DNA from: an uncultured Schlesneria sp.
GTDB taxonomy: Bacteria > Planctomycetota > Planctomycetia > Planctomycetales > Planctomycetaceae
Reading direction: 5' to 3'
Assembly (NCBI GenBank): GCA_903840265.1
Contig: CAIMFH010000025.1
Span: 124,001 to 188,000, forward strand
DNA length: 64,000 nt
Below, piece after piece: positions 1 through 64,000 of the stretch (positions are counted from its first letter, which is position 1; each line of letters starts with the position of its first letter). The notes under the pieces were generated by a model. It had not been told where the DNA came from. It was given only the letters and a program-made list of their open reading frames with translations, and searched no databases. A program made the position numbers and the translations under genes.

Positions 1-1702
1 GACGATCGGCCAGCTTCAACTGGAACTTTCGCATCGTGCCGCTGATCTCCAGCGGGCTTCGTTGCAGCCAGGTCGCAGCGAAGTCGGCGTGCCCCTTCAA
101 GCGTGATGGCATGTCGGGTAGTTCATACTTTGACCGATGCATCTCTCGGCCGACCAGCCATTTCGTGTAGTTGGCCAGTGGGCCCTTCAATGCCCACAGA
201 TGTTTGGGGTTTGCCATGTTGGGCTGCTTAATCCCATTCGCTGCCAAAGCCATCCCGATCGGTTCGAAGAACTGTCGTCCGTGCTGCTTGACCAGCGACT
301 TGAAGAATGCCATCCCCAGCATTTCTCCTTCCCCTTCATAAATGCAAGGGGCCAGGAACTCGTGGACGTTATCGCCAAACAGGTGGCCATGCAGGAACGA
401 CCGACCGCCGTGCGTCTTCATGAACAGTTCGATTGCCGCTTCCTTCTGAGCTTCGCTGCCGAAGATCTTGGCGATGATACATTCCATTTCACCGCGGAAG
501 CCGCGGTCTAGAAGACTGGCGGTCCATTCGGTCAGGGCGTCGCAAGCGACGATCATCCCGGAGAGATGTCCCATTCGCCGCTGGACCAGTTCACGCGTTT
601 CAATGGCGTGACCATAGGTCTTGCGGAAATGCGACCAGGGAATCATGTTCGCCAGCATCAGGCGCATCGTTCCGGCGGCATTGGCACATAGGGCGACCCG
701 GCCCCGGTTCAAGCCATGATACGCGATCGTTAGGCCATCTCCGTCCCCCGGATCAAGGAGGTTTTCCGCGGGGACGGGGAGATTGTTGAACACGATTCCC
801 TGGTTGTAAGCATGCTTGAGTGCATACAAGCCATACTGTTTCAACCGAAACGCATCGTTCTCTTCCGCAGGCAGTTCGACAATCAGGACCGCAGGTCGAC
901 CTTCGATCAGACAAACCAGGCCGATCGTGCGTCCCGGTGTGACGTTCGTGATAAATAGCTTTTCACCTGTCACGTAGTAGGTGTCACCTCGTTTCACGGC
1001 GACTGTTTTCAGGGCCGTCAAATCGGAACCGGCCCCGGGCTCGGTCAGGGCGAACGCAGAGAGTCGTTCGCCGCTGGCCAAACCCGGCAAAAACCTATGC
1101 TTTTGTTCAACATTGCCGAATGTTTGCAAAGGATCCACCGCACCAATGCAGCCATGCACCGAGGCCAACCCGGCAATGGTCGGATCGAACTGAGCCATCT
1201 TCGTCAGGAACGGAGCGAACTGTGAGAAGGGTGTTTGCGAGCCGCCATAGGCCTTGTCGACCAGCAAGCCCCAATAGCCGACATCTCCCAAGTTTTGCAG
1301 TACGTCTGCACGCAGTTTGCGTTTTTCGTCGTGCAGCGTGCCGCGATACAGGTGTTCTTCCACCACATGCAACGAATCCGTCATGACGCGAGCAGCATCT
1401 GCCGAGTTTGCGCCAGGATCCAGCGAGAACAGGTCGATCGGTACTTCGCGATCCCAGACCGCTCGGTGGATCGGACTTTGCGAAGTCTGGTGCTGTCGCT
1501 GAAACATCGTCTCGACTTCATCGTCCGCTTTATCGACCGCTCCCATGCGGCGGACTTCCTCGTCGCTCTTGCCGCCCAGCTTGAGTGCGGTTTCGGCGAA
1601 CGAGGCCACTCCGCTGGTCGCACGATGGGCGACAGGCGCAGGAACCTTCGTTTCGGGTTGATCGGCCGCTGCTGTCAGCGGTTCATTTGATTTAGCAATC
1701 AT
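1..1702 (-). CDS. Acyl-CoA dehydrogenase (C-terminus beyond window)
   Basis: FAD-dependent acyl-CoA dehydrogenase, expected to catalyse the first oxidation step of fatty-acid beta-oxidation in the cytoplasm. Reading the minus strand from the ATG at 1702 gives at least 567 residues with no stop before the window edge. The middle carries [17 protein letters not shown] (about residue 215), the flavin/substrate-binding signature, followed by [10 protein letters not shown]. Near residues 430-455 are [10 protein letters not shown] and IYEGEGEML, matching the family's C-terminal flavin contact and catalytic-base region. A GAGGGG-type ribosome site precedes the ATG. It lies 79 bases downstream of the FadJ-type gene and is probably the last gene seen of a beta-oxidation operon. 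The length suggests the longer FadE-like or VLCAD-like class, with an extra C-terminal domain. Confidence 0.9.
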
Positions 1703-1781
1703 GATTCCCCTCACATTCCATGATTAGATCTGATATTTGATCCGTCGCACCGTCGGCAAGACATTGTCGACCGCGCCTTGA

Positions 1782-3974
1782 TCACAAAGTTCGATTCTCA
1801 GTGTGATGTTCAATCTGATCGATCAGCCATTGCGATGGCGTGAATCGCGAACCAGCCACTTTCTGGAAGTATTCGAGCTTCGCGACCGCGTCGCCAAAGC
1901 CGCGCAGTTCGCACATGCGAATCGGGCCACCCAGGAACGGAGCAAATCCGGTCCCCAGGACCATTCCAAGGTCCACCATCCAGGCTTCCGGCACGACCCC
2001 TTCCTGCAGACATTTGGCGGCTTCATTGACCAATCGCAACACGATTCGGTCGCGAATGTCGTCCATCGACATCTGCTTCGGTTTGGCCGTATTGGCAACC
2101 GCTTTCCCTCGTTTCTTGCCACCTTGCGAATAGACATAGAAACCCTGCCCCGATTTGCGACCGATGTGTCCGGCGGCGGCCATTTCGTGCAACCGCTCGC
2201 CGGTGGGACTCGGTTCAGCGCTCAAGCCGTTGAGGGAATCGGCCACGTGCGCCGCGACATCGAGCCCCACCTGATCGAGCAAATCGAGCGGGCCCATTGG
2301 CATTCCAAATCGCTTCAATGCCTTATCAATATCTTCGGTCGGCACTCCCTCGCAGTGCAGTCGCACCGCTTCGTCGAGGTATGGGAATAGAATCCGGTTC
2401 ACAACAAAGCCCGGGCTATCGGCTGTGACCAACGGGACCTTGCCCAACTTCTTCACAAACTCGACCAGAGCGGCAATGTCCTCGTCTCGCGACTGTTCTG
2501 TGCGAACAATTTCAACCAGTTGCATGCGATGAACGGGATTGAAGAAGTGGAGGCCAACGACTCGCCCGGAATCGTGGATCGATTCGCCGATTCCGCGAAT
2601 CGATAGAGCCGAAGTGTTCGAAGCCAGGATCGCGTGCTTAGGACAGTATAGTTCCAGATCGCGGAAGACGGCCTGCTTGATATCCATTCGTTCCGTGACT
2701 GCTTCAATCACAAGGTCGACATCGGCGAATGCTCGCCAGTCGGTCGTCGCCGTAATCGCGCCAATCTTCGTCGCAGCATCGGCGGGACTGATCGCGTGCT
2801 TGCGGATCGATTCGTCGAACAGGTCGCGGATTCGTCCCAGTCCAGCGTCGAGCAGTTCCGCGCTGACTTCTTTCAAAACGACTTCAAAGCCTTGGATACT
2901 CGCCCAGTGCGCGATACCCGCTCCCATGACGCCGCCACCCATGACGCCGACCTTTCGGATCCTGCGTGGCTTCGCTTCCAGCCCGCGAACCCACGTCTCC
3001 ATCTTGCGGGCTCGTTCTCGTTGGAAGAACAGTCCCAGCAAGCTGCGGTGCGCATCGGTCATCATCAACTTGCCGAATTGCTCACGTTCAACGGCGTAGC
3101 CCTTTCCAGACCGATCATGCAGGCCTGCCGACACCGCGGTCATGATGGCCGGCAGCGCGGGATAGTTTTTGGAATTGCTGCCAATCATTCGCTGAGTGAA
3201 TTTCTTGACCGCCCATTGGCCCAGGCGAGTCCGATCTTTCAGCCAGCCGAGCATGCCGTCCTTGTGCCCGGTCTGTCCTTTGAACAGACCGAAGATCGCC
3301 GGCCCCAATTTGAAGGAGGCGTCTTCGGTGTAGTTGTCCACCGGATTGCCTGACAAATGGATCGCGAGCAGATCGGCCACCTTCGCGTCGACTTCTTCAC
3401 GCTTGCAGATGGCATCGGCGAGGCCAATTTTGACCGCTTCCTTCGCACCGACTTTCTTGCCGGTTAGCAGCATCGGCAGTGCGGCCGTTAGCCCGACGAG
3501 CCGAGGCAACCGTTGAGTCCCGCCCCAACCGGGGAGCAGGCCCAATTCTACTTCGGGCAGCCCCAGCTTGGTGCGAGGATCGTCGATGACCACCCGGTAA
3601 CGGCAAGCCAGTGCGAACTCAAGTCCCCCTCCCAGGCAGACTCCGTTGATAATTGCGACAGTTGGGATCCGCAGCGCCTGGATCCGCTGCATCAATCCCT
3701 GTCCGGCAGCGCAGATCTGTTCCGCCGCTTCGGATGAGTTTAATGTCGCAATCACGTGCAAATCAGCACCCGCTAAGAACCCGCTCTCTTTGCCGCTACG
3801 GAACACGAGTGCCTTGACCGAGGGATCGTGTTCTACAGCACGCAGCAATTCATCGAGGTCATGCAGGACGCTCTCATTGAAAACATTCATCGACTGGTCG
3901 GCGACATTCAGAATCGCCGTCATCACACCGCGAAAATCGCGATGCACATCGAAATTAGCCAGGTGCAGGTCCAT
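1782..3974 (-). CDS. fadJ: Bifunctional enoyl-CoA hydratase / 3-hydroxyacyl-CoA dehydrogenase (FadJ/FadB type)
   Basis: Multifunctional beta-oxidation enzyme that hydrates trans-2-enoyl-CoA and oxidises the L-3-hydroxyacyl-CoA with NAD+. The N-terminal crotonase domain shows LAGADLH (about residue 67), GGGLEFALAC (about 116) and ELGLLPGWGGTQRL (about 146), which contain the two catalytic glutamates. The C-terminal dehydrogenase domain starts with the Rossmann motif GVMGGGVMGAGIAHWAS (about 345), then SNTSALSI and LHFFNPVHRM with the catalytic histidine. The 730-residue length fits the family. The ATG at 3974 is chosen because GAGGGAGGGAA sits just upstream; an in-frame TTG at 3989 lies inside that site. 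It follows the thiolase by 66 bases, supporting a shared transcript. FadB and FadJ cannot be told apart by eye. Confidence 0.93.
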   Translation of the reverse strand: MDLHLANFDVHRDFRGVMTAILNVADQSMNVFNESVLHDLDELLRAVEHDPSVKALVFRSGKESGFLAGADLHVIATLNSSEAAEQICAAGQGLMQRIQALRIPTVAIINGVCLGGGLEFALACRYRVVIDDPRTKLGLPEVELGLLPGWGGTQRLPRLVGLTAALPMLLTGKKVGAKEAVKIGLADAICKREEVDAKVADLLAIHLSGNPVDNYTEDASFKLGPAIFGLFKGQTGHKDGMLGWLKDRTRLGQWAVKKFTQRMIGSNSKNYPALPAIMTAVSAGLHDRSGKGYAVEREQFGKLMMTDAHRSLLGLFFQRERARKMETWVRGLEAKPRRIRKVGVMGGGVMGAGIAHWASIQGFEVVLKEVSAELLDAGLGRIRDLFDESIRKHAISPADAATKIGAITATTDWRAFADVDLVIEAVTERMDIKQAVFRDLELYCPKHAILASNTSALSIRGIGESIHDSGRVVGLHFFNPVHRMQLVEIVRTEQSRDEDIAALVEFVKKLGKVPLVTADSPGFVVNRILFPYLDEAVRLHCEGVPTEDIDKALKRFGMPMGPLDLLDQVGLDVAAHVADSLNGLSAEPSPTGERLHEMAAAGHIGRKSGQGFYVYSQGGKKRGKAVANTAKPKQMSMDDIRDRIVLRLVNEAAKCLQEGVVPEAWMVDLGMVLGTGFAPFLGGPIRMCELRGFGDAVAKLEYFQKVAGSRFTPSQWLIDQIEHHTENRTL

Positions 3975-4040
3975 GATTCCCTCCCTCAAGCACTGATCAC
4001 CAAATCATTCGTTTTATGACACAGTTGCCCGTTCGTCGTG

Positions 4041-5351
4041 TTAGTCGTTACTCGTATCCAACCACATCGCCATTCCCTGTCCGCCGCCGATACACAGCGT
4101 CGCCAGCCCTTGTTTCAGGTTCTTTTCTTTCAGTGAACGAAGCAATGTCAGGACAAGACGAGCACCTGTTGTGCCGACTGGATGTCCTATCGCGATCGCT
4201 CCGCCATTCACATTCAATTTGTCATCGGGAACTTCGCCCAATGCCTTGGTCCGACCGAAATGTTCTTCCGCAAATTTGTCGGATGCGAAGGCTCGTTGAC
4301 AGGCGATGACCTGCGCCGCGAATGCTTCGTTTATTTCAATCAGGTCAAATTCCGATAGCGACAGTCCGTTTCGAGCCATCAGATCTTGAGTAGCGTGGAC
4401 GGGACCAAGCCCCATGCGCTGTGGTTCGCAGCCTTTCACGGCATAGTCGCGAATGTAACCCAACGGCGTCAGACCCAACGTACGGGCTCGGCTTGCCGGC
4501 ATCAGAACGAGCGCACAGGCACCATCCGTGATCGGACAGCTATTGCCCGCAGTGACCGAGCCCGTGGAGGGTTCAAATAATGGTTTCAACTTCGCCAGTG
4601 CTTCGATCGTCTGGCCAGCTCTGGGACCAGAATCCTTTTCGATGGTTTTGCCATTCGCCAGGGTGATCGGTGCAGTTTCCCCCTTGTAGAAGCAGCGTTC
4701 CCAAGTCGCGATCGCTCGCTGATGGCTCCGCAAGGCGAATTGATCCTGCTCTTGCCGCGTGATCCCAAAATCCTTGGCGAGCAATTCGGCAGTCTGACCC
4801 ATATTCAGGCCGCAGATCGGGTCAGTTAGACCCAATTGCAAGGCGGGAATCGGGCTAAGCATCGAAGGACGGAACCGAGCCATGACGCGCATCTTGCCGA
4901 AGACCGATTTCTGTCGACTCATTTCGAGCAACAGATCTTTGACGCGTGGGTCCCACAGCAACGGGACGTTCGACATGGACTCGGTCCCCCCCGCAACGAT
5001 AATCTCAGCTCGGCCATCCAAGATTGCTTGCCAACCTGCGACGATCGCTTCCATTCCGGAGGCGCAGTTGCGATGGACAGTATGGGCAGGGCGGTCTTGT
5101 GGAACACCGGCTCGTAGGGCAATGACACGGGACACGTTGGCGGTGTTGGGAGGCGACGCGACGTTACCGAAGATCACTTCGTCGACTTGCTCGGGTTTCA
5201 GGCCCGTTCGATCCAGAGCGGCAGTGACTGCAACTCGACCGAGTTCATCGGCAGGAACGGAGCTGAGTTGCCCGAATGCCTTGGCGAACGGAGTTCGCAT
5301 GCCGCCAATAACGGCGAGGGGTTCGGGTAATGTTTCCCGTGTGCGTTTCAT
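4041..5351 (-). CDS. fadI: Acetyl-CoA acyltransferase (3-ketoacyl-CoA thiolase, FadI type)
   Basis: Thiolase that cleaves 3-ketoacyl-CoA to acetyl-CoA plus a shortened acyl-CoA, the last step of beta-oxidation. The 436-residue protein has the nucleophilic cysteine in HRNCASGMEAI (Cys96), a late GGAIAIGHPVGTTGAR with the catalytic histidine, and CIGGGQGMAMW with the second active-site cysteine. Length and the start MRTPFAKAFGQL match FadI-type trifunctional-complex thiolases better than short acetoacetyl-CoA thiolases. The ATG has a GGAAGG ribosome site. It lies directly upstream of the FadJ-type gene, so the two products probably form the alpha and beta parts of one complex. Confidence 0.92.
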   Translation of the reverse strand: MKRTRETLPEPLAVIGGMRTPFAKAFGQLSSVPADELGRVAVTAALDRTGLKPEQVDEVIFGNVASPPNTANVSRVIALRAGVPQDRPAHTVHRNCASGMEAIVAGWQAILDGRAEIIVAGGTESMSNVPLLWDPRVKDLLLEMSRQKSVFGKMRVMARFRPSMLSPIPALQLGLTDPICGLNMGQTAELLAKDFGITRQEQDQFALRSHQRAIATWERCFYKGETAPITLANGKTIEKDSGPRAGQTIEALAKLKPLFEPSTGSVTAGNSCPITDGACALVLMPASRARTLGLTPLGYIRDYAVKGCEPQRMGLGPVHATQDLMARNGLSLSEFDLIEINEAFAAQVIACQRAFASDKFAEEHFGRTKALGEVPDDKLNVNGGAIAIGHPVGTTGARLVLTLLRSLKEKNLKQGLATLCIGGGQGMAMWLDTSND

Positions 5352-5566
5352 GATCGACCTTCCGCATTTCTACGCGTAGGTCACAGCGAGACGAGTTCGG
5401 AGTTGTTGAGCTCTCGGTGTCTTCGCTTGTCAGGGCTACGCGATTTGGACTCGTGATGCAGATCTCATTCAGTGGCGTATCCAAGTTCAATTGTGATTCT
5501 TGCTCCCATTGGCTTGATCCCTACCGATCAGCAAGGACCATGCCAATGAGGTGACTGTTTGACCGA

Positions 5567-7321
5567 TCAATCGGCCTTCGCCGGTTCTGCTGCTTCTGTC
5601 GTCGAATCTGTCTCAGTAGTGGATTCTGTCGACCCGTCGCGCAGTTTGCGGCGTAAGACCTTGCCGAGGAAATTGCGAGGCAATTCTCCTTCAATGATCT
5701 CCAGGATCTTCGGCACCTTGTGATGTGCCAGATGCTCTTTCATGTAAGTCTGAAAGTGATGTTGGTTGAAGTGCGATTTGCTCTTCACTGCGACAATTGC
5801 CTTCACGATTTCTCCACGTTGACGATCCGGCACTCCGACGACGGCAGCATCTTTGACGTCGTCATATTGTTTCAGAACGTATTCCACGTCGTTTGGATAG
5901 ACGTTAAAGCCGCTGGTGATGATCAAATCTTTCTTGCGATCGACGATCTTGAAGAAGCCGTCCTGATCACAGGTTGCCAGGTCTCCCGTAAACAGCCAGC
6001 GGTCTTTCAACACGTTGGCCGTGGCTTCCTCGTTGTTCCAATAGCCCAACATGACTTGAGGGCCCCGGACTATCAGTTCACCGACTTCGCCAGGTGGAAG
6101 AATGTGTTCCCCTGTTTCAGCGTCGACGATTCTTGCTTGGGTATCTGGTAACGGGAAGCCAATCGTCCCGATGCGAGCGTTTCCATCAAGCGGACCGGCA
6201 TGAGTCACAGGACTGCATTCCGAAAGCCCAAAACCTTCGACAACCTGCGCACCGGTAAATTCAGCGAATTCAGTGGCCGTTTCGGGCATCAGTGGAGCCC
6301 CTCCCGAGATGACCCACATCAACGAACGGACGTCCCATTTGCCGGGATTGTCCCGCAGTCGCTGGTTCAACACATGCAACATGGCAGGTACTGCCGGAAA
6401 GACACTCGGTCGCGCCGACTTGATCAAATCCAAGACTGTTTCTGGCTGGAAGCGATGATGCAGGACCAGCGTCGCTGCCATCGCGATGCCTGAGGTCGCG
6501 CACGTCGAGAGACCATAACTGTGGAAGAATGGAATCACGGCCAGGAATGTGTCGCGGCCGGTTCGATTACCACACCACGCCTTCAGCTGCAACGCGTTCG
6601 CCAGCAGGTTGGCATGTGACAAGGTCACCGCTTTCGGATGCCCTGTCGTGCCACCTGTGGGAAGGATGTACGCTGGCGATTGCGATTCGGCGTGAACCGG
6701 ATCGGCAATCGGCTCGTGATGAGGGATCTCTGCGGCGAAATCTTTGAATTCAATGTGCGAATCGACGTGCAAACCACGTTTCTGCAGGCACGCAGCGCGA
6801 TACAACAGTCGCTTCATCGTGTGTAAACGCGACGCGATCGAACAGGTCAGGATGCGACTGGGGCGGTGCTTGCCTTGGGTGGCGAGCGGAGCCAGTAGAT
6901 CGAGCGCGACGATCAACTTGCAGCCCGTCGCGGACATCATTTCATCGATTTCGCCTGCGACCGACAGCGGACTCAGCGAGACCACGATGCCGCCAGCCAT
7001 CCAGATGCCGTACGCGGCGATCAGGTATTCCGGGACATTGGGCAGCAACAAGCCGACTCGATCGCCAGGCTGGATTCCGAGAGACTGGAACAAGGACGCC
7101 GCACGACGGGCCTGTTCATACAGTTCTTCGTAGGTAGTGCGCTCGTCGAAGTAGCGAACGGCAAGGCGATGTGGAAAGCGTTCGGCCGTGTTCTTCAGCA
7201 GCCACCACACCGGCTCTTGAGGATATTCCAAGTGGGCAGGTGTACAACTCGGATACTGCTTCAGCCATGGGGCAGCAGTATCTTCCAACGCAATCCGATC
7301 TTGAGCAAATGAAATGGACAT
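5567..7321 (-). CDS. fadD: Long-chain fatty acid-CoA ligase (AMP-binding)
   Basis: Adenylate-forming enzyme that activates a fatty acid to acyl-CoA with ATP and so feeds the downstream beta-oxidation genes. From the ATG at 7321 it is 584 residues. The P-loop-like signature PTGGTTGHPKAV lies near residue 224, the A5 motif GFGLSECSPVT follows, and TGDLAT plus DRKKDLIITSGFNVYPNDVE near residue 460 give the hinge region. The last 20 or so residues are Thr/Glu/Ala-rich. The start at 7321 is preferred because AGAGAGGGA precedes it at normal spacing; an upstream in-frame start at 7414 would add a segment unlike the family. It is separated by 215 bases from the thiolase, so it may be first in the operon or separately transcribed. 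The exact chain-length preference cannot be read. Confidence 0.9.
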   Translation of the reverse strand: MSISFAQDRIALEDTAAPWLKQYPSCTPAHLEYPQEPVWWLLKNTAERFPHRLAVRYFDERTTYEELYEQARRAASLFQSLGIQPGDRVGLLLPNVPEYLIAAYGIWMAGGIVVSLSPLSVAGEIDEMMSATGCKLIVALDLLAPLATQGKHRPSRILTCSIASRLHTMKRLLYRAACLQKRGLHVDSHIEFKDFAAEIPHHEPIADPVHAESQSPAYILPTGGTTGHPKAVTLSHANLLANALQLKAWCGNRTGRDTFLAVIPFFHSYGLSTCATSGIAMAATLVLHHRFQPETVLDLIKSARPSVFPAVPAMLHVLNQRLRDNPGKWDVRSLMWVISGGAPLMPETATEFAEFTGAQVVEGFGLSECSPVTHAGPLDGNARIGTIGFPLPDTQARIVDAETGEHILPPGEVGELIVRGPQVMLGYWNNEEATANVLKDRWLFTGDLATCDQDGFFKIVDRKKDLIITSGFNVYPNDVEYVLKQYDDVKDAAVVGVPDRQRGEIVKAIVAVKSKSHFNQHHFQTYMKEHLAHHKVPKILEIIEGELPRNFLGKVLRRKLRDGSTESTTETDSTTEAAEPAKAD

Positions 7322-7662
7322 GGTTGCATCCCTCTCTTTTCCATCAATCGCATCATGTGGTCCATCAAAGGTGAACTGGAAGCAAAACGGATACCTAATC
7401 TCTTCAACGATCAATACGCTTCAAAAGATCAAATCGTGGGGACGCACCCCAAATCACTTTCACGAACCGTCGACCAGCCTTCGACTTACGTGTGGGTCGA
7501 ATTTCCACACTGGAGATCTTCGCCTCATGTTGTTTCCTTCGTTTATCTAAGTATTAACCACCTGAGGTGACCGGCAAGATGTAACCACTCGTATATTGCG
7601 AGGAATTCATCGATTGGGCTGTCCTTGGACGGAACTCGCAGCAGTCGCACTACTTTCCGCCA
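7322..7662. other. Divergent intergenic region, fadD-type gene / pilus locus
   Basis: About 340 bases lie between the minus-strand acyl-CoA ligase and the plus-strand pilus genes, so promoters for both directions should be here. I see two short inverted repeats, TGGGG/CCCCA at 7437-7451 and GTGTGG/CCACAC near 7491-7512, but no convincing promoter boxes or coding sequence. Confidence 0.3.
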
Positions 7663-7935
7663 ATGCCGGTGTTCAAGAGGATTGCGAAAACATTCCAGAA
7701 GTCGTTCTGGCGTCAACGTTTTCTGCCGATTACACTGTTTATCCTTATGCGTACGTTTCGGCAGCGATCTCCGACACCCATCCGTTCCACCCGAAAGGGG
7801 AATTCGGCCCTGGATTACATGCTGATTCTGGCAGCGATGCTTCCCATCGTGTTATTCATCACGGTGAAAGGGAAAAGAATCATGCAACTTGTCTGGGAAA
7901 TGTTATGTGTGCAGATTTCGTGGCCTTTGATGTAA
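7663..7935 (+). CDS. Flp-pilin-like small membrane protein
   Basis: Small protein (90 residues from this start) with one hydrophobic helix. The segment KGNSALDYMLILAAMLPI resembles a type IVb (Flp) pilin: glycine, four residues, an acidic residue at +5, tyrosine at +6, then the helix. If prepilin peptidase cuts after this glycine, the mature form starts NSALDY. Flp pilins normally have Glu at +5; here it is Asp. The C-terminal MQLVWEMLCVQISWPLM is hydrophobic and aromatic. No ribosome site supports the first ATG, and an in-frame ATG at 7747 is an alternative. It is followed by a second pilin-like gene and the peptidase gene. Whether it is the structural pilin or a minor pilin is unknown. Confidence 0.6.
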   Translation: MPVFKRIAKTFQKSFWRQRFLPITLFILMRTFRQRSPTPIRSTRKGNSALDYMLILAAMLPIVLFITVKGKRIMQLVWEMLCVQISWPLM

Positions 7936-8011
7936 GATTGAGAAATCGGGATTACTGACCACAAGTGCGCCAACGCGCATCGAAAACAGTCAAGGGTGGA
8001 GATCAAAGACC

Positions 8012-8242
8012 ATGCAGCAATTCTCTTGGCGCAAACTGATGCTGCGAGTGCATCGCGACGAGCGAGGCGCCGTCAGCCTGGAAACGATTCTGATCGTCGC
8101 AGCCATCGCGCTGCCGATCTTGATTTATCTGATTAAGTTCGGCTGGCCGAGCATCAAGAAATACTTCGAATCCGGGATGCAGAACCTGGAGAACGAAGGG
8201 AACAACGTCACGACCGGTGGCAGCGGAACGGGCTCTAATTGA
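8012..8242 (+). CDS. Flp family type IVb pilin-like protein
   Basis: Small 76-residue protein with the class III prepilin pattern: a short basic leader, then RGAVSLETILIVAAIALPIL, where cleavage after Gly would leave Glu at +5 of the mature form, followed by one hydrophobic helix and a polar Gly/Ser/Asn-rich tail. It is expected to be processed by the TadV-like peptidase encoded 12 bases downstream and to form the pilus fibre or a minor component at the cell surface. Flp pilins are usually this size. It is the better of the two pilin candidates in this locus. Confidence 0.75.
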   Translation: MQQFSWRKLMLRVHRDERGAVSLETILIVAAIALPILIYLIKFGWPSIKKYFESGMQNLENEGNNVTTGGSGTGSN

Positions 8243-8254
8243 TTTGAGGCCTCG

Positions 8255-8797
8255 GTGACGTTGACCGTGGGGATTGTCGTCACGCTCGTGCTGTTGCTGA
8301 TGGTCGCGACAGTGACCGATGTGCGCGATCAGATCATTTATAACTGGAACACGTATCCCGGTATTGTACTGGGATTCGTGCTCCGCTGGTTCGATGGTGG
8401 CGCGGCGGGGATCGAAGATTCGTTTAAGGGATTCCTGGTCTGCGGATTCCTGATGCTGGTCTGTTTCGTCTTGTTTCAATTAGGTGGGGGCGACCTGAAG
8501 CTGATCGCCATGATGGGAGCGTTCCTGGGATTCGAACGCGGTATCGAAGCATTGTTGTGGACTCTGGTCCTCGGAGGCATTCTGGGATCGGTGGTGGTGG
8601 TCTGGCAATTAGGGTTTCTCAACATCGTGACAGGGACCGTGCGACACTTGGTGAAGATGTGGCAGGCGCGTGGTTGGGTTCCACTGGACGCCGAAGCCCG
8701 GCGGCCGCTGAAGCAAACGCTGTTTCTGGCACCGGCAGGGTTAATTGCCGTTTTGATCGTGACCTATGACATCTGGCGACAGGGCCTCTTGCTGTAA
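8255..8797 (+). CDS. Prepilin peptidase, A24 family (TadV/CpaA-like)
   Basis: Membrane aspartic peptidase that removes leader peptides from Flp-type prepilins and pseudopilins. The 180-residue protein is made of hydrophobic helices and keeps both active-site aspartates: TDVRDQIIYN near residue 25 and the GxGD-type motif QLGGGDLKLIAM near residue 75. It lacks the N-terminal methylase domain of PilD, as is normal for TadV/CpaA. It begins with GTG, preceded by TTGAGG, and lies 12 bases after the pilin-like gene, so the two are probably co-transcribed. Confidence 0.85.
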   Translation: MTLTVGIVVTLVLLLMVATVTDVRDQIIYNWNTYPGIVLGFVLRWFDGGAAGIEDSFKGFLVCGFLMLVCFVLFQLGGGDLKLIAMMGAFLGFERGIEALLWTLVLGGILGSVVVVWQLGFLNIVTGTVRHLVKMWQARGWVPLDAEARRPLKQTLFLAPAGLIAVLIVTYDIWRQGLLL

Positions 8798-8842
8798 GCG
8801 GCTCATCACAAATCCGGCAGCAGACGACTTGTCCTTCAGGAG

Positions 8843-9880
8843 ATGACCGCGGCCGTGCATCGCGAAATCCTCATCGCCTGTCTCCCTTGCTTCATCGTGC
8901 TGTGCGCGTCGATGATCGTGCTACGATTGCTGTTAGCGGTCGGTGCGTCGTCCTGGAACTGGCGGCGGTTGCGACAAGTCCACTCGTGCCAGCGAGGCGG
9001 CGTTCAATCGCTGGCCTTCGTGCTGACGATGCCGATGTTCATTATGGTGATCTTGCTGATCGTGCAGGTCAGCCAGTTGATGATCGCGCAGATGGTCATT
9101 CACTACGCGGCATTCGCGGGGGCTCGCTCGGCGTCGGTCTGGCTTCCCGCGGCGATCGATGATCCAAGTCAGCTGGAATTGAGCGCGTACTCCGAAGTCG
9201 AAAACCGAATTGGGCAGCAGCCCACGTCGACCGATGGCGAGTTCACCGACTATGAAGTGACATCTTCAGTCACCAGCGAAAAGCTGTGGAAAGTCCGCGC
9301 AGCCGTCGTTCAGGGCCTGATGCCGCTATGTCCTTCTCGCAACCTGGGAATGCGTGGTCAGATGCCTTATCTGACGAACCTCGCTATGGCAAATCAGCAG
9401 GTCTATGCCACGCTGCTCCCGTCCTCTCAATCCAATACTCAGCTACCCAATCGAATCGCGAACAAACTGAACTATGCCGACCAGAACACGCGTGTGATCG
9501 TCGAATGGCGGGATTCCTACGATCCTAAGGGGCGAGATTCATTGAACTTCATCTCGTACAACCCGCGAAACCACACCTGCCCCGATCCGGAGCGGCAGTC
9601 GGCCTTTCGCGAGGCGGAAATTGGCTGGCAGGACCCGATTACCGTTTACGTGATCCATCAGTTCGCCTTGCTTCCGGGTCCAGGCCGACTGCTAGCAAAC
9701 CGGATCGTTCGCTCGGATGGCCTACCAGATCGTGTGGCGGCCCGGATCAATGCCGTCAGTCTGGATGCCTCGAAGACACTGTACACGACTCAGATCCAGG
9801 CGGCCGTGACGATGACGTGTGAAGGCTGGAAGTCCGTCAAGCCGGTCATTCAACCTCGATATGCCCTGCCGACTCAGTGA
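8843..9880 (+). CDS. TadE-like pseudopilin / pilus assembly protein
   Basis: A 345-residue protein with two N-terminal hydrophobic segments. The second, starting at QRGGVQSLAFVLTMPMFIMV (about residue 52), resembles the TadE N-terminal helix and is followed by an AGARSASVWLP segment typical of TadE-like proteins. The rest is a polar extracytoplasmic region. The usual Glu at +5 after the processing glycine is not obvious here, so cleavage is uncertain. AGGAG abuts the ATG at 8843 directly, which is too close for a normal ribosome site; GTG at 8855 is a plausible alternative. It lies between the prepilin peptidase and the TadG-like gene. Confidence 0.7.
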   Translation: MTAAVHREILIACLPCFIVLCASMIVLRLLLAVGASSWNWRRLRQVHSCQRGGVQSLAFVLTMPMFIMVILLIVQVSQLMIAQMVIHYAAFAGARSASVWLPAAIDDPSQLELSAYSEVENRIGQQPTSTDGEFTDYEVTSSVTSEKLWKVRAAVVQGLMPLCPSRNLGMRGQMPYLTNLAMANQQVYATLLPSSQSNTQLPNRIANKLNYADQNTRVIVEWRDSYDPKGRDSLNFISYNPRNHTCPDPERQSAFREAEIGWQDPITVYVIHQFALLPGPGRLLANRIVRSDGLPDRVAARINAVSLDASKTLYTTQIQAAVTMTCEGWKSVKPVIQPRYALPTQ

Positions 9881-11727
9881 TGATTGTCAAAGAATCCAAT
9901 ATGAAGTCACGACCTCACCCATCGAATCCCGCCGGCAACGGACGTTGTCGCGAGATTTTGCGTTGGTGTCGTGATCGGCTGATCGGCATGCATCACGACC
10001 AACGCGGCGCGATCAGCGTGCTGTCGGTCTTCGCGATTTTCATGTTCACAATCCTGCTGGTCCTGATCGTCAACGTCGGTCGGCAGATCGACGACAAACT
10101 GCGAATGCAGAACGCGGCCGATGCCGCAGCCTACTCCGGCGCGTCTGTCATCGCTCGCGGGTTGAACGCCATCGCGTTCAGCAACCATCTGGAATGCGAA
10201 ACATTTGCCCTGGTCGCCTACATGCGAGAAGGCCGAGATCGCAAGTCCGAAAAGTTTGTCCCCGAGATCCTCGATGCCTGGCTTGCGGTTGGCAACAAGT
10301 TTGCGAACGGCACAGGAACGCAGGAGAAGTCTCAGAAGTTCAAGCTGATGGGCAAGGCCATCGTCGCGAAAGTGCCGATTGAACGACAGATGGTGCAAGA
10401 GTTCAGTCAGATGGCGTTCAACGAATCTCGGCTGACGCTTCCCTTGTTCGAGTTCATCCTGGCGGGACCAGACTTTGAGAATAGCGCCGGCCTTCCAGAT
10501 CGTTCTTTCGAAGGAGGTTTCATCCCCCGTTTCCAACGGGCCGTCCTGCAGACTGTTCCTTACATCGCCAGTGTGGCAACCGACGAACTGACACAGCGCT
10601 ATGGAACGACGACGAAGTCGCAACACCGCAACCAGGACTTACGAGGCCTGCTGTGGGCAACAGATGTCACTGTGGTAGGAACGCGCAACGAGGCCGCGGC
10701 GACCACTCGGACGATACCGATTATCGATCCCTCTCGATTCGGTCCGGATGCGGCACAAGTCGGAGATGTCGTCCCGCCCAGTTGCCCGACGTGCTACTCC
10801 TGTTCGGAATGCATCAGTCGCAAGCTGCGATCGCAATTGGCTCATCAATATGTCAATGCTTGGATTCGGCACTGGCTGAGCCCTTATTTCGAATACCCGG
10901 ACGACGGCACGCCCGACTATGGGGCGACATCGGCCAAGATGTCGAACTACATCAATTTCTGGCGAGTCTACGCATGTGCGAATTTGAACTCGCTGCTCGA
11001 AAACGAATATCCTCACACAAACCTGCCGTTCGTCATGCGCGACGCGCCGACTCGACCTTATAACGGTGGCCCGCCCAGGGACTACGATATGACCAAACCC
11101 TGGGACTTTGATGGGTGCGTGCAGACGCCCGACCAGCCCGATCGCCCCTGTCGGCCCGCCAATCCGATCACGCAGCAGACGCTGGAAGGATCGTACACAT
11201 TCGTCTCGGCGGTCTATTGGCCGCATCAGAAGCCGATGTTCCCGGGTCTGTTTAAGAACCCTCAAGAACGAGACAGCCAGACGTATGCGACGGCCTTCGC
11301 TCAAGCCGCTATCTTTCCACCCCGCGGACGTTTCTCGCGAGTGAATGCGGCGCGTCAATGGCCTGAAAATGCCCCGTGGGTCCACCTCTATCCGTGCCCG
11401 CCGAATGGAACCTGTTGTGCGAATCTCTACGACCTGGCACCAGGATCGTGGGATCAATACTCGCTGTCGAACACGAACCCATCGAATATTCAGGTCTGGT
11501 GGCATCTGCCGCCGTTTGCGATTGAGAACCGGTGGGAACAGTATGGTCAGTGGGATTCGTTCAATCAGAACTGGACAACCAAGCTGGTCCCGGCGACCGC
11601 CGCCAATGTGCCCCAGATTCTCTCGCAACATCCGGGCCCCCATCTCAATGGTGCTCTCTCAGGTTATCAGCCGCCCAATCTACAAAATGTCTCGGTACAA
11701 CAGTTCCACCTCGTGAACACTCACTGA
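9877..11727 (+). CDS. TadG-like pilus assembly protein
   Basis: A 616-residue secreted or anchored protein. After a basic leader, the segment HDQRGAISVLSVFAIFMF begins a hydrophobic helix, then comes DKLRMQNAADAAAYSGASV, the characteristic AADAAA motif of TadE/TadG-like proteins. The remaining 500 or so residues form a large polar domain with cysteine pairs (PPSCPTCYSCSECISR region and CPPNGTCC region) that could be disulfide-bonded outside the membrane. The upstream gene's stop overlaps this start (GTGATG; the ATG at 9880 is an alternative), indicating translational coupling. Its role is probably in anchoring or assembling the Flp-type fibre; the large domain is unrecognised. Confidence 0.7.
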   Translation: MMIVKESNMKSRPHPSNPAGNGRCREILRWCRDRLIGMHHDQRGAISVLSVFAIFMFTILLVLIVNVGRQIDDKLRMQNAADAAAYSGASVIARGLNAIAFSNHLECETFALVAYMREGRDRKSEKFVPEILDAWLAVGNKFANGTGTQEKSQKFKLMGKAIVAKVPIERQMVQEFSQMAFNESRLTLPLFEFILAGPDFENSAGLPDRSFEGGFIPRFQRAVLQTVPYIASVATDELTQRYGTTTKSQHRNQDLRGLLWATDVTVVGTRNEAAATTRTIPIIDPSRFGPDAAQVGDVVPPSCPTCYSCSECISRKLRSQLAHQYVNAWIRHWLSPYFEYPDDGTPDYGATSAKMSNYINFWRVYACANLNSLLENEYPHTNLPFVMRDAPTRPYNGGPPRDYDMTKPWDFDGCVQTPDQPDRPCRPANPITQQTLEGSYTFVSAVYWPHQKPMFPGLFKNPQERDSQTYATAFAQAAIFPPRGRFSRVNAARQWPENAPWVHLYPCPPNGTCCANLYDLAPGSWDQYSLSNTNPSNIQVWWHLPPFAIENRWEQYGQWDSFNQNWTTKLVPATAANVPQILSQHPGPHLNGALSGYQPPNLQNVSVQQFHLVNTH

Positions 11728-11743
11728 GATTCTGAAACGAACC

Positions 11744-12859
11744 ATGCATCGCTGTCGCCAACCAAACCGATTCGAGCCAGGGCCGCGTGCCACGTTCCAT
11801 CGACGACGCGGGCTGGCTCCGCTGGAGTTAACGCTCGCGCTGCCGATGCTGGTCTTCCTGATGGCGTTAATGATCGACTTTGGCGTGGCCGGAGCCTGGA
11901 AGGTTCGAACCCAGGCAAACACGCGTTACGCCGCCTGGCGAACCGTGAACGCGCGGACTGGCGAATACAATCCGACTCCTCGCTATTGGCCAGCTAGTGC
12001 CCCGCTGACCACGAATGCCGGAATGGACCTGCCGCAAACCAGCCAGCTTTGGGACGCACAGCCGGCGCTCCTCTGCCCCTGTATCCGTGGGCCACAACTG
12101 ACCGCTCCCAGTGCGCAAGTCGCCGTAAATGTGCCGGGGCGAATGGAGATGGATGGGACCGTGCTGCAAGGCAATGCCATCCTCGAAAGACCGGTGCCGT
12201 TGCTAAAGACAGCTCTGCCCGGCGGGAAGTTCCGGTTCAACCTGAAGCAAGATGTCTTCGACAATCAATGGCAGTTTTATTCGCTGGGAATCGGTTGGAA
12301 TACGGATATCCGAGCGGATGTCTGGTGGGATATTGAGCATTCGGACCTGTCGTCACTCGACGGAGCAGTCGATTCCAGTCTGCAAATGTTGAACGCCAAC
12401 TTGCAGGTGTTGCAGTCCAATCCGAACCAGCAGGACCTGTACCCCCTCGACAACGATGACGAATTCAAGCGGTACGAGAGTTGGCGACCGCCGGACTTCT
12501 ATCCGCGATTGAGCGGCATGTGCGAATCGAATCCGAACACCGTCTATACCAGCATCGTCTCGCGCCTGCATAAAGACGGAAGTCCGAACCACGGATCGTT
12601 GCTCAGCCGCATCGATAACCTGCCATGTACGATGTCAGGCAGTTTTGAGGACCTCTACAAGAAGTGGATCTGTGAACTGGAAATGTGTGGTTTTAGCGAC
12701 AATGGCATCGATCCCTTGCGTCAACGCTACAAAGATCTGGCTCAGTTCATGCAGGCCCAAAAATGCAACGGGGCACCGAGCGGCCAGTTAACGCGCTGCG
12801 AGTGTCCTGAAAAGACGAACTGCGCTTGCCCGCCGTCACCAATTGGAGTCGGCCATTGA
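11744..12859 (+). CDS. TadE-like pilus assembly protein
   Basis: A 371-residue protein with a single N-terminal helix. RRRGLAPLELTLALPMLVFL shows the class III prepilin pattern with Glu at +5 after the predicted processing glycine, then the helix, then QANTRYAAWRTVNART. The rest is a polar extracytoplasmic domain with scattered cysteines and a Cys-rich C-terminal end (TRCECPEKTNCACPP). It follows the TadG-like gene by 16 bases. TadE proteins are usually shorter, so most of the protein is an extension of unknown function, as in the two preceding genes. Confidence 0.7.
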   Translation: MHRCRQPNRFEPGPRATFHRRRGLAPLELTLALPMLVFLMALMIDFGVAGAWKVRTQANTRYAAWRTVNARTGEYNPTPRYWPASAPLTTNAGMDLPQTSQLWDAQPALLCPCIRGPQLTAPSAQVAVNVPGRMEMDGTVLQGNAILERPVPLLKTALPGGKFRFNLKQDVFDNQWQFYSLGIGWNTDIRADVWWDIEHSDLSSLDGAVDSSLQMLNANLQVLQSNPNQQDLYPLDNDDEFKRYESWRPPDFYPRLSGMCESNPNTVYTSIVSRLHKDGSPNHGSLLSRIDNLPCTMSGSFEDLYKKWICELEMCGFSDNGIDPLRQRYKDLAQFMQAQKCNGAPSGQLTRCECPEKTNCACPPSPIGVGH

Positions 12860-13737
12860 GTTCCCCCGCGCCCCCGGCTCCATCACTCGGTCGCCGGCTG
12901 ACTCGGCGGGCCGTCGATTTGTTGGTCATGGGGTTTGTGTTGACAGTCGGTTTGTCTGTCGGTCGCCAACTGATCGATTGGTGGCGCACTGACCCGAGTT
13001 CGTTGACGCCCGATTTTTCAGGACTGACGGCAGTCGATCTCGATTGGAACCACACGCCCGTCACGCTGCGGTTCGGGGACTCGGCAACGGCGATGGAACG
13101 ACGCCCGTTTCAAGGGGAACGCAAGCAACTGGAAGAAGAACTGACGCGAATCGGTCAATCGCTCGTCTCGGCCAGTGAAACTCCAACGCAACCAATCGAA
13201 GAAGCGGAACAAGGCTGGCTGACGGCGCTGGAGTCCACTCCGGCGGTCCTGTGGGATTCGTCGCTGGGAAACGTCTATCGCCGCAAAGAACCGTTGCCAT
13301 CCTTCGTGGCGACGCGATTTATTGAGGGGTCCAGTGATGAAGCGGGCCAGCAGCGAATCGTCGCCTGGGGACTGGGCTTTCCCACATCACCGGGGGATTG
13401 GACGATTTACGTCTTCCGCCCCGATTCGGCCCGACCCACGCCAGCAACACCCTCTTTTCTGAAGTTGCCCGACAATTCACGCAACATCACTGATCTGCAC
13501 GGGGCCGACGGGTGCCGGTGGCGAATCATCCAGGGTCGCGGCGACATCGCCGGTTGGGTACAACACTTCGAAGTTCAATACGGTCAAAAGTTCGTCGTCT
13601 CCAAGTCGATCAGTCCCCAAGCAGCCAGTTTAAAAATCCGACGCGACCAATTTGTGACCGACATCCAGATTCGGCGTGAGCCCGATGATCGGTTGACGGG
13701 GGTGATCTGGTCTGCGCCTGAAAGGAAATCGCAATGA
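12856..13737 (+). CDS. Membrane-anchored protein of unknown function in the pilus locus
   Basis: I do not recognise this 293-residue protein. After a Pro-rich start it has one hydrophobic helix (VDLLVMGFVLTVGLSVG, about residues 20-36), then an extracytoplasmic region of about 250 residues without cysteines. The TTG at 12856 is chosen because GGAG at 12845-12848 is correctly spaced and the TTG overlaps the previous stop (TTGA); an in-frame TTG at 12826 is possible but less well supported. Its own stop overlaps the CpaB start (ATGA), so it is translationally coupled on both sides. The position suggests a pilus assembly or inner-membrane scaffold role. Confidence 0.6.
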   Translation: MSSPAPPAPSLGRRLTRRAVDLLVMGFVLTVGLSVGRQLIDWWRTDPSSLTPDFSGLTAVDLDWNHTPVTLRFGDSATAMERRPFQGERKQLEEELTRIGQSLVSASETPTQPIEEAEQGWLTALESTPAVLWDSSLGNVYRRKEPLPSFVATRFIEGSSDEAGQQRIVAWGLGFPTSPGDWTIYVFRPDSARPTPATPSFLKLPDNSRNITDLHGADGCRWRIIQGRGDIAGWVQHFEVQYGQKFVVSKSISPQAASLKIRRDQFVTDIQIRREPDDRLTGVIWSAPERKSQ

Positions 13738-14462
13738 AGGGTGTCCAAGGATTGCTGTTGTCGCTCGGCTTGGGGCTGGCCGGTGCCATCTGCAACTGGA
13801 TGTACTTGGAACGCCTGGCGGGCAAGGAAAACCGCGTTTCCTTTATCGCGATTAAGGCCGATTACCAGATCAACATTGGCGATACGCTACGCGAAGATCA
13901 GTTGGCGAAAATCGACATCCCGCAAAGCGCGGTCGGCAACCTCGATCAAGTGGCCCCTCGCTGGAAAGACCTGTCGCTCGTTGTCGGCGCCACTTCAACT
14001 CGCAGCTACCGCGGCGGCGAACTGGTGCTACAGCAGGACATCCGCACGCCGGGTGCGAAAGACCTGAACGAGAAAATCGGCAAGAATGAAGTCGCGATCT
14101 GGATTCCGATCGATATGCGGACGTTCAACTCGGCGCGCGTGAACCCCAACGACGAAGTGTCGTTTGTTCTGCCTCGAGTCGGTGGTCCAACTCAGATTCC
14201 AGTCGCCGATAACAATCAGACCCCTCCGACCAACTCGAACAGTGAAATTGTCGGCCCCTTCCGGATCCTGGAGATTGGCAATCGAACAGGTAGACCAGAA
14301 GTCCAACGGGCGGCGGGAGCACGGCAATCGATCGACAGCTCAATCACCGTAGTCGCCAAGCTCGAAAACGGTCGCCTAGACGCCAAGAGCGAACGAGTGA
14401 CCGAGTACATGCGCTCGACGAAGTCACAGGGCCTGCAGGTAATTCTGCATCCGAAGAACTAA
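13734..14462 (+). CDS. cpaB: Flp pilus assembly protein CpaB/RcpC-like
   Basis: A 242-residue periplasmic protein with an N-terminal signal/anchor helix (GLLLSLGLGLAGAICNWMYL). Residues 35-110 look like a SAF domain: FIAIKADYQINIGDTLREDQL, then RSYRGGELVLQQDI. The next part, VAIWIPIDMRTFNSARVNPNDEVSFVL, is the usual second beta-domain of CpaB/RcpC. CpaB proteins assist the outer-membrane secretin of Flp pili, but no secretin gene follows here. AGGAAA lies before the ATG. This is the last gene of the locus in the window; the neighbour on the opposite strand ends 15 bases away. Confidence 0.75.
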   Translation: MKGVQGLLLSLGLGLAGAICNWMYLERLAGKENRVSFIAIKADYQINIGDTLREDQLAKIDIPQSAVGNLDQVAPRWKDLSLVVGATSTRSYRGGELVLQQDIRTPGAKDLNEKIGKNEVAIWIPIDMRTFNSARVNPNDEVSFVLPRVGGPTQIPVADNNQTPPTNSNSEIVGPFRILEIGNRTGRPEVQRAAGARQSIDSSITVVAKLENGRLDAKSERVTEYMRSTKSQGLQVILHPKN

Positions 14463-14477
14463 TTCCAACTCTGGTCT

Positions 14478-15836
14478 TCAAGACTGGATGCGGAGAACCG
14501 AACAATGCGCAGTAGTGTTTCCGCCAACAAGTGCCGGCGATGTCAGAACACAACGTCCTTGATCGCCTGTTCCGGGCAAATACAGCGTGGGACTGTAGTC
14601 GGGGGAGATAACGCGAATCAGGTTCGCTTCTTCGAGCAGCGAGAGTGTGCGAAAAACCGTAGCTCGGCTCCCTAAATCATGGAGAAGTTCACATACTTGG
14701 TCCGCGTCGAAGGCTTCCGTTAGTTCCAGTATGGCCTGTGCAATGGATTCACGCTGGGGAGTGAGCCGCATTTCTTTTGATTCGAGTAGACTGCGCAGAA
14801 TCGTGATTGCGTTTGGGATGTCCACAAGTGCGTTGATGTTTGGCGGGCCATGCAGCCACTTGGCTGATTCTCTTGGCTTCAGCAGTTTACGGAAACCAAG
14901 GCTGAGCCGCCCCATGGTCCATCGCGCATTGATGTCTTGCAAAGGACGGATGTGCAACTGCTCATTCTCATCCCGATACTGCATCGCATCAATACCGAGA
15001 GGGCCGAAGTATCCTAGGCTTTGGATGCGCCGAGCCGCTTGTAGCGCGATGTCGATTGCCAAGCCCCAGTCGGACGGACGCAGGACGACGTGAGTCTGCT
15101 CAGTGACCAGCGAAGGAAGCCTGCTGCCGCTGTACTGGCCGCGGTCATCCGCGATCATAGGGACGACCTCCAACAACTGAGGTTCGCCCTCGCGCGAGAT
15201 GTCGATCTGGATACCGACTTCGCTGATTTTTGTGACCCAAGGTTCGAAGAAGACGATACCATTGCCCGTCAGTCGCTTCTCAATCCAGCTTCGATCCGCT
15301 CCTTGCGGGATTCCGCTGCCAAGCAGTCGCTCACGACCGGACATGCCAAACTCTGCTTTGATGACCCAGCGAGAACCGGCATCGTGCAAAGCAACGTAAC
15401 GCTCGATCTGGTCGATCGATGTCGCTTCGCCGGAGAATGGCAGGCCGACGCGCCATTCTTGCTCGAGTTCCGACGAGAGCCGTCTCGAGTTGGCTGTGCG
15501 GACCGCTTGATCTGGCGGGTCATTGCGAACCCAACCGTGGCTATCACATAACTTCCGGATGTCATCGGTCCAACCCCACGGGATGCACTCCACGCCGGAA
15601 GGAATCTCATCGAGCGAAATGATTGGGCTGACTCGCGGCAGCCCGTTTCCAACGGCCTCCTCGTAGAAGCTCGGTTCAATTAGTTCGGGCGTCCAGAGGT
15701 AGTCGCCATCGTCGGCAATCGCCAGCCAGGATGTCGCAAGTTCCGCGTTCAGGCGTTGCAGCTTCGCGGGCAACTGGCGACCGGGGGCAGCTAGGCGATG
15801 CTCAAAATCGAAGTTTCCAATAAACAGTCGCGGCAT
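14478..15836 (-). CDS. ATP-grasp-fold protein with C-terminal truncated Fur-like winged helix
   Basis: A 452-residue protein. Residues 1-340 look like an ATP-grasp enzyme: WVIKAEFGMSGRER (157-170) resembles the ATP-binding lysine and glycine-rich loop, EPWVTKISEVGIQI (198-211) the central strands, and PLQDINARWTMGR (298-310) the Mg-binding N-x-R motif. Residues 356-411 resemble the DNA-binding half of a Fur-family regulator: RLTPQRESIAQAIL, DADQVCELLHDLGSRATVFR and LSLLEEANLIRVI. The metal-binding and dimerisation half of Fur is missing; the protein ends about 40 residues later in unrelated sequence, 15 bases from the convergent cpaB stop. The ATG at 15836 is 7 bases after the MFS stop. The substrate is unknown. 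Confidence 0.65.
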   Translation of the reverse strand: MPRLFIGNFDFEHRLAAPGRQLPAKLQRLNAELATSWLAIADDGDYLWTPELIEPSFYEEAVGNGLPRVSPIISLDEIPSGVECIPWGWTDDIRKLCDSHGWVRNDPPDQAVRTANSRRLSSELEQEWRVGLPFSGEATSIDQIERYVALHDAGSRWVIKAEFGMSGRERLLGSGIPQGADRSWIEKRLTGNGIVFFEPWVTKISEVGIQIDISREGEPQLLEVVPMIADDRGQYSGSRLPSLVTEQTHVVLRPSDWGLAIDIALQAARRIQSLGYFGPLGIDAMQYRDENEQLHIRPLQDINARWTMGRLSLGFRKLLKPRESAKWLHGPPNINALVDIPNAITILRSLLESKEMRLTPQRESIAQAILELTEAFDADQVCELLHDLGSRATVFRTLSLLEEANLIRVISPDYSPTLYLPGTGDQGRCVLTSPALVGGNTTAHCSVLRIQS

Positions 15837-15843
15837 GATCAAC

Positions 15844-17127
15844 TCAGTCGGGCGAAACAACCGCCGGTGAAGGCTCTCGCGGCCAGATCACGATCAATGC
15901 TAGCAAGGCGAGAAGTGGCATCCAACAGACTGTCGACATTCCATAAGCATAGGCGAGGCCTTTGCCCACGTCTGGCGTCTGATCGACGAAGTGGCCGAAC
16001 CGCCAATGCCATAGCGAAGGAAAGATCCACGCGATCGTTCCCAGAGTTCCCGAGACCTTGCCCTGATGAGCCACGGAAAGCTCTTGAGTGAATGTGTAGT
16101 AACAGGGGAACAGGCCGAGCGAACCAACGCCGACAATCATCAGAACAGCCACGAGGGCTGGCCCCTTGGGGAGCAGTGGTATCAAGCCACCGGATGCCAC
16201 CAACAGCGAACAGACACCAAAAATGGTGAGTCGCGACTTATGTGCAGTCAACCCGCGGCGACATAGCCAGGCTGTCGCGAAACCGGCTGAGATACAACCA
16301 ACATCCGTCATCACATTGAACCAGAAGTTCAGATCCAGGCTTTCAAGCTCACTGTAACCGCGTCCTCGAATCAAGAACTTCTGCATCCAGACGCGGAACT
16401 GATGCCAGCAGAGATTGATTGCGATCACCATGATGACTAGTGCAATGAATTTGCGTGAGCAAACGACATTCAAAAACGACTGAGGCGACGCGGCATCGCT
16501 GGCCGCGTCGCTCCGTTGGTCTGCGGATGTCGCTTGGAGGTCTTGATTCCACAGTGAGATCAGCCAGAGAATTGCCCATACAACGCCGATCGCTCCGACG
16601 ATCTGAAAGGCGGGTCGCCAGCTTCCCGGTCGATCGTCAACGACCAGCGATCTAATAATGAGCGGCGTCACCATCGCCCCGATCGCGGTCCCGCTTTGCA
16701 AGACGCTGTTGCCGAGCGTTCGTTTGGACGATGGGAGCAATCGTTGCGTCGTCTTCAAAGCGCAGGGCCAATGCCCAGCCTCGAATAACCCCAATAACAA
16801 ACGGCAGGCAAGTAACCCGGAGAAGGTGGTGACAAGACCTGTCGCAAATCCCATCGTCGACCAGAGCAGTAGGACAATCGGGTACAGCCACTTCACATTC
16901 GTCCGGTCCGCGATGATACCGAATAATGTCGCCCCCGTTGCGAATGCCAAGCCAAAAGCCATTTCGAGCGACCCATAGCCCGCCTCGGTCAGCTTGAACT
17001 CCCGCGTGATCCGCTCGGACGTGTTCGACAGAGTCTGGCGATCCATGTAGTTGATGGTGCTGGCCAGCAGCAGCAAGAAGCAGATCCACCAAACCATGGC
17101 CTGCGAACGTTCGGGGGGAGCAGACAC
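15844..17127 (-). CDS. MFS transporter, anion:cation symporter-like
   Basis: A 427-residue polytopic inner-membrane transporter with about 12 hydrophobic segments. The opening segment with STINYMDRQTLS in the first helix, then the ADRTNVKWLYP loop and the RLLLGLFEAGHWPCALK segment, resembles the ACS family that takes up hexuronates, galactonate and other organic anions. The substrate cannot be read. The start is GTG at 17127 with GAGGTGAC upstream. It is followed after 7 bases by the ATP-grasp/Fur-like gene, so they share a transcript. An A/T-rich inverted repeat lies between it and the upstream creatininase-like gene. Confidence 0.85.
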   Translation of the reverse strand: MSAPPERSQAMVWWICFLLLLASTINYMDRQTLSNTSERITREFKLTEAGYGSLEMAFGLAFATGATLFGIIADRTNVKWLYPIVLLLWSTMGFATGLVTTFSGLLACRLLLGLFEAGHWPCALKTTQRLLPSSKRTLGNSVLQSGTAIGAMVTPLIIRSLVVDDRPGSWRPAFQIVGAIGVVWAILWLISLWNQDLQATSADQRSDAASDAASPQSFLNVVCSRKFIALVIMVIAINLCWHQFRVWMQKFLIRGRGYSELESLDLNFWFNVMTDVGCISAGFATAWLCRRGLTAHKSRLTIFGVCSLLVASGGLIPLLPKGPALVAVLMIVGVGSLGLFPCYYTFTQELSVAHQGKVSGTLGTIAWIFPSLWHWRFGHFVDQTPDVGKGLAYAYGMSTVCWMPLLALLALIVIWPREPSPAVVSPD

Positions 17128-17150
17128 ACGTCACCTCAAGGGAGAAGGCG

Positions 17151-17269
17151 ATTGCAAATTGCGAATTGCAAAATGCAAATTGAAAATTGGAACAGCCAAA
17201 GAGGAGTGGTGTTCCCTTACCGGTACTCTTCAATTTGCAATTTGCAATTGTCACTTTGCAATTTGCAAT
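17151..17269. repeat. Inverted repeat built from ATTGCAAATTGC units
   Basis: Two 39-base arms, 17151-17189 and 17231-17269, are imperfect inverted complements (33 of 39 positions match by eye), separated by 41 bases. Each arm is itself a tandem of a short unit related to ATTGCAAATTGC. The A/T-rich composition contrasts with its neighbours. It lies between the creatininase-like stop and the MFS start on the minus strand, so a transcript would form a long hairpin. Translated, it yields peptides such as QIANCKMQIENW, which are an artefact of the repeat. Confidence 0.85.
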
Positions 17270-17278
17270 CTCTTCCTT

Positions 17279-18031
17279 TTACCCCCACGAGTGTCCATCC
17301 CAGGCGATCACCTGCTCGAGGAACTGACTCACCCCCGTCGAGAATGTCTGGAACAGGTATTCCCCTTTTTCAGGGGTCGCAAATTGCGGGCTGCCGATGT
17401 GGCCGGGGACGGTTCGGTCTTTGGTGATCCAGCCGCGGTAGGCTGGTTCGAAGGCGAAGCCGAACGGGACTTCCTGCAACTTCGTGATATCTTTCACCAA
17501 GTGCGGAGCCAGTCGCAGGATCATTGAGGTTTCCCATTCGCAGGCATGCCCCATCTGCGACTGCACCAGATCGGAGCGCCCCTGGTTTGGATTGGCGCTA
17601 TCCCAATAGGTGGCGAACAGCAGCAGCAGATCTGTTCGCGTACGATGACGCTGGCGGGCTTCGAAGATCGCCTGCTTGCCAGGTGTCGTGTTGCCGCCAT
17701 GACCATTCAAGAAGACGATTCGCTTGAAACCGTGCGTGATCAGGTTGTCTGTCAGATCGTTCAGAAGATCGAGGTAGACGCGTGGAGTGGCTGATAATGT
17801 GCCAGGGAAGTCGATGTGGTGATGCGAGTTGCCCAGCCACATCAGCGGTGCAACCAGAACTTTGTCCTGCAGGGTGTCACCGACTCGCCGGACAACTTCC
17901 CCCAGCAGCATGCTATCGGTGAAAACAGGAAGGTGATGCCCGTGCTGTTCGAGAGCGGCGACGGGGACGACGACAGGAAGATCGCGCGATAACTTGTCGA
18001 CCTCGGACCAGGTCAAATCGGTCAGATTCAT
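17279..18031 (-). CDS. Creatininase-family amidohydrolase
   Basis: A 250-residue metal-dependent amidohydrolase of the creatininase fold (creatinine amidohydrolase, formamide hydrolase and MftE relatives). VPVAALEQHGHHLPVFTDS (about residues 22-40) holds the expected metal ligands Glu28, His30 and Asp39; FLNGHGGNTTPGKQ and MGHACEWETSM supply the remaining His and Glu. The length matches the family. An AAGG site precedes the ATG. The natural substrate cannot be deduced; creatinine itself is unlikely to be inferred from sequence alone. It is upstream of the MFS gene on the same strand, so a hydrolase-transporter pairing is possible. Confidence 0.85.
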   Translation of the reverse strand: MNLTDLTWSEVDKLSRDLPVVVPVAALEQHGHHLPVFTDSMLLGEVVRRVGDTLQDKVLVAPLMWLGNSHHHIDFPGTLSATPRVYLDLLNDLTDNLITHGFKRIVFLNGHGGNTTPGKQAIFEARQRHRTRTDLLLLFATYWDSANPNQGRSDLVQSQMGHACEWETSMILRLAPHLVKDITKLQEVPFGFAFEPAYRGWITKDRTVPGHIGSPQFATPEKGEYLFQTFSTGVSQFLEQVIAWDGHSWG

Positions 18032-18209
18032 GCGGAGCCTTCAAGAGACTGGCGGGTGGGGGTAGCGGGGGAATCGGCGTCATCATTTGACGGGGCAAGT
18101 CTCCATCCCGCAAGCACACGCATCAAGTTTTTCTGACGCGACCGCCGGATCGCTGGCAATTGGCCGATCGAAACCGATACTGGTCGTAGAAACTTAAGGA
18201 GCCCAGACA

Positions 18210-18887
18210 ATGACCACCTCTTTTCCGCACGAGTCGCCGATCATGGCACCCTCGATGCTGAAGTGTGACTATGCGAATTTGCAGCAGGAAATTGATCGGT
18301 TGGCCGCAGCGAATACGCATTGGCTGCATTGGGATGTAATGGACGGCCATTTCGTCCCGAACCTGTCGTACGGTGCCCTGCTGATCGAAAGCATCCGCGC
18401 GAAAACCAAGGCGTTTTTTGACGCGCACCTGATGATTTCGGACCCCGCCCGCTACCTGGACGACTACATCAAAGCGGGATGCGATGCGATCACATTCCAC
18501 ATCGAAGCGGCCCCCGACCCGACCGAAGTGTTGAAACGGATTCGCGCCGCTGGCAGAAAAGCGGGTTTGGCCATCAATCCAGGGACTTCACCCACGCAAA
18601 TCGAGCCATTTTTGCCGATGTGCGATCTGGTGCTGCTGATGAGTGTGGAGCCCGGTTTTGGCGGGCAGAAATTCAAGCCCGAGGCGTTGGAGAAGGCGAA
18701 GTACCTGAAACCACGTTTGGCGCCGGGGACTTTGCTGTCCATCGACGGCGGAATCGGGTTCGATACGATCGGCTTGGCCGCCGCCGCCGGTTGCCAGGTG
18801 TTTGTGGCAGGCAGTGCCATTTTTGGCGAACCCGATTATACTTCCGCAGTTCAAAACCTGCGGCGGCTGGCGGGTCATGTCGGCTGA
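18210..18887 (+). CDS. rpe: Ribulose-phosphate 3-epimerase
   Basis: Interconverts D-ribulose 5-phosphate and D-xylulose 5-phosphate in the pentose phosphate pathway. The 225-residue TIM-barrel protein has the family motifs in order: PSMLKCDYANL, HWDVMDGHFVPNLSYG (metal and catalytic Asp), FDAHLMI, FHIEA, SVEPGFGGQKF (flexible loop) and LSIDGGIG (second catalytic Asp, phosphate site). AAGGAG lies at good spacing before the ATG. The divergent neighbour is the creatininase-like gene, 178 bases away. Confidence 0.95.
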   Translation: MTTSFPHESPIMAPSMLKCDYANLQQEIDRLAAANTHWLHWDVMDGHFVPNLSYGALLIESIRAKTKAFFDAHLMISDPARYLDDYIKAGCDAITFHIEAAPDPTEVLKRIRAAGRKAGLAINPGTSPTQIEPFLPMCDLVLLMSVEPGFGGQKFKPEALEKAKYLKPRLAPGTLLSIDGGIGFDTIGLAAAAGCQVFVAGSAIFGEPDYTSAVQNLRRLAGHVG

Positions 18888-19032
18888 ATTGTCGACTAGA
18901 TTCTTTTGTCACGGGATGAACGCGTTTTGCACGCTTGATTTCGGTGAGCGACCAACGGAAGCGGTGATGTCAGCTTCCGGGCGGTAGCTCGATTTGGGTT
19001 GAGGGCACTGCCCTCATTAGAAGGCCTGTGGG

Positions 19033-19884
19033 ATGAGTGCTGTCACCATGAGCGATGCCGATCAGAGCGGTGAAGTCCCGCGCAAAAAACGCGGCGTGCC
19101 CGAAGGGCTGTGGATTTCCTGCGAGGATTGCAAGAACACCGTCTTTCGGAAGCAGGTCGAAAAGAACCTGTTCCTCTGTCCGGACTGTAACTATCACTTT
19201 ACGGTGCCGGGCCGAATTCGAATCCAGCAACTCCTGGACGAAGACAGCTTCGAAGAATGGTTCACAAACCTCAAGCCGAAAGATCCGCTGAGCTTCGTCG
19301 ATACGAAGCCGTACAAGGATCGATTGATTGCCGAGCAGAAGAAGTCGGGTTTAACGGAGGCGTGCATTGCCGGTCGCGGATACATGCGCGGTCGACCGCT
19401 GGTCTTCGCTTTGACAGATTCGTCGTTCATCATGGGGAGCATGGGATCGGTCGTCGGCGAGAAGCTGACCCGATCGGTCGAAGAGGCCACGCGACTGAAT
19501 CTGCCGCTGGTGATCTTGAGTGGATCAGGTGGTGGGGCTCGTATGCACGAAGGGATCTTGTCACTGATGCAGATGGGCAAGGTTTCGGCTGCTCTCGCCA
19601 GATATCACGATGCGGGGGGGCTGTTCTTATCCGTGCTGACCAACCCGACGATGGGGGGCGTTGCCGCCAGCTTTGCATCGCTAGGCGATATCATCATTGC
19701 GGAACCGGAAGCCTTGATCGGTTTTGCCGGACCTCGCGTCGTTAAAGCAACCTGTAAGATCGACCTGCCAGCGGGCTTTCAGACGAGTGAATTCCTGCTG
19801 GAACACGGGTTCATCGATCGGATTGTTCCTCGACCAGAACTGCGGACAGAAATCTCGCGCATGATCGACTACTGCGGGATGTAA
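19033..19884 (+). CDS. accD: Acetyl-CoA carboxylase carboxyltransferase subunit beta
   Basis: Beta subunit of the carboxyltransferase that makes malonyl-CoA for fatty-acid synthesis. The 283-residue protein has the N-terminal zinc ribbon (Cys30, Cys33, Cys49, Cys52), then the crotonase-like domain with [47 protein letters not shown] and [11 protein letters not shown]. The length is normal. ATG at 19033 is used; the ATG at 19048 is also possible. The alpha subunit is not in this window. It is flanked by rpe and a protein kinase gene on the same strand with gaps of 145 and 70 bases. Confidence 0.95.
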
Positions 19885-19954
19885 GAGGGATGAAACGCTG
19901 CGTTTGATTTCCTGAATTCTCGATCGCCTGCATCACCTGCTTCGGACGTTGTTC

Positions 19955-20878
19955 ATGCTCGAATTCTTCAAGAAGCTGATGCAGGGCCGATCCAAAGTGC
20001 CGAAACTGGACGTCACCAAACGCTTCCAGTTAGTCAGTCGCGTTGGCCAGGGAAGCATGTCGAAGGTTTGGCGTGCCGTTGATGGCTACAACGGTCGCAC
20101 AGTCGCTTTGAAGTTGCTGGACATCGAAAAGACCAAACGCCTGGAAGCTCGCTTCAAGGGAATCAAAACCCCGAAGCCGACTGAAGGTGACGTCGCCCTG
20201 AAGCTGAAGCATCCCCACATCGTCCAGACTTTCGAAGTGGGAATCACGACCAATAACGAACAGTACCTGGTGATGGAGTTCGTGGAAGGGGTCAGCCTAA
20301 GCTATCTGGTGGATGTCCAGAACGAAGTCATGCAGCGCAACCGCCTGAAATTCATGATCGAACTGGGCGAGGCGATCGAATATTTTCATCGCCAGAACTG
20401 GATCCATCGCGACATCTGTCCGCGGAACATCCTGCTCGACACAGACTACTCGATCAAGCTCATTGATTTCGGTCTGGTCGTCCCGAATACCCCCGAGTTT
20501 CAAGCTCCCGGGAATCGTACGGGGACCGCCAACTATATGGCCCCCGAGTTGATTAAACGGCAACGAACTGACCAGCGAATCGACATCTTTTCGTACGCGG
20601 TCACCTGCTACGAGATGTATGCCAAGAGACTCCCATGGGAAGCGGCCGAGACGTTGGATGCAGTTGTCCAGCACATCAACAATCCTCCCGAAGATCTAAA
20701 GCGCCATTGCCCTGACATCGATCCGCGAGTGGCACACGTGATCATGAAAGGTCTCTGCGTCGAACCGCGCGACCGCTGGCAGACGATGGGACAACTGCTT
20801 GAAAAGCTACGCGAGGTGCGTGCGGACGAGACGGTGAAACCAGCACCAGCAGCGAAGCCGAAGCCAAAGAGCAAGTAA
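19955..20878 (+). CDS. Small Ser/Thr protein kinase
   Basis: Hanks-type kinase domain with almost nothing else (307 residues). From the ATG at 19955: Gly-rich loop VGQGSMSKVWRA (30-41), ATP lysine Lys53, probable helix-C glutamate Glu77, catalytic loop IHRDICPRNILLD (150-162) with Asp153 and Asn158, DFG at 171-173 and APE at 196-198. The catalytic-loop lysine of Ser/Thr kinases (HRDxKPxN) is replaced by Cys155. There is no transmembrane helix; a short Lys/Pro/Ala-rich tail ends the protein. A TTG two codons upstream is a possible alternative start. The target is unknown; the upstream gene is accD. Confidence 0.85.
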   Translation: MLEFFKKLMQGRSKVPKLDVTKRFQLVSRVGQGSMSKVWRAVDGYNGRTVALKLLDIEKTKRLEARFKGIKTPKPTEGDVALKLKHPHIVQTFEVGITTNNEQYLVMEFVEGVSLSYLVDVQNEVMQRNRLKFMIELGEAIEYFHRQNWIHRDICPRNILLDTDYSIKLIDFGLVVPNTPEFQAPGNRTGTANYMAPELIKRQRTDQRIDIFSYAVTCYEMYAKRLPWEAAETLDAVVQHINNPPEDLKRHCPDIDPRVAHVIMKGLCVEPRDRWQTMGQLLEKLREVRADETVKPAPAAKPKPKSK

Positions 20879-20908
20879 ACAAATTGCGATCTCTCCGTTC
20901 GGCCTGAC

Positions 20909-21526
20909 TCACCAAACAGCGTCTTCGCTTCGGATGGACGCCAATTCTGCCTCCAATTCTTTCACGCGTCTCTCAAGCCCCTCGATCACCGGCGCGATTT
21001 GATTCTGTGAAAACCGCTTGTGGATGTGCTGGTGACAGTTCACGTCCCAGGCCTCGAGTGTGAATAAAATCGCTCGTTCTACTTTGCCTGGATAGGCGGG
21101 GTCGCGAAGCTTTTCAAGCAGAGCCGGGTCACCTTCGACGACCCTAGCCGTCCCCCACAACTTCACTCGCTGACTGTTCGCGTAGTCCATCAAGAAGATG
21201 AACGCCTGGGGGTTCTCGGACAGGTTGCCGAGTGTGATGTACTGTCGGTTGCCTCCAAAATCAGCGAATCCCAAGGTGTGATCGTCGATCACTTTTAGAA
21301 AGCCCGGTGCTCCCCCACGGTACTGGATGTAAGGCTGGCCCTGAGCGTTGGCGGTTCCGAGGTAGAACATATCCAAGCTCGCTAAAAATTCGGCCAATTC
21401 ATCGGAAACGGTTGTTTGCCACCCATAACCATTCTCCATCCGCGAGTACTTAACTCGCGAACCTTTTTCTTCTTGGATCGTCTTCACTGCAGGTGTAAAG
21501 GCGATGTCACTGGGGAACGCAACCAT
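20909..21526 (-). CDS. Pyridoxamine 5'-phosphate oxidase-like FMN-binding protein
   Basis: A 205-residue protein with the split-barrel flavin-binding fold seen in PPOX-like proteins: FLASLDMFYLGTANAQGQPY, VIDDHTLGFADFGGNRQYITLGNL and ANSQRVKLWGTARVVEG are the usual strands and FMN-phosphate contacts. The C-terminus contains a short Glu-rich helix (IEGLERRVKELEAELASIR). It probably reduces or binds a small molecule with FMN, but the substrate is unknown. AGGAGAA precedes the ATG. It is third in a minus-strand set with the DUF417 and AhpD-like genes, a combination that suggests oxidative or electrophile stress handling. Confidence 0.8.
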   Translation of the reverse strand: MVAFPSDIAFTPAVKTIQEEKGSRVKYSRMENGYGWQTTVSDELAEFLASLDMFYLGTANAQGQPYIQYRGGAPGFLKVIDDHTLGFADFGGNRQYITLGNLSENPQAFIFLMDYANSQRVKLWGTARVVEGDPALLEKLRDPAYPGKVERAILFTLEAWDVNCHQHIHKRFSQNQIAPVIEGLERRVKELEAELASIRSEDAVW

Positions 21527-21557
21527 GGTTATTTTCTCCTCATTTTATTCACCAACA

Positions 21558-22196
21558 CTAAACGGCGCAGAGTTCTCGTGCGCTACTTTCAGTCTCATTT
21601 TGTTTGCCACTTGCTTGATTCATGAGATTCCTTGATCGAAGGTAGGCCTTAGCGGAATCTGCCATTGTCACGAGCGCGGCCCCCATCATGATGGCGTCTT
21701 TAATAACTAAGCGGCCAGCACCAGACAGTAGCGGGAAGCCGTGCTCGGGACTGCCGAGCGGCTGGACCCAGCACTCAGGAGTTGTGATCAGGAATGACAG
21801 CGTCACGAACGACATTGTGAACACGAGGAAACTTCCAACAGCGGCGATGCGGGGCGATGCCGCGTGTAACGTAATCATTGCCCCGTAGGCAACGATCACA
21901 GCTCCCAGCCCCTGGGCGAATGGATACGTACCGTTCTTCTCGTGCCATTCCTGATTCGCGGGAATCAGCTCTCCTTCTTTGTTCATATGCTTGCGGTATT
22001 CACCCGCGGGCTGATGATAGAAGAAGCTCATGAACGGGCTGTTGGCGACGAACGGGACGATCCCTTCATCTTCATATTTGTACATCTTGAGTGCACCAAT
22101 CCACACCAGCACGACGACCAGACCGATACGCGTGACCGTGACTCCGACCTTGTCGAAACGAGCTGCCGACTCAAACAAATCATCAAAACTGTTCAT
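21558..22196 (-). CDS. DUF417 (YkgB-like) membrane protein
   Basis: A 212-residue inner-membrane protein with about four hydrophobic helices. IGLVVVLVWIGALKMYKYEDEGIVPFVANSP near the N-terminus and AAVGSFLVFTMSFVTLSFLITTPECW in the third helix match YkgB/DUF417 proteins (E. coli YkgB, RclC), which in E. coli belong to a reactive-chlorine-inducible set. GGAGAAA precedes the ATG. Neighbours are the PPOX-like gene (31 bases downstream) and the AhpD-like gene (69 bases upstream). A stress role is an inference from family and context. Confidence 0.8.
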   Translation of the reverse strand: MNSFDDLFESAARFDKVGVTVTRIGLVVVLVWIGALKMYKYEDEGIVPFVANSPFMSFFYHQPAGEYRKHMNKEGELIPANQEWHEKNGTYPFAQGLGAVIVAYGAMITLHAASPRIAAVGSFLVFTMSFVTLSFLITTPECWVQPLGSPEHGFPLLSGAGRLVIKDAIMMGAALVTMADSAKAYLRSRNLMNQASGKQNETESSARELCAV

Positions 22197-22265
22197 GATA
22201 TTTCTCCATTCACCCGGACGTGGCTTACTTCAATTGAAAACGAATCAGTTGAATCGAATTTCACT

Positions 22266-22826
22266 TCAATTGGTTTCGGCCAGTTCTGGATCCAGAGCGG
22301 GAGCCTTAGGAAAATCGATGTCCGTTCCGGCAACGATATTGAAGTAGTTTGTCAGCACACTTAGAGCTACATGCGCTACAGTTTCGGCAATGTCCGCGTC
22401 CGTAAAACCAAGTTCACGCAGGCCATCAACATCCTGATCGTCGACGTGCCCGCGCTGATCAACGACTTTGTGAACGAACTGCAGCAAGGCATTTGTCTTG
22501 CCGTCGACGGCGAGCGAGTGACGGCTGTCGCGGATCTGGTCAGCCGTCAGCCCGACCGACCTGGCAATCGTCGAATGAGCGGCCAGACAGTAGTCGCAAC
22601 CGTTGTCCTGAGAGACAGCGAGGGCAATTTGCTGGCGCTGCTTAGCCGTGAGTGAACCCCTGCTGATACTGTTACTGAACTGAAGGTATCACTCTAAGAC
22701 GCCAGGTGAGTTCGCCATCGCTCGCATCATGTTGGGAACCATTCCCAACTTCTTCTGGACCGAATTGAATAGCTCTTGAACTTCGCCGGTAGCAGATTCA
22801 GTAACGATTTGTGGTAGGCGCGACAT
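22266..22826 (-). pseudogene. AhpD/carboxymuconolactone decarboxylase-family peroxidase gene interrupted by in-frame UGA
   Basis: Reading from the ATG at 22826 (AAGGA site upstream) gives 45 residues ending MANSPGVLE, a TGA at 22689-22691, and then 140 more residues in the same frame to a normal stop at 22266. The downstream part holds the redox motif NGCDYCLAAH (Cys77, Cys80, His84), the AhpD active-site signature. Relatives usually read VLEGYL here, so the TGA most simply derives from GGA (Gly) by one base change. Both sides of the stop are well conserved in type, so the lesion is recent, a sequencing error, or read through. The family reduces peroxides or carries out related thiol chemistry. 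Confidence 0.8.
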
Positions 22827-23032
22827 CGTGAATTCCTTTGATAAGTTGATTGCCCTGCAAAAACTCAGTCTGGATGGTCCTAAATACAATTCCCGTTCCA
22901 TCTTCCAATTAATTCATAAGAACCTCTGCAGTATTAGGTTGCGAACAATTCGAACACCTGCCGATAAAAACGAAATATCGTTACCCGACGATTATTCGTT
23001 GTGATGCAGCGAGAATTCGTTATCGTGAGTCG
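22827..23032. promoter_or_regulatory. Divergent control region with ATTCGTT/AACGAAT elements
   Basis: This gap separates the minus-strand AhpD-like set from the sigma-54 activator. It holds a near-palindrome AACGAAATATCGTT at 22969-22982 and two ATTCGTT copies near 22993 and 23014, so a repeated operator is plausible. I found no GG-N10-GC sigma-54 promoter core on either strand. It is assigned by position and repeat content only. Confidence 0.35.
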
Positions 23033-24631
23033 ATGCCACTCGTCGGAGATCCGAAACGCATTTTGTTAGAATTGGCCGGGCAACATCATTTGCCCGACCT
23101 GCTGCCGCTCGCGGTCCGTCGACTCTCAGAGTCACCGGAAATCGCTCTCGTCCGCATCTGGCTGTTGTTACCGCCGCTCGCTAACGACTGTGGGACGTGT
23201 CGCTTGGCAGCGGAATGCCGCGATCGTGAACGATGTCTGCATCTGGTCGCGAGCGCCGGTCGGCCACTCGATGACTCGAAGAGTTCCTGGACTGGGCTCG
23301 ACGGCAGTTTTCGTCGCTTTCCAGTGGGTGTGCGGAAGGTCGGGCATATCGCGCTGACCGGTCAATCTCTGGAGGTTCCTGACCTGAGTTGCGACTGGGA
23401 ATGGGCGGCCAATCCGGACTGGGTTCGCGACGAGCAGATCACCTCGTTCGTGGGCCATCCGCTGATCCATCGCGGGCAGGTGCTGGGCGTTTTAGGAGTC
23501 TTCGCCCGCGAACATGCCGGCGACGCGTGCATCGAGTGGTTGCGCATGATCACGGACCACTTGGCGGCGGCGATTGCCAATTCGCGAGCCTTGGACGAAA
23601 TCGAATCGCTCAAGAAAAAGCTCGAACTGGAGAATGAGTATCTTCGCGAAGAAGTCCGATCAAGTGTTTCGTTTGGTGAGATGGTCGGCCAGAGTCCCGC
23701 TCTGCAAGCGGTTGTTCGTCAGATCGATCTGGTCGCCCCAACCGACTCGACTGTCCTGATCCAGGGCGAGAGTGGCACGGGGAAGGAATTGGTCGCTCGT
23801 GAAATTCACCGCCGCAGCAATCGCGCGAATCGTCCGCTGATTAAAGTGAACTGCGCGGCAATTTCACATGAACTCTATGAGAGCGAGTTTTTTGGTCATA
23901 CCAAAGGGGCCTTCACCGGCGCGCTACGTGATCGAGCCGGACGCTTCGAACTCGCGGACGGTGGGACATTGTTCCTCGACGAAATCGGCGAGATCCCGCT
24001 CGACCTGCAAGCCAAACTGCTGCGCGTGCTGCAGGAGGGAGAGCTAGAACGTGTCGGGGAAGAACGCACGCGCCGTGTGAATGTCCGGATCATTGCAGCG
24101 ACAAACCGGAACCTGCGAAAAGAGGCCGAAGCGGGACGGTTTCGACAGGATCTGTACTACCGGTTGAGCGTCTTCCCGATGGAACTGCCATCATTGCGGA
24201 ATCGGATTGAAGACATTCCCGTGCTGGCCGAACACTTCCTCCAACAGTTCGCCAGGCGTTTGGGGCGAAAGCGTCCTCGCCTGAGCCTGGCCATCGTTCA
24301 GCAATTGCAGCGCTACTCATGGCCCGGCAACGTGCGTGAGTTGCAGCATGTGCTGGAGAGGGCTTGTATTGTCGCTCCGGAAGGCCGACTGGAACTTGAT
24401 CTTCCCGATGAGACGGCCAAAAGCCCTATTGCGACATCGCCGCCAGAGTCCCTTGAACGCGTTTTGACTGAAAGCGAAATGCGAGCATCCGAATCCGGCA
24501 ATCTTCGACGGGCACTCGAAGTCACCGGTGGGAAGATCTATGGCCCGGATGGTGCGGCGGCCCTGATTGGCCTGAAGCCGACGACGTTAATCTCTCGACT
24601 CAAAGCGTACGGCATCACTGTCGGCAAATAG
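23033..24631 (+). CDS. Sigma-54-dependent activator (GAF-AAA-Fis HTH, NorR/FhlA-like)
   Basis: A 532-residue transcriptional activator. The N-terminal GAF-like sensor (to about 190) contains four cysteines, Cys53-x2-Cys56-x5-Cys62-x5-Cys68, that could bind metal or an Fe-S centre. The AAA+ domain has Walker A GESGTGKE (about 243), the sigma-54 contact loop GAFTGA (about 292) and Walker [12 protein letters not shown] (about 310). The C-terminus ends in a Fis-type helix-turn-helix ([20 protein letters not shown]). It is divergent from the AhpD-like/DUF417/PPOX-like set, which it probably controls. The inducing signal is unknown; NorR (nitric oxide) is only an architectural comparison. Confidence 0.88.
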
Positions 24632-24761
24632 GCAGACTTCGTGTCATCGGTCTCGGACCGATCTGGGCAGGAATCACAGTGAATGCCCCGTTGCTCTTGC
24701 TGGTCGTCACCCCTATAGTTTTCCCTTCGATACTCTAAAGAGTCCCTTTTAGAATTGAGTG

Positions 24762-25673
24762 ATGTCACGCTCGACCCTGCAGCGAAATACGATCGTCGGT
24801 CTGATCGCGAGCATCGTATTGGCGGTGGTCAAGCTTTCGGCGGGGTTGGTGGGGCAATCGAGCGCACTTGTTGCTGACGCCGTTGAGTCATTAGCCGACA
24901 CGATTGGCTCGATCCTCGTCTGGCAGGCCTTGCGAGTGGCTTCCAAGCCACCTGATGCGAGCCATCCCTATGGGTATGGCAAAGCCGAGGCAGTCGCGGC
25001 ACTGGCTGTGGGTGGATTGTTGGTCGCCGCGGCAGTGCTCATTGTCGGCGAAGCATTTCATGAGATTTTGATCCCCCACGCCCCGCCAGCCCCCTGGACA
25101 TTGATCGTGCTAGTCACGGTCATCGCGGTTAAAGAACTGCTCTTTCGCTTTGTAATGCACGGCGCGGACGAGTTTCAATCGGATGCGGCTCGCGCCGATG
25201 CGTGGCATCACAGGTCCGACGCGATTACTTCCGCAGCGGCACTGATTGGCGTGTCCGTGGCCATCTGGGGGCGTGTTCTATTCAATCTACCAGAGCTGGT
25301 CCTGGCGGACGAAGTCGCTGCGATCCTGGCCAGCGGAATCATCCTGATCACGGCCGTGCGAATGATTCGACCAGCCTTATTCGAACTGCTCGATGCGGTG
25401 TCGCATGAGATGGCGGACAAAGTGATGCAAGTCGCGATGTCCGTCGACGGAGTCCGTCATGTCGAAAAGGTGTTCGTGCGGAAGAGCGGTTCGGGGTTTC
25501 ATGTGGACATGCATTTGCAAGTCGACCCCGAGTTGACCGTTCGAGTTGGTCACGCCATCGCAGGCAAGGTGAAGGCCACCATCAAATCAGAAGTCGCCGC
25601 GGTGACGGGCGTATTGATCCACATCGAGCCCGCGCAGGAAATCATCCCGGTCCCGACGCTGCCCCAGCCATGA
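24762..25673 (+). CDS. Cation diffusion facilitator (CDF) metal exporter
   Basis: A 303-residue inner-membrane protein with about six helices and a C-terminal cytoplasmic domain. The second helix has SALVADAVESLAD with acidic residues of the metal site, and the fifth AWHHRSDAITSAAA with the HxxxD ligands. The C-terminal GVRHVEKVFVRKSGSGFHVDMHLQVDP is the usual regulatory ferredoxin-like fold. It probably exports divalent metals (Zn, Mn, Fe or Co) against protons; specificity cannot be read. The ATG at 24762 follows a GTG at 24759 that is also possible. The next gene is convergent. Confidence 0.9.
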   Translation: MSRSTLQRNTIVGLIASIVLAVVKLSAGLVGQSSALVADAVESLADTIGSILVWQALRVASKPPDASHPYGYGKAEAVAALAVGGLLVAAAVLIVGEAFHEILIPHAPPAPWTLIVLVTVIAVKELLFRFVMHGADEFQSDAARADAWHHRSDAITSAAALIGVSVAIWGRVLFNLPELVLADEVAAILASGIILITAVRMIRPALFELLDAVSHEMADKVMQVAMSVDGVRHVEKVFVRKSGSGFHVDMHLQVDPELTVRVGHAIAGKVKATIKSEVAAVTGVLIHIEPAQEIIPVPTLPQP

Positions 25674-25700
25674 CCCTTTTTGGCGGACCGAGGTCAGGTA

Positions 25701-26201
25701 CTACTCTGATGCCTTTAACTCTCTCGGCCGCCACAGATCGACAAGCCGTCCTTCCGTTGCCGAATTGAAGTCAGACCATTGCGACAAGTCGAGTTCTATT
25801 CGTCCGAGTGCGCCGGTCGGCATCGTTTGTGGCTGTCCCGTCAAATGCGAGAGAAACTCTTCCAGCCCTGGGTTGTGTCCGACAAGCATTACCACTGGCA
25901 GATCCCAAGGGATACTCTGCAAGACCGATACAAACACGTCGAGCGAGCAATGGTAGAGACGTTCGACATACTCAACGGGAGGCGTACCGTCGATTTCTTC
26001 GAGGACCAGTCGCAAAGTTTCCTTCGCCCGAACTGCCGTCGAGCAGAGCACCAAATCCGGGCAACAGTGCTGAGCACCGATTAATTGCCCGATTCGACGA
26101 GCGGCTTTGACGCCGCGTGGCTTCAGCGGGCGGTCGTGGTCAGCAAGTGAACTGTCTTCCCAACACGATTTGGCATGGCGCAGCAGCAACAGCTTCTTCA
26201 C
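25701..26201 (-). CDS. sixA: Histidine phosphatase, SixA-like
   Basis: A 166-residue phosphoglycerate-mutase-fold phosphatase of the short SixA type. LLLLRHAKSCWED contains the catalytic Arg8-His9, and MLVGHNPGLEEFLSHL holds the second histidine. SixA removes phosphate from phosphohistidine (for example on HPt or PTS proteins); whether this one does so is unknown. The start is GTG at 26201. It lies 40 bases downstream of polyphosphate kinase and is probably co-transcribed. Confidence 0.85.
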   Translation of the reverse strand: MKKLLLLRHAKSCWEDSSLADHDRPLKPRGVKAARRIGQLIGAQHCCPDLVLCSTAVRAKETLRLVLEEIDGTPPVEYVERLYHCSLDVFVSVLQSIPWDLPVVMLVGHNPGLEEFLSHLTGQPQTMPTGALGRIELDLSQWSDFNSATEGRLVDLWRPRELKASE

Positions 26202-26241
26202 GACGATTCACCTGAACTTCGACAACGGCAGTCCTGTTGAA

Positions 26242-28509
26242 TCACTCGTCGGTTCCAGGTCGCCGATGCGGCTCGAACATCGTCCGTGCTGCGTGGGCCG
26301 CCTCGTCAACTGTTTGCACGGCCTTGTTATAAAGCACTTCCTGACTTCTAACGGCAACCCCGCTGGACTTGACCGGCTCGTAGCGACCATCCGGCATCAG
26401 GCGACGTGCTTTCACATTGTCCTGAAAATGAGTCTTCAAGATCGTCATCAGTTTCGCCCGGGCTCCTGCATCTTCGACTGGAACCAACAATTCCACTCGG
26501 CGATCCAGATTGCGCGGCATCCAGTCGGCACTAGAGATGAACAGACGCTCGTCTCCACCGTGATAGAAATACATGATGCGGCTGTGTTCGAGAAAACGAT
26601 CGATAACCCCCGTCACTGAGATGTTTTCTGAAAGGCCGGGGACACCGGGACGCAGGCAACAGATGCCGCGAATGTTCAACCGGATCTTCACCCCTGCCTG
26701 TGAAGCCTTGTACAGAGCTTCGATCATCTGCTCGTCAACGAGCGCATTCAACTTCGCCTGAATCACGGCCTTTTGCCCGTGCTTTTTACGTTCGATCTCG
26801 GCATCGATCATTTCCAGCAGCTTGTCGCGCATCCCGATGGGTGCCATCTCAAGCTGACGGAATCGCTGTGGCTGAGAATAGCCCGTGACTGTGTTGAAGA
26901 ACGCCGTCGCATCGGCTCCCAGGTCTTCATTGCACGTCATGAGAGAAGCATCGCCGTAGATTTTTGAGGTGATTTCGTTGTAGTTGCCGGTTCCGAAATG
27001 CACGTACCGCTGAATCCCTTGCGGTTCGCGTCGAACGATCAGGCAGACCTTGGCGTGAGTCTTCAGACCTTTCACGCCATAGATCACCTGGACTTCGGCG
27101 CGTTCCAGATCACGAGCCCATTCGATATTGCGCTGCTCGTCAAACCGAGCCTTCAGTTCGACGATCGCGGTGACGTATTTTCCTTTTTGGGCAGCGCGCT
27201 TTAGTGCAGCGACGATCGGACTTTTCGCGCTCGTGCGATAGAGGGTCTGCTTGATCGCCAGGACATCGGGATCGTCAGCCGCGGTTTCGATGAGTCGAAT
27301 GACGGGATCGAAACTCTCATAAGGATGATAGAGCAGAATGTCTTTTTGCGCGATCGCAGTGAAAATGCTTTCCAACGGGTCGATCTGCGAGGAAGGCTTT
27401 GGTGGCCACGGTTCATAGCGCAAGGCATCGAAGCCATGAGAATCGGTCAGTCGGAAAAACGCTGACAAATCGAGCGGGCCCGGAATCGGGAACACCCATT
27501 CGTCCGCAACTTCGACTGACGTTTGCAAGAACTCGCGCACAGTGGCACTACCATGATCGGCGACTTCGAGCCGCACACAGGCACTTTGACGGCGCGCGTT
27601 AACGATCTCCTGCATTTCAGAAAGCAGGTCGAACGCCTGATCTTCCTGCAGCTCCATATCGGCATTGCGCGTAATGCGGAACGGCACGCACTCTTCGATG
27701 ACCTCGCCGGGAAACAGTTGTGCCAGAAAACGAATCACCACTTCTTCCAGCAGGATGAAGCTGAACCCACTGTCCGACGGAAGTGTGATAAATCGTTGGC
27801 GATTGCGTCCAAACGGAACGATGGCAAACCGAGGCACTTCTGAACCAGCAGCGGGAGCTAGTCGGACACACAGGTTCAGAGATTGATTGATCAGCAATGG
27901 AAACGAAGGGACATCCGAATCGGGAAAGAAGACGGGCATCTCGGTGATGACTTTGGCTTCTGCCGACTCTGACGCTTGCTTCTTCTTCGATGTTTTCTTG
28001 CGAGCAGGTTTTCCTTCCTCGGGCTTGTTCAATGAGATCGCCAACGGTGTCAGAACCGGAAAGATCTCTTGTTCGAACAATGTTTGAACGTGATGGGCTT
28101 GTCGGTCGGTCAGCTCATTCGGGCAGACCCGGTGGAAACCTGCTTCGATGAGCGCAGGCTCCAAGTCTCTCAGGTAGCATTCGTACTGCGCGGAAGCGAA
28201 TGCATGCATCCGCTCGCCAATCAAATGGAGCTGATCTGATGGAGTCAGCCCGCACGGATCGGAACGAGTATCTCCTTCAGCCTGAACGAGTTGCAGGCTG
28301 CCCACGCGGACCATGGTAAACTCGTCCAGATTGGACGCGGTGATGGCCAAAAACTTGAGCCGCTCCAGCAGCGGAATCGACTCGTTGCGCGCTTCTTCCA
28401 GGACTCGCTGGTTGAATTCCAGCCAGCTTAATTCACGATTGAAGAACTTAGATTCAGCGGCCATTCGAGAAACTTTACCTTCATGGTCGGATGATTCAAT
28501 CGAGGACAC
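26242..28509 (-). CDS. ppk1: Polyphosphate kinase 1
   Basis: Makes inorganic polyphosphate from ATP reversibly. The 755-residue protein starts in the usual way (FFNRELSWLEFNQRVLEEA) and has SNLDEFTMVRVG, the phospholipase-D-like catalytic parts LKTHAKVCLIVRRE (autophosphorylated histidine) and HFGTGNYNEITSKIYGD, then the second histidine region and the C-terminal DRRVELLVPVED. A Lys-rich insertion (ARKKTSKKKQ) lies near residue 170. The GTG at 28509 has GAGG at 8 bases; the ATG at 28464 is an alternative. It is linked with sixA downstream. Confidence 0.93.
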   Translation of the reverse strand: MSSIESSDHEGKVSRMAAESKFFNRELSWLEFNQRVLEEARNESIPLLERLKFLAITASNLDEFTMVRVGSLQLVQAEGDTRSDPCGLTPSDQLHLIGERMHAFASAQYECYLRDLEPALIEAGFHRVCPNELTDRQAHHVQTLFEQEIFPVLTPLAISLNKPEEGKPARKKTSKKKQASESAEAKVITEMPVFFPDSDVPSFPLLINQSLNLCVRLAPAAGSEVPRFAIVPFGRNRQRFITLPSDSGFSFILLEEVVIRFLAQLFPGEVIEECVPFRITRNADMELQEDQAFDLLSEMQEIVNARRQSACVRLEVADHGSATVREFLQTSVEVADEWVFPIPGPLDLSAFFRLTDSHGFDALRYEPWPPKPSSQIDPLESIFTAIAQKDILLYHPYESFDPVIRLIETAADDPDVLAIKQTLYRTSAKSPIVAALKRAAQKGKYVTAIVELKARFDEQRNIEWARDLERAEVQVIYGVKGLKTHAKVCLIVRREPQGIQRYVHFGTGNYNEITSKIYGDASLMTCNEDLGADATAFFNTVTGYSQPQRFRQLEMAPIGMRDKLLEMIDAEIERKKHGQKAVIQAKLNALVDEQMIEALYKASQAGVKIRLNIRGICCLRPGVPGLSENISVTGVIDRFLEHSRIMYFYHGGDERLFISSADWMPRNLDRRVELLVPVEDAGARAKLMTILKTHFQDNVKARRLMPDGRYEPVKSSGVAVRSQEVLYNKAVQTVDEAAHAARTMFEPHRRPGTDE

Positions 28510-28739
28510 GACACGATCCTCGCGACCGGTACGGTCGCATCGTGCGCTATACCATGCAGTCTGTCGACCCGCTACTGCAAGCGTAGCCGTTATATCCGCC
28601 AGAAGTTACGAATCGGAAACATCTTTTGTAAATTGCCCATATGGTTGACTTCAGCAAATGACCGACGAAAGATGGCGGCAGAATCTGCCGGAAAACTTTT
28701 GACCGGGCCCAATGCGTGGTCAATCACGCAGTAGGAGAA

Positions 28740-31367
28740 ATGACCGTGACAACTGACTTACATCCAAGGCGTCTGCGACTGTGGGCGATGTCGCTCATTA
28801 TCCTTGGACTGGGAATCACGCCACTTCAGGCGCAACAACAGCCGGTGACACAACCAGGTACCGGCGGTTTCTTCAACCAATCGCTGAAGGATGATTCCGG
28901 CGAGCACAAGTACATTGTCTTTGTGCCGACGGGATATCGTGCCGACAAACCAACCCCTGCAATCCTGTTCCTGCACGGCGCAGGCGAACGTGGTAAGGAC
29001 AATCACCTGCAGATCACGGCGGGATTGGCCCCCTTCGTTAATGCGCGAGCCAAGACCTTCCCATTCATTGTCGTGTTCCCTCAGTGTGAATCGACCGAAG
29101 CACGTATCCTGGAAGGCTGGCAGGCTGGAAGCCCCGATGCCAATCGCGCTCTCAAAGCACTGGAAGACGTTCAGAAGAAGTACAACGTCGACAAGAAACG
29201 CATCGTGTTGTCGGGTTGGTCGATGGGTGGTTACGGTGCCTGGAGCCTGGGTATTGCCGAACCGGATCGCTGGTCGGCCGTCGTCCCGCTGGCAGGGGGC
29301 GGTGATGTGAGCAAGGTCAGCGCATTGAAAGATGTTCCCGTGTGGGCCTTCCACGGAGAGATCGACAAGCTCGTTCGACCTGAATCCGACAAACGAATGG
29401 TCGATGCCTTGAAGGAAGCGGGCGGAACAGCCACCTATACCGAATTCCCCAATGTCGGGCACTACCTTTGCGATGGGGTCTTTGGCGACGACGCGGTGAT
29501 CCAGTGGATGCTTGATCCCAAGAAGAATCCCGCCGTTCTGGGTACGAAGCCGCTGGTGAAGCCGATCGATCCCATCACCGTTCCATTCGTTCCTGCCGTG
29601 GAAATCCCCGAAGCAGTCGCCATTCGATTAGGAAACGACGCGCTGGCAGCATTGTCCTATTCGATTCCCGCCACAGTTCCCAAGGACATGCTGACGGGTC
29701 AATTGAATGACATGTTCGATAGCACGGTCACTCAAGGTCGATCGTTCGGCATTCGGTTCTCCGGAATTTCGTATCGTGCCGATCTGGAACGCGTTTTGAC
29801 CAAGGGGATCGGCAAAGATCGCCTTCTCGTTCAGATGGGCATTCGCAATGTTGTGCTGGGCATCGGTGGCACTTCCGTTTCGGGCGAGCGTCACTCGGCC
29901 CAAGCGGGTCCGATCAATATTATCATTGGTCAACGCGCTCCAGTCTGGCTGAGTTTGGAACTGACGCCCTACATTGAAAATCGCCAGATCCGCCTGAAGC
30001 AAGTCGGAGCCAGCTTCCAGATTCCAGCAGATAACTTCTATGTGACGGGGCCAGCCGGCATTTCGACTCAGGGATTCGGGATGACCGAAAGCGCCGTGAG
30101 GGATGGGTTGGTCAGTGGCCTGTATGGAGCTCGTGGCCGTATCGAAAACGAAGTGTTGCAGATCGTTCCCGGAATCCTCAAGCAGATCGAAAAGAACCTG
30201 GTGCTGCCAGAAACGGGATCACCGGTCTCTTCCTCGGGAGATTCGATTGCCAAGCTCTGGCCGCTGCCGATTTATCCACCACGTTTGCGAGTCTGGCCGG
30301 AACAGATCTCGACTGATGAAAACGGACTCTCGATGGTCGTTGGCGTGACAGCCGCCAGCTTGGATCCGTATGGACCCGTCAAGCCGCTGAAGAAGGTTCC
30401 CGGAGCCGGTGCGAAGCTGGATCGCCTGCCCAAAGATACGGCCTTGCACGCGATGGTCGCACCGCAAGTGCTCACGCCACTCACTGAAATGGCTGTCGAC
30501 GCAGATCAATTGAAGCTGGACCTGCTCGATATTCCAGATCCGATGTTTGCGAAGCTGGCTGATCGCGCGACTCTGCAAGAGCTGATTCCAGACTTGAAGC
30601 AATATGGTGACGATCTGCAGGTTCGATCAGCTCTGCGAGTTGTTCGGCCGCTCGAAGCTGGCGATCCGATGCAGACCGCTGATAGTGGCGACAAGCAACC
30701 TTTTGAATTCCGCGTCAATGGGCTGCAGATCACCATTTCGATCAAGACACCCAGCGATCCGACTTGGAAGCCGTGCGCTGTCTTCGAGTTGAATATTGCC
30801 GAACAGGTTCGCGCGACTCTGAAATCGCCCGCTCACGATGTCCGAATCGTGAGTCTCGATTGGCAGCAGGATACCAGCGTGACGGGGACATCGAAGTTCG
30901 CTGACGGATACAACGCGAAGGACAGCAAGATTGACACGGACGGCTACATCAATCAGTTCAAGCAGGCATGGAAGACGTTCAGCAAAGGGACGACGGCCGC
31001 CTCGATGGAAGTTCCTGATCTGAAGATCGGCCCCTCACGATTGCGTCTGCACGACTTGAACTGGAAGTCGCCGCTGGTCGAAGTAACCTATCGGCTGGCA
31101 CGGATCAAGATTACGAATCTCAGCAAAGAAGCGTTCACGTACGAAACTAAGGCCCCGACCAGCCCTTGGGGCGAACCGCTGACCCTGAAGCCGGGCGAAT
31201 CGCATGAATTCGATCTCCCCTACCCGCTGACTTATCGTCGCAAAGGGGCATCTGGTGCGATGGAAGTCTATACGCTGGAAACGGGATCGCATTCCGAATT
31301 CCGCGTGCCACTGGCAGGAGGGGCTCCTCGGCTGTATGCCGCAAATCGGCCTACAGAAACGAAATAG
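28740..31367 (+). CDS. Secreted alpha/beta-hydrolase (phospholipase/esterase-like) with long C-terminal region
   Basis: An 875-residue exported protein. Residues 1-33 form a signal peptide ending near PLQAQQQ. The next 250 residues are an alpha/beta-hydrolase: PAILFLHGAGERG (oxyanion region), VLSGWSMGGYGAWSLG with the nucleophile Ser near 161, FHGEIDKLVRPE with Asp near 208 and VGHYLCD with His near 240, so the triad is present. The class resembles carboxylesterase/phospholipase proteins of the DLH type. About 590 further residues are unrecognised and predicted rich in strands. The ATG at 28740 has AGGAG very close upstream; GTG at 28716 is less likely. A terminator follows. Confidence 0.75.
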   Translation: MTVTTDLHPRRLRLWAMSLIILGLGITPLQAQQQPVTQPGTGGFFNQSLKDDSGEHKYIVFVPTGYRADKPTPAILFLHGAGERGKDNHLQITAGLAPFVNARAKTFPFIVVFPQCESTEARILEGWQAGSPDANRALKALEDVQKKYNVDKKRIVLSGWSMGGYGAWSLGIAEPDRWSAVVPLAGGGDVSKVSALKDVPVWAFHGEIDKLVRPESDKRMVDALKEAGGTATYTEFPNVGHYLCDGVFGDDAVIQWMLDPKKNPAVLGTKPLVKPIDPITVPFVPAVEIPEAVAIRLGNDALAALSYSIPATVPKDMLTGQLNDMFDSTVTQGRSFGIRFSGISYRADLERVLTKGIGKDRLLVQMGIRNVVLGIGGTSVSGERHSAQAGPINIIIGQRAPVWLSLELTPYIENRQIRLKQVGASFQIPADNFYVTGPAGISTQGFGMTESAVRDGLVSGLYGARGRIENEVLQIVPGILKQIEKNLVLPETGSPVSSSGDSIAKLWPLPIYPPRLRVWPEQISTDENGLSMVVGVTAASLDPYGPVKPLKKVPGAGAKLDRLPKDTALHAMVAPQVLTPLTEMAVDADQLKLDLLDIPDPMFAKLADRATLQELIPDLKQYGDDLQVRSALRVVRPLEAGDPMQTADSGDKQPFEFRVNGLQITISIKTPSDPTWKPCAVFELNIAEQVRATLKSPAHDVRIVSLDWQQDTSVTGTSKFADGYNAKDSKIDTDGYINQFKQAWKTFSKGTTAASMEVPDLKIGPSRLRLHDLNWKSPLVEVTYRLARIKITNLSKEAFTYETKAPTSPWGEPLTLKPGESHEFDLPYPLTYRRKGASGAMEVYTLETGSHSEFRVPLAGGAPRLYAANRPTETK

Positions 31368-31427
31368 GAAACCAAACAAGATGCCTGGATAAATCTTGAT
31401 TGACCTGCGGCATCGTTGATGAATTTC

Positions 31428-31473
31428 GAATCGGGCGAGGAAATCTGATTTTCTCGCCCGATTCTGCTTTCTT
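31428..31473 (+). terminator. Rho-independent terminator after the esterase gene
   Basis: Arms at 31428-31444 and 31448-31464 (GAATCGGGCGAGgAAAT against ATTTtCTCGCCCGATTC, one G-T pair) form a 17-bp stem with loop CTG, followed by a T-rich run (TGCTTTCTT). It ends the 28740-31367 transcript before the sigma-factor operon. Confidence 0.85.
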
Positions 31474-31567
31474 GTGCAAGAAACCCGGTCGCCTGTTGTG
31501 TCTACTATGAGCGCTATTGCAAGCGTTGGCTTGCTTCGCTCGAAGAGGCGACGACCGGAGATGCACG

Positions 31568-32197
31568 GTGACATCGATTCCCGAGACTCGACCGAGCTTG
31601 CTGATTAAGTTGCGAGATTCGCGCAACCAGCCCGCCTGGAACGAGTTCCTCGAAATCTACGAGCCGCTGATCGGGCGACTGGTGCGGGGACGTGGCCTTC
31701 GCTCTGCCGATGCCGCTGAAGTGACGCAAGAAGTCTTCGTCGCGGTCGCCGCCGCGATCAATCGCTGGGAAACCAATCCCGTGCGAGGTTCGTTCCGCGG
31801 TTGGCTGGCGACGATTACTCGAAATCTGGTCGTCAACTTCCTGATCCGTCAGTCGCGACATCCTCGAGGCAACGGGGACACCGGTTTTCGCCAATGGCTC
31901 GAGGAGCAGGCGGCTCCCGATGGCGAAGTGTCTGAGCTCTTCGATTTCGAACGCAAGCGGCAGATCTTTCGCTGGGCATCAGAACAGATCCGGTCCGAGT
32001 TTCGCGAGTCGACCTGGAAGGCCTTCTGGATGACGGCCGTCGAAAACGGCGATGTCGTTGAGGTCGCCCATCAACTGGGGGTAACCGCTGGTGTCGTCTA
32101 CGTCTCGCGCAGCCGCGTGATGAAGCGGCTGAGGGAAGTCGTTGACGAAGTTCGCGAGCGTGAATTGAGTGGTGATTTCAAGCTTGATCAAAGCTGA
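31568..32197 (+). CDS. ECF-type RNA polymerase sigma factor
   Basis: A 209-residue sigma-70 family factor of the short (region 2 plus region 4) type. Region 2 is visible in WNEFLEIYEPLIGRLV, ADAAEVTQEVFVAV and GSFRGWLATITRNLVVNFL; region 4 in AHQLGVTAGVVYVSRSRVMK. The RSADAAEVTQEV and RGSFRGWL segments are typical of planctomycete ECF groups. The GTG start at 31568 is chosen over an upstream in-frame TTG because GGAG lies at 31557-31560. It is followed after 27 bases by the zinc-finger/kinase gene, which is probably its regulator. Confidence 0.88.
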   Translation: MTSIPETRPSLLIKLRDSRNQPAWNEFLEIYEPLIGRLVRGRGLRSADAAEVTQEVFVAVAAAINRWETNPVRGSFRGWLATITRNLVVNFLIRQSRHPRGNGDTGFRQWLEEQAAPDGEVSELFDFERKRQIFRWASEQIRSEFRESTWKAFWMTAVENGDVVEVAHQLGVTAGVVYVSRSRVMKRLREVVDEVRERELSGDFKLDQS

Positions 32198-32224
32198 CGT
32201 GATCAGGGTAGTGAAGGAAAGCAG

Positions 32225-33628
32225 ATGGTGGCCCACGCCTCGCCTTGTGATCAAGATCGATTGCGGCGGTTATTGGACGATGACTTGCCTGAAACCGTGC
32301 AAACGGAAGTCGCCGCGCACCTCGAAACGTGCCGCGGCTGTCGTCAGCAATTGGAATCTCTGGCCGCAGCTGACATCATCTGGCAAGAGACACGATCAGC
32401 GCTGTCGAATGCTGATGAAGCATTCCCGGGTCTTGCGGCGACTAACGATCACGAAGATTCAAATACGATTCCGCTCGACTTTCTTTCGCCTTCGGATAAC
32501 CCAGCCATGTTGGGTCGGATCGGCGAATTTGAGATCCTGGAACTGATCGGTTGTGGCGGAATGGGGATCGTGCTGAAAGGCTACGATCACGAACTGAACC
32601 GCTATGTCGCGGTCAAGGTCCTGCACCCGCATTGTGCGACGAGTGCGGCAGCACGTCGCCGATTCGCACGCGAAGCGCAGGCCGCCGCAGCAGTCGTCCA
32701 CCAGCATGTGGTGGCGATCCACGCCGTCGGCGGCAACCACCATCCACCCTATCTAGTCATGTCTTTCGTTCCCGGCGAATCGCTGCAGCAACGATTGAAT
32801 CGACAGGGACCGTTCGAGGTCGTCGACGTGTTGCGAATCGGCCAACAAGTGGCCGAGGGTTTGGCCGCAGCGCATGCACAGGGACTGGTTCATCGCGATA
32901 TCAAGCCGGGCAATATCCTGCTCGAACGAAACGTCGATCGCGTCCTCCTCACCGATTTCGGACTTGCCCGTGCGGCCGATGACGCCAGCCTGACTCAAAG
33001 CGGAGTGATCGCGGGAACGCCTCAATATATGTCCCCCGAGCAGGCGCGGGGTGACAACGTCGACGTCCGCACCGATTTGTTCAGCCTGGGCAGCGTGATG
33101 TATACGCTACTCGCGGGGCACTCACCGTTCCGTGCCGAAACGGCCATGGGTGTGTTGCGGCGAGTCTGTGATGATACGCCTCGTTCGTTGCGAGAATTCA
33201 ATCCGAACGTTCCCGAATGGCTGGAGATGTTCGTGGCGCGGCTGCAAGCCAAGCTGCCGAACGACCGTTTCGAATCAGCAGCACAAGTCGCGGACTTACT
33301 GAAGGGAAGCCTGGCCCATCTGCAGCAACCGACGTTGCTCAGCTTGCCAGCGGCAGTTAGCCGTTTAGTCAGTCGTAAAAGGCGACGAGCGCACGTTTCA
33401 AGTTGGAAGCGAATCGTTGGCACGACAGCTTTGTTGGCCGCTCTGACTCTCGGTTCGGTCCTATATCTGAGGCTGCAGCAGCCGACTGCAACACGAGTTA
33501 TTCCGGAAATACAATCGTCAAAAGACCTCGCACCAGAGGACGCTTGGGACGACGACTTCACCACCGAGTCCAATTTGATCCGCCAATCCGTCGAGCGTCT
33601 GGAAGCGGAATCACCCGACCAGTTTTAG
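32225..33628 (+). CDS. Zinc-finger anti-sigma-like / Ser/Thr protein kinase fusion
   Basis: A 467-residue protein. Residues 1-50 form a zf-HC2-like motif, AAHLETCRGCRQQLE (His32, Cys36, Cys39, with Cys8 as a possible fourth ligand), as in anti-sigma factors. A Hanks-type kinase follows: ELIGCGGMGIVLKG (106-119), Lys131, VHRDIKPGN (222-230), DFG 244-246 and PEQAR; all key catalytic residues are present. One membrane helix (about 398-416) separates a basic stretch from a short outer tail. Lying between an ECF sigma factor and a large membrane-anchored protein, it probably links an external signal to sigma-factor activity by sequestration or phosphorylation. AAGGA precedes the ATG. Confidence 0.88.
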   Translation: MVAHASPCDQDRLRRLLDDDLPETVQTEVAAHLETCRGCRQQLESLAAADIIWQETRSALSNADEAFPGLAATNDHEDSNTIPLDFLSPSDNPAMLGRIGEFEILELIGCGGMGIVLKGYDHELNRYVAVKVLHPHCATSAAARRRFAREAQAAAAVVHQHVVAIHAVGGNHHPPYLVMSFVPGESLQQRLNRQGPFEVVDVLRIGQQVAEGLAAAHAQGLVHRDIKPGNILLERNVDRVLLTDFGLARAADDASLTQSGVIAGTPQYMSPEQARGDNVDVRTDLFSLGSVMYTLLAGHSPFRAETAMGVLRRVCDDTPRSLREFNPNVPEWLEMFVARLQAKLPNDRFESAAQVADLLKGSLAHLQQPTLLSLPAAVSRLVSRKRRRAHVSSWKRIVGTTALLAALTLGSVLYLRLQQPTATRVIPEIQSSKDLAPEDAWDDDFTTESNLIRQSVERLEAESPDQF

Positions 33629-33681
33629 CACGTACTGTCTGCATCACATCGACATTTGTCAGATCATTACGAGGACATCTC

Positions 33682-36600
33682 ATGAGCCAGACGCCCCCCG
33701 AATCGAAGCCCAAAAAGACTAGTTACCGCTGGCTGTGGGTGGTGCTCGCAATGTTAGGCTTCGTCCCCGTGATGATGATCGTGGGCCTGATCGGTCTATA
33801 CATGCTGAGATCGCAGGCCACATTTCATGACTTTGCGGCCCGCGAACGTCAACACGCGGCCCAAGCCTGGCAACACCAGGAAGCAACACGAACTGTTACG
33901 ACTCAATCAACACCAGCACTCCCTCCCCTGATACAAGCCCCCAAAAAGCGGGCTCACGTTGTCCGGATCCAGCTCGATTTTGAAGACTTTGAAACTCGAT
34001 TCGCCAATGCCATCACGGTTGATCGCGACCAGCAAGGGGCGCGATTGATGGTGCCGTCCGAGGTCTTCACGCCGATGTCAGGAAAGATCAATGGCCGAAT
34101 TGTGACTCGGGCGGCTGGGGCACCGAAGGTCATTGAAGTGAGTGGCGAGTCATGGCCAACAGGAGGGATGGGGATGCCCGCAGTGGGCGGAATGGGCGGA
34201 GTGCCAGGAATGGGTGGTGCGACAATGGGAGGTTCACCGGCGGTGGCCGGCGTCGCCATCCTAGGAATTGGCCTGACCGAGCTGACGTTGAACAACTGGG
34301 ACCTGACTCCAATCCGCGTCATCGGCGATTTTCCAGAAGCTTCGATTGGCGACAAGCTCATGGTCGTGTCACTCCCTGAAGACTTCGGATACGCACGAGA
34401 AGTGACAGTTCTGGGAACTGATGAATCGGTGCAATTGGGCGACGGTTCGAAGTTGGATCACCTTCTCAAGTTGACAGAATGGACCGGAGCCCTGGGAGCC
34501 CTCGCCACCAACAGCAACGGTGAACCGATCGGGCAGATCATTTTCACGAAGCCTGGAAAATTGCGGTATTCCTACGCCGTCCCGATGGATCGAATCTTTC
34601 AGGCGATCTACGAGCAGAAGCGGCAAGGAAATACTTCATCCCCAATTGAGGACGAAACACGACAATCGCTTGAGGTTCGATCACCCTTTCTAAGGGAAAA
34701 GAGGGAGGCTGGTGCTGCACGCTTGCCGATCGCAGCGCCCGGATTTCCACCTGATCCTCGGCACGAACTCTTGGAAACTCGTGTGAATGACTTTCTGACT
34801 TTGGACGAAGTCGCTCCCATGCTGGAACGATTGCGTGCTGAACCTTCACTGCCAGATCTCCCACCAGAAACTCTGCCACCTGGTAATACCGGGGGGCCGA
34901 CCAATTTAGCACCGGCAGCAGAGATCACCCCCGCCGACGCATCACGCCCTGATCTTTCGGTAGATCAAGAAACGAAGGTCTACCAGGTATTCGGTCCCGC
35001 GCAGGAAGTTGCCGAAACACTGAGATCTCTCTATGGAGATGTCGCAAAAATCGCCGCGAATCAGACGAGTCGATCTGTGATTACGGTCGCTTCCCCGACA
35101 GTGCAGGAAAAAATCGCTGCCACGATCGAAGATCTGCGCAAACGAGCCCAGAGTTTGGAGAACGAGCAGGCCAAAAAAGATGAACGCCAAATTGAACGAA
35201 TGAAGGAGTTGAACTCCAGGCAGCGTGCACAAATGCAGGCAGCGCGAAAGGCCGTCGCGACGAAAGAACCGATCACCGAGAAAGAGCGCCAGACGACTCC
35301 GCCGGAGACAACAACATCTCTCGTCGCAGAAGCCCGGCAGCAAGTCCAACTCTATTCCGAACAAGATCGCGAAGCGAAACAACTCGCCCTGCAACTGCGA
35401 ACTGCCGCCCCGTCGGATCAGCTCGCCTTGCGAACGAAGCTTGAGAAACTGACCGAACAACAATTTCAGGCACGCCAGGACCTGCGCAAGAAGGAAATCG
35501 ACGATCTAGGCAATCGCATCGATCAGCTGCGAGTCACCCAGTTGCGCCGCCAACAGAATCAAGCCGAGATCATTCGTCGCCGCGTCGACGAATTGCTCGA
35601 TCCCAACAACGATTTGCGCTGGGAGCAATCGCAAAGCAAGACGGGGAATCTCACCGATGCTTCTGTATTTGCATCCGAAAAAGCGGTAGAGACGACAAAG
35701 AGGGAGGACCCGCTCAAGGGAATTGTCGAGAGGACCTTCGATGGAATTCCCTACTCAAGTTGGCGGACGATGCTGGAGACGGAACGAAAGCCCGGAAAAT
35801 TGTCCGCCGCCATGGAAGCGTGCAGTCGCCTGGCAGTCGGTGATGAAGATACTCATCGAATTGCCAAAGAGATCATCCTGACGGCGGGATTGTTCGAACA
35901 GGGAAACAGCGATGACCGGGACGAAGTCTGGGGTGCTGCGAATGCCGCGTTGCTCCGGTTGCCCGAGGATCTTGTCGTCGATGAACTGTTGTCATCGCTA
36001 AGTCTTCCCGAATCAATCAAGCGAGGGCGAACCTTTCAAGGTCGCTTCATTCTGACCCGTTACCCATACCCCAGGGTTAAGACTTTCGGGGATCGCGATC
36101 AGGAGGCGATCACGAAACTCGTGAAGGCGGCTCAAACGAACGGCAAGGATCGGAATTGCCTGCTCGCCGCGGCTTGCCGAATCTGGGAAATCTCAGAACA
36201 CCAACTGCAGGACTTCGAAGGACTTCAGTCACTTATCAATCAGCGAATTGACAGCGCTGTGAACGCGAAATCGATTTCTGATGGCGATTGGTATGACGTC
36301 GCACATGCCCTGGTGGCGAAGAATCCAGAGACTCCCGACTTGGCATTGAAGCTTACGAAGCTGGCGACGGATTCCGCTGGCGAAAACTATTTTGTAGGTG
36401 TGTTTAATCTCGTTGGCCAACTCGGGCGTCATGCTGAACCGGCCATCCCGATCATCATCGAGCAGATCCTGGCCGAGTTGAAGAGACTCGAGGAATTCGA
36501 AAAGGACAGTGGGGGACTCGACGGTTATCGTCAGCCCGATCGTGCAGCCTATCTCGTGAGAATATTGGGTGACATTGGCGTCGGCGCTAATGCTGCGAGG

Positions 36601-37146
36601 TTGCTGAAGGAGCTATGCCTAAGTGCCGACGCTTATCCTCGAAACTCGCAGTTATTCACCATTTCGCAGGAAGCGCGAACCTCGCTCCAGAAATTCGCGC
36701 GCGTTCCGGATATGGACGGCCCACCGATTCTGGGAGACGAATTCCTGATCCGTGGCATCTGGCAATTGCATAGTGCGAACTTTGAAAAGCCAGTGGATTG
36801 CGAAGCTTCGATCGGACGGGGTCACATTGATCTGCTGACTTCACAGAATGGCAAGCGCAGAGGCATCAGCGATACCGTCGACGGGAATTGGATTGCGGGT
36901 CAAGTAAAGCTGGATCCGACCAAAATGGTGAAGGAGATCGTCCTCACGAATCCGGGAGAGTCGAAAGGGCCGCCGAAACGAAACGGGATCTACGAGTTGA
37001 CAGAGACCTCGCTTAAGATCTATCTGGCCCCCCTGAACAGGCCCGCGCCGACGGAAATGATCGAGGCAGGATCGCCCATTCCAGACGGGTATTCGCTGAT
37101 CGAATGGCGACGTTCATTGTCACTCCCGTCACGTCCCGGAAACTGA
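33682..37146 (+). CDS. Large membrane-anchored protein with coiled coil and TIGR03067-like C-terminus
   Basis: An 1154-residue protein, third in the ECF operon. Residues 17-42 form a membrane anchor, so the rest is probably outside. Residues 90-290 include a Gly/Met-rich stretch and a region with IGQIIFTKPGKLRYSYAVP, not clearly assigned. Around 430-490, VYQVFGPAQEVAETLRSLYGD resembles a secretin-N/NolW-like repeat, followed by a long charged coiled coil (about 485-660), a helical part that may be HEAT-like, and a C-terminal TIGR03067-like domain (IRGIWQLHSANFEKP, MVKEIVLTNPGE, GIYELTETSLKIYLAP). The ATG at 33682 is chosen because GAGGACATCTC precedes it; an earlier in-frame start would overlap the kinase gene. 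Function unknown; a substrate or sensor of the kinase is likely. Confidence 0.75.
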   Translation: MSQTPPESKPKKTSYRWLWVVLAMLGFVPVMMIVGLIGLYMLRSQATFHDFAARERQHAAQAWQHQEATRTVTTQSTPALPPLIQAPKKRAHVVRIQLDFEDFETRFANAITVDRDQQGARLMVPSEVFTPMSGKINGRIVTRAAGAPKVIEVSGESWPTGGMGMPAVGGMGGVPGMGGATMGGSPAVAGVAILGIGLTELTLNNWDLTPIRVIGDFPEASIGDKLMVVSLPEDFGYAREVTVLGTDESVQLGDGSKLDHLLKLTEWTGALGALATNSNGEPIGQIIFTKPGKLRYSYAVPMDRIFQAIYEQKRQGNTSSPIEDETRQSLEVRSPFLREKREAGAARLPIAAPGFPPDPRHELLETRVNDFLTLDEVAPMLERLRAEPSLPDLPPETLPPGNTGGPTNLAPAAEITPADASRPDLSVDQETKVYQVFGPAQEVAETLRSLYGDVAKIAANQTSRSVITVASPTVQEKIAATIEDLRKRAQSLENEQAKKDERQIERMKELNSRQRAQMQAARKAVATKEPITEKERQTTPPETTTSLVAEARQQVQLYSEQDREAKQLALQLRTAAPSDQLALRTKLEKLTEQQFQARQDLRKKEIDDLGNRIDQLRVTQLRRQQNQAEIIRRRVDELLDPNNDLRWEQSQSKTGNLTDASVFASEKAVETTKREDPLKGIVERTFDGIPYSSWRTMLETERKPGKLSAAMEACSRLAVGDEDTHRIAKEIILTAGLFEQGNSDDRDEVWGAANAALLRLPEDLVVDELLSSLSLPESIKRGRTFQGRFILTRYPYPRVKTFGDRDQEAITKLVKAAQTNGKDRNCLLAAACRIWEISEHQLQDFEGLQSLINQRIDSAVNAKSISDGDWYDVAHALVAKNPETPDLALKLTKLATDSAGENYFVGVFNLVGQLGRHAEPAIPIIIEQILAELKRLEEFEKDSGGLDGYRQPDRAAYLVRILGDIGVGANAARLLKELCLSADAYPRNSQLFTISQEARTSLQKFARVPDMDGPPILGDEFLIRGIWQLHSANFEKPVDCEASIGRGHIDLLTSQNGKRRGISDTVDGNWIAGQVKLDPTKMVKEIVLTNPGESKGPPKRNGIYELTETSLKIYLAPLNRPAPTEMIEAGSPIPDGYSLIEWRRSLSLPSRPGN

Positions 37147-37311
37147 AATTCCAGTCCGTGAACTGGGCGGTCTGCGCGACATTCAAGCTCCATTCGGGAA
37201 CTTCTGTTGCCCGAAGTTGCCTCGGCTGCGATGATGGCCACGCTCGGATAGGGTGGTCCAGCCCGAAGACGTCGATTTGGGCGCCGTCGGCTCGCAGGTC
37301 GAGGAGTAGGC

Positions 37312-38556
37312 ATGGCCTCGTTTGTCTCGCATCTTGAGGGCGCTATCGACGGCACGATCCTTCCGGCCGATCGAATTCAGACTCTCCACAAAGATCGCCC
37401 GTTGTGGGTGCGGTACGACCTCGCTGCCGTCGGGCGAGCCCTGACGAAAGAGATGCTTCGCGATCGCCCGCCCACGATGTGGCGCTATCGTGAATTGCTC
37501 CCGGTTCCGCTGGAGAAGGAACCAATCTCGCTCGGCGAAGGCCAGACGCCGCTGCTGACCTGCCCAAAAATCGCCAGACGATTTGGCTTAGATCAGCTCT
37601 GGATCAAGGACGAGTCGCATCTCCCGACCGGCAGCTTCAAAAGCCGCGGACTGGCGATGGCGATCACGATGGCTCACCATTTCTGTGTGCGGCGAGTCGC
37701 GTTGCCAACTGCCGGCAACGCGGGCGGTGCGGCAGCGGCTTATGCCGCTCGCGCCGGCATGGAATGTTATGTCTTCATGCCGGAAGACACGCCTGTCGTG
37801 AACATCTATGAATGCCACCTAGCCGGGGCCAAGACTTTTCTCGTGAACGGATTGATCACTGACTGCGGTCGGATCGTTCGCGAGGGAAAGCAGCGGCTCG
37901 ATTGGTTCGACTTGTCGACGTTAAAAGAGCCTTATCGCATCGAAGGCAAGAAGACGATGGGGCTCGAACTCGCCGAGCAATTCGACTGGGATCTGCCGGA
38001 TGTCATTCTGTATCCCACCGGCGGCGGCACCGGACTGATCGGGATGTGGAAAGCGTTTCAAGAGCTCATAACACTGGGTTGGTTGGTCAACGGGAAGGGG
38101 ACGTCCGCCCCCAGGCTGCCACGAATGGTCAGCGTGCAATCGACCGGCTGTGCTCCGATTTCCACAGCATTCGCCGCGGGATCCAAGTTCGCCGAGCCGT
38201 TTGCGAATGCGTCCACGATTGCCAGCGGGATCAGAGTCCCCGCCGCCGTTGGTGACTTTATGATTCTCGATGCGGTGCGGCAGAGCCAGGGGACCGCGCT
38301 GTCGGTCGATGAGGCTCGGATACGCGAATGGATGCGATTAGTGGCGTCGTCCGAAGGAATCGCGATTTGCCCTGAAACCGCCGCCTGCATCGGAGCCCTC
38401 GAACAGCTCACGCAATCAGGCTGGATTCGGCCAGATGAGCGGGTAGTGGTGTTCAACACCGGAGCTGGGCAAAAATATGTGGAAGCGATCGCGTGCGAAT
38501 TACCACGATTGAATATCACGCAGCCCATCGATTGGGATTGGCTGTCGGAAGCGTAG
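37312..38556 (+). CDS. thrC: Threonine synthase
   Basis: PLP enzyme converting O-phosphohomoserine to threonine. The 414-residue protein has LGEGQTPLLTCPKIARRFG, ESHLPTGSFKSRGLAMA with the Schiff-base lysine Lys110, TAGNAGGAAAAYAARAG and VILYPTGGGTGLIGMWKAF (phosphate loop), matching the threonine synthase group rather than serine dehydratase by the GEGQTPL N-terminus and overall layout. GAGGAG precedes the ATG. The 165-base gap upstream shows no terminator. A related PLP lyase cannot be excluded by eye. Confidence 0.85.
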   Translation: MASFVSHLEGAIDGTILPADRIQTLHKDRPLWVRYDLAAVGRALTKEMLRDRPPTMWRYRELLPVPLEKEPISLGEGQTPLLTCPKIARRFGLDQLWIKDESHLPTGSFKSRGLAMAITMAHHFCVRRVALPTAGNAGGAAAAYAARAGMECYVFMPEDTPVVNIYECHLAGAKTFLVNGLITDCGRIVREGKQRLDWFDLSTLKEPYRIEGKKTMGLELAEQFDWDLPDVILYPTGGGTGLIGMWKAFQELITLGWLVNGKGTSAPRLPRMVSVQSTGCAPISTAFAAGSKFAEPFANASTIASGIRVPAAVGDFMILDAVRQSQGTALSVDEARIREWMRLVASSEGIAICPETAACIGALEQLTQSGWIRPDERVVVFNTGAGQKYVEAIACELPRLNITQPIDWDWLSEA

Positions 38557-38595
38557 GCACTAGGTGTCCACGCAGTTGGTGACTGGAGACTCCCG

Positions 38596-40545
38596 ATGCG
38601 ACGATCGATCTTGTGCCTGACCGCAATCGTGCTGACGAGCGGCTTGGCGTTCGTGGTTCATGTCGTGGCCCCGGTCGCCGAGACCGCAATCGCGCAGGAA
38701 CCGCGCGAACAAGCCGCGAAGACTCTGCCAACTGACCGGTATGCGGTTCCTGCGACCAGCGAAGTCACCGTCCTGGTCACGTTCATCAAAGGGCTGAAAT
38801 CATTTCGTCCCGAACTGGGAACGGATTTGGAAGAGCACGAAGAAAAGTTGCCGGCGGCGATTCGCAAAGCTTGCGAACGGATCCTGGCCCTGGATCGTAA
38901 CGAGAATTCAGAACCGCGCTATTTTGCCAGTCGCGAGATGCTGTCATTCCGGATGACGGACATGTCCGAATCGGAAATGGACGATTTCGATCAACGAAAG
39001 AAACTGGCGGCAGACTGCGTCAAGATCTTGAAGGCTTCCGATCGAACCGCCGCGGACGCGGAACTCGCCACGACTCTGGCTACGACGTTTGAAGACTTTG
39101 CGCCCGATGACGAAGCACTCACTTTCTATCAATTGTTAGGTGACCTGTTTGTCCGCAATACGGATTCAGAAATCGCTCAACGTGGCGAGTATCTGGAAGG
39201 GGCGGCCCGTCGACTGGGTATTGTTGGCGAACCATTTGAGCTTGCCGGGAGAACCATTGACGGTAAAGATTTCGATCTGAAATCGTTGCAGGGTAAAGTC
39301 GTTCTGATCGATTTCTGGGCCACATGGTGCGGTCACTGCATGGACGAATTGCCTCACCTGAAGCGTAACTATCAGACCTACCATGATCGCGGATTTGAAA
39401 TCGTCGGCGTCAGTGTGGATGACGATCGCGAAGCCCTCCAGAAGTTTCTGAAGAAGCAAAAGATTCCCTGGACTACGCTGCACGACGAAGAGGCGGGGGC
39501 CGAGCATCCCGCGGCGACTCACTATGGCATCGCCGCCTATCCGACATCCTTCCTGATCGATCGGACAGGACGCGTGGTGGCGACTGATCTTCGTGGACGC
39601 AAACTAGGGCAAAAACTGGCCGAACTTTGCGGTGCCGACGCCGACAAGAAGACTCCCTATCCGATTTTCAGCGTTGGCGAAGTCATCGATAAAATGACTA
39701 TTGCCGGATCGCGTCTTTACAAATCAGGCAAGGCGAAGGGCGATGTTGCGCTGCGAAAGAACTTAGATCGCCAGACCACGGAATTGGATCTTCCCGAACC
39801 GCGGGAGGAAGTTCTTTCGGATCGTGAACTTTATCGGCGCATCAGCCAGAGCGTCTTCGTCGTCTGCAGTTTGTACAAACTGGATAGCAATGCCGAGTGG
39901 CAGACTTCGCTGGCGACAGCTTTCGCGGTCACCAGCGATGGCGTACTGACATCAAGCGGCCATGTCTTCGACAATGAAGATGAAGCAGATGCGATCGTGG
40001 TGATGGATGTAAACGGAAAGGTCTATCCTGTGCGCGAGTTGCTGGCCATCAATAAACAGGCGGACACCTGTCTGTTTCGGATCGATGCCAGCAACCTCGA
40101 ACCGCTACCCTACGCGGATGAGGCGCCGCCGGGAACTCGCGTCTGGGTCATGGGACATCCGGGCGATAGTTTTTACTTCTTTTCGCACGGGCTAATCTCG
40201 AACTACGATAAAGATCCCGACGGGATCATCTGGATGAATACGACGGCCGATTTCGGTCAGGGATCAAGCGGCGGCCCTGTTGTTGACGAGCGCGGCAACG
40301 TGGTTGGACAGGTCAGCCGCACATTCACGCTTTACGCGGGTGGCCCGGCGGCGCGTGGTCGCCTTCGACGCGTAGCGGGCGAGCGAGTCGCGGAAAAGCG
40401 AGAAAAGGATCCGAATGAAAAACCCGATCCTGATGAGGATGTGGCGGATCCGCAGATGGTCTTCAAGTCCTGCGTCCCGGTGAAGACACTGCGTTCGCTG
40501 GTGAAGCCCAAGAAAATCGAAGCGGTGAAGCACTCGGAAAAGTGA
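38596..40545 (+). CDS. Secreted TlpA-like thioredoxin fused to trypsin-like serine protease
   Basis: A 649-residue exported protein (signal peptide about 1-34). After a helical region, a TlpA/peroxiredoxin-like thioredoxin domain lies near 213-345: VVLIDFWATWCGHCMDEL with the CGHC redox pair near 244-247 and PTSFLIDRTGRVVATDL. From about 410 a trypsin-like domain follows, with candidates for a complete triad: His near 455 (SSGHVF), Asp near 489 (QADTCLFRID) and Ser near 557 (GSSGGPVVDE). The C-terminal tail is charged. A combined disulfide and proteolytic role in the periplasm is inferred. GGAG precedes the ATG; the gene starts 40 bases after thrC. Confidence 0.8.
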   Translation: MRRSILCLTAIVLTSGLAFVVHVVAPVAETAIAQEPREQAAKTLPTDRYAVPATSEVTVLVTFIKGLKSFRPELGTDLEEHEEKLPAAIRKACERILALDRNENSEPRYFASREMLSFRMTDMSESEMDDFDQRKKLAADCVKILKASDRTAADAELATTLATTFEDFAPDDEALTFYQLLGDLFVRNTDSEIAQRGEYLEGAARRLGIVGEPFELAGRTIDGKDFDLKSLQGKVVLIDFWATWCGHCMDELPHLKRNYQTYHDRGFEIVGVSVDDDREALQKFLKKQKIPWTTLHDEEAGAEHPAATHYGIAAYPTSFLIDRTGRVVATDLRGRKLGQKLAELCGADADKKTPYPIFSVGEVIDKMTIAGSRLYKSGKAKGDVALRKNLDRQTTELDLPEPREEVLSDRELYRRISQSVFVVCSLYKLDSNAEWQTSLATAFAVTSDGVLTSSGHVFDNEDEADAIVVMDVNGKVYPVRELLAINKQADTCLFRIDASNLEPLPYADEAPPGTRVWVMGHPGDSFYFFSHGLISNYDKDPDGIIWMNTTADFGQGSSGGPVVDERGNVVGQVSRTFTLYAGGPAARGRLRRVAGERVAEKREKDPNEKPDPDEDVADPQMVFKSCVPVKTLRSLVKPKKIEAVKHSEK

Positions 40546-40565
40546 ACAGCGTATTTGTTCTGCTT

Positions 40566-42029
40566 TCAACCTTTCAAGATCTCGTTGACGACCCGGCCGG
40601 AGACATCGGTCAGACGGAAATCGCGACCGCTGTAGCGATAGGTCAGTTTCTCGTGGTTCAGTCCGAGCGTGTGCAGAATCGTGGCGTGCAGATCGTTGAC
40701 GCTAACACGATCAATCAGGGCTTTATGTCCGATCTCATCGGTTTCACCATAGAGCGTGCCCCCTTTGACGCCACCGCCAGCAAACCACGTCGTAAATGCA
40801 TGCGGGTTGTGATCGCGACCTGTTCCTCCCTTCTGGACAAGCGGCAGTCGTCCGAATTCGCCGCCCCAGATGACCAGCGTATCATCCAACATCCCTCGCT
40901 CAGCCAAGTCAGTGAGCAGTGCCGCGATGGGTTGATCTGTTTCGGCCGCGAAGCCGGTGTGATTGGCACCAATGTTCGCGTGACCATCCCAGCTTCGTTC
41001 GTTCTCCATCCCGCCGGAGTAGATCTGCACGAAGCGGACTCCACGTTCGACCATCCGGCGAGCGATCAGGCATTGCTTGGAGAAGTGCGCACATTTGGGA
41101 TTGTCGAGACCATACAGCTTCTGAGTCGCTTCGGACTCCTTGTTCAAATCCAACGCTTCCGGGGCAGCCATTTGCATCCGGTAGGCGAGTTCGAATGATT
41201 CGATCCGCGCTGCCAGTTCAGACTCGGCCGGATGCTGCTCCAAGTGATTGCGATTGAGTTTCGCAAGCAGATCCAACTGAGCTCGCTGTTGGGGCTCGGT
41301 CATCTCTTTCGCGCGGATCAAGTTTTCGATCGGGTCCCCTTGTGGTTTCAGAGCGGTCCCTTGATAGATGCTTGGCAGGAAACCAGCACCCCAGTTCTGA
41401 GCATGCCCCTTTGGAATACCACGTCCCAACGTGTCGTACATGACAACAAACGACGGCAGGTTCTGGCTCTCGCTGCCCAGCCCATAAGTCACCCACGCGC
41501 CGACACAGGGAAAACCTTGACGTGCCGAACCCGTGTTGATGCGAAAGAGTGCTGGTGAGTGATTGTTGGAGTCGGTCCAGCAGGAGTAGACGAACGCCAT
41601 CTTGTCCACGTGCTTGGCCATCTGCGGAAAGATCTCGCTGACCCAGGCACCTGATTCACCATGTTGAGCAAACTTGAACGGGGACTTCATCATGGGCCCC
41701 GCCTGCCCCGCGAAGAAGCCAGTGGCCTGATCGAACCCTGTCAGCTCTTTACCATCGCGTTTTTCCAACTCCGGCTTGTAGTCCCAAGTGTCAACCTGCG
41801 AAGGCCCGCCATTCATAAACAGCCAGATCACCGATTTGGCTGTCCCTGGGAAATGCCCGGCGTGCGGTGCGAGTGGGTTCAAGCTGGAAGAGGAAGCCGC
41901 AGATAGCCGCCCTTCTTGATTCAATAGGCCAGCCAATGCCAACGCACCGAATCCGCTGCCCGCCTTTTGCAGGAACTGACGGCGGGAATTGAACGCGCGC
42001 GAAGGCGTTCCGAACGCAGAGAAATTCAT
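40566..42029 (-). CDS. DUF1501 protein (Tat-exported sulfatase-like)
   Basis: A 487-residue planctomycete-type protein. A twin-arginine signal (SRRQFLQKAGSGFGALALAG) leads into the DUF1501 domain, related to alkaline phosphatase/sulfatase folds: AKSVIWLFMNGGPSQVDTWD, CWTDSNNHSPALF, DTLVIWGGEFGRLP, GRDHNPHAFTTWFAGGGVKGGT. The enzymatic activity is unproven; in this phylum it regularly accompanies PSCyt1/PSD1 genes. The ATG at 42029 places the Tat motif near the N-terminus; an upstream start at 42050 is possible. It is downstream of the Uma2 and PSD1 genes on the same strand. Confidence 0.85.
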   Translation of the reverse strand: MNFSAFGTPSRAFNSRRQFLQKAGSGFGALALAGLLNQEGRLSAASSSSLNPLAPHAGHFPGTAKSVIWLFMNGGPSQVDTWDYKPELEKRDGKELTGFDQATGFFAGQAGPMMKSPFKFAQHGESGAWVSEIFPQMAKHVDKMAFVYSCWTDSNNHSPALFRINTGSARQGFPCVGAWVTYGLGSESQNLPSFVVMYDTLGRGIPKGHAQNWGAGFLPSIYQGTALKPQGDPIENLIRAKEMTEPQQRAQLDLLAKLNRNHLEQHPAESELAARIESFELAYRMQMAAPEALDLNKESEATQKLYGLDNPKCAHFSKQCLIARRMVERGVRFVQIYSGGMENERSWDGHANIGANHTGFAAETDQPIAALLTDLAERGMLDDTLVIWGGEFGRLPLVQKGGTGRDHNPHAFTTWFAGGGVKGGTLYGETDEIGHKALIDRVSVNDLHATILHTLGLNHEKLTYRYSGRDFRLTDVSGRVVNEILKG

Positions 42030-42080
42030 CTTGTTACTTTCTCGGGGCAATTACGTCGCAAAGCAAACGTTTGCTCACGT

Positions 42081-42764
42081 TCAACGTGTTAACAATCGGC
42101 AACGAATTCCACTCACAGGATGGACTTCGCGAACGAAGCGGAAGGCGCAACCAAACGCGGGCGAAAACTGGTAGCCCTCGGCATCTGGATCAACTGCCTC
42201 ATAGGACTTCGGACCACGAACCAGAAGTTGGAACTCGATTTCTTCGTCTCGACCGTCAATCAGCCAGTATTCAGTCACACCTGCAACGAAGTAAGCACGA
42301 CGCAACTCCACAGTGTCTTTGCGAACGGACGAGTTACTGACGATTTCTGCGACCATGTCGGGTGAACCAGGAAGTTCGACATCACCCTCGTCACGGCCTT
42401 GCCACGCCCGATAAGTCACTTTGCCCGAACTCAGCGTTTCCATCGAGCAGAACATCATGTCGGGCTCACATCCGAGGCCTGCTTCTTCGTTGACGAGAAG
42501 GACTCCGTCGCCGAACACAACTCCCAGATTGCGCGACTCGACAAGGGTATCCAGTGCTGTGGTCATTCGCGTCTTGATGTCATTGTGGCCGGAGATTCTT
42601 TCTGGGCTCATATCGATCTCCAAGCCTCCAGAAACAAATGTGAATCGGCCTCGTTCCGGGCGATTTTCCGAATGGACCCAATTTCGAAAGGCTGCCAATG
42701 ACCCAAAAGAATCAGGCAGTGTCAGGTTCGTTCCCAACTCGGTAATGACAGTGGCCATTTTCAT
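42081..42764 (-). CDS. Uma2 family protein (PD-(D/E)XK-like endonuclease fold)
   Basis: A 227-residue DUF820/Uma2 protein of the restriction-endonuclease fold. LGCEPDMMFCS (Glu100, Asp102) and PDMVAEIVSNSSVRKD (Glu140) are the expected acidic residues, and RRAYFVAGVTEYWLID is the conserved middle-end segment. The family is abundant in cyanobacteria and planctomycetes and its role is unknown. Its ATG shares one base with the stop of the PSCyt1/PSD1 gene (TGATG), so translation is coupled, an unusual place for Uma2. An in-frame ATG two codons downstream is a possible alternative. Confidence 0.85.
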   Translation of the reverse strand: MKMATVITELGTNLTLPDSFGSLAAFRNWVHSENRPERGRFTFVSGGLEIDMSPERISGHNDIKTRMTTALDTLVESRNLGVVFGDGVLLVNEEAGLGCEPDMMFCSMETLSSGKVTYRAWQGRDEGDVELPGSPDMVAEIVSNSSVRKDTVELRRAYFVAGVTEYWLIDGRDEEIEFQLLVRGPKSYEAVDPDAEGYQFSPAFGCAFRFVREVHPVSGIRCRLLTR

Positions 42765-45700
42765 CAGTCCGTGTAGATAAATTCATTCAGGCAGAACAAG
42801 ATCTGGCAGAAATCGGCCAAAGCTTGGTTCAGACCTGCGTTTGGATCAGCCCCGGAATAGGATGCAGACTGCTGGCGTAGGAAAGCAACCGCATCTGCTA
42901 ACTCTTCCATTGATGGCTGGCGACTGACAGCAGTTAAGTAGCCAACTCGGATGGCCTGGTCCAACGATTTCGTGGCGATGGGCTGTAGCTTGGTGGCAAA
43001 CTGTCGCGACGCTTCGCGCGTTTGAGGGTTGTTCATTAGCAATAGTGCTTGTGGTGCAATCGTCGTCTGAGGCCGATCTGCCACGGGCGTTGTTCCATCG
43101 GGAGCATCGAAGACCGTCATTGATGGCATCAATTGGCTGCGTTTGACTGTGAAGTACAGGCTGCGGCGACGATGACCTTCGTCGAGCCTGCCAGCACCGT
43201 ATAGCCGATCGTCCAACTGATTGCTCACTGCCAGGACCGCGTCGCGGATCGCTTCGGCTTCCAGGCGTCGGCGAGGTCGATGCCAGAGCCATTTGTTTTC
43301 GCGATCGATCGACGCTCGTTGCTCATCGACTTCGCAGGATTGGCGATACACGGCGCTAGTGACGATCAAGCGATGAATTGATTTCAGATCCCAACGGTGC
43401 TGAATCAGCTCGCGAGCCAGGTAGTCCAATAACTCAGGGTGAGTCGGCAGTTCTCCTCGTGTGCCAAAGTCGGATGGTGTGGCAACAATCCCCTGGCCAA
43501 GATGATGTTGCCACAGGCGGTTGACGATGACGCGCGCCAACAGATTCCCTGCTCCCGCTTCCTGATCGATCAGCCAATTCGTCAGAGAAGTGCGTTGGTA
43601 CGACGTTCGCCAGCCCGTTGGTGCTGGCGTTTGGAACAACTGCGGAGCGTCAGCGTTACTCATTAGCACCTGGAGGAAACCCTGTGAGGCGACCGATTCT
43701 TTCTGGTTCGTTTCACCGCGCCGCAGGAAATGAGTTTCTTTTAGAAACTCCGCTTCTGCCTGCGTGTGCAGCGTCACCGGAGGCAGCCCCTCGGTGGCAA
43801 CCAGCACCTTCTGAAGCGCCGGCTTTGGCGCCAGGGCCAAGTGAGCCATTCGTTGTTCATCGAGCTGTTTCCAGCCGGCATCCTGCGGCTGGTACCACGC
43901 GTAGGCTTGTTGTTTCTCCTCGGCAGTCAGTTGATCGAATGGCTTCAACAACAAGGCGAGGATTGTCTCGTCCCAAGCGCCTCCAGTTACCGCCGGGGCG
44001 TCGGCTTTGTGCGACAACGACAACCTTGGGCGACCGATGGAATGATGCACGTTGTTGTTGAACTTCAGGCTGATCGTGACGACAGTTCCGATCTCGAATC
44101 CGAAGGGCTCGGTCGCTGTAAATACCGCGGCGTGATCCTTACCGAATTCCGGGTCAACCGCCCAGGCGGACTGTAGATTGTCATCGATCGCTGCTGCGAC
44201 GGGCAGGCCGTTCTGTTCAAAGGTGGCTCGAGCATTCGTCAGCTTGACTGGCTGCGCCGTCGCGTCTGCGGCACTACCAATTGGCCGAATCGTGACGGCA
44301 AAATCGGACAGTGCAAAGTTGCCGTTCCCGGCACGTCCTGGCCCCGACTTCGTCAGCGAAGGATGAGCCAATTCTTCCAGGCGAATCGAGCGAATGTCGC
44401 GCAACTTGGTTTCGAAGCTGATCGTCCATTGGTCGTTGTCGGGACTGGTGCCGGTTGCTAACCACGACGCATCGGGCTGAGCGACAAACGTCGCGCCGCC
44501 ATTAGATTTGAACTTGATTCCAGCCGGTAACAGCCATGTCGGATTCTCGGCAATCGCATCACGCTTCGCCTGCCATTCGACAAAACGCTGCGGCAGTTGA
44601 CTGACCTCATAGTCACGCACAGCCTGTTCCAGCGGTGCGTGAGCAATCTCAAACTGGGCGCGAGTCCGCTGGTAGCCAGCGGGATCAAAATCGAGCTCGA
44701 CCTCGCTACGAATTGTCGTCGTGAATGAAGAGAGCAGCCGGTAATAGTCGGCTTGCGGGATCGCATCGAACTTGTGGTCATGACATCGCGCGCAGCCGAT
44801 TGTCAGCCCCAGCATCGACGTGCCGACTGTGTTCAGCATGTCGTCCATTTCGTCGTAGCGGTGCTTTTCGACTTCGTTCTTGGTGATCTGAGTCGAATGC
44901 ACTCCTGCGGCCAGAAAGCCGGTCGCCATCAATGCGAGGCGATCATTCGGCGCAAGCTCATCGCCTGCGATCTGCCAGCGCACGAACTGGTCATACGGCA
45001 TTCCCTGGTTCAACGCTTGGACGACAAAGTCGCGGTAGTGGTAGGCCGAGGGCCGGTCGTAGTCGTGTTCGAAACCATGGCTCTCAGCGAATCGCGCGAG
45101 GTCCAGCCAGAACCGCCCCCAGCGCTCGCCGTAGTGCGGGTTCGCCAGCAGTTTCTCGACCAGTTGTTCGTAGGCATCTGGTCGCGGGTCGTTCTCGAAC
45201 GCGGTGACTTCTGCCGCGGTCGGTGGTAACCCGATCAGATCGAAGTAAATCCGACGAATCAAAGCGGCTCGTCCGACGGACGGATTGGGAACCAACTTCG
45301 CGGCGGCTAACTTCTCTAGGATGAACTGATCGATCGGCGACTGAGCCCATCCGGCAGGATTGTCGCCTGCCGGTGGAGTTACCCGCGACAGCGGGCAATA
45401 CGACCAGAACTGCCGAGCGTCTGGTTTAATCTTCCGATCCGTCCATTTGACGCTGTCCGTCTTGCGAGCTACCAAGGGCTCATCATAGGGTGCCCCCAGA
45501 TCGATCCAATTCACAATCGCTGCGATCTCGCCGTCGGACAGACGATCATCGTCCTTCGGCATAGCCGGTTCCTGCTGGTGCTTGATCAGTCGGGTCAGCA
45601 GGCTTTTTTCACCGCGTCCGATGACGGCAGCGGGGCCTCGCTCGCCCCCTTTAAGGAGGCCATCCTGAGTAGCCAGGTCGAGTTTCCCCTCGATCGAGTC

Positions 45701-45877
45701 GCCACCGTGACAGGCAATGCATTTGTCTTTGAGCGTCTTGCGGACATCAGTGCGGAAGACATCCAGCCCTTTAGTTCGTTTCGCCGCGTGCTCAGCATCC
45801 GTTTCCGACTGACCGTAGGAAAGAGATGTCACTCCAAGAAGTAACAGGAAACAGGCGAAAGCGCGGAGCGTGGGCAT
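42764..45877 (-). CDS. PSCyt1/DUF1549/DUF1553 (PSD1) secreted protein
   Basis: A 1037-residue exported protein typical of planctomycetes. A signal peptide (FACFLLLLGVTSLSYG) is followed by a cytochrome-c-like PSCyt1 segment with DKCIACHGGDS (Cys53, Cys56, His57), which could bind haem. DUF1549 follows (SPIDQFILEKL, IRRIYFDLIGLPP, RFWLDLARFAESHGFEHD), then the C-terminal DUF1553 (LLARVIVNRLWQHHLGQG, RRRLEAEAIRDAVLAVS). It is probably exported, as its domains are in this phylum. Its function is unknown, though similar genes often sit with DUF1501 partners, as here. Confidence 0.88.
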   Translation of the reverse strand: MPTLRAFACFLLLLGVTSLSYGQSETDAEHAAKRTKGLDVFRTDVRKTLKDKCIACHGGDSIEGKLDLATQDGLLKGGERGPAAVIGRGEKSLLTRLIKHQQEPAMPKDDDRLSDGEIAAIVNWIDLGAPYDEPLVARKTDSVKWTDRKIKPDARQFWSYCPLSRVTPPAGDNPAGWAQSPIDQFILEKLAAAKLVPNPSVGRAALIRRIYFDLIGLPPTAAEVTAFENDPRPDAYEQLVEKLLANPHYGERWGRFWLDLARFAESHGFEHDYDRPSAYHYRDFVVQALNQGMPYDQFVRWQIAGDELAPNDRLALMATGFLAAGVHSTQITKNEVEKHRYDEMDDMLNTVGTSMLGLTIGCARCHDHKFDAIPQADYYRLLSSFTTTIRSEVELDFDPAGYQRTRAQFEIAHAPLEQAVRDYEVSQLPQRFVEWQAKRDAIAENPTWLLPAGIKFKSNGGATFVAQPDASWLATGTSPDNDQWTISFETKLRDIRSIRLEELAHPSLTKSGPGRAGNGNFALSDFAVTIRPIGSAADATAQPVKLTNARATFEQNGLPVAAAIDDNLQSAWAVDPEFGKDHAAVFTATEPFGFEIGTVVTISLKFNNNVHHSIGRPRLSLSHKADAPAVTGGAWDETILALLLKPFDQLTAEEKQQAYAWYQPQDAGWKQLDEQRMAHLALAPKPALQKVLVATEGLPPVTLHTQAEAEFLKETHFLRRGETNQKESVASQGFLQVLMSNADAPQLFQTPAPTGWRTSYQRTSLTNWLIDQEAGAGNLLARVIVNRLWQHHLGQGIVATPSDFGTRGELPTHPELLDYLARELIQHRWDLKSIHRLIVTSAVYRQSCEVDEQRASIDRENKWLWHRPRRRLEAEAIRDAVLAVSNQLDDRLYGAGRLDEGHRRRSLYFTVKRSQLMPSMTVFDAPDGTTPVADRPQTTIAPQALLLMNNPQTREASRQFATKLQPIATKSLDQAIRVGYLTAVSRQPSMEELADAVAFLRQQSASYSGADPNAGLNQALADFCQILFCLNEFIYTD

Positions 45878-45978
45878 CCGAGGTTATCTCATCTAGGGTG
45901 AAACTCGCCGAACAGATCAATGGGATTCTATTCGATCGGGCCACTGGTTCCAACGGTCATTCCTGACGCGGAAGAATC

Positions 45979-48900
45979 TTAGGCACTCACAGCAGCAGGA
46001 TTAGTGTTCATCGCTGTCGGCAGATCGATCGGCTGCAAATTTGGAACAACCTCGCGGGCCAACGCCACCATGTGTGGGTGGCAGGTGAAGAACAGGATCT
46101 GCACCGACTTAGCGACCTCCGCAAGTGTCATCAATGTTTGTCGAACGCGGCCATCGTCGAAGTTGACCAGGACGTCATCCATCACAATCGGCAATGGTTC
46201 GTTCTGCTGGCAGTAGTGCAGAACGTACGCCAGGCGAATCGCCAGATACAACTGTTCACGAGTCCCAGAGCTCAACTGCTCGGGCGTCCTTTCGGCTCCA
46301 TCATGGCGTCGAATCAGAATCCCCTGCGTGTTGCCAGTGGTTCGATCGAACTCGATATAGCGTCCGGCGGTCATCTGGTTGATCAGGCGCGAAACCGTGG
46401 CGATCATTTCGGGCTGGTGTTCGCGTTCGAATCGACGAACCGCTTCACTAAGCAGGTGTTTGGCAAAAACCAGAGGAACGTACCGATCAACCTCGGCGGC
46501 TAGTTGCGATCGTTTACGAAACAGTTGATCGGTAAGACTTGCTGCCTCGCCGGATCCATCCAGGCGAGCCAGATCGTTTTTCGCGACCGCTGCTGCTCCG
46601 TCAGCTTCGCTTTTCTGTTGCTCAGCGGCGTGCAGCCGCTCAGAGAGATCTCGGCGTTGATCTTCGAGGATGTCGGCGTCCTGCTGGCTAAGCATTCGTT
46701 CGAATTCTTCTCTGTCTTCCCCGGCACGGATGAGATCGATCTCGCGAGTTCGCTGTTCCAGATCCGCATCGAGTCGAGCGATCTTTTCAGCTCGAGCGAC
46801 CACGTCGAAAAACTCGATCTCCGTATCGACTTGAGCGGCGGCGAATAGTTCCGTTCGCTCGGCAACAAATTTGGCGATTCTCTCGTCGTTCAAGCGACGT
46901 TGTTCGGTTGCTTGATCTCGTTCGCGACAGAGTTGATCAAATTGTTTCTGAGTTTCGGCAGCGCGTTCAAGTTGATCCGAAAGCTTCTCGATCGCGAGTT
47001 CCAGCGGGTCACGCAATAAATCCGAAGCGAGTGCTTCACACAGCGGACGAACGCGAGCGGCAAATTCATCGAGCCTGGCCTGCATTGCGGCCAATCGCTC
47101 TTCTTCCTGTGGAAGGTTATCCAGCTTCACGCGGGTGCCAAGTAATCGTTCGATAACCGTGCGAGTCAATTCTGTATCGAAATCCGCAGGAAATCGAAGC
47201 TGACGAAGAACCGCCTGCCAAGACTTTTTCGATGCTTCTTCGCGATCAAGGGCTGTCTTGAGTTCGATATCGCATTGTTCGATCTGTGGTTCCAGACGGC
47301 TGAGTTCGCGATACAGTTCCTTGCTGCGACTGACGTGCTCTTTGGCATCATCTACTGTTGATTGGGCCCGAACCAACAGAACAGGCACCGCTGAATCGTC
47401 CCCACACACGAGGCGCAAGCGAGATTCGAATGCAGTGACTTGGCTTTTCAGCTGCTCAGTCTCGGCAAATAATTCATCTCGCTTGGTGATGGTCTCGCAC
47501 ACGGCTTCATGATCGGTCACCCATTGCCGCATGGCATCAGGGTCAAGCGGCTCAAACTTGCATGACGCCCACGCTAAAATCCAGCCTTGTTGCAACTCGG
47601 CGGTCTGTTGCTTCAATTCGGCCACTTGTTCGTGGCGTTGGTCGATACGAGTCGTCAGGACATCAATTTGCCGTCGGAACTGTTCGCGTCGAGCCACCGC
47701 GTCGGCATTGGCATAGATATCGTCGGCGATTGCATCGGCATCTCGAACGGCCTGTTCAAATGCGTCGCTCTGTGATTCCGGATTCGCCTCCAGCCAAGCT
47801 GCTTGATTGCCGTCAATCAATCGCAGACGAATTTCCGCCCAACTGGCATCACGCTTCTGGCGAGCCGCATCGCGCTCTCTCAGACTCGGAACGGTGCCGC
47901 GAGATGTCACCTCGTCCAATTTATCCTGTATCTCGGTCCGTTCGCATTTGTCTTGCTGCAAGGATTCGGAAGTCGTCCGAAGCTGTTCGCGCAAGTCAGC
48001 GAAGTCTGATTCGAATTGTTTGATCGTACTTACGTGAGGAACCGGCAAGTCTCGAACGTTGCTTGCATCGGCGACACTCGGGAACAGTTTTTTCAGTTGG
48101 GCAGTCAACAGCCGGTCGGCTTTTGCGAGTTCAACGGCTCGTTTCTCAAGCACCTTGACGTCGCTGCGATAGGCCGATTCATCAGACAGGACCGCGATCA
48201 ACTCGGAGACATCGCGCGACTCACCAAGTGCATGCAGATCGGCGCGACTCTGTCGTAGCTGCGCGTCAACCTGTGTGCGTTTTGCACGAAGTTCTGCCTG
48301 AGTCGTTTCGCGAAGTCGTTGCTCGTCAGTCAACCGCTCAATGTCGGCTCGCATGGCGACATCGATTGCGAATCCTCGCAATTCTTCATGATTCCATCCG
48401 GGCCTGAGTTCGCTCAACTCGCGATCAATCTGTTGCCGCGAGGCCGCGTGCTCGGTCTTGAGTTTAGGAAGATCGGCCTTCGCTTCCAAAAATGACTGCT
48501 TCATCTCCAGACAGGCCCGAATTTCCGCTCGATAGGAGACTGCACGAGGATCCAGCTTCAGTGCGTCCAGCTCTCGTTCGAGCATCGCAATCGATCGAGT
48601 CAACTTCGCCGTTTCCTCTTCACCGGCCTGAATCTTCTCAGACACAGACGCATAGCGGGCACCGGCATTCGCAGGCAGTGTTTTGGGAACGGTTAGCGGC
48701 GAGCGGTCGCTGCGGCACTGTTGGAGTTCGGCCCACTTCTGATGTGCTCGACACAGTTTCTCAAGGCGACCATGATCACGGCGCAACTGGACCACGGCCT
48801 GCTGAAATGCTGCGGCTTGTTGGCCTGAGTCATCAACGAGGCGTTTGGACTTCTCATAGCGGTCGGGCCGCACACTCTTCTCTTTAATTTGCTCCGGTAG

Positions 48901-49470
48901 GACCTTCAGTTCGCTAAGTAACTGGTTGATCGACGGCTTTCGTGCGACAGGGCTGAACAACTCGCCTGCCTGCCGTTCCAATTCTTGCAGGATGCGCTCA
49001 GGGCTGGCGGAACTTCCCAGGCCACCTCCAAACAGGACCGATTGCAGACTCTCATGCTTCAGGCTCTCTTCCCCCTGGCTCAATTGATCAAGGCCGAAGG
49101 CAAAGATGGACTCAAACAGGCTGCGATTGGCGTTACCCATCAACCGTTGAAAGCCGGTTTCGTCCAGGCCAGTGTCGCAGCCATCGATCTTCACGCCAAC
49201 TTTATTCTTTGTCCCTTTGCGTCGACGCAATTCGACAGTGCGACCATCACCCAGAATCATCGTTCCGACACCTGCGATCTCTGCACCTCCTTTGAAGTCG
49301 TAGGGGGTTCGCGTTGGGAAGTCGAACAGCCAGCCACGCAGGAACTGCAACAGCGTTGTCTTACCTGCTTCATTCGGCCCGTAGATGACCTGCAGGCCGT
49401 CGCCAGGAATCGCGATGTCGCATTCGCTGAAGTGTCCAAATTGATTGATGTGCAGTTGTTGTAACTTCAT
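45979..49470 (-). CDS. YhaN-like AAA ATPase (SbcC/Rad50-related)
   Basis: An 1163-residue SMC-like ATPase. Walker A is GPNEAGKTT (31-39), coiled-coil arms follow, and the C-terminal part has the ABC signature QLSSGTREQLYLAIRLAY and Walker B LPIVMDDVLVNFDDGR. I found no CxxC zinc hook in the coiled coil, which fits YhaN better than SbcC or Rad50. It presumably acts with the adjacent nuclease at DNA ends. The start ATG overlaps the nuclease stop by four bases (ATGA), indicating coupling. Confidence 0.88.
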   Translation of the reverse strand: MKLQQLHINQFGHFSECDIAIPGDGLQVIYGPNEAGKTTLLQFLRGWLFDFPTRTPYDFKGGAEIAGVGTMILGDGRTVELRRRKGTKNKVGVKIDGCDTGLDETGFQRLMGNANRSLFESIFAFGLDQLSQGEESLKHESLQSVLFGGGLGSSASPERILQELERQAGELFSPVARKPSINQLLSELKVLPEQIKEKSVRPDRYEKSKRLVDDSGQQAAAFQQAVVQLRRDHGRLEKLCRAHQKWAELQQCRSDRSPLTVPKTLPANAGARYASVSEKIQAGEEETAKLTRSIAMLERELDALKLDPRAVSYRAEIRACLEMKQSFLEAKADLPKLKTEHAASRQQIDRELSELRPGWNHEELRGFAIDVAMRADIERLTDEQRLRETTQAELRAKRTQVDAQLRQSRADLHALGESRDVSELIAVLSDESAYRSDVKVLEKRAVELAKADRLLTAQLKKLFPSVADASNVRDLPVPHVSTIKQFESDFADLREQLRTTSESLQQDKCERTEIQDKLDEVTSRGTVPSLRERDAARQKRDASWAEIRLRLIDGNQAAWLEANPESQSDAFEQAVRDADAIADDIYANADAVARREQFRRQIDVLTTRIDQRHEQVAELKQQTAELQQGWILAWASCKFEPLDPDAMRQWVTDHEAVCETITKRDELFAETEQLKSQVTAFESRLRLVCGDDSAVPVLLVRAQSTVDDAKEHVSRSKELYRELSRLEPQIEQCDIELKTALDREEASKKSWQAVLRQLRFPADFDTELTRTVIERLLGTRVKLDNLPQEEERLAAMQARLDEFAARVRPLCEALASDLLRDPLELAIEKLSDQLERAAETQKQFDQLCRERDQATEQRRLNDERIAKFVAERTELFAAAQVDTEIEFFDVVARAEKIARLDADLEQRTREIDLIRAGEDREEFERMLSQQDADILEDQRRDLSERLHAAEQQKSEADGAAAVAKNDLARLDGSGEAASLTDQLFRKRSQLAAEVDRYVPLVFAKHLLSEAVRRFEREHQPEMIATVSRLINQMTAGRYIEFDRTTGNTQGILIRRHDGAERTPEQLSSGTREQLYLAIRLAYVLHYCQQNEPLPIVMDDVLVNFDDGRVRQTLMTLAEVAKSVQILFFTCHPHMVALAREVVPNLQPIDLPTAMNTNPAAVSA

Positions 49471-50741
49471 GGCGTCGACTCCTCGGCCAGATGACTGAGG
49501 AGCAGTTCTTCTGCGTCACGCAACCAAGCAACCAGTCGTTGAGGATCATCGAGATTCATGGCTTCGAAGCCGTCCTCACGAGGTGCCAGTTCGGCTCCAG
49601 CACGGGACATCAGAGGCTTCAGCAGTTCCTCGGACAGGCGAATTAGCTGCGTGGGGTCTTCAGCGATCTCCGCAATATTCCGCAGCAGATCGCCGACCAA
49701 ATCCTGACGAAGACGCATCGCATCGAGATTCAGCGGGGACTGAGTCCGAAACTTGATTTTCTCGATCCAGATATCGTCGCCAAAGTCACCGGCCAGTCCG
49801 CGCAAATTGGCAACGATTTGCTGTCGCGTGGCGTCTCGCGAAAGTTGCTGGTGGACATTGCAGCGTCCCTCAAATTGCAATCGCACGGCGGCCAGACGAC
49901 CATCAGCTAAGTGAGAAATCTGCCGCAGTGCCTGGCGCGCTCGATCCAGCAAGGCCGTTTCGTCGTCATCGGGCTGAAGTGTGATCGTTTCACGATACCA
50001 ACGCATCACATCGGTGTGACGAAACTCAACAGCCGCGACTTGGCGGTCTTCAACCGTGACCAGCAGACAGCCTTTAGCACCCAATTCCTTCGCGTGGCGC
50101 CCCTGAGTTGTGCCCGAGTAAGCAATATACGGTCGCTCGTGCAGAACTTGATAATCATGGACGTGGCCGAGTGCCCAGTAATCGTAGCCCTTCGCCGCGA
50201 GTTCATCGATCGAACAGGGAGCGTAGGGAGTGTGATCCAAATTGCCTCCCGCGTTCGTATGCAGCACCCCGATGTTAAAGCAGTCGGCACACGGCCCGGG
50301 ATAAGCGGGGACGAGATTATCAAAGACCTCACGTTTGGGATAACTCATCCCATGAATGGCGACGGGCAAGCGGGGATGGCGGACCGTGTGAGGCTCATCG
50401 TGCTTGAACACCGTAACGTTTTCGGGCCAAGGAACTCGTCGCACCATTTCATCGTGCGAATCGTGATTTCCCAGAATCAGATAGACCGGAATACCGGCTC
50501 GGTTCAGCCGTTGGAGCTGAGCCACGACAGACAATGCCGAATTGAAGTCGCGACAGGCTGTATCGAACAAGTCGCCCGCGATCAGCAGGAATTCAACGTG
50601 CTCGGCCAGGCACAGTTCGACGACATGATCCATGGCTCGCCGCGTTGCCAGTCGCAGTCGTTCGACAGGGGCACCGACATATTCCTCGAGCCCTCGCATA
50701 GGACTGTCGAGGTGTACATCGGCAGCGTGAATGAATTTCAT
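49467..50741 (-). CDS. YhaO/SbcD-like DNA repair nuclease
   Basis: A 424-residue metallophosphoesterase nuclease. The motifs are FIHAADVHLDSPMRGLEEYVG (Asp8, His10), LIAGDLFDTACRDFNSA (Asp57), LILGNHDSHDEM (Asn92, His93), GVLHTN and ALGHVHDYQVL; these are the expected metal-binding residues. The DSPMRGLEEYVG segment is typical of YhaO. It is coupled to the YhaN-like gene downstream and probably forms an SbcCD-like complex for processing blocked or broken ends. The ATG at 50741 begins with the conserved first strand; there is no clear ribosome site before it. Confidence 0.88.
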   Translation of the reverse strand: MKFIHAADVHLDSPMRGLEEYVGAPVERLRLATRRAMDHVVELCLAEHVEFLLIAGDLFDTACRDFNSALSVVAQLQRLNRAGIPVYLILGNHDSHDEMVRRVPWPENVTVFKHDEPHTVRHPRLPVAIHGMSYPKREVFDNLVPAYPGPCADCFNIGVLHTNAGGNLDHTPYAPCSIDELAAKGYDYWALGHVHDYQVLHERPYIAYSGTTQGRHAKELGAKGCLLVTVEDRQVAAVEFRHTDVMRWYRETITLQPDDDETALLDRARQALRQISHLADGRLAAVRLQFEGRCNVHQQLSRDATRQQIVANLRGLAGDFGDDIWIEKIKFRTQSPLNLDAMRLRQDLVGDLLRNIAEIAEDPTQLIRLSEELLKPLMSRAGAELAPREDGFEAMNLDDPQRLVAWLRDAEELLLSHLAEESTP

Positions 50742-50962
50742 AACCGGGCCATCCGTGTGTCGTCGCAGGAATATCCTGAAAACCTGCCATGTTACGGAGC
50801 GAACACGGAATGGGACAGCGAACGAAGTCGATTGGCAACCCATCGAGTCATTTCTCATTCCGCCAGGCTTTGCCCCGAATTGCTCACGGGCAGGGTAATT
50901 TAAGCCCGCTGCTTCCGCCATTCTCGTGCTGGCGAGAATCCAGCCAACGAAGAGACGACTAC

Positions 50963-52279
50963 CTAGCGAAACAACTGCGTACGCGATGCTCCGCGCACAA
51001 CGTCATCCCGCACGCTGGCATTCCCCGGAACACCGACTTTGGCCTCCAGCGACTGCTCCCCGAGTGGAAGGTGATTCAGGCGCGGCCGAAACGTGACGAT
51101 CAGCATCAGTGGCAGATACCACAACACGTATATCCCACCCTGGTGGGGATACCAAAACTGAGTGGCCACGACGACGGTTGTCGAATGGGCCAGCAAATGC
51201 TCGACGTTCTTTCGCTGAGGCCAGATTGTCAGTGCGATTAGCAGGATCATGAATGTGGCGAAGACTGGGATGCGATAGGCCGAATCGTACAGGCCCCAGA
51301 AGCCGACTCCTTCATCCGCTTTGAACTTCAAGACGCTCCAGTCAATCGAGCCCAAGGTCTGTTGTTTGAATGACGTCGAGTCGGCTGAGGTGAGGATCAG
51401 GCTGCTCAACAGCACCGCCCCGGTGAGTACTAGTGCCGATCCAAACTTCAATGCTCCCCGCTTCCAATAAAACGCCATCCAGATCGGCAACAGGAAGATG
51501 GGAAAGAACACCGTACCGCAAGCCAGACCCAGCAGCACGCCAGAGACCATCGGCTTCCGATATGCCGCAACGGCCCAGACGATGAGCGCGGCGGGAAGCA
51601 GATGGTTCACCTTGCTCACATCGAACGCAGTACACGGCAGCAGTAGATATAACGCCGCCATCGCCAAGCCGAGATTGGTGTCACTGAAATGCCAACGGCC
51701 GACTGCAATCAGTCCCAAGATGACCGCGATGTGCGAGAGAATGGCCATTGTTCGCGCGGCAGCGACTTCTGTTCCACCTGCCAATGGAACAACTGTCGTG
51801 GCCAGCAAACGTCCTGCAGGCCCGGTCTCTGAATTGGGGTCGGCCGAGTCACTGGCTGAAACATCATGGCGTTTGAGTAACTCGTCTGCACCCCGGACCG
51901 TTCTCACCGCAGCCAAGTCAGGCTGCTCGGTCATGATTTTGGTTGTTTGGAAGAGGAGTGCCGAAGCGCACAGGAACGCCATCCCTGCCGGATTCAGGTT
52001 TTGTTCCAACCTGGGTCGACGCGTAAATACCGAATCCAGCAGAAGCCGAATCAGCAGCAGTCCGCTGATCACAAACAGGAAACAGTAGCCGACCGACGGA
52101 ACCAACGAAGTGGCTCGTACCAGCAGGAGGCCCGGCGCTAGAGACAACAAGAGAATGAGATCTAGATTTCGAACTGACCAGATTCTGCCGAACTTGAAAA
52201 AGACGGCCAGAATCAAGAGAAGCGACAAATAGAACCAAGTCGGCTCGTTAACGTGATATCCGCGAAGTAAACCTTCCAT
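50963..52279 (-). CDS. Polytopic membrane protein (glycosyltransferase-like, unassigned)
   Basis: A 438-residue protein with about 10 hydrophobic helices and little soluble sequence apart from a polar loop near residue 150 and a C-terminal tail. The layout (helices of glycosyltransferase-C type, GVLLGLACGTVFFPIFLLPIWMAFYWKRG, HQGGIYVLWYLPL) suggests a polyprenyl-phosphate mannosyltransferase-like or DUF2029-like protein, but I could not name the family. The ATG at 52279 is chosen so that the first residues lead into the first helix; an in-frame start at 52405 would add a Cys/Arg-rich segment. Confidence 0.6.
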   Translation of the reverse strand: MEGLLRGYHVNEPTWFYLSLLLILAVFFKFGRIWSVRNLDLILLLSLAPGLLLVRATSLVPSVGYCFLFVISGLLLIRLLLDSVFTRRPRLEQNLNPAGMAFLCASALLFQTTKIMTEQPDLAAVRTVRGADELLKRHDVSASDSADPNSETGPAGRLLATTVVPLAGGTEVAAARTMAILSHIAVILGLIAVGRWHFSDTNLGLAMAALYLLLPCTAFDVSKVNHLLPAALIVWAVAAYRKPMVSGVLLGLACGTVFFPIFLLPIWMAFYWKRGALKFGSALVLTGAVLLSSLILTSADSTSFKQQTLGSIDWSVLKFKADEGVGFWGLYDSAYRIPVFATFMILLIALTIWPQRKNVEHLLAHSTTVVVATQFWYPHQGGIYVLWYLPLMLIVTFRPRLNHLPLGEQSLEAKVGVPGNASVRDDVVRGASRTQLFR

Positions 52280-52713
52280 GCCGCCAACTCCAGGAGGAAG
52301 GCGCACGAAGTCTGGATCCCCTCGGGGGCAGACTCGCGGCACCCAAATACCGCGACAATGCGCCGAATAGCATACGCTTCCCCGGACCGGTTGGAAACTC
52401 CCCATTCCTTCTCACGCAGACAGTGATTCGCAAACAGCCAAGGACTGGCCACTCGAATCCGCGTTCAAGGAAAACACTGCCCAAGCGGAACTCTTTACCA
52501 ATTAGGCACATCTGGCACATTCAAGCAGATCGACGGAGATCAAATCCAAGCTGTCGCAACTGAAGTTTGGGGATCGCATTCGAAATCCATCCCCGGGATT
52601 CAAGGTTTGCTGATTGCTGTATTTTTCAGTTGTTGTCACAGAACTGACGTGTCGCTCGTCTTCCTTAGCAGAACTGAATTCAGAGCAGTCCAAGTTAGTG
52701 AGGAGCCTTTCAA
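52280..52713. other. Intergenic region, nothing recognised
   Basis: About 430 bases between divergent genes. I see no coding sequence, hairpin or repeat that stands out. Promoters for the neighbouring genes should lie here; AGGAG just before 52714 is the ribosome site of the next gene. Confidence 0.3.
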
Positions 52714-53622
52714 ATGAGAATTTTTGTGGCAGGAGCAACCGGTGCGATTGGCCAACCGTTGGTAACAGAACTAATCCGACAAGGTCACTCGGTGACAGGG
52801 ATGACTTCGAATGACGCCGGGGCCAAGTTGATCGCTAGCTTGGGAGCGAGTGTCGCTCAAGTAAGCGTGTTTGATGCAGCGGGCGTTGAAGAGGCGCTTC
52901 GTCGGTCGCAGGCTGAGGTTGTAATTGATGAACTCACCTCGTTGCCTAAGGATCACGCTCACGTCGCATCGTCTGCCGCTGCCGACCGAAAAGTGCGATG
53001 GGAAGGGGGCGGAAACCTGCAGCGTGCAGCGATGGCAACCGGAGTACGACGCTATATCCAGCAGGCCAGCGGCTTCTTTCTGAAACCAGTCCACGGACTG
53101 GCTGACGAATCGGCAGGCCTGATCACGGATGCCAGTCCCTTCGTGACCGGATCAGCGCGGATTTATCAGGATCTGGAGGTTCGCTTGCAGAATCTGGGAT
53201 CGATCGAAGGAGTCGCCTTGCGCTATGGATTCTTCTATGGTCCCAAGACTTGGTACTGCCCCGAGGGAACTGCCGCTGACGCTGCACGTCGACAGGAACT
53301 GTCGATCATGGGACAGGGTGAGGGAGTCTGGTCGTGGGTGCATATCGAAGATGCGGCCTTGGCCACTGTCGCCGCGCTGAACGCTCCTGCAGGAGTATAC
53401 AACATCGTCGACGACCATCCTGCTCCTTGCAACGAATGGATCCCCAACTTCGCACGCTGGGTCGACGCCCCCCCACCACGCCGGATTACGGAGCAGCAGG
53501 CTCGGGAAACGGCGGGTGAAGATGCTGTCTACTATGCGACGAAGTTGCACGGTGCTTCGAACAAAAAGGCCAAAGAAGTCTTAGGCTTTCGACCTCGAAG
53601 AACGGAATGGCTGCCGGAGTGA
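52714..53622 (+). CDS. NAD(P)-binding epimerase/dehydratase-family protein (SDR)
   Basis: A 302-residue extended-SDR/NmrA-like protein. It starts with the dinucleotide-binding motif MRIFVAGATGAIGQPLVTEL, followed by GHSVTGMTSND, DAAGVEEALR and a GVALRYGFFYGP segment; the usual YxxxK is not clearly seen, so catalytic activity is uncertain. SIMGQGEGVWSWVHIEDAA and VYNIVDDHP follow as in sugar-nucleotide epimerase relatives. GTGAGGAG precedes the ATG. The role is unknown. Confidence 0.82.
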   Translation: MRIFVAGATGAIGQPLVTELIRQGHSVTGMTSNDAGAKLIASLGASVAQVSVFDAAGVEEALRRSQAEVVIDELTSLPKDHAHVASSAAADRKVRWEGGGNLQRAAMATGVRRYIQQASGFFLKPVHGLADESAGLITDASPFVTGSARIYQDLEVRLQNLGSIEGVALRYGFFYGPKTWYCPEGTAADAARRQELSIMGQGEGVWSWVHIEDAALATVAALNAPAGVYNIVDDHPAPCNEWIPNFARWVDAPPPRRITEQQARETAGEDAVYYATKLHGASNKKAKEVLGFRPRRTEWLPE

Positions 53623-53661
53623 ATGGCCAGTCGCTCGGACGCGCGAGCGGAAAAAGACGCT

Positions 53662-54405
53662 TCAGTGCGAACCAACAAACAGCATGGCGACGGCCATCGC
53701 GATCATGGTTGTATCTTCGATCAGCGTCACCGTCGACATCGGCAGGTTGAACACGGTTCCCAGGCACGCACAGCGGATCTTCCGCTTTTCCCGCAGACTC
53801 TGGATCACTCCGATGCTGCTGATCGACATCACGACCACGGTGGCGAGGTTGGTCGCAAAAGGTTGGAACCCGCCGATATAGGCCGCACCGAGCAACAGCT
53901 CAATGAACGGATAGACATACCCGTAGGCGGGAATCTTGCGTGCCACGACATCGTACATCCGATACGAGTCGGCGAATCCGCGAACATCGAGCAGCTTGAA
54001 GAAAGAGAACGTCAGGAAGAACCCGCCCATGAAGTTCTGCATCGCCCGTCCCCAGACAACACTCCCCGCACGTAATTCGACCAGTGCGACCACTCCAGTC
54101 AGAAAGGCGACGAGCAGGAACAGCGGATAGTAGGTCACGCTCGGTTCGACACTCGGCGCGGCAGGAGATCGAACGGCGGCCACCAAAGGCTCGGCTTGCC
54201 CAATCACATGAAAGCCCGCTTTCCTCACGGCGGCCGCCACTGTTTCTTGTTCGACTCTTTCGCCTTCAACCGTCAGAATCTTATCTTTCGCTGCCGTGTC
54301 AACTCCCCAATGACTGATCGTCGATTCGGCATCCAGAAACGGTTTCACAGTCGCCACGCAGGACTGGCAATTCAAATTGGTTTTGAGTCGTAAGGTATTC
54401 GTCAA
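53662..54405 (-). CDS. HMA-domain / MauE-like (DoxX-like) membrane protein
   Basis: A 247-residue protein. The first 70 residues form a heavy-metal-associated domain with NLNCQSCVAT (Cys13, Cys16). Four or five membrane helices follow (YYPLFLLVAFLTGVVALVEL onward), with a KIRCACLGTVF motif before the last helix, as in MauE-like proteins where the cysteines may be redox active. It could move metal ions or electrons across the inner membrane; the substrate is unknown. TTG at 54405 has GGAG 8 bases upstream and gives the HMA domain a normal start; GTG at 54471 is possible. It is convergent with the SDR gene. Confidence 0.7.
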   Translation of the reverse strand: MTNTLRLKTNLNCQSCVATVKPFLDAESTISHWGVDTAAKDKILTVEGERVEQETVAAAVRKAGFHVIGQAEPLVAAVRSPAAPSVEPSVTYYPLFLLVAFLTGVVALVELRAGSVVWGRAMQNFMGGFFLTFSFFKLLDVRGFADSYRMYDVVARKIPAYGYVYPFIELLLGAAYIGGFQPFATNLATVVVMSISSIGVIQSLREKRKIRCACLGTVFNLPMSTVTLIEDTTMIAMAVAMLFVGSH

Positions 54406-54680
54406 GATAGCTGCTCCGCTGTCGATGTCGCTGCCACGCCAGATCGCATTTTTATTCTTTACGCACTTCACAGTTCTCAGATCCAGACCGACGACTTCGC
54501 GACCGTGAACCTCATTCTACGCCTGGGCGAGCGATCCGTGGAGATTTGTTCGCCCACGCCCGCCTCTCCTTCATCCGGCGAACGTCATCAAGGAACCGTT
54601 TGGTGAATTTCGTTGTCTAGTCGCTGCTGAAATCGGTAGAATCTTCGGCGATAAGAATACAAGAAAATTGGGTGAACTAT

Positions 54681-55133
54681 ATGACTCCGACTTGGGATCT
54701 ATTCGCATACGATCGAAACAATCGAGTCGTATTGGCCGTCGAAGTTAAACGCAAGCTCAATGCTTCACGGGAGTGGGCAACTCAGTTTCGCCGAAATATT
54801 CTCGCTCACGGAACCTTTCTGGATGCGCCTTATTTTTTGATGGCCTTCCCGGATAAGTTTTATCTTTGGGACAAAATCAACTCCATTCCCGGAAAAGTGG
54901 AGCCGACGTATTCAATCGATGCTCGCCCGATCCTTCAGCCGTATTTCCAGCGTTCTGGCACCGCAGCCGACCGCGTCAGTAGTGAGAGCCTGGAATTGAT
55001 CGTTGCGTCATGGCTCAACGAAGTCATTCATACTTCGCCGGCAGAATTAGATTCGTCCCAGCAGTGGCTGATTGACTCCGGATTGATGAACGCCGTTGCC
55101 GGAGGAAATCTAAACCATGAGGTCGTGGCGTGA
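54681..55133 (+). CDS. PD-(D/E)XK-like nuclease-fold protein
   Basis: A 150-residue protein with the core pattern of a restriction-endonuclease fold: TWDLFAYDRNNRVVLAVEVKRK, with Asp6 or Asp11, Glu21 and Lys23. The middle part FLDAPYFLMAFPDKFYLWDK is a further strand-rich segment. The rest is helical. It is coupled by a 4-base overlap (GTGA) to the PIN gene that follows. A GTG at 54672 is another possible start. The base composition looks more A/T-rich than in the neighbouring genes. The role is unknown. Confidence 0.6.
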   Translation: MTPTWDLFAYDRNNRVVLAVEVKRKLNASREWATQFRRNILAHGTFLDAPYFLMAFPDKFYLWDKINSIPGKVEPTYSIDARPILQPYFQRSGTAADRVSSESLELIVASWLNEVIHTSPAELDSSQQWLIDSGLMNAVAGGNLNHEVVA

Positions 55134-55738
55134 ATGTGTATGTCGAGAGCAATTTCGTCCTCGAGCTGGCGTTTGAGCAGGAACAGCATCAATTCTGCCA
55201 GGAAGTGTTGGAATTGTGCGACGAGAAGAAGGTCAACCTGATCCTACCGGCATACTGTTTGGCAGAGCCCTTGGAAAAGATTGTGCGGCAGGCTAGAGAT
55301 CGCAGCGATCTTCAGAAATCTTTGAACACAGTGCTTCTGCAGTTAAGTCGAACTTCTTCGTATGCTTCGCGGCTCAATAGTATTCAAGATATCGAAAGTC
55401 TCCTCGTGCAGAGCAATGAGGAAGAAAAACAGAGGTTTGCTCGGTTGCGTGACCGCTTAGTCAACGTCGCTGAAATCATCCCGCTAACGCTGGACACAAT
55501 CAGAGAGGCTGCGATGTGCGAGGCAACTTATGATTTAACGCCACAGGACGCCATCGTGTTCGCATCGGTAATAACTCACCTCCGCCAAAACGGATCGTCG
55601 CCAAGTTGTTTCCTCAACAGGAACTCAAAAGACTTCGATAATCCCGATATCGTGACGGAACTGAGCAAAAGCGGGTGCAAAATGATTCCTCGCTTCGATA
55701 ACGGAGTCGCCTATATTCAATCTTGCCTTCGGACGTGA
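55130..55738 (+). CDS. PIN-domain nuclease-like protein
   Basis: A 202-residue PIN-fold protein. The acidic residues fit the family: Glu6 (MNVYVESNFVLELAFEQ), Glu46 (YCLAEPLEKIV), Asp140 (LTPQDAIVFASV) and Asp168 (FLNRNSKDFDNP). PIN proteins are often ribonucleases, and VapC toxins belong to the family, but this protein is longer than VapC (about 130 residues) and has a helical insertion at about 55-115. It is translated from GTG overlapping the upstream stop. With its partner it may be a nuclease module; the upstream protein is not a typical antitoxin. Confidence 0.75.
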   Translation: MNVYVESNFVLELAFEQEQHQFCQEVLELCDEKKVNLILPAYCLAEPLEKIVRQARDRSDLQKSLNTVLLQLSRTSSYASRLNSIQDIESLLVQSNEEEKQRFARLRDRLVNVAEIIPLTLDTIREAAMCEATYDLTPQDAIVFASVITHLRQNGSSPSCFLNRNSKDFDNPDIVTELSKSGCKMIPRFDNGVAYIQSCLRT

Positions 55739-55851
55739 CTCGGCACCTCGTTCTTTCACGTGTTCTGGCCAACGGAGCAGTCGTCGCGATTCGATGAATA
55801 TTCGGCAGGTGTGAGCCGTCGGTACGACATCCACGCGACTTGGAGCATGAG

Positions 55852-57204
55852 ATGAGCCTACGATATTTTCTGTTCATCGTGCTCAGCACACTTCCATGCA
55901 ATCATGCCGCAGCGCAAGACGCCGCGCCTGCCAAGGCGGTAGCGGTGTTTTCGTTCGCCGAAGTCGAGTATCAGCATCGCTATTCGTATCAAGACCTGCA
56001 TGAATTCACGCCGCTGGACCAGCCGGACTTGAAGCGTTGGTCGGACATGCTGACGATCAACTATTACCCCACCGTCACTGATGGTGATGGCCTGGCCAAA
56101 GTTGCCAACACGGTGCTGGCGAACTACAAGGCGAACGGCGGACGAGTGGTCCGGACTAACTCTGTTCCCATGACCAAGGAAACGCCCGCCGAGCATTTGA
56201 TTGTGGTGCTGTTCCGGCGACCGGACTTTGCCGAGGCGACGTTCATACGGTTCCAGTTGAATGACGGCACAGGTGCCTCGACCACGTATTCGCGACGAGA
56301 GTACGGCGAGAAGAGTGGCGAGGCGATCGGGGAATGGCTGAAGGCCAAAGGGTTAGCCACCGAGAAGGTTCTGATGAAATGGGACGGGTTGGCAGCGCTT
56401 GAACTGAAGAAAGCTGACGAACCAGTCTTTGAAACTCGAACGCTAACCTCGTGGCTGCAGGATTTCGCGATGGGGCGGAATCCTGACATTATCAAGCATC
56501 ACGCAGCAGAACGGGCGATTCGTTCGATTGGAAACGATGTCCTTCCGTTCCTCGTGAAGCGTTTGGAGGCTTCTGACGAACCGAATGAGGGGGCCCAAGA
56601 CATCCAAACCGTCTCAGCATTTAGAGCCCTCGGTGCCGAAGCGTCGCCCGCCATCCCAGCACTTATCCAAGGCCTGGCTCCCAGCTACGATGCGGCTCGT
56701 AGTGATTTGTCCAAGCCTGAAGACATGGCGAAGGATCAAAAATCAATACACGCGGCGCTGGCGCTGCAAGCGATCGGCGAAGCCTCGATTGCACCACTCA
56801 CGGCCGCCTTGCGAGACAAACGACATCAAATTCGCTTCGGAGCGGCGATGGCATTGGAGCATGTCGCCGGTGGCGACAAACACTTGGGTGTTGTCGAGCA
56901 GAAGGCGGTCCCAGCACTGATCAAAGCCCTGAAGGACGAAAACCGCAGCGTCCGCTGGCGAGCCGCACGCACTCTCGGCGAATTGCATGTCGCTCCCGAA
57001 AAGTCGGTCGCCGCCCTGGCTGAACAAGTCCGTAGCGATCAGCCCGAAAACGTGAAGATCTACGCGATTTGGGCTCTACAAAAGTTTGGCAAGCGGGCGG
57101 AATCTGCGCTACCCGATCTCGAAAAAGCCACCGCAGATACAGATCCCGTCGTCCGCGACGCCGCCAAAAAGACAATCACCGCGATCCGAAAAGAGATGGA
57201 GTAA
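55852..57204 (+). CDS. Exported HEAT-repeat protein
   Basis: A 450-residue protein with a signal peptide (LRYFLFIVLSTLPCNHAAAQ). The first 200 residues are an unassigned domain (YQDLHEFTPLDQPDLKRW, VVLFRRPDFAEATFIRFQL). From about 210 on, several HEAT-like repeats follow (IKHHAAERAIRSIGNDVLPFL, AVPALIKALKDENRSVRWRA, SVAALAEQVRSDQPENVKI). HEAT repeats bind proteins; the partner is unknown. The ATG at 55852 has GGAG upstream; a TTG at 55840 would also be in frame. It is convergent with the GT87-type gene, 8 bases away. Confidence 0.75.
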   Translation: MSLRYFLFIVLSTLPCNHAAAQDAAPAKAVAVFSFAEVEYQHRYSYQDLHEFTPLDQPDLKRWSDMLTINYYPTVTDGDGLAKVANTVLANYKANGGRVVRTNSVPMTKETPAEHLIVVLFRRPDFAEATFIRFQLNDGTGASTTYSRREYGEKSGEAIGEWLKAKGLATEKVLMKWDGLAALELKKADEPVFETRTLTSWLQDFAMGRNPDIIKHHAAERAIRSIGNDVLPFLVKRLEASDEPNEGAQDIQTVSAFRALGAEASPAIPALIQGLAPSYDAARSDLSKPEDMAKDQKSIHAALALQAIGEASIAPLTAALRDKRHQIRFGAAMALEHVAGGDKHLGVVEQKAVPALIKALKDENRSVRWRAARTLGELHVAPEKSVAALAEQVRSDQPENVKIYAIWALQKFGKRAESALPDLEKATADTDPVVRDAAKKTITAIRKEME

Positions 57205-57212
57205 GCCATCCC

Positions 57213-58406
57213 CTAACTGGTCTGAATTGTCATTTCGTTGTCGGCAGTTCGCATCTCTTTCGCCAATCGCCAAGCCAGATACACCGACACCACGACGCAG
57301 ACAAACGGGCCCATCCAAATCTCTCGAGGTGGGGGGGTGATCAGCTTGGCGAGATCGAAGTTCAAGGTGGTCGCCAGCGCGGCCAGCGTGAAGCCGATCG
57401 TCAGCGCAATGTTGCGGCGCAGCAGTAGTGACTCGGCGAGCAGAATGCCGTAGATCGGAGCCACCATTGCGTACGTGCTGCCTTCCGTTCGCGAATTGAA
57501 CAGCATCAGGTAGCAGTTGGAGAAAGCGAACAGGAAGAATAATCCGCGATCCTGTGGCAGTTTGCGAGCGGCCAGCCAACAGGCTGCCAGAGTGCCGACG
57601 GCGAAGACGACTCGTCCTGTCTGCTGGATCGGCGATGGCAGATCGAGGCCGAAGACTTTCAGCATTCCGTAAATGTGCGCCCAGTAACCTGTTTCGCCAT
57701 CCTTGAAGGCGATGTGTGAGTTTTCGTAGAAGGCGACGCATTGAGTCAGCGCGTACTCGGGTCTGGCCACTAGAAATGGAGCGATCCCGACAAAAACGGT
57801 GGCCACAGCCAATCGCCACATCATCGGTCGGTAGATGACCGCGACCAACAGGATCATAACGAACGATACCGGCTTAAAGGCAAAAGCCAGCGCCAACAGA
57901 ACCGTCGCCCGCCACCAGTGTTCCGCTTTCAACTCGACCGTCGCCAGCAACATCAGCCCGGTGATGATCAGCGTCGCTTGACCGTTGCGAGCACACCCTG
58001 CCGAAATTGCAGCAGTCACCACGGTACTAATCAGGAACCAGCGATCGTCGTGACTGACCATTCGTGTCAGTCGAAAGACGCCGACTGCCAACACGGCCAG
58101 AATCGTCCAGCTCCAGACGATTTCGCCGTAGGGCTTCGGAAGCATCGCCCACGGTACGAAGACCAGCGCACACTGGGGAGCGTACACAAAGCCAGAGCCG
58201 CCCATATTGTAAAGCGGATTGCCAGCGATCCAGTTGACGACAGCCGCTCGATAATTTGGTACCACGGACCGTTCTCGGCCATTCAAATCATCGAAATACA
58301 GGATCAGGCCGATGACGATGGCCATTCCGATCCACGCCGCCCACGCCACTCGGCGAACGGCCGGGGATTTGTATTCAACCGTCTGTCGGACAACTGTTTC
58401 GCCCAT
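57213..58406 (-). CDS. GT87 (DUF2029) family membrane glycosyltransferase-like protein
   Basis: A 397-residue polytopic membrane protein. NWIAGNPLYNMGGSGFVYAPQCALVFVPWA, RNGQATLIITGLMLLA and LALAFAFKPVSFVMILL are features of DUF2029/GT87, an integral membrane family whose characterised members (mycobacterial PimE) transfer mannose from polyprenyl phosphate. The sugar and acceptor cannot be read. An AAGGAAGAG site precedes the ATG at 58406; an in-frame start at 58433 is less well supported. Confidence 0.78.
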   Translation of the reverse strand: MGETVVRQTVEYKSPAVRRVAWAAWIGMAIVIGLILYFDDLNGRERSVVPNYRAAVVNWIAGNPLYNMGGSGFVYAPQCALVFVPWAMLPKPYGEIVWSWTILAVLAVGVFRLTRMVSHDDRWFLISTVVTAAISAGCARNGQATLIITGLMLLATVELKAEHWWRATVLLALAFAFKPVSFVMILLVAVIYRPMMWRLAVATVFVGIAPFLVARPEYALTQCVAFYENSHIAFKDGETGYWAHIYGMLKVFGLDLPSPIQQTGRVVFAVGTLAACWLAARKLPQDRGLFFLFAFSNCYLMLFNSRTEGSTYAMVAPIYGILLAESLLLRRNIALTIGFTLAALATTLNFDLAKLITPPPREIWMGPFVCVVVSVYLAWRLAKEMRTADNEMTIQTS

Positions 58407-58654
58407 GAAACTCTTCCTTGATCGGGGCGACAAAACTCGGAAGGAGTAGTTCCAACGCGCGATCGCGAGAGGAGTTGGACTTTCCTGTCCAAAATCGAAG
58501 TTGTGCGGGGATACTAGATCCCATCAAAAATCCCGTCAACGTGATAGTTTTTAGCCTAATTCAAGTGGATCACGGCGATCATAAGCTTGGAGTTTGCCAC
58601 ACCCCGACAAATTGCCGCACCAGTGCTTTCGGAGTAAGCGCTTAGACCACTTGG

Positions 58655-59935
58655 CTATTCTTTCAGTGCAACACAGAACAGATGGCTCTCACCGCGAATC
58701 AGAATCCGATTGCCTGCGGGAACCGGTGAACCGATAACCGACTCGCCCATGTCATTCTCTGACAGCACTTCGAATTTGTCGTTGGCGATGCTGGCGACAA
58801 ACACTGTTCCGTCCTCACGTGGGGCGTACAACTTGTCCCCCGCGATCAGCGGCGAGGCGTAGTAGTTCGATCGATGCCGAGGGAACGTTCCCTCCCAAAT
58901 CGTATTGCCGGTGGCGGGGTCAATGCACGCGACTTCACCACGATCTCGAACGAGAATCACGCGGCCGTGATATGCGACCGGCGTCGGGACAAACGTTCCG
59001 ACGTCGTCTCGCCGCCACGCATGATTGGTTGCGGTGACGTCACCGCTACCCGTCATTCGAATCCCATGCAGTCGCGGAACACCTCGATCGTTGCGACCGT
59101 AGGCGATCACCACCATATCTCCCACGATCACTGGGGTCGCAATCGCCGGCCACAGCTTGTTCGCCTCAGGATTGAAGTTGCCGCATGACCAGACGACTTG
59201 CCCATCGCTCGCGTTATGAATGGTCAGATGTTCCGCTCCCCAGACCAGGATCGACTCCTTTCCCTGATGCTGAATGACTAGCGGCGTCGAATAGCCGTGA
59301 TCGCATTCCGTCGGCACTGAGTAGTTCCGAGCGACCTTCCAGGCGATCTCGCCCGTGGCCTTATCAAATGCCGCCAGCCACGATTCGCCTTGATGCATGC
59401 GTGTCATGACGACGAACCTTTCGGTCAACACAGGCGAAGTTCCATGATCCCAAAACAACGTGTCTTTTCCAAATCGCTCGACGAGATCCGTCTTCCAACG
59501 CACCTTGCCATCAAGCTCGACAGCCGCAAATGTGCCGCTCTTGAAGAACACGAACACGGCACTCCCGTCCGTGACCGGGGAGGCGTTACTTCCAGACCCG
59601 TTACGATGCTTGCCCGCGTTCTCTTTCCCAAACACTGATCGCCATTTCTCAACACCCTTGAGGTCATAGCACAGCAGTGCGTCATTCCCGTCAGCCGGGG
59701 CTGTAAGGTAGATCATCTCATCGAGGATGATCGGCGTAGAGCATCCTTTGCCGGGCAACTGAGTTCGCCAGAGAAATTCGCTCTCGCTGAACTTCACCGG
59801 ATAAGTCCCACGTTCGACGCTCCCGTTTCCGAGCGGTCCACGCCACGATCGCCAATCGGGTACATCGGCAGCAACCCCTAAGCTCGCTGAGCTGATCACC
59901 AACACGATCGCAGCAAGGTGGAATTTGTTGGGCAT
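58655..59935 (-). CDS. Exported PQQ-like beta-propeller protein
   Basis: A 426-residue protein with a signal peptide (HLAAIVLVISSASLGVA) and repeated blade motifs: WRSWRGPLGNGS, LLCYDLKGVEKWRSVF, AFDKATGEIAWKVAR, CIDPATGNTIWEGTF. It resembles BamB and PQQ-dependent propellers, but residues for PQQ binding are not evident. Planctomycetes encode many such proteins with unknown roles. AAGGA precedes the ATG. It is followed on the same strand by the GT87-type gene and preceded by the Gfo/Idh/MocA gene. Confidence 0.82.
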   Translation of the reverse strand: MPNKFHLAAIVLVISSASLGVAADVPDWRSWRGPLGNGSVERGTYPVKFSESEFLWRTQLPGKGCSTPIILDEMIYLTAPADGNDALLCYDLKGVEKWRSVFGKENAGKHRNGSGSNASPVTDGSAVFVFFKSGTFAAVELDGKVRWKTDLVERFGKDTLFWDHGTSPVLTERFVVMTRMHQGESWLAAFDKATGEIAWKVARNYSVPTECDHGYSTPLVIQHQGKESILVWGAEHLTIHNASDGQVVWSCGNFNPEANKLWPAIATPVIVGDMVVIAYGRNDRGVPRLHGIRMTGSGDVTATNHAWRRDDVGTFVPTPVAYHGRVILVRDRGEVACIDPATGNTIWEGTFPRHRSNYYASPLIAGDKLYAPREDGTVFVASIANDKFEVLSENDMGESVIGSPVPAGNRILIRGESHLFCVALKE

Positions 59936-60070
59936 TGTTATCAGATCCTTGGAAGATTAAGAGCGTCCGCGCGATTGTGTCAGTATACAGTCGCTCACCG
60001 CGGAGCGAACCGCTGCGCCACAAGACTAGGACAGTGCCCAATCTTCTCCACTCGCCGTTCGTCGCTGACA

Positions 60071-60114
60071 AAATAAAAATGTCCGGCGTCGTTGCGGGCA
60101 ACGACGCCGGACAC
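60071..60114 (-). terminator. Rho-independent terminator for the Gfo/Idh/MocA gene
   Basis: Perfect 16-bp inverted repeat, 60081-60096 against 60099-60114, with GG in the centre, followed on the minus strand by TTTTTATTTT (60071-60080). It starts 25 bases after the stop of the oxidoreductase gene, so it is a strong terminator for that transcript. Confidence 0.92.
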
Positions 60115-60138
60115 GGTGCTGCTTACGTGAGCGATAGA

Positions 60139-61479
60139 TCAGACTCGAGGGATCTCATATCCCTTACGTTGTTCGCGGGCGAACAGCTTCGCAGCGACTT
60201 CGTCGCCGACAATTTGCTCCGACTTGGGATCCCACTTGATCACCTTGTTCATCCGGGCGGCGATGGCCGACAGGTGGCAGGTGTTCATGACTTGCACGTG
60301 AGAATAAACGTCGGAAACCGGCAGGCCTCCCTCGGCGATACAGCGGAAGAAGTTGTTCTTGTGACCTTCGAACGGCTTGCCCTTGTAGAGCTTGACCAGA
60401 TCTTCGTCGCCAAACTTCCCTTCGTCCCACTTTTCGTCGATCGGCGTCCCGGTGATCTTGCCACGGTTGACGAACAAGCGGCCCTTGCTGCCTTCGAACA
60501 GAATGCCGTTGTCGCCACGGCTGGTGACGATCATTTCGGTTCCGTTTTCGAACTTGCACTTCACGGCATAATCGCTGGCTGTGTTGTAGCGATCGTCAAC
60601 GGTCGGGAACCCATCCTTGAATTCGACCGGATGCTTGGCGTCGGTCCCGTCGATTTCGACCGGGCCCTTGCCTTCCTGGTCGGCACCGATCGCCCACGAG
60701 GCGATATCGATGTGGTGAGCGCCCCAGTCGGTGAACTTGCCGCCGGAGTATTCGTACCACCAGCGGAACTGGTAGTGGCAACGCTCCTTGATGTATTCCA
60801 CCTTCGGGGCCTGACCCAGCCACATATCCCAATCCAGGCCTTCGGGCGGGGTCGACTTCTGGAACGGCCCACCGACGTCGCCACCGTTGATGCCGACCGT
60901 GATCGTCTGGATGTCGCCGAGCAAGCCCTTTTGCACCATGTTGACGGCTCGCAGGAATAGACCGCGATCGCTGCGCTGCTGCGTCCCGACAAACATCACC
61001 TTGTCTTTGTGCTTGCGACAGGCGTTGCGGATCAACTGGTTTTCTTCCAGTGTCAACGTCAGTGGCTTCTGGCAGAAGACGTGTTTTCCCGCTTGCAACG
61101 CTTCAATCGCAATCTTGACGTGCCAATGGTCTGGCGTCACCACGCTGACGACATCGATGTCGTTGCGTTCCAGGATCTGACGATAGTCACCATAAGCATC
61201 GGCCTTGCCCTTGCCGAGGTTGTTGTCGTGCTTGGCCTTTTCAGCGTGCTTCGCGTCGACATCGCATACCGCCAGGATGTCGCCGAACTGAGCGTGCTGA
61301 TGGGCGTCGCCAGTCCCCATGCTTCCCACGCCGATGCAGCCGATGCGTGGTCGTGCGTTCGCTGACTGATTCGCGAAGGCGGGTTGGCTCCAAGCAAAAT
61401 GGGGCAGCGTGCTGCCGGCCGCGGCCAGTAATGTCGACTGCTTCAAGAAATCACGACGAGTGCTCTTTGCTTGCGTCAT
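60139..61479 (-). CDS. Tat-exported Gfo/Idh/MocA-family oxidoreductase
   Basis: A 446-residue dehydrogenase exported by the Tat pathway (STRRDFLKQSTLLAAAG). The Rossmann motif IGCIGVGSMGTGD, then VSVVTPDHWHVKIAIEALQAGKH and VFCQKPLTLTLEENQL, are the Gfo/Idh/MocA NAD(P)-binding and catalytic lysine region; the C-terminal half has GGKFTDWGAHHIDIASWAIGAD. Its substrate is unknown; planctomycetes have many paralogues. The ATG at 61479 puts the Tat motif at residues 8-9; an earlier start at 61557 would add a segment unlike the family. Confidence 0.88.
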   Translation of the reverse strand: MTQAKSTRRDFLKQSTLLAAAGSTLPHFAWSQPAFANQSANARPRIGCIGVGSMGTGDAHQHAQFGDILAVCDVDAKHAEKAKHDNNLGKGKADAYGDYRQILERNDIDVVSVVTPDHWHVKIAIEALQAGKHVFCQKPLTLTLEENQLIRNACRKHKDKVMFVGTQQRSDRGLFLRAVNMVQKGLLGDIQTITVGINGGDVGGPFQKSTPPEGLDWDMWLGQAPKVEYIKERCHYQFRWWYEYSGGKFTDWGAHHIDIASWAIGADQEGKGPVEIDGTDAKHPVEFKDGFPTVDDRYNTASDYAVKCKFENGTEMIVTSRGDNGILFEGSKGRLFVNRGKITGTPIDEKWDEGKFGDEDLVKLYKGKPFEGHKNNFFRCIAEGGLPVSDVYSHVQVMNTCHLSAIAARMNKVIKWDPKSEQIVGDEVAAKLFAREQRKGYEIPRV

Positions 61480-61892
61480 AGATGGGGGATCCCGATGAAG
61501 GTGGCAGAGTCTGCTGGCTCGCCAGCGAAGTGTGGCGATCCGAAGTAGGGAGAGCACGATACATCAGCAGGTTTCGATTTGCCATGAAGAAGCAAGTGCG
61601 GCGCGGAGACGCGAACTGAAGAGCCGACAGGTTCAGGCTGAAGAGCAGCAGGCTCGTGCAATCGTGCCTCTTTACTCATTGGATCGTGGCATGACCTGTA
61701 AACGGAATGACCGACCGTTAGGCATCAAAAACCATAGCCTGTAAATGTGAACAGCCTCCGTCAGTTTCCTGACGGAGGCTGTTCTATTGAAACGGCTCGG
61801 CTCTTTACCGTCCGTGGGAGGGTTTGTCCCAGATTTCCGACTTGATGTCGGTGTACCGAAATCGAATTGTGCAGACAGGTCGAGTGACCGGA
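61480..61892. other. Intergenic region with palindromic hairpin
   Basis: About 410 bases. I see no convincing gene. On the minus strand two TTTACAGG boxes lie upstream of the oxidoreductase gene (61740-61747 and 61694-61701). A perfect hairpin is annotated separately. Confidence 0.3.
61750..61783. terminator. Perfect 15-bp hairpin, probable terminator-like element
   Basis: Arms 61750-61764 and 61769-61783 (AACAGCCTCCGTCAG against its complement) with loop TTTC. Neither side has a long T run, so termination is possible but weak; it lies about 110 bases downstream of the small minus-strand gene at 61893. Confidence 0.5.
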
Positions 61893-62063
61893 TCAGGCCG
61901 CGAGGCCTTCCTCATCTTCATAGACGAGGTAGTAGATTTCGCTTGAGCAGCCTTCGAGCATCGACTTGATCGTCTCGCTGGAAACTGATTCGCTCAGCAA
62001 TTCCAAAGCAGCAACCACACGGTCCACTTCTTCTGAATGGATTTCTTCGTACTCTTCGCTCAC
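61893..62063 (-). CDS. Small acidic protein (56 residues)
   Basis: A 56-residue, Glu-rich protein: VSEEYEEIHSEEVDRVVAAL at the start, then SVSSETIKSMLEGCSSEIYY and an acidic end. GTG at 62063 is chosen because GGAG (8 bases away) precedes it and an earlier in-frame start at 62213 has no ribosome site. I do not recognise a family. The helical, acidic make-up suggests a small regulatory or chaperone-like protein. It sits next to a very basic small protein on the same strand. Confidence 0.6.
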   Translation of the reverse strand: MSEEYEEIHSEEVDRVVAALELLSESVSSETIKSMLEGCSSEIYYLVYEDEEGLAA

Positions 62064-62221
62064 GTCGTCAGCTCCGCTTTCGGGGCGATGGGGTGGGTAG
62101 ATTTGGTCTGCGCACCGAGTATATCGGCGGCTCCCTATCCCCTGGGTCACCAGAAGTGGCGACGGCGGAGCGAGTTCGGGGCAGGCTGGCGACACAACCG
62201 CCATGCCAGGCAAAGTTTTAC

Positions 62222-62404
62222 TTACTTGCCACGCTTCACTTTCCGATCGGCCTTCTTCTCGGCCTTCGCCGCTTTCTTCTCTGATTTCTTCGCACCCTCA
62301 GCGGCCTTCTTTTCCCCTTTTTTCCCCTTTCCCGCCGCGAAAATGTTGTCCCAGCCTGCTGAGAATTTGTCGTTTGTTCCCGTGTGAACCGTGTAGCCTG
62401 TCAT
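62222..62404 (-). CDS. Small lysine-rich basic protein (60 residues)
   Basis: A 60-residue protein: a more ordered N-terminus (MTGYTVHTGTNDKFSAGWDN) followed by a repetitive Lys/Ala/Glu tail with 16 lysines and 2 arginines in all. GAGG precedes the ATG. The tail resembles histone-H1-like or nucleic-acid-binding tails in composition only; no family was recognised. Its position next to the small acidic gene could mean a paired unit. Confidence 0.6.
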   Translation of the reverse strand: MTGYTVHTGTNDKFSAGWDNIFAAGKGKKGEKKAAEGAKKSEKKAAKAEKKADRKVKRGK

Positions 62405-62718
62405 TGCCGTAGCCTCATCGTTGCTGGTTAGTCATTCGAGAACTCTCGTCCTCGTGGCGGCGCCGATCTCTAGCGTCGTTGGTCACAAAGTCGCTGACAA
62501 CTTCATTACTTCGACATGTCGTTCGCGCCCCATTCGGGACGCCGCCCGCTACAAGTTATCGCCGCCGTGGCCGCAACAATCAAATGGGATCTTCATAGAA
62601 ATGACGATGGCGAAGCCCCCTGCGAGTGGCTTATGATCTGCCACACTTGTCATTTGCCGATTTCCCTCGCCTCTCATTCCGTTGTTGACTCACCTTAATT
62701 CTGTCTGCAGGGCCTCCC
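62405..62718. other. Divergent intergenic region, nothing recognised
   Basis: About 310 bases between the small basic gene and the AroD/AroE-like gene. I see no gene, hairpin or clear promoter; the region is mixed in composition. Confidence 0.3.
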
Positions 62719-64000
62719 ATGATTTGTATCTCCGTGACCCCGGAATCGCGGCAGCTTGCCAAGGTCGACATCTATAATGCAGCCAATCAGTGCGACTTAG
62801 TGGAGCTTTGTCTGGATCGGCTGCATAAAGAGCCTGATGTCAAGGACATGATCTCGGGGGCGAAGAAGCCAGTTCTGGTGTCGTGCCGCCAACCGGAAGA
62901 AGGGGGCAAATTCGAAGGGACGGAAGACGAGCGGATGGCTCTGCTGCGGCAAGCGATTCTGGCCGAACCCGCCTATATCGAACTCGACCCGGTGACCGCT
63001 CAAAAGATCCCACGGTTTGGAAAAACTCAACGAGTTATCAGCTTCGCCAGCCAGACGCGACCGCTGGGAAACATTGAAGAAGCCTTCGACGAAGCGGTTC
63101 GCTGCAAAGGGGACGTGATCAAGTTCACGTGGCCGACCGAAACCCTCGAAACCGCCTGGCCGCTACTGGCCATCGTCAGTCAGAAGCGAGCGATGCCCGT
63201 CGTCGGCCTGGCATTGGGACGAAGCGGCCTGACCTTCTCGTTGCTGGGCCGCAAATATGGTTCGCCCTGGATCTACGCCGCGCTGGAAAAGGGGATGGAA
63301 GCTTTTCCCGGTCAGCCGACGGTAGGCGAACTCGACAACATCTATCGTTGGCGACAGGTTGATTCTAAGACCCGATTTATCGGAATCGCCGGGGCTGGAG
63401 TCGCCGAAGTCGCCACGTCGAAGATCCTGAACGCCGCGTTCGATCAACTCGGTATGAACATGCGATGCCTGCCGCTCGATTTCAAATCGCTCGAACAACT
63501 TCCCAAGATGCTCGACATCTTGAAGATCCCTGCCGTGATCGCGACCCCCTGCATGGGACGCCGGGTGATGGGGCTGGCGACGACCGGAGACGAAGTCTCG
63601 ACTCAGGCCCAGTTGTGTGACGTGGTGATTAAACAGGCCGATGGTTGGCAGGCTCACAATTTGATTTGGAAGCCGGCGCTCAGAGCGTTAGAAAATGCGA
63701 TCGGCAAGAAGTCCGCCGACGACCGACCGCTCGATCGCAAGAACGCGATGATCCTGGGTGCGGGCGGCTTGGCGATCTCGCTGGCTTATGGGGTAAAGAA
63801 AAGAAACGGACTGGTCAGCATCGCCGCGGGTGATGAAGTGGAAGCTCAGAAGACCGCGCAGGCGGCCGAGCTACGCTATGTTCCTTCGGCGAAAGTCTAC
63901 GATACGCTGGTCGACGTCGTGATCGTGACGGTCCCAAATCTGGATTACGGAACGAAGAAGTCGCCGATCAATCCGTCGATGTTCCGGTCTGGCATGACGA
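62719..64000 (+). CDS. AroD/AroE-like fusion protein (C-terminus beyond window)
   Basis: At least 427 residues without a stop before the window edge. The N-terminal half resembles type I 3-dehydroquinate dehydratase: CDLVELCLDRL (Glu29), LVSCRQPEEGGKFEG (Arg57, Glu61) and DVIKFTWP with the Schiff-base Lys135 equivalent. The catalytic histidine expected in a SYHD-type motif is replaced: VISFASQT has Ala110 there. The C-terminal half resembles shikimate dehydrogenase (FIGIAGAGVAEVATSKILNA, MILGAGGLAISLAYG), but HS, TxPxK and NTD substrate motifs are not seen (AE, TPCMGRR and AHN lie there). It may be a pseudo-enzyme or act on another substrate. Confidence 0.7.
   Translation, partial: MICISVTPESRQLAKVDIYNAANQCDLVELCLDRLHKEPDVKDMISGAKKPVLVSCRQPEEGGKFEGTEDERMALLRQAILAEPAYIELDPVTAQKIPRFGKTQRVISFASQTRPLGNIEEAFDEAVRCKGDVIKFTWPTETLETAWPLLAIVSQKRAMPVVGLALGRSGLTFSLLGRKYGSPWIYAALEKGMEAFPGQPTVGELDNIYRWRQVDSKTRFIGIAGAGVAEVATSKILNAAFDQLGMNMRCLPLDFKSLEQLPKMLDILKIPAVIATPCMGRRVMGLATTGDEVSTQAQLCDVVIKQADGWQAHNLIWKPALRALENAIGKKSADDRPLDRKNAMILGAGGLAISLAYGVKKRNGLVSIAAGDEVEAQKTAQAAELRYVPSAKVYDTLVDVVIVTVPNLDYGTKKSPINPSMFRSGMT

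Follow-up and report, generated by a model that had tools for sequence, protein, structure and literature searches.

The window analysed here, a 64,000-nucleotide stretch of contig C25 (positions 124001-188000) of the source genome (a 7.49-Mb draft in 204 contigs), carries on its minus strand an AhpD-like gene of the carboxymuconolactone decarboxylase (CMD) family, TIGR01926 type (22266..22826), which is interrupted by one premature in-frame TGA at codon 46 (22689..22691).

The interrupted gene and its neighbours

The frame opens with the ATG at 22826 and runs for 45 codons to the TGA (22691-22689), after which 140 codons follow in the same frame before a terminal TGA at the end of the gene (22266). 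Its translation reads MSRLPQIV...MANSPGVLE, then the stop, then YLQFSNS...NGCDYCLAAH...ETN. An earlier note on this DNA had reported the position of the TGA, the 140 further codons and the NGCDYCLAAH motif, all of which were recovered in the minus-strand translation; its coordinates for the frame were also right, but MANSPGVLE, which it placed at the ATG, represents residues 37-45. Both cysteines of the redox motif C77-D-Y-C80 (22587..22598, minus strand) are intact in the DNA, as had been stated, and lie 3' of the stop.

Profile searches with the read-through frame, in which X was placed at the stop, gave matches to Pfam CMD PF02627 (E 3.1e-17, 62.8 bits against 23, residues 41-117) and to the NCBIfam model TIGR01926, 'peroxidase-related enzyme' (92.4 bits against a curated cut-off of 81.8, residues 3-161). 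Since both matches span the stop, homology is continuous across the TGA and the interrupted frame is not a chance one. With the CxxC pair and the score above the curated cut-off, the gene belongs to the TIGR01926/CMD (AhpD-like) family, and its product would accordingly be peroxidase-related and of the peroxide-defence type. When the protein of the sister genome (G012) was used as the query, 6e8l, 3lvy and 2prr were obtained as solved relatives. Profile and full-length alignment assign the present gene to this family, and it has the CxxC motif in common with it. It differs in being interrupted at codon 46, which should leave its CxxC untranslated. No in-frame ATG, GTG or TTG follows the TGA before the TTG at 22487, which is 3' of both cysteines. 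A restart supplying the CxxC part was thus ruled out, and no redox site is expected in the product.

The next gene on the minus strand (21558..22196) is intact and encodes a DUF417 membrane protein (PF04224; 250.4 bits with the RclC model, under its cut-off of 275). The third (20909..21526, minus strand) encodes a PNPOx-like flavoprotein (PF01243) and is intact both here and in the sister. An intact divergent gene on the plus strand (23033..24631) encodes a GAF and sigma-54 activator (PF00158, PF01590), the likely regulator. A candidate -24/-12 (sigma-54) promoter, TGGAACGGGAATTGTA, could be identified at 22885..22900 of the minus strand; it is a weak variant and ends 58 nt before the ATG. Of 28 upstream regions, 22 have a [TC]GGCA[CT] element 54-80 nt before the ATG and four have none; these counts include three genomes twice, each with two locus names, and single scores often did not exceed those of shuffles. 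The window and the sister have the variant TGGAAC. In a number of relatives, the neighbourhood of AhpD likewise contains homologues of the activator and of the PNPOx-like protein, and DUF417 lies directly downstream of AhpD in L074, L076, L084 and L094. We presume that AhpD, DUF417 and PNPOx form a sigma-54-activated operon with AhpD as its first gene. A literature search for papers that treat AhpD, carboxymuconolactone decarboxylase and DUF417 together gave none. A plasmid origin was also considered and rejected, the sole match being weak and inside the activator gene.

Codon 46 in the family and the question of recoding

The frame of the sister is uninterrupted, 94% identical and has GGA at codon 46. 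Among 105 distinct homologues, the residue at this position was Gly in 63, Ala in 32, Ser in 7, Val in 2 and Phe in 1, and neither a stop nor Trp could be observed in any of them; nor did any have a stop elsewhere in the aligned part. These homologues derive from 109 loci (29 from a genome search and 80 named loci, the latter being the best 80 of 572 relatives matching a peptide pattern), from which four identical translations were dropped. Each locus contributed only its best match, and codon 46 lies outside the peptide patterns. Cysteines at 77 and 80 were present in 105 of 105, partly by construction, as the 80 named loci were found by patterns containing the motif. The one-base change from GGA to TGA proposed in the earlier note agrees with the codon of the sister and with Gly or Ala in 95 of 105 homologues, and the check that it had suggested, an alignment of the joined frame with relatives, revealed no other stop or UGA at this codon. 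The TGA cuts short a frame that the orthologues have in full, as expected of a nonsense pseudogene, and there is no conservation of the stop that would indicate recoding.

A family-wide search of 150 genomes (E <= 1e-40) gave 46 matches in 43 genomes, eight of which were flagged for internal stops, namely that of the source genome and seven others (L203-L209). All seven were inspected, and only in L203 was the aligned part truly interrupted by a stop; the other flags were due to alignments running beyond the natural end of the gene. This homologue (G114:C347:139300-140200), which the earlier note had not covered, is 54% identical to the protein of the sister and has a TGA at the variable codon 127, independent of codon 46. 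The G114 UGA may have a second reading besides nonsense, because this genome has SelA above the cut-off and because no DUF417, PNPOx or activator homologues occur within the surrounding 16 kb. The 50 nt from this UGA are predicted to fold at -18.1 kcal/mol.

Selenocysteine (Sec) at codon 46 had been judged unlikely in the earlier note. CxxU selenoproteins do occur in the wider AhpD family, some of them in the class and family of the source; a table in PMC13188914, which has TIGR01926, NF041238 and NF041047, lists Sec in TIGR01926-type AhpD proteins at CxxU. Such proteins belong to the same broad family and contain one in-frame UGA, but there it stands in place of the second redox Cys (PMC13188914). 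The UGA described here replaces Gly46, and its genome lacks both a SelA match and a SelB above the cut-off. We inspected 15 remote AhpD-family relatives (approximately 25-31% identity; L051-L065) chosen for their in-frame-stop flags. The TGA was at the second redox Cys in 12 of them (L053-L063 and L065) and at codon 46 in none, and L051, L052 and L064 had no stop in the matched part; tblastn placed 7 of the 15 and the profile search the rest. Judging from the position of the TGA, these 12 loci are probably selenoproteins of the known kind. They come from the same class as the source, and some from the same family. SelB was examined in four of their genomes and was above the cut-off in three, the fourth (G022) having fragments below it.

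No SelA match was found in the source genome, whereas G041, G023 and G114 were over the cut-off in the same search. The best SelB match, a 454-codon frame that we take to be EF-Tu, reached 166 bits against a cut-off of 242, which G041, G023 and G055 pass. With the tRNA-Sec model, 150 of the 1201 first-look candidates in the source genome were scored; the best of these reached 43.4, below the cut-off of 47, and was read as tRNA-Ser(CGA). It should be noted that this model alone is not decisive, with matches in 14 of 14 control genomes and scores over the cut-off in five. ARAGORN found no UCA anticodon in 13 stretches of the source genome, which hold all 19 listed tRNA-Sec candidates, and predicted tRNAs in 12 of these stretches (none in L177). 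Folding of the 60 nt that begin at the UGA did not surpass that of shuffled sequences (z 0.26), and a 73-nt stretch starting 10 nt earlier folded slightly better than its shuffles (z -1.5), 11 of 200 of which did as well. No Rfam match was found in 20500-24700. Codon 46 is occupied by Gly, Ala, Ser, Val or Phe, never Cys, in all 105 homologues and is not the CxxU position. Taken with the intact redox cysteines, these results bear out the earlier judgement, and insertion of Sec at codon 46 can be regarded as having a negligible chance of being correct. Reassignment of UGA was ruled out because UGA terminates 21 of the 38 compared ORFs of the window; it also terminates the AhpD-like gene itself.

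Constraint after the stop and damage to the operon in the sister

Comparison with the sister revealed 24 synonymous changes and 1 nonsynonymous change in codons 47-165 (omega 0.011), a range that omits the variable tail and was picked after the changes were seen, and 32 synonymous and 5 nonsynonymous changes in codons 47-186 (omega 0.04). Omega was 0.223 for codons 1-45 and 0.077 for the whole gene, the median for 38 ORFs of the window being 0.066. The rest of the operon was not elevated (0.042 for DUF417 and 0.068 for PNPOx). Thus, no relaxation of constraint could be observed after the stop. In a rough Poisson model for codons 47-165 with a background omega of 0.01, neutrality for 10% of the source branch had P = 0.026, and for 20% P = 0.00045. 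Since there is no decay after the stop, it would have to be very young, erroneous or not inactivating, and the data do not separate these three. Absence of relaxed constraint would be expected if the stop is very young, as a fresh pseudogene need not show decay. It nevertheless appears to be a point against a pseudogene, because an error or a full-length protein that is still made would give the same pattern.

Elsewhere in the window, synonymous divergence from the sister was approximately 1.0-1.4 at 5567-7414, 45979-49470 and 49467-50921, compared with mostly 0.2-0.7 in other parts, which suggests replaced alleles or recombination. A large ORF at 33403-37146 had an omega of 0.34 and 73% identity to the sister, compared with approximately 96% in its neighbours.

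A frame constrained like that of normal genes is also what one would expect if the UGA were read through by near-cognate tRNA-Trp or a suppressor, giving some full-length enzyme so that selection holds the downstream part. However, the youth of the stop would explain the constraint, codon 46 is neither a stop nor Trp in any of the 105 homologues, UGA serves as a terminator in the window and in this very gene, and the UCA anticodon is not among the tRNAs of the 13 scanned stretches, which cover part of the genome. We therefore consider read-through very improbable.

The other way in which a constrained frame could carry a TGA is an error of sequencing, assembly or consensus, including one allele of a mixed population, in which case the chromosome would encode glycine and the protein would be whole. 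The draft state of the assembly favors this, and so does the lack of decay, the single nonsynonymous change in codons 47-165 (five in 47-186) being the total for both lineages together and even a neutral tenth of the source branch being poorly compatible with the rough model. A survey of contig C25, on which the interruption rates rest, provided evidence on the other side. When ORFs of the sister were compared with the source genome (161 compared, 74 matched at >= 75%), six were flagged: the AhpD-like gene as the only clear interruption, four cases that we judge to be over-extended starts or shadow ORFs, and one ambiguous case (C16:32595-32110), where two stops fall within the first 95 of 161 residues and the last part is identical. 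In the opposite direction (154 compared, 72 matched), seven were flagged, and only DUF417 was clearly broken in the sister. Overall, 13 flags were inspected, as alignments (some over the first 180 columns) or as known lesions, and besides AhpD and DUF417 they comprised 10 over-extended starts or shadow ORFs and the ambiguous case. As no second clear interruption occurred among the 74 matched genes, the error rate should not be high. A literature search for papers that treat premature stop codons, pseudogenes and sequencing error together in metagenome-assembled genomes gave none.

The operon of the sister is damaged independently, which extends what the earlier note had described. Its DUF417 gene (L155, G012:C73, about 502) is frameshifted by a 10-bp deletion at the repeated GCATCGCC. 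In addition, two contigs of the sister, C37 and C73, break off between AhpD and DUF417, each in a different end of the same multicopy IS630-like element (L046, G012:C37, 15377-15503). The end of C37 occurs at seven places in the sister including itself, with 100% identity over 100-104 bases, and nowhere in the source genome or G011; a copy of the element of approximately 1,037 bp in L166 has both ends and encodes HTH_Tnp_IS630 and DDE_3 proteins. From the two contig ends we infer an IS630-like insertion between AhpD and DUF417. The chance that the one clearly broken gene of both genomes would fall in the same small operon was roughly estimated at 4-6% (3-4 of 72 genes), so the shared damage is suggestive only. 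Together with the other internal UGA in the G114 homologue, the damage in the sister raises the prior for a real loss and argues against an error, which we regard as unlikely though deserving serious weight.

A probable recent nonsense pseudogene and its meaning

With an ordinary bacterial nonsense pseudogene, the AhpD-like gene shares a single one-base stop in a formerly constrained frame and the absence of further decay. No difference from this kind was found here except for the independent damage to the copy of the operon in the sister. On balance, the gene has probably become a nonsense pseudogene very recently, and its operon is perhaps under weakened selection. A glycine codon GGA, as in the sister, would have changed to TGA at codon 46, and translation should release a 45-residue peptide lacking the redox CxxC. 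The stop would then be present in the real chromosome, the protein would not be made and selection on the operon would have weakened. Given the different lesions found in the sister, the presumed sigma-54-activated AhpD-DUF417-PNPOx operon may be losing its function in this sister-species pair. The interpretation given in the earlier note is supported; of the three explanations that it offered, we rank nonsense mutation first, error second and read-through a distant third. As a sequence feature the interruption is real and of an ordinary kind, and recoding is improbable.

The lesions, namely the nonsense mutation here and, in the sister, the 10-bp deletion and the inferred insertion of an IS630-like element, also allow a broader reading in which closely related planctomycete lineages have inactivated the operon several times and independently of each other, as a selected loss of a peroxide/reactive-chlorine defence module and not by drift. 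We consider this doubtful and put it forward as speculation.

For the family, our analysis cautions that AhpD-family genes with an in-frame UGA can resemble selenoprotein genes, a question that the position of the UGA, the absence of Sec machinery and the orthologues settle. For these bacteria, the independent damage to the operon of the sister provides a small lead on where the defence module is dispensable.
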